A DNA stretch of 36,873 bases from an uncultured Lachnospiraceae bacterium (lineage in GTDB: Bacteria; Bacillota_A; Clostridia; Lachnospirales; Lachnospiraceae). The notes under the pieces were generated by a model. That model searched no databases. It was not told the DNA's origin and saw nothing but the letters and a program-made list of their open reading frames with translations. Where the stretch lies: NCBI GenBank assembly GCA_947564305.1, contig CANOBT010000042.1, positions 1-36,873 on the forward strand. Direction: 5' to 3'. Both the position numbers and the translations under genes were made by a program. Shown piece after piece: positions 1 to 36,873 of this stretch (its first letter is position 1; each line of letters begins with the position of its first letter).

Positions 1-2
1 CA

Positions 3-251
3 CAGGGCGAGGTGCTTCCGGTAGCCAGCCGTTCCTTCGGCGCCATCGGTGTATTTGCGATTCCGGAGATGGGCAGATTCTATCGTCATGTCCTGATTGA
101 AGGCAATTATCCGCATCATGGAGCAGTGGCATTTGGAAATTATGGAAAGGCATTATTTGAAGTATTTAAATATATCGGGGTTCCGGTGGAAGAAATCGGC
201 TACAACCAGCCGGCAGGAGTCCGCTATCCGACAGAGAATCCGTGGAAATAA
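3..251 (+). CDS. L-fucose isomerase-like protein, C-terminal end (partial)
   Basis: Only the last 82 codons are present; the reading frame is open to the left edge. The segment contains MGRFYRHVLIEGNYPHHGAV followed by FGNYGKALFEV, and ends YPTENPW. From memory this is the C-terminal end of the L-fucose/L-arabinose isomerase-like family found in Clostridia, which interconverts aldoses and ketoses in the cytoplasm. The start of the frame belongs to the missing upstream part, so no start codon should be called inside the window. A sugar kinase begins 86 bp downstream, the usual isomerase-kinase arrangement of a sugar-catabolic operon. The family is fairly clear, but the true sugar substrate cannot be read from this fragment. 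Confidence 0.75.
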   Translation, partial: QGEVLPVASRSFGAIGVFAIPEMGRFYRHVLIEGNYPHHGAVAFGNYGKALFEVFKYIGVPVEEIGYNQPAGVRYPTENPWK

Positions 252-337
252 AAAATGATGGATGCTGTTTTGGAGTGTGCCTGGAAAGTATGATATTTCC
301 GGGCACATTTCAGACAGAAGGAAGAGAGGAAAAACAA

Positions 338-1810
338 ATGTTATATATTGGAGTAGATCTTGGTACCTCAGCAGTGAAGCTTCTTCTGATGGATGAGAAT
401 GGAAAAATCCATAATATCGTATCAAAGGAATATCCTTTGTTCTTTCCGCATCCAGGCTGGTCAGAGCAAAATCCGGAGGATTGGTATACACAGTCAATAG
501 CCGGAATCAAAGAATTGATTCAGGATTGTGATAAAAGTCAGATTGCAGGTATCAGCTTTGGCGGACAGATGCATGGGCTGGTAGTTTTGGATGAGCAGGA
601 TCAGGTGATTCGCCCGGCGATTCTCTGGAATGACGGAAGAACAGGAAAAGAGACCGATTATCTGAATGAAGTAATTGGGAAGGATAAACTTTCGGAATAT
701 ACGGCAAACATAGCATTTGCCGGATTTACAGCTCCGAAGATTCTCTGGATGAAGGAACAGGAGCCGGAGAATTTTGCAAAGATTGCAAAAATCATGCTTC
801 CGAAGGATTATCTTGCCTATCGTTTGAGCGGCGTACATTGTACAGATTACTCAGATGCTTCCGGTATGCTGCTTCTGGATGTTAAGAATCGCTGCTGGTC
901 CAAAGAGATGGTGGATATCTGCGGCATTTCAGTAGAACAGCTTCCAAAGCTGTTTGAGAGCTATGAAGTGGTTGGAACCGTGAAGGAAGAGCTTGCAAAA
1001 GAAATGGGGCTGCCAGAACAAGTGAAGGTGATTGCCGGGGCAGGAGATAACGCAGCGGCAGCCGTGGGAACCGGAACTGTGGGCGATGGAATGTGCAATA
1101 TTTCTCTGGGAACATCAGGGACGATTTTCATTTCCAGCAAATCCTTTGGTGTGGATGAGAACAACGCCCTGCATTCCTTTGACCATGCAGACGGATATTA
1201 TCATCTGATGGGATGTATGCTGAGTGCGGCATCCTGTAACAAGTGGTGGATGGATGAGATTTTGAAAACGACCGAGTATGCAAAGGAGCAGGAGTCAATT
1301 CAGAAGTTAGGCGAGAATCAGGTGTTTTATCTGCCTTATCTGATGGGAGAGCGTTCCCCGCATAATGACCCGCAGGCAAGGGCTACATTTATCGGAATGA
1401 CCATGGATACGACAAGAGAGGAAATGACACAGGCAGTTCTGGAAGGCGTGGCATTTGGTCTGCGCGATTCCTTAGAAGTGGCACGAAGCTTAGGAATCCG
1501 GATTGAGCGTACGAAAATTTGCGGAGGCGGCGCAAAAAGTCCTCTTTGGAAGAAGATTATCGCAAATGTCATGAATCTGAAAGTGGATGTGATTGAGAGT
1601 GAGGAAGGCCCGGGATATGGCGGCGCAATCCTGGCGGCTGTGGGATGCGGCGAATATGCCAGTGTCGAGGAAGCGGCGAGGAAGCTTGTGAAGGTGGTAG
1701 ATACGGTGGAGCCGGAGGCTGAGCTTGTGGAGAAGTATGAAGAGCGGTATCAGAAATTCCGTCAGATTTATCCGACTGTGAAAGGGCTGTTTCGGACATT
1801 GGCGGAGTGA
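338..1810 (+). CDS. xylB: Xylulokinase (FGGY family carbohydrate kinase)
   Basis: A 490-residue kinase that transfers phosphate from ATP to a ketopentose, most likely D-xylulose, in the cytoplasm. The N-terminal phosphate-binding motif IGVDLGTSAVK is at residues 4-14. The GGQMHGLV motif typical of xylulokinases is at 75-82. The GAGDNAA motif with the likely catalytic Asp237 is at 234-240, and LGTSG, GGGAKSP and GPGYGGA segments follow in the C-terminal FGGY domain. The ATG at 338 is chosen because a GGAAGAGAGGA ribosome site lies just before it and the protein then starts MLYIGVDLGTS; upstream in-frame codons show no family similarity. It sits with the isomerase upstream and is closed by a hairpin terminator. 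Fuculokinase or another ketose kinase remains possible, given the fucose isomerase-like neighbour. Confidence 0.9.
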   Translation: MLYIGVDLGTSAVKLLLMDENGKIHNIVSKEYPLFFPHPGWSEQNPEDWYTQSIAGIKELIQDCDKSQIAGISFGGQMHGLVVLDEQDQVIRPAILWNDGRTGKETDYLNEVIGKDKLSEYTANIAFAGFTAPKILWMKEQEPENFAKIAKIMLPKDYLAYRLSGVHCTDYSDASGMLLLDVKNRCWSKEMVDICGISVEQLPKLFESYEVVGTVKEELAKEMGLPEQVKVIAGAGDNAAAAVGTGTVGDGMCNISLGTSGTIFISSKSFGVDENNALHSFDHADGYYHLMGCMLSAASCNKWWMDEILKTTEYAKEQESIQKLGENQVFYLPYLMGERSPHNDPQARATFIGMTMDTTREEMTQAVLEGVAFGLRDSLEVARSLGIRIERTKICGGGAKSPLWKKIIANVMNLKVDVIESEEGPGYGGAILAAVGCGEYASVEEAARKLVKVVDTVEPEAELVEKYEERYQKFRQIYPTVKGLFRTLAE

Positions 1811-1852
1811 AATGAAAAGAGGTTTGCAGTAAGAGCATAAACAGATGAAGAG

Positions 1853-1888
1853 AACCAGACGGACAGATAAAGGTGCCGTCTGGTTTTT
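1853..1888 (+). terminator. Rho-independent terminator after xylB
   Basis: The arms AACCAGACGG (1853-1862) and CCGTCTGGTT (1876-1885) pair perfectly over 10 bp around a 13-nt loop and run into a T tract ending at 1888. It lies 43 bp after the kinase stop codon. Confidence 0.88.
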
Positions 1889-2048
1889 AAGTTCTAATTA
1901 AGAAGAAACTATTATTGACAGATCCTTAGTATATCGGTAAAAAATAAGCGACTTTGGTATGCTTCCATAATACCCTGCAAAAGGTATGATAGGATATAAA
2001 CAGATTTTCGTAAGGAAAATCAAACGATATTTTATCAGGAGGGTATTT

Positions 2049-3488
2049 ATGAAGAGGAAACGAAAAAGAATCACAGGTATCTTGATAGGCATGATGCTTG
2101 CAGCGGCTATGCTGGGCGGCTGCGGACAGAAGAAAGAAGAGACGGACGTAAAAGAAGAGATTGACACGAAAAAAACGGAAGTTCATAATCAAGAGCAGAT
2201 GGAAGGAACATTAGCCAGATTTGGCGGCGGTGAAATTGACATTGAGAATGTGGAAGGGGAGTATACATTTGATATAACTCAGGCGTCAATCAAAACGGCT
2301 AAATTGCGTTCAGGTGATGAGGTTATAGTACATTATGAGGGAGAGATTCAAGGAATAGATACTTCTAAAGTAAAAGTGATTTCTGTAGAGGATTTGGGAA
2401 ACAGTAATGAAGACAGGGAAGAAAAGCAGGCAGTAGGCGTGTTGACGGATATGTCAATGAATACAGTTACGATTAAGCAGAATGATGGAACAGAACTTAC
2501 GTTCTCTTCAAATAACTGCAGGCATGAGTTTAGAAATGGAATCCGTGAAGGAAATTGGATTGTTATTACTTATATTGGTGAAATCAATGGAACTAATACG
2601 CAAAATGTATCCGTAATCAGTATCACAGATAATGACGAGAATAAGAGTGAAGAGGCAAAGCAGGAGATGAATATCAAAGCAGTGGAGGAGACTGTGTACA
2701 CAACTGCCGGGGTCCATGTCCGTGCTTCATACTCTATTGATTCCGCGATAGTCGGAAGTCTGAAAATGGGGGATTCTATCCAGAGGACCGGTGTATGTGA
2801 GAATGGGTGGTCGAGGGTGGTTTTTGATAACAAGGATGCTTATATATACGGCGATTATCTGACGAAGGAAGCGCCGAAGGCTGATGCGAAGCCCGCAAAA
2901 ACGGATGGACAGGAACCAAAGACTCCACAGACCGGTAATGAACCGATGCCAGTAAAGCAGCCGACAACTCAGCCAGCAGAGACACCAACCGCGGCGGTGC
3001 AGACTTCGGAGGTACAGACAGCAGAAATTCAGCCGGATACATCCGTGCAGCAGAAAATAATCGGTACGGTGGTTGATGCCTCTATGAATACCCTGACAAT
3101 TACTGCTGACAATGGACAGAAGTATACATTGAATATTATGGATGCACAGCATGAATATGCCAACGGGATACAGACCGGAAATATTGTGACAATTACCTAT
3201 GAAGGTGATCTTTCTGATATGGAAAATGTAATTGTGGTGAAGGTACAAGATGAAGACCCGAATACTGCCGCTCAAAATGCCGTTTATGAGGGGACTTTTA
3301 TAGATGGAACGATGAATACGGTTACGATTGAAACGGATGACGGAGCAATGATGACATTTTTCACATCCGATGCGGACGATAAGACAGACGGTCTTGAAAA
3401 TGGGATGAGAATTCGTGTTACAGCGGATGCGTCGTCGACCGATGTAAGTGATAATGTTATCACGGCTAAACAGATTGAGGCGGCATAA
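2049..3488 (+). CDS. Secreted lipoprotein with four repeated beta modules and an SH3b domain
   Basis: This 479-residue protein starts MKRKRKR, has a hydrophobic stretch at 9-22 and a lipobox LGGC with Cys25, so it should be anchored on the outer face of the membrane. Residues 215-272 look like a bacterial SH3 (SH3b) domain, with the motif VHVRASYSIDSAIVGSL and a GWSRV segment. On either side lie four copies of one module of about 64 residues, at roughly 52-115, 129-193, 338-401 and 414-477. Each starts like GTxxDxSMNTxTI and ends like GNxVxITYxG. A Pro/Thr/Gln-rich linker (about 274-336) follows the SH3b domain. The start is fixed by the AGGAGGG ribosome site at 2037-2043. SH3b domains often bind cell wall; the role of the repeated module is unknown to me. 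Confidence 0.8.
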   Translation: MKRKRKRITGILIGMMLAAAMLGGCGQKKEETDVKEEIDTKKTEVHNQEQMEGTLARFGGGEIDIENVEGEYTFDITQASIKTAKLRSGDEVIVHYEGEIQGIDTSKVKVISVEDLGNSNEDREEKQAVGVLTDMSMNTVTIKQNDGTELTFSSNNCRHEFRNGIREGNWIVITYIGEINGTNTQNVSVISITDNDENKSEEAKQEMNIKAVEETVYTTAGVHVRASYSIDSAIVGSLKMGDSIQRTGVCENGWSRVVFDNKDAYIYGDYLTKEAPKADAKPAKTDGQEPKTPQTGNEPMPVKQPTTQPAETPTAAVQTSEVQTAEIQPDTSVQQKIIGTVVDASMNTLTITADNGQKYTLNIMDAQHEYANGIQTGNIVTITYEGDLSDMENVIVVKVQDEDPNTAAQNAVYEGTFIDGTMNTVTIETDDGAMMTFFTSDADDKTDGLENGMRIRVTADASSTDVSDNVITAKQIEAA

Positions 3489-3524
3489 TCCAAAGATAAA
3501 AAGTATATGGGAGACTTATCTATT

Positions 3525-3574
3525 GCCGCAGGGGCGTTGGCCAATTTAGCTGGCGGATGCCCCTGCGGCCTTTT
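3525..3574 (+). terminator. Rho-independent terminator after the SH3b lipoprotein gene
   Basis: The arms GCCGCAGGGGC (3525-3535) and GCCCCTGCGGC (3559-3569) form a perfect 11-bp GC-rich stem followed by CTTTTA. It ends the rightward lipoprotein gene and sits between it and the convergent HD-domain gene. Confidence 0.88.
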
Positions 3575-3607
3575 ATGTGGAGTGAAACAGATACGCTCCA
3601 TGTAAAT

Positions 3608-4375
3608 TTAATTCCCCATATTTTCTGCATAATGTTTTACATATGCCTCAATTTTGTCCATCTGTTCTGCTGTTCTCGGATTCGAATAGGGAATCCTTCG
3701 GATGGTTCTGGAGATATAATCATTTTCTAAAATAATATCCATACTTTCCCGGAAATTAATATCAAAAAAATAAGCAACATAAGATACCCAATAATCCATG
3801 ATAGTAATGCGGTCTGCGGAGCGGATGCACCGGTTTTGGAATATGGTATCATAGATGGCAGGAGTAATTTCCTGTGCTCCAATCTCTTCTTCAGATGCTC
3901 CAAGAAATGTTTCCGTGGCATCGGTTAGTTTCACACGGCAGTTATCCAGTTTGTCCGTGTCTCGGATGAGTCTGGCATGAAGCAGTGTCCGGGCATCGGA
4001 AATATCGGACAGCCTGTAATCACTGTGTTTTGCGATGGCTGTACGGATGATGGAATCCCAGGTTTTTTCAGGCAAAAATTCTCGAATCATGCCCTCCTCA
4101 AAGAGAACTTGTACCCCATAGGCAGCATGGTCCATCGTGTCTGGCTCAAAGCTGTCGAAACGCCGAAGCTGTTCAAACCGGCCAAGGTCATGCAGAAGTG
4201 CGATTAGTTTCGCCAGTTCTGTATCTTCCTCGGAAAGCTGCATCCGGCGGGCGACAGCGGCTGCCTGACCGACGACGCCATAGGTGTGGACAATCTTGAG
4301 ACGGACTTTGTCGTCTGTACGGTCATAATCGTTTAGATAAGATTCAAAGATTTCTCTGGCACGAGTGTAGTTCAT
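3608..4375 (-). CDS. HD-domain phosphohydrolase
   Basis: A 255-residue cytoplasmic protein of the HD superfamily, metal-dependent phosphohydrolases acting on nucleotides or phosphate esters. The likely metal-binding set is visible: His30, the HD pair His62-Asp63 in LLHDLGRFEQL, His117 in AKHSDY, and Asp139/Asp141 in LIRDTDKLDN. The start is supported by an AAGGAG ribosome site 9 bases before the ATG (read on the minus strand). It stands alone and is transcribed leftwards, convergent with the lipoprotein gene. No partner domain such as a nucleotide cyclase, response regulator or nucleic-acid binding fold is seen. The family is clear; the substrate is not. Confidence 0.82.
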   Translation of the reverse strand: MNYTRAREIFESYLNDYDRTDDKVRLKIVHTYGVVGQAAAVARRMQLSEEDTELAKLIALLHDLGRFEQLRRFDSFEPDTMDHAAYGVQVLFEEGMIREFLPEKTWDSIIRTAIAKHSDYRLSDISDARTLLHARLIRDTDKLDNCRVKLTDATETFLGASEEEIGAQEITPAIYDTIFQNRCIRSADRITIMDYWVSYVAYFFDINFRESMDIILENDYISRTIRRIPYSNPRTAEQMDKIEAYVKHYAENMGN

Positions 4376-4407
4376 GATGCTTTTCTCCTTAGGGTGAAAT
4401 GTCTTTT

Positions 4408-4482
4408 TAAATATACCTTATTGAACAATACTAACTTCAATAAATATACCTTATTGAACATTAGCGGCTCCATAAGTATAGT
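4408..4482 (+). promoter_or_regulatory. Promoter/operator region with repeated TTATTGAAC half-sites
   Basis: A perfect 20-bp direct repeat occurs at 4408-4427 and 4441-4460 (33-bp period). Each copy ends in TTATTGAACA. Together they give half-sites TTATTGAA (4418), TTCAATAA in the opposite orientation (4436) and TTATTGAA (4451). The last half-site overlaps a -35 box TTGAAC (4454-4459), 17 bp from a -10 box TATAGT (4477-4482). The layout suggests a repressed or otherwise controlled promoter reading towards the FAD oxidoreductase at 4697, with a leader of about 200 nt. The same half-sites flank a promoter at 16494-16525. The 4376-4696 gap holds nothing else I can support. Confidence 0.6.
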
Positions 4483-4696
4483 ATATTTTGCGGTGTAATT
4501 TCAACTGAAACTGCCGCTAATTTTGTCAGTGATTTTGCTTAAATATTTTAATTTCCTAAGACGGACATATTCTATTGAAATTCGCGCATGATAAAGTCAG
4601 GAGGCTGTTCTATAGTTACCAGAGTATATGACGGTGTTGAAATGACAGTCTTGAATAAAAACGGCGGCAATCAGTTTATAAAAGAGGTGGAGCAAA

Positions 4697-6148
4697 ATGA
4701 AAAGAGAATCTTTCTGGCAGCAGTCCACAGTGATTCCGGCAAGGCCGGAGTTGCCGGGAAATATGAGTGCGGATATCGTAATTGTAGGCGGTGGATTGGC
4801 AGGAATTTTGACGGCTCATTTTCTGGAGCAGAGTGGGCGGCAGTGCGTAATTTTAGAAGCAAATCGGATTGGAAGCGGTCAGACAGGACATACCACAGCG
4901 AAGGTTACGTCACAGCATGGTTTGATTTACCAGAAACTAATCAAATGTGCAGGCAAAAAAAAGGCCAGGCAATATGCGGATATTAACCAGGAAGCAATTC
5001 GGCGCTATAAGACTCTGATAGAACAGTATCAGATTGACTGTGACTGGGAGGAATGCCCGGCCTGTCTGTATACAAAGGAAAATGGAAGAGCCTTGCGGGA
5101 CGAATATTATGCGGCAAAGGAATTAGAGCTTCCTGTGGAATTGAAAAAGGATACAGAGCTTCCGTTTGCAGTGGAGGAGGCATTGTATTGCCATGAGCAG
5201 GCTTGTTTCCACCCGTTAAGATTTCTGCAGGCTATGGCAGAAAATCTCCAGATATTTGAAAAAACAAAAGTGCTGAGGGTGGAGCCGCATCTTCTGGTAA
5301 CTAACCGGGGAACAGTAGAAGCAGAGAAAATTGTATTTGCATGTCATTATCCATTTATCAATCAGCCGGGGTACTATTTTCTGCGGATGCATCAAGAGCG
5401 AAGCTATGTGCTGGGGTTAAAAAACGCACAATCACTCCACGGAATGTATCTCGGAATCGATTCTGACGGGTTATCCTTTCGGCCTGCCGGTGAGATGCTT
5501 CTGTTGGGAGGAGGAAACCACAGAACAGGAGAAAATCCTATGGGAGGACAGTACGAATATCTGATGCATCAGGCAGAAATATGCTGGCCCAAGAAGTGTT
5601 GGAAAAAGGATGAAAATGTAATTCCATGGTCGGCACAGGACTGTATGACCCTGGATGGGATTCCTTATATTGGGCAGTTTGGAAGGAAGACAGAAGACTG
5701 GTTTGTGGCGACTGGATTTGGAAAATGGGGGATGACTTCCTCCATGGCTGCGGCAATCCTATTGACGGATCAGATTTGCGGGCGTGAAAATGCCTGTGCG
5801 GAGGTATTTTCACCGCAAAGACTCCATGCAGCGGCATCTGCGAAAGTGTTTCTTACGGACGGAATGTATTCCGCCTTGAATCTGCTGAAGGAAAAACTGG
5901 TTCCGCCGATGGAAAAGCTGGAGCAGATTCGGCCGGGGCATGGAGGCGTGGTGAAATATCAGGGAGAGAAAACAGGAATCTATAAGGCAGAGGATGGCCA
6001 GGTTTTTGCGGTTTCAGTGAAATGCCCTCATATGGGCTGCCAGCTTGTCTGGAATCCGGACGAGAAGAGCTGGGACTGTCCATGCCATGGTTCACGGTTC
6101 GATTACCGGGGGAGATTGATGGATGGGCCGGCACAGACGGCGGTATAG
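4697..6148 (+). CDS. FAD-dependent oxidoreductase with C-terminal Rieske [2Fe-2S] domain
   Basis: A 483-residue two-domain protein. The N-terminal part is a DAO-type FAD domain, with the nucleotide-binding glycines VGGGLAG at 30-36, an acidic strand end at LEAN (53-56), and a GHTTAKVTSQHG segment typical of this group. A C-terminal GIPYIG...ATGFGKWG region (321-346) closes the FAD fold. Residues about 415-478 form a Rieske domain: box 1 Cys443-Pro-His445 in CPHMGC and box 2 Cys461-Pro-Cys-His464 in CPCHGS give the four cluster ligands. The start at 4697 has a GAGGTGGAG ribosome site. Proteins of this architecture (GlpA-like plus Rieske) are common in Firmicutes; the substrate is generally unknown. 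No partner gene is adjacent, so it probably works as a single cytoplasmic enzyme. Confidence 0.87.
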   Translation: MKRESFWQQSTVIPARPELPGNMSADIVIVGGGLAGILTAHFLEQSGRQCVILEANRIGSGQTGHTTAKVTSQHGLIYQKLIKCAGKKKARQYADINQEAIRRYKTLIEQYQIDCDWEECPACLYTKENGRALRDEYYAAKELELPVELKKDTELPFAVEEALYCHEQACFHPLRFLQAMAENLQIFEKTKVLRVEPHLLVTNRGTVEAEKIVFACHYPFINQPGYYFLRMHQERSYVLGLKNAQSLHGMYLGIDSDGLSFRPAGEMLLLGGGNHRTGENPMGGQYEYLMHQAEICWPKKCWKKDENVIPWSAQDCMTLDGIPYIGQFGRKTEDWFVATGFGKWGMTSSMAAAILLTDQICGRENACAEVFSPQRLHAAASAKVFLTDGMYSALNLLKEKLVPPMEKLEQIRPGHGGVVKYQGEKTGIYKAEDGQVFAVSVKCPHMGCQLVWNPDEKSWDCPCHGSRFDYRGRLMDGPAQTAV

Positions 6149-6234
6149 ATATTTTTTGGCGTAAACCGGACGGCAGGAAACAAGAAAAATAAAATTCTTC
6201 AAGTGTCTGCAGAGGTAGAGGTTGAAAGGCAGGG

Positions 6235-6261
6235 GTACAGGCAGCAGCAGACTGCCTGTAC
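6235..6261. terminator. Hairpin between convergent genes
   Basis: GTACAGGCAG (6235-6244) and CTGCCTGTAC (6252-6261) form a perfect 10-bp stem with a 7-nt loop, extended by flanking GGG on both sides. There is no clean T tract immediately after it on either strand, so it may be a weak bidirectional terminator or an mRNA 3' end stabiliser between the rightward oxidoreductase and leftward ATPase genes. Confidence 0.5.
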
Positions 6262-6273
6262 GGGGGATTCATT

Positions 6274-7998
6274 TTAATTTTCCCGGTCATATGCAATCCT
6301 GCAGGTCTTCTTATAGCATGCAACTGCATATTTGTGGATTGTCTGCATCCCATCTTGTTTGAGGACTTCAGCATAGCCGTTCCTGTCAATTTGTTTCAGC
6401 GCTTTGGCGCAGGCTTCATCATATCTTCCGTTCTCGGCATACTTGACTTCTATTACGCACCCTACCTTTTCAGAGGGAACCATCAGCCGGATATCGGTAT
6501 ATCCAATTCCGGATTCTACATTTGACTTTACTCCCCAGCTGCCTTCAGCGCCGAGCAATCCTAATAATATTCCATGATAATAATTTTCTTTTATCTCTTT
6601 TCTCACAGAAGTATCTCTGATGCTGATTGAAACAGACAGAAATTCATTGAATAATTGTTGCATTTCCTGGGCGTTGCCGTTTTTTACAGCTTCGCAGAAC
6701 CTCTGCCATCGGGTAGTATTACCTGTAATTTTTACCCGGAACCAGGAGAGGATCCGCTTTTCGTAAATCCCCAATACTTCCCGGTTCGGAATGACAAGCC
6801 TGTGAACTCCGTTTATTGGTCTTCCGGCATCAGTCAGATATCCGGTTGTGAAGAGTACGCTCCATAAATATGTTTGGCGTGTATTTTCATCTTTGCTGTC
6901 AAGGTCTGTATAGGTTAACTCCGGAATCAAGGTTTTCTCCACAGCTTCTCCGGAAATCAGGGCCTCTATCTCACTTTTTGTAGTTTCTGTTGCTACGGCA
7001 AGGATGTCCTGCACGATTGCGTTGCTGCTGCTGTTTTCCCAATGGGATTCCATGGGAGCTTCCGGCCATGCCCGAAGTTTATCACATTGATTTAGTACAT
7101 CCCATGGACAGTATAAATCCGTGTCTCCAAAATGATACCCGTCATACCATTCTCTGATTTGCCCATAAGATGCTTCCAGCCCGTAGTAGGAAAGCAATTC
7201 TCTTACTTCACTGTCTGTAAAGCCAAAGTATTCTGAAAAATCCACATCAGAAATAGTTTTTACTTTAAAATTATTTAAACCGGTAAAAATGCTCTCCCTG
7301 GCAATCCTCAGACATCCCGTAATTACAGCGAAATATAGATTTTTATTCGTCTTAAGCACCTGGCTGAATAGGGAGCGGATTAGATTTACTATTTCCATAT
7401 AATAGCCTTTCTGCCAAGCTTTGTCCAATGGAACATCATATTCATCAATTAGCACAATTACCTGAGTTCCATAATGCTTGGAAAGCAATTCTGTCAGAAG
7501 CCTCAAACTACTATGGAGATAAACGGCCTTCTCAAAATCTCCTGCCAGTAATCGCGTCAGTCGTTGTTTATCAAATGGCGTCAGCTTATTGCTGTTCATA
7601 AGGAAGTCAAACCGTCTTGCCTCTTCGCTGACCGCGCTTCCTAACATATCATATGCTGTCTGAAAGTCCATCCCTTCCGCATCTTTCAAGCTGATTGAGA
7701 TGACCGGATATTTTCCCATATACTGTTCGCAGATTGCGGTCTCCTTTGAGATATACAACCCGTCAAACAAAGCAGGATCTGTACCAATTTCGAAAAAGCT
7801 CTTCACCATGTCCATTGTCAGGCTCTTTCCAAAACGCCTGGGCCTTGTAAACAGATTTACACTTCCCCCCAGATTAATCAGGTCAGAGATAAATTTTGTT
7901 TTGTCGATATAGTAGTAATTGTCTTTTTTAAAGCGATTGAAAAATTCAACACCGATTGGAAGTTTTTTCTTTATTTCCATAGAAATAACAGGTTTCAT
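6274..7998 (-). CDS. AAA-ATPase-like protein with C-terminal PD-(D/E)XK nuclease-like domain
   Basis: A 574-residue protein of the large family often named 'AAA family ATPase / DUF1703', common in gut Clostridia and Bacteroides. The N-terminal IGVEFFNRFKKDNYYYIDKT segment is characteristic. The phosphate loop is the family's variant RPRRFGKSLTM (52-62) and the Walker B strand is VLIDEYD (182-188). The C-terminal domain at about 495-574 carries the PD-(D/E)XK pattern: Asp502 in GYTDIRL and Glu517-Val-Lys519 in VIEVKYA. The ATG at 7998 is preferred over an upstream GTG at 8007 because the GGAGG ribosome site sits 9 bases before the ATG but directly abuts the GTG. The genomic role is not established; mobile or selfish behaviour or defence have been suggested for relatives. 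It stands alone on the minus strand. Confidence 0.85.
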   Translation of the reverse strand: MKPVISMEIKKKLPIGVEFFNRFKKDNYYYIDKTKFISDLINLGGSVNLFTRPRRFGKSLTMDMVKSFFEIGTDPALFDGLYISKETAICEQYMGKYPVISISLKDAEGMDFQTAYDMLGSAVSEEARRFDFLMNSNKLTPFDKQRLTRLLAGDFEKAVYLHSSLRLLTELLSKHYGTQVIVLIDEYDVPLDKAWQKGYYMEIVNLIRSLFSQVLKTNKNLYFAVITGCLRIARESIFTGLNNFKVKTISDVDFSEYFGFTDSEVRELLSYYGLEASYGQIREWYDGYHFGDTDLYCPWDVLNQCDKLRAWPEAPMESHWENSSSNAIVQDILAVATETTKSEIEALISGEAVEKTLIPELTYTDLDSKDENTRQTYLWSVLFTTGYLTDAGRPINGVHRLVIPNREVLGIYEKRILSWFRVKITGNTTRWQRFCEAVKNGNAQEMQQLFNEFLSVSISIRDTSVRKEIKENYYHGILLGLLGAEGSWGVKSNVESGIGYTDIRLMVPSEKVGCVIEVKYAENGRYDEACAKALKQIDRNGYAEVLKQDGMQTIHKYAVACYKKTCRIAYDREN

Positions 7999-8176
7999 TG
8001 CGTGCACCCTCCTTTCCGATGTTTCCTGTGTTTAGTCTATCATAGCAATGTTTGCCGGGCAAGAAAAATGTAAATAGATGAAACAGAAAATTTATTGTAT
8101 TTGTAACTGTTTCAGCGAGGCAATTGATAAATCAGGTTTATGTACAGTTGGCTGCTATGTTTTAAATTTGCATTGC

Positions 8177-8205
8177 TTGAATTATAGGAACGTGGATGAT
8201 ATACT
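8177..8205 (+). promoter_or_regulatory. Sigma-A-type promoter for the helicase operon
   Basis: TTGAAT (8177-8182) and TATACT (8200-8205) are separated by 17 bp, about 65 bp before the first helicase gene. Upstream, TGAAACAG (8079-8086) and CTGTTTCA (8107-8114) form a perfect inverted repeat that could be an operator or unrelated. Confidence 0.55.
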
Positions 8206-8272
8206 TGAAATGTTTATGAATAGGCTTTTAGATTTTTAATTGACAAGATGGAGGACGGAGAAGAGAAAAGTG

Positions 8273-10801
8273 ATGGAAGAACAGACAATCTACAAAAAAA
8301 TAATCCCGGCAAAATCTGCATCTTATGCAGATTTCCCCTCTTCTTTGAGGCAGGAAATCAGAGAATATCTGAACGCCCGCGGTATTCCCAAGATTTACAC
8401 CCATCAGGCAGAAATGTATGAGGCGGCAATACAGGGGGCCAATGTAATCATTACGACTTCCACTGCCAGCGGTAAGACGTTAAGTTTTTTACTTCCGGTT
8501 CTGCAGCAGATTTTGGAGAATCCTCTGACCAGGGCAATCTTTCTCTATCCGACCAAGGCACTTGCCAGCGACCAGTATCGTGCGCTGGCACCAATTTTGG
8601 ACTATTTTGGACCCGGCCGGATTTCGGCCGGAGTATACGATGGCGATACAATGCCTGCGGAGCGAAGCAGAATCCGCAAAAGTGCAAATATTATTTTGAC
8701 AAATCCGGAAATGCTGAATTCGGCATTTCTTCCAAACCATAGTAAGTTTGGCTTTGATTTCATTTTTTCCAATCTAAAATACATAGTCATCGATGAACTG
8801 CACAGTTATCGTGGAGCTTTTGGTGCCCATCTGACCAACATCTTTCGCCGGATGAAGAGAATCTGCAGTTATTATCAGTCTAAACCGCAGTTTTTGTGCA
8901 GTTCAGCTACCATTGCCAATCCTGTGGAGCTAGCGGAGCAGATTTGTGGAAATCACTTTGTTTTAGTTGAGAGGGACGGCTCACCGGCGCCGGAGAAGGA
9001 ATATCGTATTATCCAACCGCCGCAGATCAAAGGTGCCAACGATAAGATATACGGAAGAAAGGCTGCGGCTGCGATTGCATCGGAAGTGATCTGCCAGTTG
9101 ACAGAAAAGAACCGGCATTTCATTGCATTTGGAAAGTCTAGGAGAAATGTGGAAGTCATTCTGAAAGAATCCAGGGACAAACTGGAACAAGCCGCTTTTT
9201 TAGATAAAGGAAATTATGAAAAAATTGCCGGATACCGGGGCGGCTATACTCCGTTGGAGCGAAAAGAGATTGAACAGAAGATGCTCAGCGGGGAACTGCT
9301 GGGCTTGGTTTCTACCAATGCATTAGAGTTGGGAATAGACATCGGAAAATTGGATTCTACCGTGCTTGCAGGCTATCCGGGAACCAGGGCATCTTTCTGG
9401 CAGCAGACCGGGCGGGCAGGTAGAAGCGGGGAGAAATGTGTCAATTATCTGATTTTAGATAATCAGCCCTTTGACCAGTATATCGCCATAGACCCGGAGT
9501 GGTTGTTTTCGCAGCAAAGTGAAAATGCCATTGTTGATCCCGACAATTTATTGATTGAGCTGTCCCATGTTCGGGCAGCGGCGGCAGAAATGCCTTTGAA
9601 TATGAACGATATTACCCTGTTTCCGGATTTGGGAGAGATTATTCCTGTTTTATTAAAAGCAGAAGAGGTGAAAAGTCTCTCCGGGCGTTTTGCATGGTCA
9701 GGCCCGGCGTTTCCGGCAGGGGATTACAGTCTGCGCAATATGGACAAGACGCGATACAAGCTGATTCTTTGTGAAGATACTGAATCAATTGAAGGGACAG
9801 GCGGCAGAGAGGCTATGTGTCCGTCAATCACGGAAATGGATGAGTCCCAGGCGTATCACGAACTACACCCAGGCGCTGTCTATATGCATAGCGGCGTATT
9901 GTATGAGGTGTTGAAGCTGGATCTGGTCAGCCGAACCGCCTATGGAGTGCCGTTTTCCGGCAACTATTATACGGTTCCTGCAGGGAGCATGGAGACAAAA
10001 ATCCTGCAGACATTTGAAGAAACAACATGTGGACGGACACAGGTACATTTTGGGGATATCAACATCAATGAAGTGATTTATATGTTCAAGAAGCTGCAGT
10101 TCCATAATCATCAGAATCTAGGGTATGTACAACTTTCCGAGCCGCTCCAAAAAGATTATGATACGGAGAGTACTTGGATTGGGATACCGGATAATGTAAG
10201 GGAAGTTTATCATAGTCTGCTGCTTCCGAATGCATCTGGTGAGTTGGTGTTGAACAACCATTTTGAAGGGATTTGTCATGCTATAAAAAATGCGGCCATG
10301 ATGGTTACCATGACGGCAAGGGATGATATTGACGCAGTGGTCTCCCAGGATACGACGTTTGTGGAGCATGCATCGTCTGACGGGCAGGGAGATTTACGAG
10401 GTAATACGCTTCTCGCACCTGCTCAGCAGACATCGCTTTATATCTATGACAGATATGAGGGCGGGTTAGGATATTCGGAGAAAATTTATGACTTGATGCC
10501 GCAGATTATAGACAACGCCATCCGCCTGGTCGGCGGGTGTACTTGTGAAGATGGCTGTCCGGCCTGTGTGGGTGATTACAGTCTGGATAAAAATATGGTG
10601 CTCTGGGGATTGAAAAATCTAAAAGAAGAAACGGAACCGCCGCAGTACGGCGGAAAATATATAGAGAAAGAACGCACTGTAATCAGGGAAGAAGGGGCGT
10701 CCTCAGATTTACAGGAACAGTGGGCGCGGATTTGCGAAGGTACAGCCCAAAATGGAGACAAAGCAAAGAAGCTGAAAAGGAAGCTGCAAAAGAAGGTATG
10801 A
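8273..10801 (+). CDS. DEAD/DEAH-box helicase with C-terminal DUF1998-type zinc domain (MrfA/YprA-like)
   Basis: An 842-residue superfamily 2 helicase. The Q-like and Walker A region THQAEMYEAA...TSTASGKT ends at about 69, motif II is DELH (174-177), motif III SSAT (209-212), and motifs V/VI lie in TNALELGIDIG and QQTGRAGRSG. The C-terminal part has Cys756, Cys758, Cys762 and Cys765 in GGCTCEDGCPAC, the metal-binding signature of the DUF1998/MrfA group. Bacillus MrfA acts in repair of mitomycin C damage with the nuclease MrfB; that partner is not adjacent here. An in-frame GTG at 8270 directly precedes the ATG and could also serve as start. The stop overlaps the next helicase by ATGA, so both are probably co-translated. 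Confidence 0.87.
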   Translation: MEEQTIYKKIIPAKSASYADFPSSLRQEIREYLNARGIPKIYTHQAEMYEAAIQGANVIITTSTASGKTLSFLLPVLQQILENPLTRAIFLYPTKALASDQYRALAPILDYFGPGRISAGVYDGDTMPAERSRIRKSANIILTNPEMLNSAFLPNHSKFGFDFIFSNLKYIVIDELHSYRGAFGAHLTNIFRRMKRICSYYQSKPQFLCSSATIANPVELAEQICGNHFVLVERDGSPAPEKEYRIIQPPQIKGANDKIYGRKAAAAIASEVICQLTEKNRHFIAFGKSRRNVEVILKESRDKLEQAAFLDKGNYEKIAGYRGGYTPLERKEIEQKMLSGELLGLVSTNALELGIDIGKLDSTVLAGYPGTRASFWQQTGRAGRSGEKCVNYLILDNQPFDQYIAIDPEWLFSQQSENAIVDPDNLLIELSHVRAAAAEMPLNMNDITLFPDLGEIIPVLLKAEEVKSLSGRFAWSGPAFPAGDYSLRNMDKTRYKLILCEDTESIEGTGGREAMCPSITEMDESQAYHELHPGAVYMHSGVLYEVLKLDLVSRTAYGVPFSGNYYTVPAGSMETKILQTFEETTCGRTQVHFGDININEVIYMFKKLQFHNHQNLGYVQLSEPLQKDYDTESTWIGIPDNVREVYHSLLLPNASGELVLNNHFEGICHAIKNAAMMVTMTARDDIDAVVSQDTTFVEHASSDGQGDLRGNTLLAPAQQTSLYIYDRYEGGLGYSEKIYDLMPQIIDNAIRLVGGCTCEDGCPACVGDYSLDKNMVLWGLKNLKEETEPPQYGGKYIEKERTVIREEGASSDLQEQWARICEGTAQNGDKAKKLKRKLQKKV

Positions 10802-12978
10802 AAACAGACTTTAAGGAAGAGTGGAAGCATTTAAATCAATATCAGATGGAGGCCGTGCTAGATGAGTCTCCAGCCTGTGTGGTGAACGCCAATGTGGGCA
10901 GTGGAAAAACGACAGTGTTGATAGCAAAAATCTTATATCAGCATTATGAAAAGGCAGTTCCGCTAGAGGAAATGGCAGTCTTAACCTTCACGAATAAAGC
11001 GGCAGATGAGATTGTCGGCAGATTGAGAGAAAAGGAGCCGGATTTGTCCGGAGAACAAGTACAAGGATTCGGCACATTTCACAGTGTGGCTCTTCATTTG
11101 TTGAAGAAGCGGCTGCCAGTGGAGCAGATGGGATGGAGTCAGGCATTTACCGTAATCAGCCCGGATGAAGAAGCGGATCTGGCACTGGAAGTGATTGCCG
11201 CACAAACGTTGAAGGTGAAATACAAGAACCGCCTGAAAAAGCGTTTGGAACAGGAGTATCAAGGGTATTTACAGGGAAAAGAGTGCAGCCGATACAAGGA
11301 TGATTTATTTCGCCTGTTTCCATTACTGGAAATGGAAAAGAAGCATCAGAATAAGATGTCGTTTTCCGATTTACTTCGGGTGAGTACAAAATTGCTGTTG
11401 GCTAATGATGAGTCAAATGAAACATGGCATCCCAAGTGGATTATCGTAGATGAGGTGCAGGACAGTGACTCTCTGCAATTAGAATTTCTGGAAGCCTTGA
11501 AAGGAAAAGAGACAAAGTTATTTGCGGTCGGTGATCCAAACCAGGTCATCTACAGTTGGCGGGGGACGAAAGAAAATATGTTTTACCTTTTAAAGCACCG
11601 CTTTGAGGCAAAAGAATTGTCTCTGCCAATCAACTACCGTTCCAGTGCATCCATCCTGGAGGCGGCGAATCGATTTTTACAGACAGGTACAGGAATTCAG
11701 AGCAGCCGGGAGGAAGGAAAGAAGATTGTCATAAAGAATCATTACGATTCGTTTCAGGAGGCCGAATATCTGGCAGAAAGGATTCGGACATTGCATGCCA
11801 AGGGCAGACCCTACGGTGAGATTGCGGTATTTTACCGTCTTCAGAAACAGTCGGAGATTTTAGAAAATGTGTTTGACAGGCAGCAGATTCCTTACGAAGT
11901 TTCCATACGGAAAACGATAAAAGACATTCCAGTGTTGGACTGGCTGATCAGGGTGCTGCGTTTTTCTGTGAATCCGGCAGACGCACAGATTGGAGTGGAA
12001 GCGCTTGTGAACTCTCAATATGGGGAGAAGTGTACGAAAGCGAAAGCAAAACAGGTGATTTTGGAGCAGAAGAAAGATTGTATTTCACTCTATGATAAGA
12101 TGTGCGGGTTTGCAGAGCAGGAGCAATGGATAAAAGCGGGTGTACCGGAGGCAGCAGAGATTTTTACATATTTTGGACTAAAAGAGGCGCTCCATCCGAC
12201 GTCGTCTTCCTATGCAGAAGAAGAAAAACTTGTATTCCGGTTTCTGGAAAGAATCTGTAAATATTGTACGGAAAAGGGATATGGTTTGATTGAGGGAATT
12301 CAAGAATTCGTAAACCAGTCGGCTTTGTATGGAGTCAATGTGTTAAGTGGAGACACAGAGCCGGATATGGATGGCAAAGAAAGCACGGACGGCCGCAGTC
12401 CCAAGGATACTGTGAAACTGATGACGCTCCATGCCTCTAAGGGATTGGAATTCAAAACGGTATTTCTAATCGGAATGAACCAGGGGCTGATTCCTCTGTA
12501 TGTTCAGGATTTTGAGCAGGAAGAGGAGGAACGGAGGCTTTTTTTCGTTGGAATGACCCGTGCAAAGGATGAACTGGAGCTGTCCTATTATACCAATCCA
12601 GGAGACGCAAGAGTGTCCGGGGAGTATAGCCGGTATCTGCGAATGCTCCCGACTCATCTCTTGGAATGGGATGAACTGCGCAGTGAGGAACAGAAGCGAA
12701 GCAATCTGCAGCAGCTTCGCAGGGAGGTAAAGGAACAGATTCGGGAGAAAAGAGAAGGAGTTGAAAAAGAAGAACCTGGCGAAGAAGGATGCGTGGAAGA
12801 ACAGCTTGAAGAAGAAAAACAGGAGCAGGGAAAATCGGCGGTGCAGTATGCAAGGCATCCCAAGTATGGGAAAGGCGTGCTTGTGTCGGAGGATGAGATG
12901 ATGGTGGAAGTGGAATTTGAAGGGTATGGAAGGAAACAGTTTTTGAAGGCGTTTAACGAGGTGGAGGTTGAGGAGTAG
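10798..12978 (+). CDS. UvrD/PcrA-like superfamily 1 DNA helicase
   Basis: A 726-residue UvrD/Rep-type 3'-5' helicase. Walker A is ANVGSGKTT (31-39), motif Ia TFTNKAADEI, Walker B DEVQDSD (218-224), motif III GDPNQVIYSWRGT (245-257), motif IV NYRSS, motif V LHASKGLEF and motif VI FVGMTRAKDEL. The tail from about 680 (ARHPKYGKGVLVSEDE) resembles the Tudor-like RNA polymerase-binding C-terminus of PcrA/UvrD; a charged Glu/Lys-rich linker precedes it. Its ATG overlaps the stop of the upstream helicase (ATGA), indicating translational coupling and a shared DNA-repair role. It is somewhat short in the 2B region compared with PcrA, so it is more likely an accessory paralogue than the housekeeping PcrA. 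Confidence 0.87.
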   Translation: MKTDFKEEWKHLNQYQMEAVLDESPACVVNANVGSGKTTVLIAKILYQHYEKAVPLEEMAVLTFTNKAADEIVGRLREKEPDLSGEQVQGFGTFHSVALHLLKKRLPVEQMGWSQAFTVISPDEEADLALEVIAAQTLKVKYKNRLKKRLEQEYQGYLQGKECSRYKDDLFRLFPLLEMEKKHQNKMSFSDLLRVSTKLLLANDESNETWHPKWIIVDEVQDSDSLQLEFLEALKGKETKLFAVGDPNQVIYSWRGTKENMFYLLKHRFEAKELSLPINYRSSASILEAANRFLQTGTGIQSSREEGKKIVIKNHYDSFQEAEYLAERIRTLHAKGRPYGEIAVFYRLQKQSEILENVFDRQQIPYEVSIRKTIKDIPVLDWLIRVLRFSVNPADAQIGVEALVNSQYGEKCTKAKAKQVILEQKKDCISLYDKMCGFAEQEQWIKAGVPEAAEIFTYFGLKEALHPTSSSYAEEEKLVFRFLERICKYCTEKGYGLIEGIQEFVNQSALYGVNVLSGDTEPDMDGKESTDGRSPKDTVKLMTLHASKGLEFKTVFLIGMNQGLIPLYVQDFEQEEEERRLFFVGMTRAKDELELSYYTNPGDARVSGEYSRYLRMLPTHLLEWDELRSEEQKRSNLQQLRREVKEQIREKREGVEKEEPGEEGCVEEQLEEEKQEQGKSAVQYARHPKYGKGVLVSEDEMMVEVEFEGYGRKQFLKAFNEVEVEE

Positions 12979-13036
12979 AAAGGGATGTGAGCAGTATCTC
13001 AAGCTTGTGTTTGAGGATGTAAAGGAGGCTTTTGGG

Positions 13037-13185
13037 TATTGATTCTCCCAACTTTTGAAAGTCCAGATTTATAACCAGATACTCCTTTTGCAAAAAGGAC
13101 TCTAAAGCGCGCAGAGTCGTATTCTTCCTTTCTACTGATTTATGCTCGCCTGTAAAGCATGTCTGTCTGATGTTCCGAAATAGTT
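13037..13185 (-). pseudogene. Remnant of an AAA-like ATPase gene
   Basis: Read leftwards, 13120-13037 encodes TTLRALESFLQKEYLVINLD followed by FQKLGESI. This aligns directly with TTLRALSHFLKNDYMVISLD and FQKM of the intact ATPase at 19367. Just upstream, in a different frame, 13185-13132 reads NYFGTSDRHALQASINQ and a stop, resembling that protein's N-terminal NVNGACRSDRHYM. About 30 residues including most of the phosphate loop, and everything after about residue 80, are missing. The surrounding gap 12979-13302 is otherwise non-coding. A rightward 17-codon reading EQYLKLVFEDVKEAFGY at 12991-13041 was seen but has no support as a gene. Confidence 0.7.
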
Positions 13186-13208
13186 ATTCTTTTTTTAGAC
13201 GTTACTTC

Positions 13209-13238
13209 ATTATATCATATCCAGTTCGAAGCATACAA
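13209..13238 (-). promoter_or_regulatory. Relic promoter of the ATPase remnant
   Basis: On the minus strand TTGTAT (13238-13233) and TATAAT (13214-13209) are 18 bp apart, reading into the ATPase remnant. It may still fire, producing an untranslated transcript. Confidence 0.4.
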
Positions 13239-13302
13239 TTATTTCTTATCCGCAAATCAAAACAAACTCTGATAGTGTATTACATGAGAAAATGAAAAAT
13301 TC

Positions 13303-13352
13303 ATGGTCAAAATAAGCGTTTCGTGGACAAACAGATGAAAAAAGCAGAATAT
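13303..13352 (+). repeat. 50-bp direct repeat, left copy (contains LytTR-like site)
   Basis: This segment is repeated at 14080-14129 with only two mismatches. It holds GGTCAAAAT (13305) and GGACAAAC (13325), a 20-bp-period direct repeat. In this copy the -10 box present in the right copy is absent (GTGCAA at the equivalent place). Confidence 0.85.
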
Positions 13353-13357
13353 TTTTG

Positions 13358-13389
13358 TGCAAAATATTGCATTTTTCGTGCAAATATTA
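13358..13389 (+). promoter_or_regulatory. Candidate antitoxin operator
   Basis: TGCAA-AATA-TTGCA (13358-13371) is a perfect palindrome and a related TGCAAATATTA follows at 13379-13389. They lie 37-68 bp before the antitoxin start, where RelB/DinJ-type antitoxins usually bind to repress their own operon. No good -35/-10 pair could be fixed; the TATTAT-like AT tract at 13384-13396 is the best -10 candidate. Confidence 0.45.
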
Positions 13390-13425
13390 TATTCTATTAA
13401 GAAGCAACAGGAAGGAGATGATTAT

Positions 13426-13704
13426 ATGGCTAGCTCTACTACGAATATCAGCATCCGTATGGATTCGGATTTGAAAGCACAGGCCGATACCTTTTTCGGG
13501 GAACTTGGCATGAATCTGTCTACAGCGTTCAATATTTTTGTCCGCCAGTCGCTCCGTGAAGGCAGGATTCCTTTTGAGGTTTCTTTGAATCAGCCCAATA
13601 GAGAGACAGTCGCTGCCATGATGGAAGCGGAAAGGATTGCAGCAGACCCGTCTGTGAAAGGTTATACCGACCTGGATGAACTGTTTGCAGACTTAAAAGC
13701 ATGA
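13426..13704 (+). CDS. dinJ: Type II antitoxin, RelB/DinJ family
   Basis: A 92-residue antitoxin. Its N-terminal half (NISIRMDSDLKAQADTFFGE, LGMNLSTAFNIFVRQSLREG) is a ribbon-helix-helix DNA-binding/dimerisation domain; the C-terminal part (ETVAAMMEAERIAADPSVKG) should wrap the toxin. The ATG at 13426 is preceded by a GGAAGGAG ribosome site. A longer reading from a GTG at 13357 is possible but has no ribosome site. The stop overlaps the toxin start by ATGA. It probably represses its own promoter through the palindrome just upstream. Confidence 0.9.
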   Translation: MASSTTNISIRMDSDLKAQADTFFGELGMNLSTAFNIFVRQSLREGRIPFEVSLNQPNRETVAAMMEAERIAADPSVKGYTDLDELFADLKA

Positions 13705-13991
13705 AAAAGGCAAAGTATACCGTCAAGCCTACTACGCAGTTTAAGAAAGATTACAAGTTGGCAATCAGGCGTGGTCTGGATATTGACCAGTTGGACGATG
13801 TTATCACTACCCTTGCAATGGGCAAACATCTGCCAGAAAAAAATAAAGACCATCCCCTGTCTGGTAACTGGGTGGGACACCGTGAGTGTCATATCCTGCC
13901 AGATTGGCTGTTGGTTTATCGTATTGACGCTGATGTTCTGGTGCTGACACTGGTACGTACCGGAACGCACAGCGAATTGTTGGGGAAATGA
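13701..13991 (+). CDS. yafQ: YafQ-family mRNA interferase toxin (RelE superfamily)
   Basis: A 96-residue ribosome-dependent mRNA endonuclease. The residues matching the E. coli YafQ catalytic set are present: His51 (DHPLSG), His64, Asp68 and Trp69 (CHILPDWLLVYR), and His90 in GTHSELL; the E. coli Phe91 position is Leu94 here. The toxin is therefore probably active. Its ATG overlaps the antitoxin stop codon (ATGA), the standard arrangement for tight coupling. The module lies between two copies of a 50-bp repeat that also forms the promoter region of the LytTR gene, which suggests it was inserted into that promoter. Confidence 0.9.
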   Translation: MKKAKYTVKPTTQFKKDYKLAIRRGLDIDQLDDVITTLAMGKHLPEKNKDHPLSGNWVGHRECHILPDWLLVYRIDADVLVLTLVRTGTHSELLGK

Positions 13992-14079
13992 CATACCTGA
14001 TCCGCTGTATGGGAAAATCTTCTGTACAGCGGTTTTCGCGTGCTTATTAAATTTAAAGAGCACAGCCTTTTCAAAACTT

Positions 14080-14129
14080 ATGGTCAAAATAAGCGTTTCG
14101 CGGCCAAACAGATGAAAAAAGCAGAATAT
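14080..14129 (+). repeat. 50-bp direct repeat, right copy
   Basis: Second copy of the repeat at 13303-13352 (48 of 50 identical). The two copies bracket the toxin-antitoxin pair. This copy leads into an intact promoter for the LytTR response regulator. Confidence 0.85.
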
Positions 14130-14139
14130 ATGTTATAAT
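14082..14139 (+). promoter_or_regulatory. LytTR-like binding site and promoter of the two-component operon
   Basis: GGTCAAAAT (14082) and GGCCAAAC (14102) form a direct repeat with a 20-bp period. A TATAAT box lies at 14134-14139, 32 bp after the second repeat, with a poor -35 (GATGAA, 14111-14116). LytTR regulators are known to bind two 9-bp direct repeats about two helical turns apart next to a weak -35, so this fits an activator-dependent, autoregulated promoter. The sequence differs from the published LytTR consensus, so assignment to this regulator is inference from position and geometry. Confidence 0.65.
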
Positions 14140-14176
14140 TGTGCGAGGGGCGCAGCACAACCAAGGAGAATAAGTA

Positions 14177-14890
14177 ATGAATATTGCGATTATAGATGAT
14201 GAAGCCGCGATTTTAGACAACGTCAGGAGATGTGTTGAAAACGAGATTACAGAAAAGGATGAGGCAGAGCTATTCACTTATACAGGGGCAGAAGAGTTTC
14301 TTCAAGTGTTGGAGGAAGGACAGGAATTTGATATATTGGTTTCAGATATCGAGCTTGCCGGAATGAGCGGAATGGAGCTGGGAAGGTGGATACAGAAGCA
14401 GAAGCTTCCGATTTATCTGGTATACCTGACAGCACATTCAGAGTATGCTGCGGAGAGTTATACATTGGAGGCATACCAGTATATTCTCAAAGAAGATATG
14501 GAAAAAAGACTGCCGATGATTTTGCGGCAGTTGATTGAGCGTGTGAAGAGGGAAAAGAAGCAGTTTCGGATGATTGGTACGCCTACAAGCAAGGAGAAGA
14601 TATATTACAGGGATATTATTTACATAGAAAAGAAGAAAGGTTCAAAGTATATCCAGTATACAACAATATTTAGTACATACACAGAAAGAATCGCGCTTTC
14701 GAAAGTAAATGAGGAACTGAAAAGTGATGAGTTTATTATGGTAGAACGCGGATACATCATCAATGTCAATCACATTGCCAGTATGAAGGATAATATAATC
14801 AGGATGGATAATGACACAGAGATTATTGTCAACAGGGCAAACTTCAAAAAAGTAAAAGAGCAGATTAATCTGTACAGGGGGAGTCTGTGA
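14177..14890 (+). CDS. LytTR-family response regulator
   Basis: A 237-residue cytoplasmic regulator. Residues 1-120 form a receiver domain with acidic Asp7/Asp8, phospho-acceptor Asp57 in LVSDIEL, Thr85 and Lys105. Residues about 133-235 form a LytTR DNA-binding domain, with KIYYRDIIYIE, TYTERIALSKVNEEL and VERGYIINVNHI segments. The ATG follows an AAGGAG site. It overlaps the kinase gene by one base (TGATG), so the pair is co-translated. Relatives such as AgrA and VirR control peptide quorum sensing, bacteriocins or virulence. No autoinducer-peptide gene (AgrD/AgrB) is seen nearby. It is probably phosphorylated by the adjacent kinase and acts at the GGTCAAAA-type repeats at 14082 and 16307. 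Confidence 0.92.
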   Translation: MNIAIIDDEAAILDNVRRCVENEITEKDEAELFTYTGAEEFLQVLEEGQEFDILVSDIELAGMSGMELGRWIQKQKLPIYLVYLTAHSEYAAESYTLEAYQYILKEDMEKRLPMILRQLIERVKREKKQFRMIGTPTSKEKIYYRDIIYIEKKKGSKYIQYTTIFSTYTERIALSKVNEELKSDEFIMVERGYIINVNHIASMKDNIIRMDNDTEIIVNRANFKKVKEQINLYRGSL

Positions 14891-16197
14891 TGGCTGTAAG
14901 AGCGCTGCTGATAGGGATTACTTTTTGGGAAATCGGAATGCTGTATTGGTTGTTATGCGGTACTGTATTGGAGAAAAAGTATTTTCGAAAGAAAGAATGG
15001 AGCATACTGTGTGGAAATATTGTTGTATGGGGGATTCTTTTAGGCATCAATCGTAGTATAGGTTTTTTTTCAGATGGTATGTTTATTATAGGCATTGTAA
15101 TTACATGTTTATGTGTATTATTAATCAATGGACAAAATAAATCATTGAAAATTATTTTGGTGATTTTGTACTATACGTCAGTAGCTTTATTGGACTTTCT
15201 CTTTGCTTTTGCGAGTATGATGTTTTTAAAACAGGAGTTTGACGCAAAAGTTTATTGGTACGCAAATTCACTGACGGAATGCATCATTTTCATCTGTACG
15301 AGGATGGTTATAGCAGGAGTTATAGGTCTGCTATATAAGAAGTATCAGGAATCGTATCTATGTGAATTTCAGGGTATCTTGCTAATCACCACGATAATGA
15401 TGTGTCTGATTCTAAGGGCTTATCAGGTAGCAATCGTAAGGATGATTTATGAAAGCAGAGAGGGGGAGGCAGGCGTAACTGGAATGTCCCTTGCTGTTGT
15501 TTTACTGACGATTTTACTGATAGGAATGTTATATGTAAAAAATAAGACGATAGAAAGGGAAAAGGAATTTCTTTCGATGCGCGACGAGATGGTGACGCAG
15601 AAATTTGTGGAATTAGAAAGTGTTATGGAAAAGAACCGTCAGTTATCACATGATTTAAAGAATCATCTGATTGCGCTAAAAAATTATGAAAAAGAAGGGA
15701 ATTATGATGGCATACATCATTATCTGGAAGAAATAGAGCAAGAGTATTTTGAAGTAAAAGTGCGGATATGGACCGGAAATCCGATTGCAGATATGATTAT
15801 AGAGCAGAAACGGGCATTAGCAGAACGGGAAGGCATTTCATCATTTATAGTCCAGGCAGTGCCGATTTTGGAGTGGCCGTTTCATGACAACGAGACTTGC
15901 TCGCTGTTGGGTAATCTTTTGGATAATGCGATTGATGCATGTAAGAAGATGGACAATGAAAAGAATAGATGGATATCAATTATCATTGAGAGCCAGAAAG
16001 AATTTTTATTTATAAAAATCAGGAATTCTATTGGTGAAACACCAATTATGAAGGGAGGAAGACCGGTTTCTGTAAAGTCGGATAAGAAGAGGCACGGATA
16101 CGGATTGAAAAGTGTTGAACGGATTGTAGATAAGCATAAAGGGATTATTACGTATCAGATAAAAGAAAATATTTTTCAGGTAAATCTCTCGGTTTAG
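14890..16197 (+). CDS. GHKL sensor histidine kinase (AgrC-like architecture)
   Basis: A 435-residue membrane kinase. The first ~220 residues contain about six to seven hydrophobic helices with no large outer loop, like AgrC-type receptors. A coiled linker (about 220-248) leads to the dimerisation helix with His254 in RQLSHDLKNHL. The ATPase domain has the N box LLGNLLDNAIDACKK (Asn342, Asn346) and the G box HGYGLKSV (403-406). This is the family in which a D1/F box is replaced by a short GHKL core. The ATG at 14890 is preferred over the GTG at 14887 because it places the GGGGGAG site 6-7 bases away. It overlaps the regulator stop. The signal is unknown; the membrane domain suggests a small peptide or a membrane-derived cue. 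Confidence 0.9.
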   Translation: MAVRALLIGITFWEIGMLYWLLCGTVLEKKYFRKKEWSILCGNIVVWGILLGINRSIGFFSDGMFIIGIVITCLCVLLINGQNKSLKIILVILYYTSVALLDFLFAFASMMFLKQEFDAKVYWYANSLTECIIFICTRMVIAGVIGLLYKKYQESYLCEFQGILLITTIMMCLILRAYQVAIVRMIYESREGEAGVTGMSLAVVLLTILLIGMLYVKNKTIEREKEFLSMRDEMVTQKFVELESVMEKNRQLSHDLKNHLIALKNYEKEGNYDGIHHYLEEIEQEYFEVKVRIWTGNPIADMIIEQKRALAEREGISSFIVQAVPILEWPFHDNETCSLLGNLLDNAIDACKKMDNEKNRWISIIIESQKEFLFIKIRNSIGETPIMKGGRPVSVKSDKKRHGYGLKSVERIVDKHKGIITYQIKENIFQVNLSV

Positions 16198-16261
16198 GGA
16201 CAGAAAGTCCGCACCTTGGTTTGTGTCTTTGATATGGATGGTTTTAAATACCATAGTATGT

Positions 16262-16288
16262 AGAAAGGTTGCCAGTGGCAAGCTTTCT
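16262..16288 (+). terminator. Weak hairpin after the kinase gene
   Basis: AGAAAG-G-TTGCC pairs with GGCAA-G-CTTTCT (one G/G mismatch) around AGT. It is followed only by GTATAATGAAATTTT, so it is at best a leaky terminator before the next promoter. Confidence 0.4.
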
Positions 16289-16306
16289 GTATAATGAAAT
16301 TTTGAT

Positions 16307-16365
16307 GGTCAAAATATCATGTTTCGCGGTCAAAAGGTAGATTTATAAATATTTACCGGTATAAT
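16307..16365 (+). promoter_or_regulatory. Second LytTR-like site and promoter, upstream of the unknown two-gene operon
   Basis: GGTCAAAA occurs twice, at 16307 and 16328 (21-bp period), and a TATAAT box lies at 16360-16365. The distance from the second repeat to the -10 box is 32 bp, exactly as at the regulator's own promoter. A minimal reading MTRKD with a GTGAGGG site begins at 16419; it is too short to call a gene but could be a leader peptide. The 16366-16692 interval holds a second promoter (16497-16525) and a 33-bp repeat, and no other gene I can support. Confidence 0.65.
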
Positions 16366-16493
16366 GTGAGGATGTAAGCTGTTTTACAAAAAGCGTTTGG
16401 GAAAGTGAGGGATTATTATGACGAGAAAAGATTGAGAAAATGCAGGCAGGGTAACAATTATCAATGATTTTTATTCTGATTTTCAATGTATCT

Positions 16494-16525
16494 TTATTGA
16501 ACATGAGCAGTTCAATAAGTATTAT
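16494..16525 (+). promoter_or_regulatory. Promoter overlapped by a TTATTGAAC/GTTCAATAA inverted repeat
   Basis: The arms TTATTGAAC (16494-16502) and GTTCAATAA (16510-16518) form a perfect 9-bp inverted repeat with a 7-bp centre. Inside it TTGAAC (16497-16502) is a -35 box 17 bp from TATTAT (16520-16525). The same half-site and promoter spacing occur upstream of the FAD oxidoreductase (4451-4482). A dimeric repressor is the natural explanation. It reads towards the gene at 16693. Confidence 0.6.
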
Positions 16526-16614
16526 ATTATGGACCTTATTAGGAATAATATCAATTATGAACGATAGAGTAATTGAGCTTTGAAAAACCAGAATAAAATT
16601 TGATGCGGGTAATG

Positions 16615-16680
16615 ACTTACACTGCAAATGGTTACAACTAGACAATCACTTGCACTGCAAGTGGCTGCAGATTGAGAGAA
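16615..16680 (+). repeat. Two imperfect 33-bp tandem repeats with a near-perfect palindrome
   Basis: Copy 1 begins ACTTACACTGCAAATGG at 16615 and copy 2 begins ACTTGCACTGCAAGTGG at 16648. The second contains the palindrome CACTTGCA-C-TGCAAGTG (16647-16663), able to form a hairpin 30-46 bp before the start codon at 16693. The repeats read through without stops as two 11-residue units (LHCKWLQLDN / LHCKWLQIER), but this reading has no start codon of its own. Confidence 0.6.
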
Positions 16681-16692
16681 GGAGCAGGAATT

Positions 16693-17469
16693 ATGAATGC
16701 AGTTGGTTTTCAAAGAAGTTACAATTATGATTTACAAAAAGATGTTACATATTCTAATTCACCATCTGTTGGCGCAGAATATGGAGCATTTATGGCACAA
16801 GATAAGAATGTTCTAGAAAAAGATTCTGCAAAAAAAGAAAAGAATTCACCGCTTGTGGATTTTTCTGCAAAGGAAATTGATAAAAAGCAGTTATTTGAAC
16901 AAAGGGAAATAGAAACTGCAATGTATACCAGACGTATGAGCCGCGAATCTAAAAATGAAAAAACTCAAGAGACAGCATTAACGAAAAATCAGGAAGCGGT
17001 TTCAAATATTTTGAATGCTATGGGAGTGGAGCTAAAGGATAGTATAAATTGGAATTCAGATGGTTCAGGAAAATTGACTGATGAGCAGATTAAGGACTTG
17101 AAAGAAAGATACGATGTAGAAAATCTGAGTCAGGAAGAATACTATAATCTATTAACAGAATTGGTGAATTTGAATGTGATATCCGGCGATGATTTTGAAA
17201 AAGAGTTTGTCAAAAAGGTTCCGCCGGAAGTGGCTGAATGTGGGGGAATGCTGATGGCTGCATCTCCCGATGACTCGGAAGATGAATATAAAAATTATTT
17301 GGAGAAATTCCTCAAAGACCGTGAATTGATCGATTATTATTTGCGCGCACTTGAGAGCCGCAGATCCAGCGTTCAGGAATCGAATATAGAAAAAATGCGT
17401 AAATATTATGAAGAACAGAAAGAGCATAGTATGAGACTGTCGGATGTTTTTGAGCAGCTTAAACGATAG
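16693..17469 (+). CDS. Unknown soluble protein, first gene of the putative LytTR-controlled operon
   Basis: I do not recognise this 258-residue protein. It starts MNAVGFQRSYNYDLQKDVTY after an AAGGAG site and has no signal peptide, lipobox or membrane helix, so it is probably cytoplasmic unless secreted by a non-classical route. Residues 40-100 are rich in Lys, Glu and Ser and likely disordered. Residues 101-175 are helical, with a segment NWNSDGSGKLTDEQIKDL (118-135) that resembles a single EF-hand-like loop but is not convincing alone. A second helical part (about 195-258) ends in a charged coil. It is followed 13 bp later by a second unknown gene and preceded by two candidate regulated promoters. 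Codon use and composition look slightly AT-richer than the neighbouring metabolic genes. Confidence 0.75.
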   Translation: MNAVGFQRSYNYDLQKDVTYSNSPSVGAEYGAFMAQDKNVLEKDSAKKEKNSPLVDFSAKEIDKKQLFEQREIETAMYTRRMSRESKNEKTQETALTKNQEAVSNILNAMGVELKDSINWNSDGSGKLTDEQIKDLKERYDVENLSQEEYYNLLTELVNLNVISGDDFEKEFVKKVPPEVAECGGMLMAASPDDSEDEYKNYLEKFLKDRELIDYYLRALESRRSSVQESNIEKMRKYYEEQKEHSMRLSDVFEQLKR

Positions 17470-17482
17470 AGGGAGAAAACAG

Positions 17483-18052
17483 ATGATAGACGGAATGAAA
17501 GGATGGACGCCTAACGCATTTTCATACAAAGAAAATGTATCGTCATTACAAAAAAATAATCTTAATTTCCGGAACCGCTTGATAGACTCAGTCATAAATT
17601 CAGATCAAAATTTGAACGGAAAGCATGTGAACTTATATATGAATTGTCTCGTGAGTCAAGCATCAGGGAACGGTCAGGAGCTGCACATGAAATATGACGA
17701 AAGCTCGACAGAAGAAAATCCGGTCATTTATGCATGGGGGAAAGATTCGTCAGGAAAAGAATTTGAAACGAAGATTCATGTAAATGATATCAACCCTTAT
17801 CATGCAAGCCCGACGGAGATGAAAGCGCTGCATGCACATCTGGCAAAACAGGGCGGCGGCGTAAAAAGTGATTCGATTCCGGTAGACGTCTCTATGACGG
17901 GCTATGATGCCAACCAAAAGATAGATTTTGTCCAATATATGGAGGAATGGAATGTCATGCAAAAATTGGCGAAAAATCCGACTGCGGATTTGGGGCGTTC
18001 CCAATTGGAACAATATCTGTTTTTCTTCAGGCAGGAAAGTCAAAAAGGGTGA
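17483..18052 (+). CDS. Unknown protein, second gene of the putative LytTR-controlled operon
   Basis: I do not recognise this 189-residue protein. It begins MIDGMKGWTPNAFSYKENVS after a GAGGGAG site at 17469-17475. No signal peptide or membrane helix is visible. The middle (about 45-115) is predicted beta-rich and holds NLYMNCLVSQASGNGQELHM and a WGKDSSGKEFETKIHVNDINP segment; the C-terminal part is helical (YDANQKIDFVQYMEEWNVMQ). The HVNDINPYHASPTEMKALHA stretch has three His residues but no known catalytic pattern. Short spacing to the upstream gene and a strong terminator just downstream mark a two-gene operon. It could be a cognate partner or substrate of the upstream protein. Confidence 0.75.
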   Translation: MIDGMKGWTPNAFSYKENVSSLQKNNLNFRNRLIDSVINSDQNLNGKHVNLYMNCLVSQASGNGQELHMKYDESSTEENPVIYAWGKDSSGKEFETKIHVNDINPYHASPTEMKALHAHLAKQGGGVKSDSIPVDVSMTGYDANQKIDFVQYMEEWNVMQKLAKNPTADLGRSQLEQYLFFFRQESQKG

Positions 18053-18085
18053 TTGTGCAGGGCAGATAAAAAAGAAGAGTCAGGT

Positions 18086-18141
18086 TTTAAGCAGGGGAAT
18101 TATGGATTCGAAGAAATGATAATTCCCCTGCTTAAATTTTT
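18086..18141 (+). terminator. Strong terminator of the unknown two-gene operon
   Basis: Two perfectly complementary 18-nt arms (18086-18103 and 18119-18136, core AAGCAGGGGAATTAT) flank a 15-nt loop, followed by a T run to 18141. The reverse strand also has T-rich sequence beside the stem, so it could work both ways. Confidence 0.9.
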
Positions 18142-18243
18142 CCTTCGATACGAAACAGCCAAGGCAGACGGATAAACGTATAAAGTATTGAAAAATAAAG
18201 GTTTTTGAGATATATTAAAATGAAGCAGAGGAGGTATCCTTTT

Positions 18244-19338
18244 ATGAATAAAAATCAGATTGTCATGATTCACGGAACGGATTATATCCGGATGACAATA
18301 GAACTTTTGGAAGCCATCCATTTGGCAGATATGATTGGAGAACGCGGGAAACGGATTGCCTTGAAGCCTAATCTGCTTCATGTAGACAGGGCGGAAAACG
18401 GGGCAATCACCCATCCGGAATTAGTGGAAGGTGTGCTGCACTATTTGAAACAGTATCATTTTTCCAATGTATGTGTCATGGAAGGCGCATGGGTAGGCGC
18501 TCGTACAAGCCAGGCAGTGGAAGCATCAGGAATTGCAGAGGTATGCCGGAGGTATGAAGTGCCTTTTCTCGATTTGCAAAAGGATTCTTCCTATCGCTGT
18601 GATGCCCGCGGAATGGAATTGAAGCTTTGCAGCGAGGTTGCAAAAACGGATTTTATGATTAATATGCCTGTCTTGAAAGGACATTGTCAGACTCGGATTA
18701 CCTGCGCCATGAAAAATGCAAAGGGAGTTATCCCCAACAGTGAGAAACGGCGCTACCATACATTGGGGCTGCATAAGCCGATTGCACATTTAAACACAGT
18801 GTTGCCTTTGCAGCTTGTGTTGGTGGATAATATCTGCGGAGACTTGAATTTTGAAGAAGGCGGTAATCCGGTTGTGATGAACCGTATTTTTGCGTGTCTG
18901 GACCCGGTGCTGTGTGATGCTTATGTCTGTGAATCTATAGGGTATTCGATAGAAGAAGTTCCATATATCGGCATTGCGGCACGGCTCGGTGTGGGTAATC
19001 CGGATACTTCCGGTGCGGAATTAGTTCTTCTGAATCAGCCAACTGAGGCGCTTCCGGATATGCGTACTTCAGGCAGGATTCAGAATCTGGAAAGATATAC
19101 GGATGCCAGAGATGCCTGCAGCGCTTGTTATGGTTCCTTGGTTTATGCACTGGAACGCCTGGAGGCTCAGGGAGTGTGCCGCCGGAAAAAGGAAAAAATC
19201 TGTATTGGACAAGGATGGAAAGGGCAGACTGGAAAAATCGGTGTTGGAAACTGTGCGGGCGGCTGTCAGAAACATTTACCGGGATGTCCGCCGAAGGCAC
19301 GGGAAATCGTGGATTTTCTAAAGGAATCGTGGAATTAA
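18244..19338 (+). CDS. DUF362 domain protein, Cys-rich C-terminus
   Basis: A 364-residue cytoplasmic protein of the DUF362 family (segments RIALKPNLLHVDR, GAWVGARTSQA, DFMINMPVLKGHCQTRITCA, AMKNAKGVIPNSEKRRYH). Several DUF362 proteins carry iron-sulfur clusters. Here no classical 2[4Fe-4S] ferredoxin domain is present, but the last 75 residues hold seven cysteines: Cys292, Cys295 (DACSACYG), Cys312, Cys320, Cys337, Cys341 and Cys348 (NCAGGCQKHLPGCPP). These could bind one cluster. The ATG at 18244 is chosen for the AGGAGG site 9-10 bases upstream; in-frame ATG codons at 18220 and earlier lack one. The physiological role is unknown. It stands alone between terminator 18086-18141 and the ATPase gene 28 bp downstream. 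Confidence 0.82.
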   Translation: MNKNQIVMIHGTDYIRMTIELLEAIHLADMIGERGKRIALKPNLLHVDRAENGAITHPELVEGVLHYLKQYHFSNVCVMEGAWVGARTSQAVEASGIAEVCRRYEVPFLDLQKDSSYRCDARGMELKLCSEVAKTDFMINMPVLKGHCQTRITCAMKNAKGVIPNSEKRRYHTLGLHKPIAHLNTVLPLQLVLVDNICGDLNFEEGGNPVVMNRIFACLDPVLCDAYVCESIGYSIEEVPYIGIAARLGVGNPDTSGAELVLLNQPTEALPDMRTSGRIQNLERYTDARDACSACYGSLVYALERLEAQGVCRRKKEKICIGQGWKGQTGKIGVGNCAGGCQKHLPGCPPKAREIVDFLKESWN

Positions 19339-19366
19339 GAAAAGGCTTGGAAGGGTGAGGCTGAAA

Positions 19367-20491
19367 ATGTCAAAATTTTTTAATGTAAATGGCGCCTGCA
19401 GATCAGACAGGCATTATATGGTTAATCTTACGCCAAAACTCGAAAAAATAAAGGAAATGATAGATGGCGGGCAGTACTTTACCATTAATAAAGCAAGGCA
19501 ATTTGGAAAAACTACAACGCTGCGGGCGTTATCGCATTTTTTGAAAAATGATTATATGGTTATAAGTCTTGACTTTCAGAAAATGAGTTTTATGGATTTT
19601 GAAAAGGAATCTGCTTTTGTCAGGGGATTGGCGAGAGAAATCAATAAGCGAATTCGGAACATAGATGATGTTCCTGCTACAGCGAAAGATAGATTGTTGA
19701 GATTGGAAGACGAAAGCCTTGCCCATGTAAGAATGGCAGAAATATTTGATTGTTTTAGTGACTGGTGCGGCCAATCGGAAAAACCGGTTGTTTTAATCAT
19801 AGATGAAGTGGATACGGCGACGAACAATCAGGTATTTATTGACTTTCTTTCCCAGTTGAGGGCAGCATATCTTGACAGTGACGTTACCCCGGCGTTCCAG
19901 TCCGTGATTCTTGCAGGTGTCTATGATGTACGCAACATCAAAAGAAAGCTTCGCCCAGAGGAAGAGCACAGGGCTAACAGCCCATGGAATATTGCGGCAA
20001 AGTTCCGCATAGACATGAGTTTTTCTGTTGAAGAAATCGCAGGTATGCTTCATGAGTATGAAGCGGACTCTCATACAGGAATGAATGTGGAAGAAATGGC
20101 CAGGCTGATTTACGATGACACGTTCGGTTATCCATATCTTGTTTCTTGTTTATGTAAGAATATAGACGAGGAGATTTCCGGTGCAAAAAACTTTCCGGAT
20201 AAAAGCAGTGCATGGACCAGAGAGGGATTCCTTGAGGCGGAGAAAATTTTAGTGAGTGAAAATAATCCTCTTTTTCAGTCCCTGATTGGAAAACTGGTAG
20301 ATTATCCAGAACTTCACACGGTATTGTATGAACTTCTTTTTAATGGAAAATCAATACCATATGTGCCGCAAAATGAATACATTGAAGCAGCAGCGATGTT
20401 TGGCTTCATAAGAAATAACCATGGAACGGCTGTCATTTTCAATCGGATTTTTGAGACAGTGCTGTATAATCTAGATTACCTTAAAAGATAA
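19367..20491 (+). CDS. AAA-like ATPase (single-domain)
   Basis: A 374-residue cytoplasmic ATPase. The family start (FFNVNGACRSDRHYMVNLTP) precedes a phosphate loop ARQFGKTTTLRAL (43-55) and a Walker B strand VVLIIDEVD (141-149). It is smaller than the ATPase/nuclease fusion at 6274-7998 and has no PD-(D/E)XK tail; the C-terminal part looks like a winged-helix region (FNGKSIPYVPQNEYIEAAAM). The ATG at 19367 is preferred to the GTG at 19355 since the protein family starts there and GAAGGGTGAGG lies before it. A decayed relative is present at 13037-13185, so the family appears to spread or duplicate within the genome. Function is not established. Confidence 0.8.
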   Translation: MSKFFNVNGACRSDRHYMVNLTPKLEKIKEMIDGGQYFTINKARQFGKTTTLRALSHFLKNDYMVISLDFQKMSFMDFEKESAFVRGLAREINKRIRNIDDVPATAKDRLLRLEDESLAHVRMAEIFDCFSDWCGQSEKPVVLIIDEVDTATNNQVFIDFLSQLRAAYLDSDVTPAFQSVILAGVYDVRNIKRKLRPEEEHRANSPWNIAAKFRIDMSFSVEEIAGMLHEYEADSHTGMNVEEMARLIYDDTFGYPYLVSCLCKNIDEEISGAKNFPDKSSAWTREGFLEAEKILVSENNPLFQSLIGKLVDYPELHTVLYELLFNGKSIPYVPQNEYIEAAAMFGFIRNNHGTAVIFNRIFETVLYNLDYLKR

Positions 20492-20566
20492 GAGGCAGTT
20501 GTGTAGGAAGATATCAAAATTTGACCGCGTGAGTATGAATTTTTGCTTATGTACGAAAATAAAAAC

Positions 20567-20595
20567 TTGCCAAACACAAACTGTTCCCTTACAAT
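20567..20595 (+). promoter_or_regulatory. Promoter of the peptide ABC transporter operon
   Basis: TTGCCA (20567-20572) and TACAAT (20590-20595) are 17 bp apart and lie about 50 bp before the substrate-binding protein gene. Confidence 0.65.
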
Positions 20596-20643
20596 AGAAA
20601 AGACAATTTAATAATGGAGGTTATTTGAAGAAGGAGACAGAAC

Positions 20644-22194
20644 ATGAAAAGAAGAATTTTGAGTATTCTTTTAATGCTTACGATGGCGGTATCTGTTGCA
20701 CTGGGCGGCTGCTCAGGTGACAAGAAAGAGCCTGAGTCTACAACGGAGAATGAGCTTCCGGAGAGTAAAAAACCGGTCGAGGGAGGGAGTATCAAAGTCG
20801 GTATTTCCCAGGACCTTGACAGTCTTGACCCACACAAAGCAGTATCGGCAGGAACAAAAGAGGTTTTATTTAACATTTATGAAGGTCTGGTAAAGCCGGA
20901 CAGTGATGGTAATTTAGTGGATGCAATCGCAGAGAAATATGAGATTTCAGAGGATGCGACGGTGTATACATTTACACTGCGTGATGGTGTGAAGTTTCAT
21001 AATGGGAACACTGTGACTGCGGAAGATGTTAAATATTCAATTGACAAATGCGCCGATACGTCGAATGGGGAACCATTGGTATCGGCGTATTCTATTGTAA
21101 AGAGTGTGGATATTGTGGACGATAAGACGGTAGAAATCCATCTGTCAGAACCGAATACGGAATTTCTGGCATACATGACTACCGCAATCGTGCCAAAGGA
21201 TTATGAAGAGCTGGAAACAGCTCCGATTGGAACGGGTCCGTTTAAGTATGATTCACGGAATCCTCAGGAAAATGTGATTTTAGTAAAAAATGAGGATTAC
21301 TGGGGGGAAAAGGCACACTTGGATGAGGTGGAATTCCGAATTGTGGCGGATGCCGATATGTTAGTAACAAATCTCAAGGGCGGCTCAATTGATATGGCAA
21401 TGCGGCTTACAACTAGCCAGGCAGCAGAATTGACGGATGGTTTTCATATCGAAGAGGGGACCATGAATCTGGTACAGGCATTGTATCTGAACAACTCTGT
21501 TGAACCATTGAATAATGAGAAGGTCAGGCAGGCGCTCTGCTATGCAATCAATCCGGATGAAATCATGGATATGATGGCGGATGGAAAGGGTGTTCGGATT
21601 GGAACCAGTATGTATCCGGGGCTGAAAAAGTATTTTAACGAGGAATATTCCACATACTATGAACAAGACTATGATAAGGCGAAAGAGCTGTTGGCGGAAG
21701 CCGGATATGCAGATGGATTTGATTTGGAGATTACGGTCAGCGCAGCCGATCAGCCTCATGTGGATACCGCACAGGTTATTGTGGAGGAATTAAAAAATAT
21801 TGGAGTCAATGCGACCATCAAGCCGGTGGAGTGGGAAGCATGGCTGGAGGATGTATATGCCAACAGTGAGTTTGAATCCACGGTAGTCGGGGTGGACGCA
21901 TCCAACTTATCCGCACGGGCAATGTTGGAGCGATTTACTACGGACGGACATGGAAACTTTATCAAGTTCAGTGATGAGGAATATGACAAGGTATTTGCAG
22001 AAGCAATTTCCACGACAGATGAAGAGGAACAAGTAAAACTGTATAAAGAAGCAGAAGGAATCCTTGCAGAACGTGCGGCAAATGTTTATATCCAGGACTT
22101 GGTCAATATGGTGGCAATCAGCGACCAATTTGACGGATATGAATTTTATCCGCTGTATGTACAGGATATGTCTACAATCTATAAAGTGGAATAA
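20644..22194 (+). CDS. Peptide/nickel-type ABC transporter substrate-binding lipoprotein
   Basis: A 516-residue extracytoplasmic solute-binding protein of the SBP_bac_5 (OppA/DppA/NikA) family. A signal peptide and lipobox LGGC give an anchored Cys23. The mature part has the family hallmarks GTKEVLFNIYEGLVKPDSDG, YTFTLRDGVKFHNGNTVTAE and ALCYAINPDEIM. It starts an operon with two permeases and two ATPases, so it probably delivers oligopeptides, dipeptides or glutathione-like ligands. The family also binds nickel or sugars and the ligand cannot be read from the sequence. An AAGGAG site precedes the ATG. No terminator lies between it and the permease 94 bp downstream. Confidence 0.92.
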   Translation: MKRRILSILLMLTMAVSVALGGCSGDKKEPESTTENELPESKKPVEGGSIKVGISQDLDSLDPHKAVSAGTKEVLFNIYEGLVKPDSDGNLVDAIAEKYEISEDATVYTFTLRDGVKFHNGNTVTAEDVKYSIDKCADTSNGEPLVSAYSIVKSVDIVDDKTVEIHLSEPNTEFLAYMTTAIVPKDYEELETAPIGTGPFKYDSRNPQENVILVKNEDYWGEKAHLDEVEFRIVADADMLVTNLKGGSIDMAMRLTTSQAAELTDGFHIEEGTMNLVQALYLNNSVEPLNNEKVRQALCYAINPDEIMDMMADGKGVRIGTSMYPGLKKYFNEEYSTYYEQDYDKAKELLAEAGYADGFDLEITVSAADQPHVDTAQVIVEELKNIGVNATIKPVEWEAWLEDVYANSEFESTVVGVDASNLSARAMLERFTTDGHGNFIKFSDEEYDKVFAEAISTTDEEEQVKLYKEAEGILAERAANVYIQDLVNMVAISDQFDGYEFYPLYVQDMSTIYKVE

Positions 22195-22288
22195 GATACC
22201 CAAAGGGCGTTTGACGGCACAAATCTTTTGAAATGCCTGAGAGTATATTCGACTGTAACATAAAATTCAAAGAAAAAAGGAGGCAGGT

Positions 22289-23227
22289 ATGAAATATTTT
22301 ATCAAAAAAATTACAGGTCTAATAATCACATTATTAATTGTCAGCATACTTGCCTTCCTTGCATTTGAAGTGATTCCCGGTGACCCGGCCAGGACCATCC
22401 TTGGTACAGAGGCCACCGAAAGCAAGATTCAGGCATTGCGGGAAGAAATGGGATTAAACCGTCCTTTGCCGGAGCGTTATACGGAGTGGGTGAAGGATTT
22501 TGTAACGGGAGATATGGGAAACTCCTACTTTTATCAGATTTCGGTGAGGGAAATGATTGGAGACAAACTGCCAATTACGATTGCAATGACAACGCTTGCG
22601 TTTTTCTTTACCTTATTGCTGTCTATTCCAGTCAGTATTTTGAGTGTCCGCTATGAAAATCATCTCTTTGACCGCCTGTTTTTGATTCTCAATCAGGTGA
22701 CAATGTCCATTCCGCCGTTTTTTATCGGGATTATATTTACCGTGCTCTTTGGACTGGTTTTCCGTTTGTTTACACCGGGAGGATACGTATCCTATACGGA
22801 GAGTATGGCAGGATTTCTGGGATATCTGATTTTACCCTCTCTGGCGATTGCACTGCCAAAAGCGGCCATGACGACAAAGCTGCTTCGGAATTCTTTAATT
22901 TCGGAGATGCATCAGGATTATGTGCGGACAGCATACAGCCGTGGAAACAGCCCCTGGCGGGTACTGTTCTTCCACGCATTTCGTAATGGGATTGTCCCGG
23001 TGATTACATTTCTGGGACTGGCTGTGGCAGACATGATTGCAAACAGTATTGTTGTGGAGCATGTCTTTGGCATTCCGGGAATCGGAAGGACATTGATCAG
23101 TTCGATTTCTAAGAGAGATTATCCGGTAGTGGAGGCGATTATTATACTAATTGCAGTGGTAACTCTGGTGATGAATACCCTGGTGGATCTGCTATATCAT
23201 AAATTGGATAAAAGGATTGAAGTATGA
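22289..23227 (+). CDS. Peptide ABC transporter permease (DppB-like)
   Basis: A 312-residue inner-membrane permease with about six helices. It starts with the family's conserved N-terminal helix (MKYFIKKITGLIITLLIVSI), followed by EVIPGDPARTILG and MGLNRPLPERYTEW. The cytoplasmic coupling loop is DYVRTAYSRGNSPWRVLFFH, equivalent to the EAA motif. An AAGGAGG site sits 5 bases before the ATG. Its stop overlaps the next permease by ATGA, as is usual for DppB-DppC pairs that form a heterodimer. Confidence 0.92.
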   Translation: MKYFIKKITGLIITLLIVSILAFLAFEVIPGDPARTILGTEATESKIQALREEMGLNRPLPERYTEWVKDFVTGDMGNSYFYQISVREMIGDKLPITIAMTTLAFFFTLLLSIPVSILSVRYENHLFDRLFLILNQVTMSIPPFFIGIIFTVLFGLVFRLFTPGGYVSYTESMAGFLGYLILPSLAIALPKAAMTTKLLRNSLISEMHQDYVRTAYSRGNSPWRVLFFHAFRNGIVPVITFLGLAVADMIANSIVVEHVFGIPGIGRTLISSISKRDYPVVEAIIILIAVVTLVMNTLVDLLYHKLDKRIEV

Positions 23228-24036
23228 GACGAAAAATAACTTCCCACAATTATATACTAGGTATGTCAATTACGATTATCATGCTGGCATTGATTCTGAT
23301 TGGTTTTGTCTGGACACCTTATGACCCGGAGGCTATGCAGGGTTCACTAAAGCTGAATCCTCCCAGTGTGATGCATCCTTTTGGGACGGACCAGTTCGGC
23401 CGGGATATTTTAAGCCGTGTGTTGTCTGGTGCCGGAAGTACTCTGCTGATTGCACTGGGAACGATTTTCATCGGCGGAGTCATTGGCATTTTAGTGGGTG
23501 CAGTGACCGGATATTTTGGCGGATGGCTGGATGAGGGGCTGATGCGGGTAAATGACGCGGTAGCCGCATTTCCAAGTGTGCTGTTGGCACTGGTAATCAT
23601 CAGTCTGTTAGGGTCAGGTACGTATAAAGTCATGCTGGCCCTTGGAATTGCATTTATCCCCAGCTTTGCGCGGATTGTGCGGGGAGAATTTCTAAAACAC
23701 CGGGAAGCAGACTATGTGACCAGTGCCAAGTTGATCGGCGTATCGACACCGAGAATTTTATTTGTACACATTTTACCTAATATTCTGCCTGCACTTTTGT
23801 CAGCACTGGCAATCGGATTCAATAACGCTGTGCTTGCGGAGGCAAGTATGAGCTATCTGGGGATTGGAGTACAGCCGCCGGATGCCAGTCTGGGAAGGAT
23901 GCTGTCGGAGGCCCAGACGTATCTGGCCGGGGGACCGTGGTGCGCAATCTTTCCAGGAATCTTTCTGGTGCTGTTGATTCTGGGAGTAGGACTTTTGGGA
24001 GAAGGGATATTGGATCAGTCTGGAGGTGGAAGGTAA
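23224..24036 (+). CDS. Peptide ABC transporter permease (DppC-like)
   Basis: A 270-residue permease. The first 33 residues contain one helix, followed by NPPSVMHPFGTDQFGRDILS, the standard DppC-type motif, and then about five helices. The coupling loop is EADYVTSAKLIGVSTPRILF. The C-terminus has LGIGVQPPDASLGRMLSEA and a short tail. It overlaps both the upstream permease (ATGA) and the downstream ATPase (TAATG). It should pair with the DppB-like permease to form the peptide channel. Confidence 0.92.
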   Translation: MRRKITSHNYILGMSITIIMLALILIGFVWTPYDPEAMQGSLKLNPPSVMHPFGTDQFGRDILSRVLSGAGSTLLIALGTIFIGGVIGILVGAVTGYFGGWLDEGLMRVNDAVAAFPSVLLALVIISLLGSGTYKVMLALGIAFIPSFARIVRGEFLKHREADYVTSAKLIGVSTPRILFVHILPNILPALLSALAIGFNNAVLAEASMSYLGIGVQPPDASLGRMLSEAQTYLAGGPWCAIFPGIFLVLLILGVGLLGEGILDQSGGGR

Positions 24037-25007
24037 TGCTGAGAGTGGAACATCTGTCGATTCACTTTGAAGACCGAAGTGAAAAAGAAGAAGTAGTAAA
24101 AGATGTCTCTTTTACGATTGAAACCGGAGGTATTCTCGGAATTGTAGGGGAATCAGGTTCGGGAAAGACGATGACTGCATTGACTATTGCCGGACTTTTG
24201 AAGAAACATGCGGTTCTGGATGGAGGAAACATCTGGCTGGATGAAATGGAGTTGCTTCGGCTTTCCCCAAAAGAGATGCGCAAAGTTCAGGGCAGTGATG
24301 TGGGCATGATTTTTCAGGAACCTATGACTGCATTGAATCCCACCATGAGGATTGGGAAACAGGTGGAAGAAGCGTTGATTCTACACCCGTACCGTGTCTG
24401 CCAAAATGGTAGAAGCATTTTTTCGGAGCAAGGAAAAAGCAAAGATACTCATTCAGAGTCCGGACGGAAAATTTTAGGAAAGAAAATGACGAAACAGGAA
24501 CGCCGGGAACTTGTTCTGAAAGCGTTGGAGGAAGTAGAACTGGAAAATCCGGAGCAGTTGTATTATAAATATCCTTATGAACTTTCCGGGGGAATGCGCC
24601 AGAGAGTGATGATTGCAGCGGCCATGGTGTGCCGTCCTAAGTTGCTGATCGCGGATGAGCCCACTACAGCACTGGATGTGGCGACGCAGGAAAGTATTTT
24701 AGAGCTTTTGAAAAAGCTGAACCGGAAATATGGAATGAGTATCCTGTTTATTTCCCATAACCTGCGGGTAGTCAATACGCTCTGCACTCATGTGTTGGTC
24801 ATGAAAGACGGACAGGTGGTGGAAGAAGGAGAATGCAAAGAGATATTTAAAAATCCTCAGTCAGAGTATACGAGAGAACTGATTGCGGCAATCCCGGCAA
24901 GGACCAGGTCAAATCGATACTACGATTTGCTGCGGCGAAGGGAGAAAGTGGGTGGAGAATTTGCCGAAAAAGATTTTGGAAGTCAGTCATGTAAATGCGT
25001 ATTATAA
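24036..25007 (+). CDS. Peptide ABC transporter ATPase (DppD-like)
   Basis: A 323-residue ATP-binding protein. Walker A is GESGSGKT (38-45), the Q loop FQEPMTALNP (93-102), the signature ELSGGMRQR (182-190), and Walker B LLIADEPTTALD (204-214). A charged insertion of about 25-30 residues (roughly 118-150, GRSIFSEQGKSKDTHSESGR) lies between the Q loop and the helical domain and is unusual for the family. The stop (25007) falls inside the next ATPase gene, overlapping its proposed start by 56 bases. Together with the DppF-like subunit it should power peptide uptake. Confidence 0.9.
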   Translation: MLRVEHLSIHFEDRSEKEEVVKDVSFTIETGGILGIVGESGSGKTMTALTIAGLLKKHAVLDGGNIWLDEMELLRLSPKEMRKVQGSDVGMIFQEPMTALNPTMRIGKQVEEALILHPYRVCQNGRSIFSEQGKSKDTHSESGRKILGKKMTKQERRELVLKALEEVELENPEQLYYKYPYELSGGMRQRVMIAAAMVCRPKLLIADEPTTALDVATQESILELLKKLNRKYGMSILFISHNLRVVNTLCTHVLVMKDGQVVEEGECKEIFKNPQSEYTRELIAAIPARTRSNRYYDLLRRREKVGGEFAEKDFGSQSCKCVL

Positions 25008-25608
25008 AGAAGGAAAAATCAAGAGACAAATTCTGGAGGATGTTTCGTTTACATTATATGAGGGAGAAATTGTTGGTTTGGTAGGAGAAAGCGGGAGCGG
25101 AAAATCTACACTGTGTAAATGCGTACTTGGGCTTCTGAAGGATTATGACGGAGAAATCCGCCATTTTACAGAGCGGCCTCAGATGGTATTTCAGGACCCG
25201 TTTAGTGCCCTGAATCCAAGGAAAACCATTGGCTGGATTTTGGAGGAGCCGCTGAAGGTCAGAGGTGGATTTTCCAGACAGGACAGAAGGGAAAAGGCAG
25301 AGGAAATGCTGAAAAGAGTGCATTTGCCGGAAGATTTTTATGAGAGATACCCGCGAGAGCTGAGCGGCGGGCAGAGGCAGCGGGTGAGCATTGCGTTGGC
25401 TTTGATTACCGGAACGAAATTTATTCTGGCGGACGAACCTCTCTCTGCCTTGGATGTGACGGTACAGGCTCAGATTATTTCACTGCTGAAGGAATTGCAG
25501 GAGAAGGAAAAAATCTGTTATCTGTTTGTGTCCCATGACCTGGATGTGGTCAGTATGCTTTGCAGCAGAGTGTTGTTCTTGCAAGATGGGAAGGTGCGCT
25601 GCTTATGA
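24952..25608 (+). CDS. Peptide ABC transporter ATPase (DppF-like), short form
   Basis: A 218-residue ATPase, with Walker A GESGSGKST (45-53), Q loop FQDPFSALNP, signature LSGGQRQR (137-144) and Walker B ILADEPLSALD (158-168). DppF/OppF proteins are usually around 320 residues; here the C-terminal regulatory extension is missing and the protein ends just after the H-loop region and FLQDGKVRCL. No ATG fits: the preferred start is GTG at 24952, which has an AAGGGAG site 7 bases upstream; TTG at 24961 is the alternative. The reading frame overlaps the DppD-like gene by 56 bp and its stop overlaps truA by ATGA. Confidence 0.85.
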   Translation: MENLPKKILEVSHVNAYYKEGKIKRQILEDVSFTLYEGEIVGLVGESGSGKSTLCKCVLGLLKDYDGEIRHFTERPQMVFQDPFSALNPRKTIGWILEEPLKVRGGFSRQDRREKAEEMLKRVHLPEDFYERYPRELSGGQRQRVSIALALITGTKFILADEPLSALDVTVQAQIISLLKELQEKEKICYLFVSHDLDVVSMLCSRVLFLQDGKVRCL

Positions 25609-26357
25609 GAACTTATAAATTGACGATTGCTTATGATGGAACCCGTTATCAGGGATGGCAGAGACAGCCGGATACCGAGCTGACGATTCAAGGAACCCTG
25701 GAACGGGCCATCTGTGCCTTGAAGGGATATTCTGTGGAAGTAAATGGATCTGGCCGGACGGATGGAGGAGTACATGCCAAAGCCCAGACGGCCAGTATCC
25801 GTTTGTCAGGAAAAGTGGAGGAAGAGGTATTCCAAAAAGAACTGAACCGGATGCTGCCGGAGGATATACGGGTGATGGACGTAGAGCTTGTAAAAAATGG
25901 ATTCCATGCCCGTTACAGTGCCAGTGGAAAGCAGTATGAGTATACGATTGACAGGAGGGAAAAGGCAGATGTGTTTACTCGGAAATATTGTTTTCATTTT
26001 CCGGAACATCTGGACATTAAGGCCATGAGGACGGCGGCGGGATGCCTGATTGGAAAGCATGATTTTGCGGCATTCACAGACCGTAATGAAGACCAGTCTA
26101 CGATTCGGACAATCTATGATATCCGTATAGAAGAGCTAGGGAGTAAGGTTAAGATTTTTTATGAGGGAAATGGATTTATGTATCATATGGTACGGATTCT
26201 CACAGGAACCCTTCTGGAAGTGGGAACCGGGAAAAGAACGATAGAAGAAACGGCTGCACTTTTAGAAGGCGGCGAGAGATGGCAGGCAGGTTTTCTGGCA
26301 CCCGCTTGCGGATTGACGCTGAAAGAGGTATACTATTGTTCTGAAGGTGAAAGATAG
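25605..26357 (+). CDS. truA: tRNA pseudouridine(38-40) synthase TruA
   Basis: A 250-residue tRNA-modification enzyme that makes pseudouridine at positions 38-40 of the anticodon arm. The catalytic Asp53 lies in GSGRTDGGVHAKAQ, and YDGTRYQGWQRQ (10-21), HDFAAFTDR and FMYHMVRILTGTLLEVG are family hallmarks. The ATG at 25605 overlaps the stop of the ABC ATPase gene by four bases, so truA translation is tied to the transporter operon. In many Firmicutes truA instead follows the ecf transporter ATPases, so this placement is different but again beside ABC genes. Confidence 0.93.
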   Translation: MRTYKLTIAYDGTRYQGWQRQPDTELTIQGTLERAICALKGYSVEVNGSGRTDGGVHAKAQTASIRLSGKVEEEVFQKELNRMLPEDIRVMDVELVKNGFHARYSASGKQYEYTIDRREKADVFTRKYCFHFPEHLDIKAMRTAAGCLIGKHDFAAFTDRNEDQSTIRTIYDIRIEELGSKVKIFYEGNGFMYHMVRILTGTLLEVGTGKRTIEETAALLEGGERWQAGFLAPACGLTLKEVYYCSEGER

Positions 26358-26449
26358 AGATATAGTAATGATTCACAACAGCGGACCACAGACCTGTCTG
26401 CTGTACAGATTAGAAATATATTTTTTTGAAAGGATGGCAGCAGAAATAT

Positions 26450-27205
26450 ATGAAACTGATATCATGGAATGTAAATGGAATCCGCGCCTGCATTCAGAAA
26501 GGATTTATGGATTTCTTTCAAGAGGTAGATGCGGATATTTTATGTCTGCAGGAGACAAAGCTGCAGGCTGGACAGATTGAATTGGAACTTGAGGGATATC
26601 ATCAATATTGGAATTATGCAGTAAAAAAAGGTTATTCGGGAACAGCCGTGTTTACCAAGCAGGAACCTTTGAGCGTTTCTTATGGAATCGGGATAGAGGA
26701 ACACGACCAGGAAGGACGTGTGATTACCTGTGAGTTTGAAAAATTCTATTTTGTGACAGTTTATACGCCAAATTCCCAGGATGGATTAAAGCGTTTGGAT
26801 TACCGTATGAAATGGGAAGACGATTTTCGGAGCTATTTAAAGCATTTGGAAGAAAAGAAACCTGTGATTGTGACCGGAGATATGAATGTGGCACACGAAG
26901 AAATAGATTTGAAAAACCCCAAAACAAATCGGAAGAATGCCGGATTTACGAACGAAGAACGTCAGAAATTTACAGAACTTTTAGAGGCTGGTTTTATCGA
27001 TACATTCCGGTATTTTTATCCGGAGCAGGAAGGCATTTACTCCTGGTGGTCTTATCGTTTTAAAGCACGTGAAAAAAATGCAGGATGGCGCATTGACTAT
27101 TTCTGTGTTTCGGAAAGTCTGAAAGATGTTCTGGTGGATGCCAAGATTTTGACAGATGTATATGGGTCCGACCATTGCCCGATTGAGCTGGATATAGAAG
27201 GCTGA
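26450..27205 (+). CDS. exoA: Exodeoxyribonuclease III / AP endonuclease (ExoA)
   Basis: A 251-residue DNA-repair enzyme of the Xth/ExoA family that cuts at abasic sites. It starts [13 protein letters not shown], has the metal-binding Glu35 in CLQETKLQ, the [15 protein letters not shown] segment, an YTPNSQDGL motif, [10 protein letters not shown], and the final catalytic [10 protein letters not shown]. The start is set by family homology; the nearest ribosome site (AAAGGA) is about 15 bases away, so initiation may be weak. It lies about 90 bp after truA and is probably on the same transcript. Confidence 0.94.
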
Positions 27206-27228
27206 TTGCATTTGTCGAAAATCAATAC

Positions 27229-27256
27229 TTGCACAACGGAAAGAAAAGAGTAAAAT
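27229..27256 (+). promoter_or_regulatory. Promoter of the metal GTPase gene
   Basis: TTGCAC (27229-27234) and TAAAAT (27251-27256) are separated by 16 bp, 29 bp before the GTG start at 27285. I see no Zur-type palindrome overlapping it. Confidence 0.5.
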
Positions 27257-27284
27257 AGAAGTGAAAAAACAGGAGGCGGTCATT

Positions 27285-28490
27285 GTGACGAAGATTGATA
27301 TTATTTCTGGCTTCTTAGGAGCCGGGAAAACAACATTTATTAAAAAAATGCTTCAGGAAGCATTTTCGGGAGAGCAGGTTGTTCTGATTGAGAATGAATT
27401 TGGTGAGATTGGGATTGACGGCGGATTTTTAAAGGATTCCGGCATCGAGATTCGGGAGATGAATTCGGGATGTATCTGCTGCTCTCTGGTAGGAGATTTT
27501 GGAAAGTCGTTAAAAGAAGTGGTGGATACTTACCATCCGGAACGGATTCTCATTGAGCCGTCCGGAGTCGGAAAGCTGTCGGATGTAATCAAGGCAGTGC
27601 GGGATGTAGAGGATCAGATTGAAGCGAAACTGAACAGCTTTACGACCATGGTGGATGTGACGAAATGCAGGATTTACAGCAAGAATTTCGGCGAATTTTT
27701 CAGCAATCAGATAGAATACGCAGGCGCGGTTATTTTGAGCAGGACGGATAAGGCGAATCAGGAGAAGATAGAAGAGAGTGTAAAAATCCTGCGCGGCCTG
27801 AATGCCAAGTCTCCAATCATCACCACACCTATTGCGCAGCTTTCCGGCGAAAAGCTGTTGGAGATTATGGAAGGAAGTCTGTCTTTGGAGGAGGAATTGC
27901 TGTCGGAATTACGTTGTCCGGAATGTGGGGAAATCCATGAACATGATGAGGGCTGCTGCTGCGGCCATGACCATCATCATGGGGACGAGCATGACGAACA
28001 TCATCACCATCATGAAAGGCACGGCCATCATCATGGGGACGAGCATGACGAACATCATCACCATCATGAAGGGCACGGCCATCATCACGGGGAGGACCAT
28101 GACGAACATGGACATCATCACGATGGAGAACATGGTCACCACGGGCATCATCATGAGGGAGAACACGGAGACCATCACCACGACCATCACCATCATCACG
28201 GCCACCATCATGCGGATGAGGTATTCACAAGCTGGGGCTGCGAGACAGTCAGGACTTACACAAAGGATGAGATTGGCAGCATTTTAAAATCTTTGGAGAC
28301 AGAAGAGATTTACGGTACGATTCTCCGTGCAAAAGGTATGGTTGCAGGAGCGGACGCGGAATGGATTTACTTCGATATGGTGCCGGAAGAGCAAGAGGTT
28401 AGAACCGGAACCGCAGAATATACCGGACGTCTCTGTGTCATTGGCTCAAAGCTGAATGAAGAGAAGATTGCCGAACTTTTCGGTGTATAA
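27285..28490 (+). CDS. CobW-family GTPase with a very long His-rich tract (metal chaperone)
   Basis: A 401-residue G3E/COG0523 GTPase. The P-loop is GFLGAGKTT (9-17), the metal-binding CxCC motif is Cys63-Ile-Cys65-Cys66 in SGCICCSLVGDF, and the guanine motif is SRTDKA (152-157). Residues about 211-309 form a metal-sink tail: CPECGEIHEHDEGCCCGHDH, then a run with about 49 His residues in under 100 positions. A CobW C-terminal domain (VFTSWGCETVRTYTKDEI onward) closes the protein. GTG at 27285 is the best start (AGGAGG 8-9 bases upstream); an earlier GTG at 27261 would add eight residues. The likely job is delivering zinc, or possibly nickel or cobalt, to client proteins in the cytoplasm. A second GTPase follows. 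Confidence 0.9.
   Translation: MTKIDIISGFLGAGKTTFIKKMLQEAFSGEQVVLIENEFGEIGIDGGFLKDSGIEIREMNSGCICCSLVGDFGKSLKEVVDTYHPERILIEPSGVGKLSDVIKAVRDVEDQIEAKLNSFTTMVDVTKCRIYSKNFGEFFSNQIEYAGAVILSRTDKANQEKIEESVKILRGLNAKSPIITTPIAQLSGEKLLEIMEGSLSLEEELLSELRCPECGEIHEHDEGCCCGHDHHHGDEHDEHHHHHERHGHHHGDEHDEHHHHHEGHGHHHGEDHDEHGHHHDGEHGHHGHHHEGEHGDHHHDHHHHHGHHHADEVFTSWGCETVRTYTKDEIGSILKSLETEEIYGTILRAKGMVAGADAEWIYFDMVPEEQEVRTGTAEYTGRLCVIGSKLNEEKIAELFGV
27972..28079 (+). repeat. 54-bp tandem repeat inside the His-rich tract
   Basis: Two nearly identical 54-bp units start at 27972 and 28026 and encode the 18-residue unit HHHGDEHDEHHHHHE-R/G-HG; a third, degenerate unit starts at 28080. It keeps the frame, so copy number can vary without disrupting the protein. 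Confidence 0.85.
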
Positions 28491-28519
28491 CGTCTGGAAT
28501 TGAAAAACACAGTAAGAAG

Positions 28520-28555
28520 CTGCCTGTAACTTTTTTGAGCTTATGGGCAGTTTTT
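28520..28555 (+). terminator. Hairpin between the two GTPase genes
   Basis: CTGCCTGTAA (28520-28529) pairs with TTATGGGCAG (28541-28550), including two wobble pairs, around an 11-nt loop, followed by TTTTT. It may partly end the upstream transcript. Confidence 0.6.
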
Positions 28556-28577
28556 AAGTAGAAAGGAAAGATAAGGT

Positions 28578-29525
28578 ATGAATGAACCAGATGTATTGGT
28601 ATATCTGATGACGGGCTTTCTGGACAGCGGAAAGACTCAGTTTTTGAAATTCACACTGGAGCAGGATTATTTTCAGATTCCAGGGACTACACTTCTGATA
28701 CTCTGCGAGGAAGGGGAAGAGGAGTACGGTCAGCAAGGATTGGAAAAATATAATATTGTGCTGGAGCGGGTAGAAAATCAGGAAGAATTGACAGAAGACT
28801 ACTTAAAATCTCTGGATGAAAAATATCATCCTCAGAGGGTGGTTGTTGAATACAACGGAATGTGGAAAGTCAGTGATTTTGAGAGTCTGACGCTGCCGGA
28901 TGGATGGGGAATTGAACAGAAGCTGACTACGGTAGACGCCAGCACGTTTCAGATGTATCTGACGAATTTAAAACCGTTGTTTGTGGAAATGGTCAGGGGT
29001 TCGGAACTGGTGCTGTTCAATCGCTGTAATGATATAAAGCCGCTGGCAGGCTACCGCAGAAGTGTGAAAGTGGTAAGCCCGCAGGCCGAAGTCATTTTTG
29101 AAGACGAAAACGGCGAGCTGGAAAATATTTTTGAAAATGATGTTCCCTATGATATGGATGCACCTGTCATAGAGATTCGTCCGGAGGATTATGGTATCTG
29201 GTATGTGGATGTGATGGAGCATCCGGAGAAATATAAGGGAAAGACTGTGGAATATACGGCACGGGTATTGAAGCCGCGGGCATTTTCGGGAAAAATGTTT
29301 CTGCCAGGCCGGATGGCTATGACCTGCTGTGCGGATGATACATCATTTCTTGGCTATGTATGCAAGAGTCCTTATGCCTCCAAGCTGAAAGCAGGGCAGT
29401 GGGTAAAGGTACGGGCAAAAATTGGGTATTCAAGACTTGCCTTATACCGTGGAACAGGACCAGTGCTGGAGGCAGAACATATAGAACTGGCAGAGCCGAT
29501 TGAAGAATTGGTATACTTTAATTAG
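28578..29525 (+). CDS. CobW-like GTPase fused to a DUF1980/TIGR03943-like domain
   Basis: A 315-residue protein. The N-terminal half is a GTPase of the CobW type, with a P-loop GFLDSGKT (13-20) and VVVEYNGMWKVSDF, but the CxCC metal motif of classical members is absent. The C-terminal part (about 192-312) resembles the DUF1980/TIGR03943 domain of YcgQ-type proteins, with PEKYKGKTVEYTARVLKPRA, FLPGRMAMTCCADDTSFLGY and GQWVKVRAKI. The Cys-Cys pair in MTCCADD is the family's conserved feature. In other Firmicutes DUF1980 proteins pair with a permease in zinc-responsive operons; no permease is present here. The two linked GTPase genes suggest a joint role in metal homeostasis. An AAAGGAAAG site precedes the ATG. 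Confidence 0.78.
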   Translation: MNEPDVLVYLMTGFLDSGKTQFLKFTLEQDYFQIPGTTLLILCEEGEEEYGQQGLEKYNIVLERVENQEELTEDYLKSLDEKYHPQRVVVEYNGMWKVSDFESLTLPDGWGIEQKLTTVDASTFQMYLTNLKPLFVEMVRGSELVLFNRCNDIKPLAGYRRSVKVVSPQAEVIFEDENGELENIFENDVPYDMDAPVIEIRPEDYGIWYVDVMEHPEKYKGKTVEYTARVLKPRAFSGKMFLPGRMAMTCCADDTSFLGYVCKSPYASKLKAGQWVKVRAKIGYSRLALYRGTGPVLEAEHIELAEPIEELVYFN

Positions 29526-29588
29526 AAGAACCATTTTCCATAACCGCCATATATTAGAATAGAGGAAAAACAGGAGAGATTCAATTTT

Positions 29589-30233
29589 ATGGCGATTGGT
29601 TATTTGATCATTCAGGCACGGACTGCAAACGGAGCCATCCCGCTGAGTGGTGTGCAAATCAGCATTTTAGATGAACAGGGCGGCAGCGTCCAGGAACTGA
29701 CAACAGATGAAAGCGGGGAAACAGAAGTGGTTTCTCTGGAAACAGTGGATAAGAGTCTTTCTCTGGAACCTGACTATACCGGAACACCCTATACAGCTTA
29801 TGATATACTGGCGCAGGCGTCAGGCTTTGACACACTCTTTATTTCGGGGGTTCCAATATATGAAGGCGAAACAGCTATCCAACCGGTTATGCTTGTACCG
29901 ATGGAGGAGATGCAGCGCAGTCCGGTGGTAACAGAGATTGTAATTGGAAAACCTGCGGTTGTTATGGATGAGGAACGTTCTCAGGAGGGACCGAGTGCAG
30001 AGCCCCGAATACTGCGGCAGGTTGTGATTCCCAATCCGATTACGGTACATTTGGGCAGCCCCTCTTCTTCTGCGTCAAATGTGCAGGTTTCATTTCCTGA
30101 TTACGTAAAAAATGTGGCCAGCAGTGAAATTTATCCGACTTGGCCGGATGCGGCGCTGAGAGCAAATATATATGCCATCATTACGTTCGCCCTGAACAGG
30201 GTATTCACGGAATGGTACAGAAATCACCGCTGA
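29589..30233 (+). pseudogene. SpoIID-related peptidoglycan protein, truncated at the C-terminus
   Basis: 214 residues are left. The N-terminal part (about 1-110) is a carboxypeptidase-regulatory-like beta domain (GYLIIQARTANGAIPLSGVQ). The region from about 150 (VIPNPITVHLGSPSSSASNV, VSFPDYVKNVASSEIYPTWP, ALRANIYAIITFALNRVFTEW) matches a sporulation-type SpoIID/peptidoglycan protein known from Lachnospiraceae. In intact relatives the conserved block continues after TEWYR as GYDFDITSST-like sequence for roughly another 100 or more residues. Here the reading ends at TEWYRNHR and stop, and no continuation exists within the window. The break coincides with the shift from chromosomal to element-like DNA, so the gene was probably disrupted by integration. 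The remaining product is likely non-functional. Confidence 0.72.
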
Positions 30234-30409
30234 TTCAATGTTCAAAGAGCATTATGTTCAATGATTTGAATATTAAAATAACTGGGAAAAACTCATATCA
30301 GATTTGTAGTTAGACAGGACAAGCAATCCGATTGTATTTTTGCTAGAAGTAATCATATTATCCATGATGTTATAATGGAACAAACAAGACACGAAAGGAG
30401 AAATCTGAT

Positions 30410-30613
30410 ATGGGAAAACAAAATAGTGAAACACCAAAATATGTGAACCGTCTCATGGAATTTGTAGAAGAGAATGGATATGTACCAACGGTATTCAACG
30501 CATACAATAAGATTGCTTATGATGATATTGCACCTTGTCTTTTGCTGAACTGTGGTTCTCTGTCTGGTAAAAATTCTGTTATGGTTGTCACACAAATTGA
30601 AGAGAATATTTAA
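30410..30613 (+). CDS. Small orphan protein (67 aa)
   Basis: It follows a GAAAGGAG ribosome site and starts MGKQNSETPKYVNRLMEFVE. There is no signal peptide or membrane helix. The second half (DDIAPCLLLNCGSLSGKNSV) has two Cys residues, then VMVVTQIEENI. I do not recognise the family. A TATAAT box at 30371-30376 suggests its own promoter, although the -35 is poor. A strong terminator follows at 30619-30660. The 30234-30409 gap before it shows repeated ATGTTCAA motifs (around 30238 and 30255) and nothing else. Confidence 0.65.
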   Translation: MGKQNSETPKYVNRLMEFVEENGYVPTVFNAYNKIAYDDIAPCLLLNCGSLSGKNSVMVVTQIEENI

Positions 30614-30618
30614 AAAGA

Positions 30619-30660
30619 ATCACCTGAACATTATACATATTTTGTTCAGGTGATATTTTT
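30619..30660 (+). terminator. Terminator after the 67-aa orphan gene
   Basis: ATCACCTGAAC (30619-30629) and GTTCAGGTGAT (30644-30654) form a perfect 11-bp stem with a 14-nt loop, followed by ATTTTT. Confidence 0.9.
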
Positions 30661-30662
30661 CA

Positions 30663-30775
30663 GAAAAAGAGCTTGTGTTTTTTCAAGTGCTTTTTCGCCT
30701 TTAAAAAGGGTCCAGGGAATCTCCCTGGCTTACGACTAACAGGTTAGTCTAGTAAGTTAAACCAACGTAGTTGGT
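30663..30775 (+). other. Hairpin array, candidate oriT of the MobV relaxase
   Basis: Five inverted repeats occur in 113 bp directly before the relaxase gene: GAAAAAG-AG-CTTG with CAAG-TG-CTTTTTC (30663-30696), CCTTT-AA-AAAGG (30698-30709), CCAGGGA-ATC-TCCCTGG (30712-30728), nested CTTAC(GACTAAC-AG-GTTAGTC)TAGTAAG (30729-30756) and ACCAAC-GTA-GTTGGT (30761-30775). MobV/Pre relaxases are known to nick beside such hairpins just upstream of their own gene. The classical pMV158-like nick sequence with GTGTG is not obvious here, so the nick site cannot be named. The segment 30776-30875 between the array and the start is otherwise non-coding. Confidence 0.6.
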
Positions 30776-30875
30776 AAATGCTGCTGGGTTGGCGATAAAT
30801 GAAAAACTGCAAAGTGCTTATGAAATTGGAATATACCATATTAAAATTAGAGCGAACGAAAGGAGTGATAATTTT

Positions 30876-31943
30876 ATGTATGGCATATTGCGAACAAATA
30901 AAATTAAATTGAACAGCATTACAAAAAGATATCAGAAGCATATTCAAAGAGAATCGAATTACTACCATTCAAATCCTGATATAAATGTTGATAAACAAAA
31001 TGAAGATGTAATACTTGTATATTCAGAAGATTTTAAGAAGAGCATTTTTGAAGAATTAAAAAAGCATAATATTACAAAAGAACCAAAGAAAAATGCTGTT
31101 GGTCTGATTGATGGTGTATTAACTGCAAGTCCTGCTTTTTTTGATAACATGAGCAAAGAAGATGCTATTGATTTTTTCAAAAAAGCATTGCCAATTATTG
31201 AGCGTGAGTATGGAGTGATAATTTCAGGGAGCATTCACTGGCAGAGCGAGCTTTCACCGCATTTACATTTCTCTTGTCTTCCTCTTGTTAAAAATCAAGA
31301 TGGAACTTATAAATTATGTGCCAAAGAAAAAATGGGAAACAGACAAGAATATGTTGCAAAACAAGATAGGTTTTATGAAGAATTTTTTAAAAATTATGGT
31401 TTGGAGAGAGGTCAATCTGTGAAAGAAACTTCAAGAGAACACATTGAGCATAATCGTTACAAAGCACAAAAAGCAAAAGAGGAATATTTAAAAAATGCCA
31501 AAAAGACAAATGAGCAGAAAGGAGTGAATCAAGAGTTGATTATACAACAGGCAGAACTTGAAAGTCAAATAAAGAGAGACGAAGAAAGACAAAAGGAATT
31601 GCTTTCAGAATCGTCTAAAGTCTTAGAATCTTACGAAGAGACGTTAAACTGCATAAATCATCACAAAGAGCAAAAAAAGAGATTGGAGGGGCAAATAGAG
31701 AGTTTAGAAGAGGTGTATTTACAATTACAAGACCAACTTTTAGAAATGTCAAATGACAGTGAAATGTATAGGGAACTTCTGAAAAGATCAATCTTTGAAA
31801 ATGACTATGACAATATGGAAGAATTTAAACAAAGAGTAATTGATTCAGAAGAGGCAAGCGAAATTTGGGAATGTATGCAAGGGTTTTATGACGATTTTAT
31901 GCAATCAGTTCAAGAAATAGAATATGATGACTTAGAATGGTAA
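30876..31943 (+). CDS. MobV-family relaxase (plasmid mobilization protein)
   Basis: A 355-residue relaxase of the Pre/Mob (MobV) group, which nicks oriT and leads DNA into the recipient. Motif I is HSNPDI (31-36). The metal-binding motif III appears as His121 (SGSIHWQSE), then PHLHF with His129 and His131; its spacing is one residue longer than in the usual HxDExxPHxH form. Residues about 215-325 are a long charged coiled coil, the normal C-terminal half of MobV proteins. The ATG at 30876 is preceded by AAAGGAGTG; upstream in-frame codons run through the oriT-like array and do not look coding. No type IV secretion genes are in the window, so the element would depend on a helper. Confidence 0.88.
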   Translation: MYGILRTNKIKLNSITKRYQKHIQRESNYYHSNPDINVDKQNEDVILVYSEDFKKSIFEELKKHNITKEPKKNAVGLIDGVLTASPAFFDNMSKEDAIDFFKKALPIIEREYGVIISGSIHWQSELSPHLHFSCLPLVKNQDGTYKLCAKEKMGNRQEYVAKQDRFYEEFFKNYGLERGQSVKETSREHIEHNRYKAQKAKEEYLKNAKKTNEQKGVNQELIIQQAELESQIKRDEERQKELLSESSKVLESYEETLNCINHHKEQKKRLEGQIESLEEVYLQLQDQLLEMSNDSEMYRELLKRSIFENDYDNMEEFKQRVIDSEEASEIWECMQGFYDDFMQSVQEIEYDDLEW

Positions 31944-31948
31944 CGTAA

Positions 31949-32016
31949 GGTTGTCAAGGAAAAGGAGGAAGATTTTTGCTGTGCATTTCAGCAAAAATAC
32001 TCTCCCCTTGACTACC
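31949..32016 (+). other. Long nested stem-loop after the relaxase gene
   Basis: Outer arms GGTTGTCAAGG (31949-31959) and CCTTGACTACC (32006-32016) match at 10 of 11 positions; inner arms ATTTTTGCTG (31972-31981) and CAGCAAAAAT (31989-31998) pair perfectly, and GGAGG/CTCC-rich stretches lie between. The fold could be a terminator, a small RNA, or a single-strand replication origin, all plausible after a relaxase gene. It is not followed by a T tract. Confidence 0.55.
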
Positions 32017-32040
32017 TGGAAGCGGCCAATAAAACAATAG

Positions 32041-32082
32041 CAAAAAGAGGGTATGGAATAGCACTTTATTTCATACCCTCTT
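32041..32082 (-). terminator. Terminator for the leftward XRE gene
   Basis: Read on the minus strand, AAGAGGGTATG and CATACCCTCTT (plus-strand 32072-32082 and 32045-32055) form a stem followed by TTTTTG. It lies about 70 bp after the repressor stop codon. Confidence 0.75.
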
Positions 32083-32139
32083 GATTACCCTTATATTATC
32101 CGTGGGATTACAGACACGTATATTAATTGATAAAAAGAT

Positions 32140-32173
32140 AGAGCAAGGAGGCTTATTCTCCCTGCTCTTTTTT
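32140..32173 (+). terminator. Rightward terminator overlapping the end of the XRE gene
   Basis: AGAGCAAGGAG (32140-32150) pairs with CTCCCTGCTCT (32158-32168), one mismatch, followed by a T run. It would stop transcription coming from the relaxase side and includes the last codons of the convergent repressor gene. Confidence 0.7.
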
Positions 32174-32491
32174 CTGTATTTCAAGAAGTTGGTCTATCTG
32201 TTTTAAAATGTATTCCTGATACACTGGTTTTAGTTTCTTAAAAGTGGAGGCAGCAAGTTCGATTGTAGGATCTGGTTTTTCCTCGAACATGGAACCTTTA
32301 CCTGTTCTCAACCATTCTTCACTTACATTAAAAATATAATACATTAGTTTAACAATCCTGTCATTGACTTTGTTGTGCTCCAGCTCAATGCCTGCAATAT
32401 AACCGTTTGACATGGATAATTCCTTTGCAAACTTCGCCTGTGACATATTTAATGCAAGCCGCACTTCCTTTACACGCTGATTGATTGACAT
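32153..32491 (-). CDS. XRE-family (Cro/CI-type) transcriptional regulator
   Basis: A 112-residue DNA-binding protein. The N-terminal helix-turn-helix reads VKEVRLALNMSQAKFAKELS then MSNGYIAGIELEHNKV, the usual HTH_3 pattern, followed by a short VSEEWLRTGKGSMFEEK linker and a helical C-terminus that could dimerise. An AAGGAGG site lies six bases before the ATG on the minus strand. It is divergent from the small operon at 32631, with repeated CTCATAT-type sequences between the two promoters, so it probably represses both itself and that operon. Such regulators keep element genes quiet until stress or transfer. Confidence 0.9.
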   Translation of the reverse strand: MSINQRVKEVRLALNMSQAKFAKELSMSNGYIAGIELEHNKVNDRIVKLMYYIFNVSEEWLRTGKGSMFEEKPDPTIELAASTFKKLKPVYQEYILKQIDQLLEIQKKEQGE

Positions 32492-32517
32492 GCAGTGCCT
32501 CCTTTCTATGTGTGTCT

Positions 32518-32546
32518 ATCATACCACAGTTTTGCTCATATTACAA
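32518..32546 (-). promoter_or_regulatory. Promoter of the XRE regulator
   Basis: On the minus strand TTGTAA (32546-32541) and TATGAT (32523-32518) are 17 bp apart. The -35 box lies inside the first CTCATATTACAATCAT repeat. Confidence 0.6.
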
Positions 32547-32604
32547 TCATAATGTCAAAGCTGTGCTTGACACACTCATATAACAGTGATAATATACTCA
32601 TATA
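32535..32604 (+). repeat. Direct repeats between divergent promoters (candidate operators)
   Basis: CTCATATTACAATCATAAT (32535-32553) and CTCATATAACAGTGATAAT (32575-32593) are 40 bp apart and match at most positions; a partial third copy CTCATATA starts at 32597. They overlap the -35 region of the leftward promoter and the spacer and -10 of the rightward one, as expected for XRE repressor sites. Confidence 0.6.
32567..32595 (+). promoter_or_regulatory. Strong promoter of the small-protein/lipoprotein operon
   Basis: TTGACA (32567-32572) and TAATAT (32590-32595) are separated by 17 bp, 35 bp before the start codon at 32631. Confidence 0.75.
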
Positions 32605-32630
32605 GAAAAATCAAGAAAGAGAGGACAAAG

Positions 32631-32798
32631 ATGGAAAATACCATGGCAGTCAATGAGTTTTCATTGAAGTTCCAAAAATTAAGCGAACAGAATCAGAAAT
32701 ACATCCTTGCGATTGAACAAGCCATGCTGTACGCACAGGATTCTGAAAAATCTGTTAAAAAAGGACACAAGGAAAAAAGAGGAGGACAAAAAAGATGA
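32631..32798 (+). CDS. Small helical protein (55 aa)
   Basis: Starts MENTMAVNEFSLKFQKLSEQ after an AGAGAGGAC site. It is helical and ends in a strongly basic tail (KKGHKEKRGGQKR). The N-terminal part resembles short element-encoded proteins such as 'NQKYILAIEQAMLYAQ'-type helices often seen next to XRE regulators, but I cannot assign a function. The stop overlaps the next start by ATGA. It is the first gene behind the promoter at 32567. Confidence 0.65.
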   Translation: MENTMAVNEFSLKFQKLSEQNQKYILAIEQAMLYAQDSEKSVKKGHKEKRGGQKR

Positions 32799-33144
32799 AT
32801 TACGAAGAGGAAAAAAGAAACCTGACAAAAAACTGATTATGTTTATTGGTCTTACAGTAGTATTTACAGTGATTGCAACAATGGCATTTGATGACAATGG
32901 ATTTTTCTATAATCTTGTGTTTGGATTAATCATAGGTTTATTCTGCTATGTGCCTGGACGGTTGAAAGGCATACTCAATGTAGGATGGCTTGCTGCAATC
33001 GGCATTACAATAGCGTATAATCTTCTCATTGTTTTTCTGATGGATAAACTGGGGACATGGATGTGTATTTTCTGTATTATAATCCCTCTTGCTGATATGG
33101 GATATAGTATTTACAAAGTTGTGTCTGCTAAAAAGGATTTATAA
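32795..33144 (+). CDS. Small four-helix membrane protein, with an apparent frameshift
   Basis: The ATG at 32795 has an ideal GAGGAGGAC site and overlaps the previous stop (ATGA), but its frame stops after 13 codons (MNYEEEKRNLTKN, stop 32834-32836). In the -1 frame the reading continues from the A6 tract at 32811-32816 as KKKPDKKLIMFIGLTVVFTV and onward to 33144. One extra A, or a -1 slip in the A tract, gives a sensible product of about 116 residues (MNYEEEKKKPDKKLIMFIGL). Its four hydrophobic helices are at about 13-30, 40-56, 66-87 and 94-112 of that product. The alternative is translation from the ATG at 32839, which lacks a ribosome site. Function unknown. Confidence 0.6.
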
Positions 33145-33164
33145 ATCGACAATGAATGTACATA

Positions 33165-33192
33165 TAAGAGCAGGACGTCTGTTCTGCTCTTA
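33165..33192 (+). other. Intergenic hairpin
   Basis: TAAGAGCAG (33165-33173) and CTGCTCTTA (33184-33192) form a perfect 9-bp stem with a 10-nt loop and no T tract. It lies between the membrane protein and lipoprotein genes and may be an mRNA processing or attenuation site. Confidence 0.5.
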
Positions 33193-33216
33193 CAGTATGA
33201 AAGAAAGGAATACGCT

Positions 33217-34317
33217 ATGAAAAGAAAACTATGCAGAGCTTTAATTGCTCTTTCAATGACAGTTGTTTTATTTGGTGTGAGTGCTTGTGGAAAGAATGAT
33301 GAATCAGAAACATTTCCAACAGAAGCAGAGACTACGGAAGAACCTATAAAAGAGAGTGAAGAAGAGACTGAAACTGAACCTTCAGAAGAAGAAAAAGAAG
33401 AGGAATCTACAGAAAACAAAAAGGAAATTGGAGACGGTGAATATAAGATTTACCCTGCTTTCGTAACAACCTTTACTCTCGAAGATAACGTACTCACCAT
33501 TGAGACCAATGCAGATGTGTTTGAAGATTATGCTATTCCTGAAGAAATGGCAATCAATTTCTCATATCCTCTTGCTGATGACTTTGAGTGGAGTGACAGC
33601 ACGGCACAGATGACAGAAGATGGCACAGACTGGTTTGAGTGGTTTTCTTTCTACTTTGAGGGCATTACAATGAGTACCGACCGCTTCAACAATGGGCAGT
33701 ATGGTGATTATTATACTTCTGGTGAAGATTTCTGTAAAAAGAATGCAGTATGGACTATTGTAATTAAGGATGAAAAAGTGGTTAGTATCAGTATGGATCT
33801 TGACAATGCAGACAATGAAACATCTGAAACTACACAGAATAGTGAAACATCTGCTAATACTGCACAAGAGAGTAAAACATCTACTGAAACTGTAAGCATT
33901 GCAAAGGCAGACGAAACAAAAGAGACGAATGCGTCTGCTGTTTCTTATCCGATTGTATCTGCTCCTACAAGTGAACCTGTTCACGAACACACTTGGGTAG
34001 AAAGGTATGGCACGATTGAACATGAGGCTCAAGGAGAAATGAAAGAGATAAAGATTTTGCCTGATATTGATAAAGTTGCTGAACCATTATATTATAACTG
34101 CAACTATTGCAAAGAACAATTTGCCACTGCGGCAGATGTCGTTGATCATCAGAAAACTTTTATCGGCATTGATAATGACCATGCCAGGAGTAGCACTCTG
34201 ACCTATAACGGCGAACCTGATTATTATTATGAATATGAATGGGTTGAGACTTCTCCCGCATGGACTGAAACTATTGTCGTTGGTTATGAATGCTCTACTT
34301 GTGGTGCTACAATGTAG
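33217..34317 (+). CDS. Lipoprotein with acidic linker and C-terminal paired CxxC motifs
   Basis: A 366-residue protein. A signal peptide with lipobox VSAC gives Cys24. Residues 26-70 are extremely Glu/Thr-rich, like a cell-wall spanning spacer. A beta-rich domain follows (about 74-195, DGEYKIYPAFVTTFTLEDNV), then a Ser/Thr-rich linker (200-250). The C-terminal part begins HEHTWVERYGTIEHEAQG and has Cys295/Cys298 (CNYC), His311, His322 and Cys359/Cys362 (CSTC), a likely zinc-ribbon pair outside the cell. I have seen such HTH-W...CxxC tails in surface lipoproteins of gut Firmicutes, but the function is not known. An AAAGGAA site precedes the ATG. It is the last gene of the XRE-controlled operon, followed by a terminator. 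Confidence 0.8.
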   Translation: MKRKLCRALIALSMTVVLFGVSACGKNDESETFPTEAETTEEPIKESEEETETEPSEEEKEEESTENKKEIGDGEYKIYPAFVTTFTLEDNVLTIETNADVFEDYAIPEEMAINFSYPLADDFEWSDSTAQMTEDGTDWFEWFSFYFEGITMSTDRFNNGQYGDYYTSGEDFCKKNAVWTIVIKDEKVVSISMDLDNADNETSETTQNSETSANTAQESKTSTETVSIAKADETKETNASAVSYPIVSAPTSEPVHEHTWVERYGTIEHEAQGEMKEIKILPDIDKVAEPLYYNCNYCKEQFATAADVVDHQKTFIGIDNDHARSSTLTYNGEPDYYYEYEWVETSPAWTETIVVGYECSTCGATM

Positions 34318-34326
34318 CAAATACAG

Positions 34327-34359
34327 AAAAGACTTACATTAAAAGTGTAGGTCTTTTTT
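34327..34359 (+). terminator. Terminator after the lipoprotein gene
   Basis: AAAAGACTTACA (34327-34338) pairs with TGTAGGTCTTTT (34346-34357) with one wobble pair, and the T run continues. Confidence 0.8.
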
Positions 34360-34395
34360 ATTCTCTTCTTTTATATATTTTTTAATCTTTTATTT

Positions 34396-34444
34396 GCTCC
34401 CTATGCTGGGAGCCGAGCTTTCACGAAAACAAGTTTTCGTGAAA
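34396..34444. other. Two adjacent perfect hairpins
   Basis: GCTCCC-TATGCT-GGGAGC (34396-34413) is followed 5 bp later by TTTCACGAAAAC-AA-GTTTTCGTGAAA (34419-34444), a perfect 12-bp stem with a 2-nt loop that would favour cruciform extrusion. They open a gene-free stretch of nearly 1 kb. An origin or recombination site is possible; nothing identifies which. Confidence 0.6.
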
Positions 34445-34551
34445 AAGTTATTTAAAGGAAAAAGCAATAGTAATATTTTAATTTGTTAATTTTTTTAAAT
34501 GTTTTTCCCAAATTAGTCCAGAGCAAGAGCGAATTGAGCAGAGTACCCCAC

Positions 34552-34620
34552 CCCATCAAGCCAAAAAATTTTAGTATGCCCCTTAAAAAAGCAAACAAAA
34601 AAATTTTTTGGCTTGATGGG
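34552..34620. repeat. Perfect 21-bp inverted repeat
   Basis: CCCATCAAGCCAAAAAATTTT (34552-34572) is repeated as its exact reverse complement at 34600-34620, with a 27-nt A-rich loop. GGG-rich sequence continues outside the right arm and CCC-rich sequence outside the left one, so the stem is probably longer. The rightward reading of 106 residues across this region (34483-34803) has no ribosome site and owes its length to the repeat. Confidence 0.8.
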
Positions 34621-35204
34621 ATGGGATGTAATGTATTAGTCCGTCGCTGTCGCTCACGTCGCTTTCATACACTTGGATTACTTAAACTTATTCGCGCTCA
34701 TCTGCCCTTGCTTAAAAGTAACCACGAACCACCGGCGATTAAGCCCAGAAGTTCCACCAAACCTTTTACCGTAGTTCTCACGGGATCGAGACTATGTTTT
34801 TAGATCGGTCCGCCACTAAGACCTTTACCCTTTTGTTTACTTACGAAAAAAGGTTTTCATATTATCGTAAATCGCTACAAAATTTCATCTTACATAGTTA
34901 TTCATCATACTTTTTACCAACTATTCTTTATGTATATTTATCATTAAAATTTTTACCAACATTTTTAATATTCATTTAAAACCAAAAACTGTACCAGTTA
35001 TTTCAACGCTTATTCAAATTTACCAGTCTGTTTATGTTTGAGGGATATTTTGTATTTATTTTATTTTCTGATTTTAATATGAATTTTTTTATTCTTAGGG
35101 AACGAAAAAAACAAAAAAAATCAAGAAAAAATGAGAATTTTTTGTGAACATTTTAATTCATGCAATCATACCGAATTGTATCTTCCTTTTTATCAAGGAA
35201 TCAT
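34621..35204. other. Gene-free segment, part structured-looking, part very AT-rich
   Basis: 34621-34860 has noticeably higher GC than its surroundings, with repeated GTCGCT words, and could hold a structured RNA or origin. 34860-35204 is strongly AT-rich, with repeated TTTACCA-type words (34915, 34955, 35020), which could be iterons or simply low complexity. No open reading frame here has a convincing ribosome site. Confidence 0.5.
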
Positions 35205-35237
35205 AATTAAAAAACAGCCTCATATAGAGACTGTTTT
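35205..35237 (-). terminator. Terminator for the six-cysteine gene
   Basis: On the minus strand AAAACAG-T-CTC and GAG-G-CTGTTTT (plus strand 35237-35227 and 35221-35211) form a stem, followed by a T6 run. It lies about 50 bp after the small gene's stop. Confidence 0.7.
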
Positions 35238-35287
35238 AATAATTTAGATTGTCTGTCCTGCAAATGGAAATTATGCCTTTTGGTTTA

Positions 35288-35467
35288 TTAAAATGGCATT
35301 TCTTCATTATATGTACAATTATCGTCTATGTGCTTATTTAGCAAAGCTATTATGTCCTGTATGTCACAATATGATTCAGAACAGAGATAAGGGGAACAAT
35401 ATCGACAGCAGTTTTTTTCTAATACGTCAAGTATTTCTCCGTATTCTTTTCTGGTTATTACAACCAT
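35288..35467 (-). CDS. Small six-cysteine protein (59 aa)
   Basis: Read leftwards from the ATG ending at 35467, preceded by an AAAGAGGTG ribosome site: MVVITRKEYGEILDVLEKN, then CCRYCSPYLCSESYC and a helical tail IQDIIALLNKH, ending EEMPF. Six Cys residues (20, 21, 24, 29, 34, 51) suggest a small zinc-binding or disulfide-rich fold. No signal peptide is visible, so zinc binding in the cytoplasm is more likely. It has its own terminator. It is divergent from nothing and lies between gene-free DNA and the resolvase-like gene. I do not recognise the family. The opposite-strand reading at 35293-35538 has no ribosome site and is rejected. Confidence 0.7.
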   Translation of the reverse strand: MVVITRKEYGEILDVLEKNCCRYCSPYLCSESYCDIQDIIALLNKHIDDNCTYNEEMPF

Positions 35468-35564
35468 ATTATCACCTCTTTCAATTCTTTATTTTCATAG
35501 GATTAACCTTTGTCTTTGTTGAGACAATATTAATATGAATTATTTTTTGGAAAAGATTTGAAAT

Positions 35565-35603
35565 AAACAAAAAAGGACATATCCCTATACTGGAATGTCC
35601 TTT
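35565..35603 (-). terminator. Terminator for the resolvase-like gene
   Basis: AAAGGACAT and ATGTCCTTT (35572-35580 and 35595-35603) form a perfect 9-bp stem; on the minus strand the stem runs into TTTGTTTATTT. It is 13 bp after the stop codon. Confidence 0.85.
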
Positions 35604-35615
35604 ATGCTCAAATAA

Positions 35616-36683
35616 TTATGAAATAGTTCGTGTGTTATACAGATACTGCTCCATATCACAGATTTTATAAAATTCAGTCGCTTCTTTTCCCTCTTTTACC
35701 CATTTATCAAAATTATCCATTAAATCATTATTATATAACTTTAGACAGCGTACAATCTCCTTTCTCCCACCACTTGATTTAAGCAACAGTCTTTCAAAAT
35801 CCACTGGAAATATCATAGGAACTTTACAGAGAATACAGGCAAGTTCCAAATCTCCCCTCTTTTCATATCTGTGAATCAGTTTATCAAAATTCTCTGGTAC
35901 TGACCGATTCCTTTTTACTATTTTTGAAATAGAAAAATTTTTATCAAAAATTTCCAATTCCTTTTTATAATTGAGTGTCTGCTCATAACTGGTTGCTTTC
36001 ATGTGGAATCCCTTTTTACTATATCCGGCCATGGACACAGCAACATCCTCTGAAATCTGAAAAAGTTCATATAACCAAAATGCCACTCGAAAGGTCCTTG
36101 TATACTCACTTCCTATGCGTCCTCTATTGTCTGGAATGTCTTTTTCTTCCAGACGTTCCACAAGGTCAAATGCCCTATTGTATTCATTTAATGGGCGTGG
36201 CATAAAATCAAAACCAATCGTACTAAACTCTGACAAACTGCTGTTCCTGGCATAATTGGGAAATAAGACACCGATCTTTTCTTTTCTGAATATTCTATAA
36301 TAGTTCTTAATACTCTCACAGTCCCCAAACACGTTGATAGAGTTTATTGTAATAGTCGTATTGTAAGGAGGGGCTGAATTATCCTTTGCTTCTTTTCTCG
36401 CCTGTTCTATAATACAGTCTAACTTATAGTGCATTCCGTCTCTTTTGCTCGTTATTACATCCACCTGGAGAATCTGGTCAGGATTGAAAACCATATTATC
36501 AGTTATCAATCTGCTATCAGGAATCTGTTCTTCTTCTGGGACGTAAAACATATAATTTTGAAGTGTTGTTACAATATCCATATAGTCACTGTACAATTTT
36601 GTATTTGAGAAATTTTCTGTCAGTTCATTCTTTTTGTGCCCTGTCCGTAGGCTGGCATATCCATATATATGTTCTTTTACCAT
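35616..36683 (-). CDS. Diverged resolvase-like (serine recombinase fold?) element protein
   Basis: A 355-residue protein I cannot firmly assign. Its start MVKEHIYGYASLRTGHKKNE resembles the first strand of serine resolvases (YGYARVSTxxQ). A later stretch (about 115-160, NVFGDCESIKNYYRIFRKEK then IGVLFPNYARNSSLSEFSTI) falls where those enzymes have LDRLGR...GV.F.S. Residues about 205-235 (ISEDVAVSMAGYSKKGFHMK) look like a helix-turn-helix. The catalytic Ser position appears to be Arg, so strand cleavage is unlikely. The C-terminal third is helical and unlike known resolvases. It could be an inactive recombinase acting as a regulator or a replication protein. A GGGGGAA site precedes the ATG. 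Confidence 0.4.
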   Translation of the reverse strand: MVKEHIYGYASLRTGHKKNELTENFSNTKLYSDYMDIVTTLQNYMFYVPEEEQIPDSRLITDNMVFNPDQILQVDVITSKRDGMHYKLDCIIEQARKEAKDNSAPPYNTTITINSINVFGDCESIKNYYRIFRKEKIGVLFPNYARNSSLSEFSTIGFDFMPRPLNEYNRAFDLVERLEEKDIPDNRGRIGSEYTRTFRVAFWLYELFQISEDVAVSMAGYSKKGFHMKATSYEQTLNYKKELEIFDKNFSISKIVKRNRSVPENFDKLIHRYEKRGDLELACILCKVPMIFPVDFERLLLKSSGGRKEIVRCLKLYNNDLMDNFDKWVKEGKEATEFYKICDMEQYLYNTRTIS

Positions 36684-36707
36684 AGTATTCCCCCTGTTTT
36701 TTCTCTA

Positions 36708-36736
36708 ATTATAAATCAAAAAAATATTTTAGTCAA
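36708..36736 (-). promoter_or_regulatory. Promoter of the resolvase-like gene
   Basis: On the minus strand TTGACT (36736-36731) and TATAAT (36713-36708) are exactly 17 bp apart. The -35 box is part of the left 23-bp repeat. Confidence 0.7.
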
Positions 36737-36804
36737 CCTACAAAAAGTGGTTGACAAATAATGTGATAGTGTGCTACAATATAGTCAACCTACAAATAGT
36801 GGTT
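36730..36804. repeat. Two 23-bp direct repeats at a divergent promoter pair
   Basis: TAGTCAACCTACAAA-N-AGTGGTT occurs at 36730-36752 and 36782-36804, differing at one base, 52 bp apart (about five helical turns). The left copy overlaps the -35 boxes of both promoters and the right copy lies just after the rightward -10. This suits a dimer bridging two sites. Confidence 0.75.
36751..36780 (+). promoter_or_regulatory. Rightward promoter at the window's edge
   Basis: TTGACA (36751-36756) and TACAAT (36775-36780) with an 18-bp spacer, reading into the partial gene at 36832. Confidence 0.6.
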
Positions 36805-36831
36805 ATTCTTTTATGTGTTAGGATGACATGC

Positions 36832-36873
36832 ATGGGAAAAGCTGCACATAACGTAATTGCAGGGAAATGCGGG
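36832..36873 (+). CDS. Start of an unidentified gene (partial)
   Basis: The first 14 codons MGKAAHNVIAGKCG are open to the right edge. AGGA lies eight bases before the ATG and a good promoter lies about 50 bp upstream. In-frame ATG at 36823 is an alternative start. Too short to identify. Confidence 0.4.
   Translation, partial: MGKAAHNVIAGKCG

Follow-up and report, generated by a model that had tools for sequence, protein, structure and literature searches.

How the genes around a LytTR response regulator and its partner kinase are controlled is the question raised by three pairs of short direct repeats on a 36,873-nucleotide contig of an uncultured Lachnospiraceae bacterium (the window, which here means the whole stretch of DNA that was analysed). 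A first-pass annotation of the letters alone had read these pairs as outlining a small LytTR regulon with a new binding specificity. Judged from comparison with related loci, the neighbouring switch does seem to dock at these pairs, which points to a little-described control system.

Paired repeats and promoters in the window

Exact copies of the octamer GGTCAAAA start at 13305, 14082, 16307 and 16328. The downstream repeats of sites 1 and 2 are GGACAAAC (at 13325) and GGCCAAAC (at 14102), so that two exact copies are paired at site 3 only. The period is 20 bp at sites 1 and 2 and 21 bp at site 3. The sites and their promoter elements are as follows.

13303..13351, + strand: site 1, a truncated 49-bp copy of site 2 with repeats at 13305 and 13325, without a -10 box at +32
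14082..14109, + strand: site 2, GGTCAAAA-N12-GGCCAAAC, putative operator for the regulator-kinase operon, conserved upstream of related regulators
14134..14139, + strand: -10 box TATAAT of site 2, starting 32 bp past the start of the second repeat
16307..16335, + strand: site 3, GGTCAAAA-N13-GGTCAAAA, putative operator for the cargo operon
16360..16365, + strand: -10 box TATAAT of site 3, starting 32 bp past the start of the second repeat

The first-pass coordinates (13305, 14082 and 16307) and spacing of 20-21 bp were borne out, and so was the equal distance from repeat to TATAAT at the second and third sites, which is exactly 32 bp at both. The -35 region, which had been called poor, is indeed weak, but it is not absent at site 2, where ATGAAA is found with a 16-bp spacer and a TG ahead of the -10. 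At site 1, GTGCAA occupies the distance at which a -10 is expected. Positions 13303-13351 are identical to 14080-14128 at 47 of 49 bp, so that only two of the three sites in the window are independent and one is a duplicate. The idea of a regulon outlined by three sites is supported for sites 2 and 3 but not for site 1, a duplicate without -10 that lies before a toxin-antitoxin module.

Lone octamers resembling GGTCAAAA are no more frequent in the window than expected (45 with at most one mismatch against 45.8), and it is the paired arrangement, not the single octamers, that stands out there. When the window was scanned with a profile made from the relatives' sites only, sites 3, 1 and 2 ranked first, second and third (33.5, 17.3 and 10.9). 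Over 60 Markov windows used as a null, the per-window maximum had a median of 5.1 and a largest value of 14.5, so that the scores of sites 3 and 1 lie above all of the nulls, but that of site 2, taken by itself, does not.

Genes of the locus

13426..13704, + strand: RelB-type antitoxin gene (PF04221, E 1.1e-12), between the two site copies
13701..13991, + strand: YafQ-type toxin gene (PF15738, E 4.1e-36)
14177..14890, + strand: response regulator carrying a receiver and a LytTR domain (PF00072, E 1e-14; PF04397, E 1.4e-12)
14890..16197, + strand: GHKL sensor kinase (PF14501, E 5e-21), overlapping the regulator's stop codon
16269..16281, + strand: terminator-like hairpin 3' of the kinase gene (5 such sites in 12950-18250 against 2.8 expected)
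16693..17469, + strand: cargo gene 1, 258 aa, no Pfam family, 5 relatives besides itself
17483..18052, + strand: cargo gene 2, 189 aa, with a domain of about 50 aa common to proteins behind the relatives' C-class sites

Both regulator domains score above their cut-offs, which is the make-up of a LytTR response regulator, and the AgrC model lies far under its cut-off for the kinase (38 of 500 bits). Neither cargo protein reached a family at a useful level in Pfam or NCBIfam. The product of cargo gene 2 is 45-52% identical over 46-62 aa to proteins behind C-class sites, and an AlphaFold2 model of the 258-aa cargo protein had a mean pLDDT of 49 and was left unused. Homologues of the small ORF, LanA and LanM found in relatives gave no significant match in the window; the best LanA hit (E 0.015) lies away from this locus. 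The locus consists of regulator, kinase and cargo without a recognised LanA-LanM, and it does not qualify as a class II lanthipeptide locus.

Conservation beside close and distant regulators

The repeats had been expected beside orthologous regulator genes, and the pair was indeed present upstream of the regulator wherever that regulator is 66-70% identical (10 of 10 loci); these represent nine distinct places, because L007 and L010 are the same locus at the two ends of one contig. It was absent at L011, the one locus with a 41% identical regulator. The suggested reach of the regulon beyond the regulator was also supported, as matching sites precede cargo genes in relatives. Three promoter classes carry the pair: before a conserved small ORF of about 190 aa (8 of 10 loci), before the regulator (10/10) and before genes behind the kinase or LanM (all 7 loci with a contig long enough). 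The -10 lies at 31-33 bp in most sites of the three. At L006 and L009 the class A site is missing from the best matches, and the sites of L078 and L080 have no recognised gene behind them.

Across six genomes, about 33 Mb in all, a 65-position site profile gave 37 matches at E<1e-3. Of these, 17 are training sites, and among the remaining 20 several are near copies of the training sites. No match reached E<1e-3 in three genomes with distant regulators. Weak profile matches were also seen in G403, G405 and G406, with best E values from 3e-4 to 0.035. The architecture, its conservation and its genomic specificity are directly observed, and a chance origin of the repeats was dropped after the conservation, relatives' site, genome-profile and window-null results. 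The clade is rare, with a close regulator match in 10 of the 397 sampled genomes of the family, and no relative of the regulator was found in viral contigs.

A paralogous system with a 57% identical regulator has (A/G)GCCAAA at its regulator and TGCCAAA at its cargo promoter, which lends weak support to a pairing of regulator and operator; the co-divergence argument is weak because L006, with a 66% regulator, also has GGCCAAA. Beside more distant regulators (27-49% identity), a pair with a -10 was found at p<=0.013 in 8 of 20 (period 20-22, -10 at 31-33 bp), in a test whose spacing ranges were set after viewing the same loci, the pattern having already been noticed in L025, L028, L029, L126 and L132, so that only L027, L030 and L130 lie outside the upstream stretches viewed beforehand. 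The other 12 loci had no significant pair, and four further loci were left out as repeats of the same upstream sequence. L126 is alike by eye but did not reach significance in the 400-bp test (p 0.27). Among six loci retrieved via LanM alone, a site scored above all 40 nulls in three and above 39 of 40 in one. Scans of whole loci of about 10 kb found no significant site at L159 and L160, where LanM is present, and the known sites of L154 and L162 did not stand out in them, 6 of 40 nulls scoring as high.

Lanthipeptide genes and cargo in relatives

Many of the relatives' loci contain the regulator and the GHKL kinase followed by a short LanA-like peptide ending in Cys-Cys, a LanM and cargo. Loci L001 and L008 come from Dorea sp. 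5-2, a cultured relative in which the complete locus is present. The ruminococcin A peptide ends in Cys-Cys in the same way. A LanA-like ORF was present in each of the 14 kinase-LanM gaps examined, and four LanA-like peptides had no NCBIfam match. TIGR03897 was matched by all 10 LanM proteins scanned; the relatives' LanM are mostly full length and keep the WCHG and CHG motifs (3/3 checked). The small-ORF proteins scanned gave no Pfam or NCBIfam family at a useful level. By eye, neither a LanT transporter nor immunity genes were recognised in the ORF lists, and neither agrB nor agrD in those of the window and the relatives' loci. The possibility that the whole cargo family is under the site was rejected, since relatives of P0124, a protein of 377 aa homologous to cargo gene 1, mark 35 loci of which only 4 have a site; all four lie beside a regulator, and their match is confined to a C-terminal domain that is absent from cargo gene 1.

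Binding specificity and the identity of the binder

The contact motif FhRhHRS, described as highly conserved in LytTR proteins (PMC4227749, as excerpted), reads FIMVERG in the window regulator, and its H is replaced by E or D in 13/13 rows of alignment A2. Because the LytTR domain match is clear, the motif was not taken as an absolute criterion. Because the sequences matched in the PDB were for the most part receiver domains, the comparison was made by eye with the quotation in PMC4227749, and the regulators differ from the contact motif quoted there for AgrA. In the same way, the repeats differ from those tabulated in PMC6193735 (Table 3: ACCACTTAC, ACCGCTTAT, TCCACTTAT and similar). The first-pass view that the motif is unlike published ones is upheld by that table, but the new specificity derived from it is less secure, as opposite-strand half-sites, (A/T)CC(A/G/T)(C/T).., partly resemble known LytTR half-sites.

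It is conceivable, if rather doubtful, that the specificity is not new and that the half-site on the opposite strand is an ordinary LytTR variant, (A/T)CC(A/G)CTTA., reversed relative to the promoter. Many half-sites do read (A/T)CC(A/G/T)(C/T) on the minus strand, comparable to sites listed in Table 3 of PMC6193735; however, AGTC and AGCC, which open the pairs of classes A and C as their first half-sites, misfit, the TT of that table is replaced and the orientation reversed, the proximal repeat lies about 10 bp closer to the -10 than in the sites described there, and FhRhHRS is altered at R and H.

A functional role for site 1, by which the RelB/YafQ module would be linked to the regulator, appears quite unlikely. 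The site lies directly upstream of the module, is nearly identical to site 2 and scores 17.3 with the relatives-only profile, but it has no -10 at the required distance; by inspection, a separate TATTCT lies closer to the antitoxin gene, the toxin gene has an inverted repeat with a run of T's on its 3' side, and by eye the relatives' ORF lists hold no RelB/YafQ-type module in that position.

The role of the LytTR protein as binder is putative, and another protein could bind the repeats, for instance the small-ORF protein of about 190 aa, which adjoins the site in most relatives and whose scanned members have no known family, or another transcription factor, the regulator then acting elsewhere. 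This is very unlikely: sites are present even though no homologue of the small ORF was found in the window and none was seen beside the site in the ORF lists of L152 and L154, and the period of 20-22 bp, the direct orientation and the place just upstream of the promoter are traits of the LytTR sites described in excerpts of PMC6193735 and PMC2766830.

The idea that the repeats were kept by common descent of the promoter alone, with no regulatory role, draws on the closest loci being alike over longer stretches and several sites being near copies of each other, but it can practically be dismissed, since linker and flanks change while repeats and -10 persist, and the same arrangement is found at three promoter classes, beside regulators of 30-43% identity and, at L079, before a gene without a recognised regulator nearby.

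Comparison with known systems

In the openly licensed literature searched, a body outside which most subscription papers fall, nothing was recognised on the motif or on the regulator-kinase-LanA-LanM locus. In the window and its relatives the paired direct repeats lie about two helical turns apart upstream of promoters, as is characteristic of LytTR proteins. Agr shares with this system a LytTR response regulator (AgrA), a GHKL kinase (AgrC) and, according to PMC4227749, direct repeats that precede promoters whose -35/-10 spacing is suboptimal. In contrast, the kinase of the relatives is followed by a LanA-like peptide and LanM, with no AgrB/AgrD recognised by eye; motif and contact residues differ, and the repeats lie nearer the transcription start than the -60 quoted for AgrA.

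The LytTR regulatory systems (LRS) HdrRM and BrsRM, as presented in the sections cited of PMC6193735, also have direct repeats spaced by 12 bp just upstream of their own operon promoter, with positive autoregulation and repeats diverging from the consensus, as proposed here. However, in LRS the regulator's partner is a membrane inhibitor, whereas the present locus has a GHKL kinase (PF14501) and a receiver domain and is thus not an LRS; moreover, LRS repeats lie mostly 10 bp before the -35, about one helical turn farther away than here. SilA/SilB likewise combines a LytTR regulator with paired direct repeats, namely two 10-bp repeats with an 11-bp spacer whose exact spacing is essential, but the motif is another one and the pheromone is not described as lanthionine-modified in the excerpt of PMC2766830.

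With respect to LanM, the LanM-like CA_C0082 is an Agr effector in Clostridium acetobutylicum according to the excerpt of PMC10301443, and like the relatives' loci it places a lanM-type gene beside a LytTR/GHKL system; control by that system is described there and proposed here. CA_C0082 is described as lacking the zinc ligands, lying behind agrBD-agrCA and having no lanthipeptide precursor, whereas the relatives' LanM are mostly full length, keep WCHG/CHG in the three checked and adjoin a LanA-like gene. In the gut bacterium Ruminococcus gnavus E1, the locus for ruminococcin A (PMC6071512) also joins a LanM-type lanthipeptide to a two-component system, rumRK, but its cluster, unlike the relatives' ORF lists as read by eye, includes the transport and processing genes rumTX and proposed immunity genes.

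Proposed mechanism and significance

The repeats are probably the operators of the 14177 LytTR regulator, which would activate its own operon and the cargo promoter, and the system in the window would represent a reduced member of a wider locus family. We infer the regulator as binder, activation as the direction of control, and the stimulus. Upon stimulation of the GHKL kinase, the regulator would be phosphorylated and would bind two half-sites of roughly TTYRNGG(T/A/C)CAA, 20-22 bp apart. The promoter-proximal half-site would abut the weak -35 and transcription would be activated from a -10 starting 31-33 bp past the second repeat. Site 2 would drive the regulator-kinase operon itself in a positive feedback and site 3 the separate two-gene cargo operon, site 1 presumably being a truncated duplicate beside the toxin-antitoxin module. 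In Lachnospiraceae and relatives, the complete locus would run in the order small ORF, regulator, kinase, LanA-like peptide, LanM and cargo. More tentatively, a LanM-modified LanA-like peptide might be exported and sensed by the GHKL kinase in the place of the Agr pheromone, upon which the regulator might switch on its own operon and cargo through the TTYRNGG(T/A)CAA repeats; loci without LanA-LanM, like that of the window, might then be receiver-only and hear a paralogue or neighbours.

In other gut bacteria, repeats with the same spacing stand upstream of related switches, of the genes that partner them and of genes close to lantibiotic-type peptides. A cryptic motif of a metagenomic contig becomes a genome-wide regulon finder, and it provides a concrete candidate operator for regulators of a clade that is seldom met in the family but recurs in distant relatives. 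Cys-Cys-ending LanA-like peptides and LanM enzymes are tied to cargo proteins and a two-component switch, so that the role of the peptide, as antibiotic, signal or both, can be tested directly.

Paired repeats in the window

Paired direct repeats at a near-fixed distance from a -10 box were found to be conserved and specific, standing before the LytTR regulator gene, a small ORF and cargo genes. In the window, GGTCAAAA occurs as an exact match at 13305 (site 1), 14082 (site 2), 16307 and 16328 (site 3), and the second repeats at 13325 and 14102 read GGACAAAC and GGCCAAAC. The first-pass annotation had proposed a period of 20-21 bp at these three places, and the period is indeed 20 bp at sites 1 and 2 and 21 bp at site 3. 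The equal repeat-to-TATAAT distance it had noted at the second and third sites is also borne out: TATAAT starts at 14134 and at 16360, each time 32 bp past the start of the second repeat of its site.

Features of the window, a 36,873-base contig
13303-13351, site 1, before a RelB/YafQ module (PF04221, PF15738)
14177-14890, LytTR-domain response regulator that also has a receiver domain
14890-16197, GHKL kinase, weakly matching the AgrC model
16693-17469, cargo gene 1, without known family
17483-18052, cargo gene 2, without known family

Lone octamers with at most one mismatch are not enriched in the window (45 observed, 45.8 expected), so that the paired arrangement alone is informative. With a profile trained on relatives only, window sites left out, the three sites were the window's top three places (33.5, 17.3 and 10.9 bits for sites 3, 1 and 2); the maxima of 60 Markov windows had a median of 5.1 and reached 14.5, and site 2 alone is therefore not beyond this null. 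With the R1 profile, whose training set includes window sites 2 and 3, the three sites reach 42.1, 40.0 and 35.3 bits, and no other place in the window exceeds 8.1. Site 1 (13303-13351) is identical at 47/49 positions to 14080-14128 at site 2 and has no -10 at the 32-bp distance from its second repeat. The RelB/YafQ toxin-antitoxin module sits between these two near-identical 49-bp promoter fragments (13303-14128), as if its arrival had duplicated part of the regulator promoter.

A 39-codon hydrophobic ORF at 16464-16583, within the leader that separates site 3 from cargo gene 1, is by eye unlike the LanA-like peptides described below. The window also holds predicted AAA-ATPase genes at 6274-8007 (minus strand; PF09820 with PDDEXK_9) and 19355-20491 (PF14516); ORFs resembling them by eye adjoin some related loci (L076, L081, L084).

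Sites beside related regulators

Scanning one genome per species yielded 11 loci with a regulator relative. As the conservation search suggested by the first-pass annotation required, the pair was found beside related LytTR genes: GG(T/C)CAAAA-N12-GG(A/C)CAAA lies about 95-106 bp 5' of the regulator start in 10/11, the sole locus without it being L011 (41% regulator). These represent nine distinct places, because L007 and L010 lie at opposite ends of a single contig and represent one locus, and some of the nine are near copies of each other. This contig, NZ_WUQX01000003.1, is a Sporofaciens musculi plasmid contig with small indels and frame breaks between the end copies, possibly an untrimmed circular overlap.

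A weight matrix from the regulator-upstream sites was used to scan the loci for further sites. Class A sites precede a conserved ORF of about 190 aa 5' of the regulator in 8/10 loci, and were not among the best matches in L006 and L009. Class C sites stand behind the kinase or LanM in all seven loci whose contig reaches there, with one more in L002. Both classes score 14 to 33; among 20 shuffled one-strand copies of L001 no score exceeded 11.4. Most have a -10 at 31-33 bp past the second repeat, except the error-ridden L007 copy and the L001 class C site, which points away from the nearest cargo genes.

Paralogous and distant regulators

Regulator relatives were found at E<=1e-40 in 10/397 genomes of the family, and by profile search in 14/392 genomes of the order. 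For the 24 distant loci, of which four were dropped (upstream sequence already used), the matrix came solely from the sites of regulators with 57% identity or more; 300 Markov sequences served as null, and stretches of both 400 and 1400 bp were tested. Half-sites 20-22 bp apart with a -10 at 31-33 bp (p<=0.013) were found in eight of the 20 loci retained (27-49% identity: L024, L025, L027, L028, L029, L030, L130, L132), a test independent for the matrix and not wholly so for the spacings, since these ranges were chosen after part of the distant sequences had been inspected. L027, L030 and L130 are significant in the 1400-bp stretch only, and 12/20 loci had no significant pair. The L030 site reads ATTCGAGGACAA/TTTCGAGGACAA/TACAAT, and that of L132 ATTTACGGACAA twice, then TATAAT. 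In scans of whole loci of about 10 kb, 40/40 nulls fell below the sites of L149-L153 and L155-L157, and 39/40 below the sites of L158 and L161; those of L154 and L162 were not outstanding, being reached by 6/40.

Two genomes (G002 and G003) carry a paralogous system (57% regulator) with the sites AGCCAAAA-N12-GGCCAAAG at its regulator and TGCCAAAA-N12-TGCCAAAG behind its LanM. These would fit a motif that changes in step with its regulator; the fit is weak, since GGCCAAA is found in L006 (66% regulator) too.

Genome-wide search

R1 (19 sites, 65 positions) was run on nine genomes. It gave 37 matches at E<1e-3, all within the six genomes that have a close regulator. Of these matches 17 had been used for training, and the 20 others include several near copies of the training sites. 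The genomes with distant regulators (G007, G295, G329) had no match at E<1e-3 (best 0.0011). Within the genus, 8/12 genomes have a match at E<=0.1, three of them weak only (best E 3e-4 to 0.035).

New places matched by R1, assigned by eye
L075: after kinase, LanA-like ORF and LanM, in front of a gene whose start resembles a signal peptide
L083: before two cargo genes
L081: after a LanM remnant, in front of a gene whose start likewise resembles a signal peptide
L079: before a 343-aa gene without known family; no regulator recognised nearby
L076, L077: at regulator-kinase operon remnants
L078, L080: without evident target

By eye, the orphan sites of L076, L077, L080 and L081 lie before kinase-gene remnants, before no evident gene, or near a LanM fragment: the system seems often to decay or to disappear.

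Loci with a LanA-like ORF and LanM

A LanA-like ORF was present between kinase and LanM in 5/5 close and 9/9 distant gaps examined, the distant listing taking ORFs with at least two Cys. Its length is 42-57 codons, according to the start chosen; the leader is acidic, and the core ends in Cys-Cys, or in CCS in a single case. TIGR03897 was matched by 10/10 LanM proteins scanned, and WCHG and CHG are kept in 3/3 checked; the LanM of L001 is split over two frames and that of L153 reduced to a fragment. The small ORF is homologous across 12 loci compared and was not seen by eye in L152 and L154. L152 and L162 have regulator and kinase and no LanM in the fetched stretch.

A search by LanM alone found 9/250 genomes, seven of them new relative to the regulator searches; six were taken as loci and G032 was left out. 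The order LytTR regulator, GHKL kinase, LanA-like ORF, LanM recurs in 4/6; L157 ends at a contig edge, and no regulator was recognised near L160. The sites of L155-L158 scored above belong to this set, and L159 and L160 had no site in the locus scan. Since these loci were searched by LanM alone, the motif was recovered independently of regulator or motif queries.

In L158, a candidate site downstream of LanM is followed by a Peptidase_C39-like protein (PF13529; 1699-2448, minus strand), which may be a protease that processes the leader. In L162 (1898-5418), two ORFs resembling modular cargo proteins by eye lie after a distant pair of regulator and kinase (32% regulator); as in the window, no LanM lies between.

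Cargo proteins

Cargo gene 2 shares a domain of about 50 aa (45-52% identity over 46-62 aa) with four relatives' proteins, of which L002_3531, L083_2759 and L002_8126 stand behind class C sites and L078_2666 does not. A C-terminal domain found in 4/5 relatives of cargo gene 1, and missing from cargo gene 1 itself, also occurs in L002_8126 and L010_3556, each of which follows a class C site. For P0124, a 377-aa homologue of cargo gene 1, a site is present in 4/35 loci with a relative; all four adjoin a regulator and match P0124 in the C-terminal domain. The cargo family extends beyond the regulon. Near class C sites, proteins of L154 (555-1040, minus strand) and L007 (8216-8584) match DUF2712 and DUF4879.

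Binding specificity and signal

The LytTR regulator would bind the paired repeats, respond to the GHKL kinase and probably activate transcription, as suggested by weak -35 elements and a proximal repeat abutting the -35 position. In typical LRS promoters, the proximal repeat starts about 42 bp before the -10 (9 + 10 + 6 + 17; Table 3, PMC6193735), versus 32 bp here, so that the window repeats lie about one helical turn nearer. AgrA contacts DNA through R198, N201 and S202 of the FhRhHRS motif (PMC4227749); this position reads FIMVERG in the window regulator, and its H is replaced by E or D in 13/13 aligned sequences. The nearer repeats and the altered contact motif fit a possible change in binding specificity. 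Alternatively, the half-sites may be variants of known LytTR ones on the opposite strand, where many of them resemble these in the first five bases.

That LytTR regulators control their own genes through direct repeats is already described (PMC6193735), and so is Agr control of a LanM-like protein (PMC10301443). For the motif, the promoter geometry and the regulator-kinase-LanA-LanM locus, no description was recognised in searches of an openly licensed collection, most subscription papers lying outside it. The modified peptide is a good candidate for the signal sensed by the system, because in the complete locus its gene directly separates kinase from synthetase, inspection of the ORF lists by eye revealed neither a transporter nor an immunity gene, and lanthipeptides can signal for their own production, as stated in PMC10301443. 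Neither LanA nor LanM was found on searching the window; if the modified peptide is the signal, the window system would be receiver-only.
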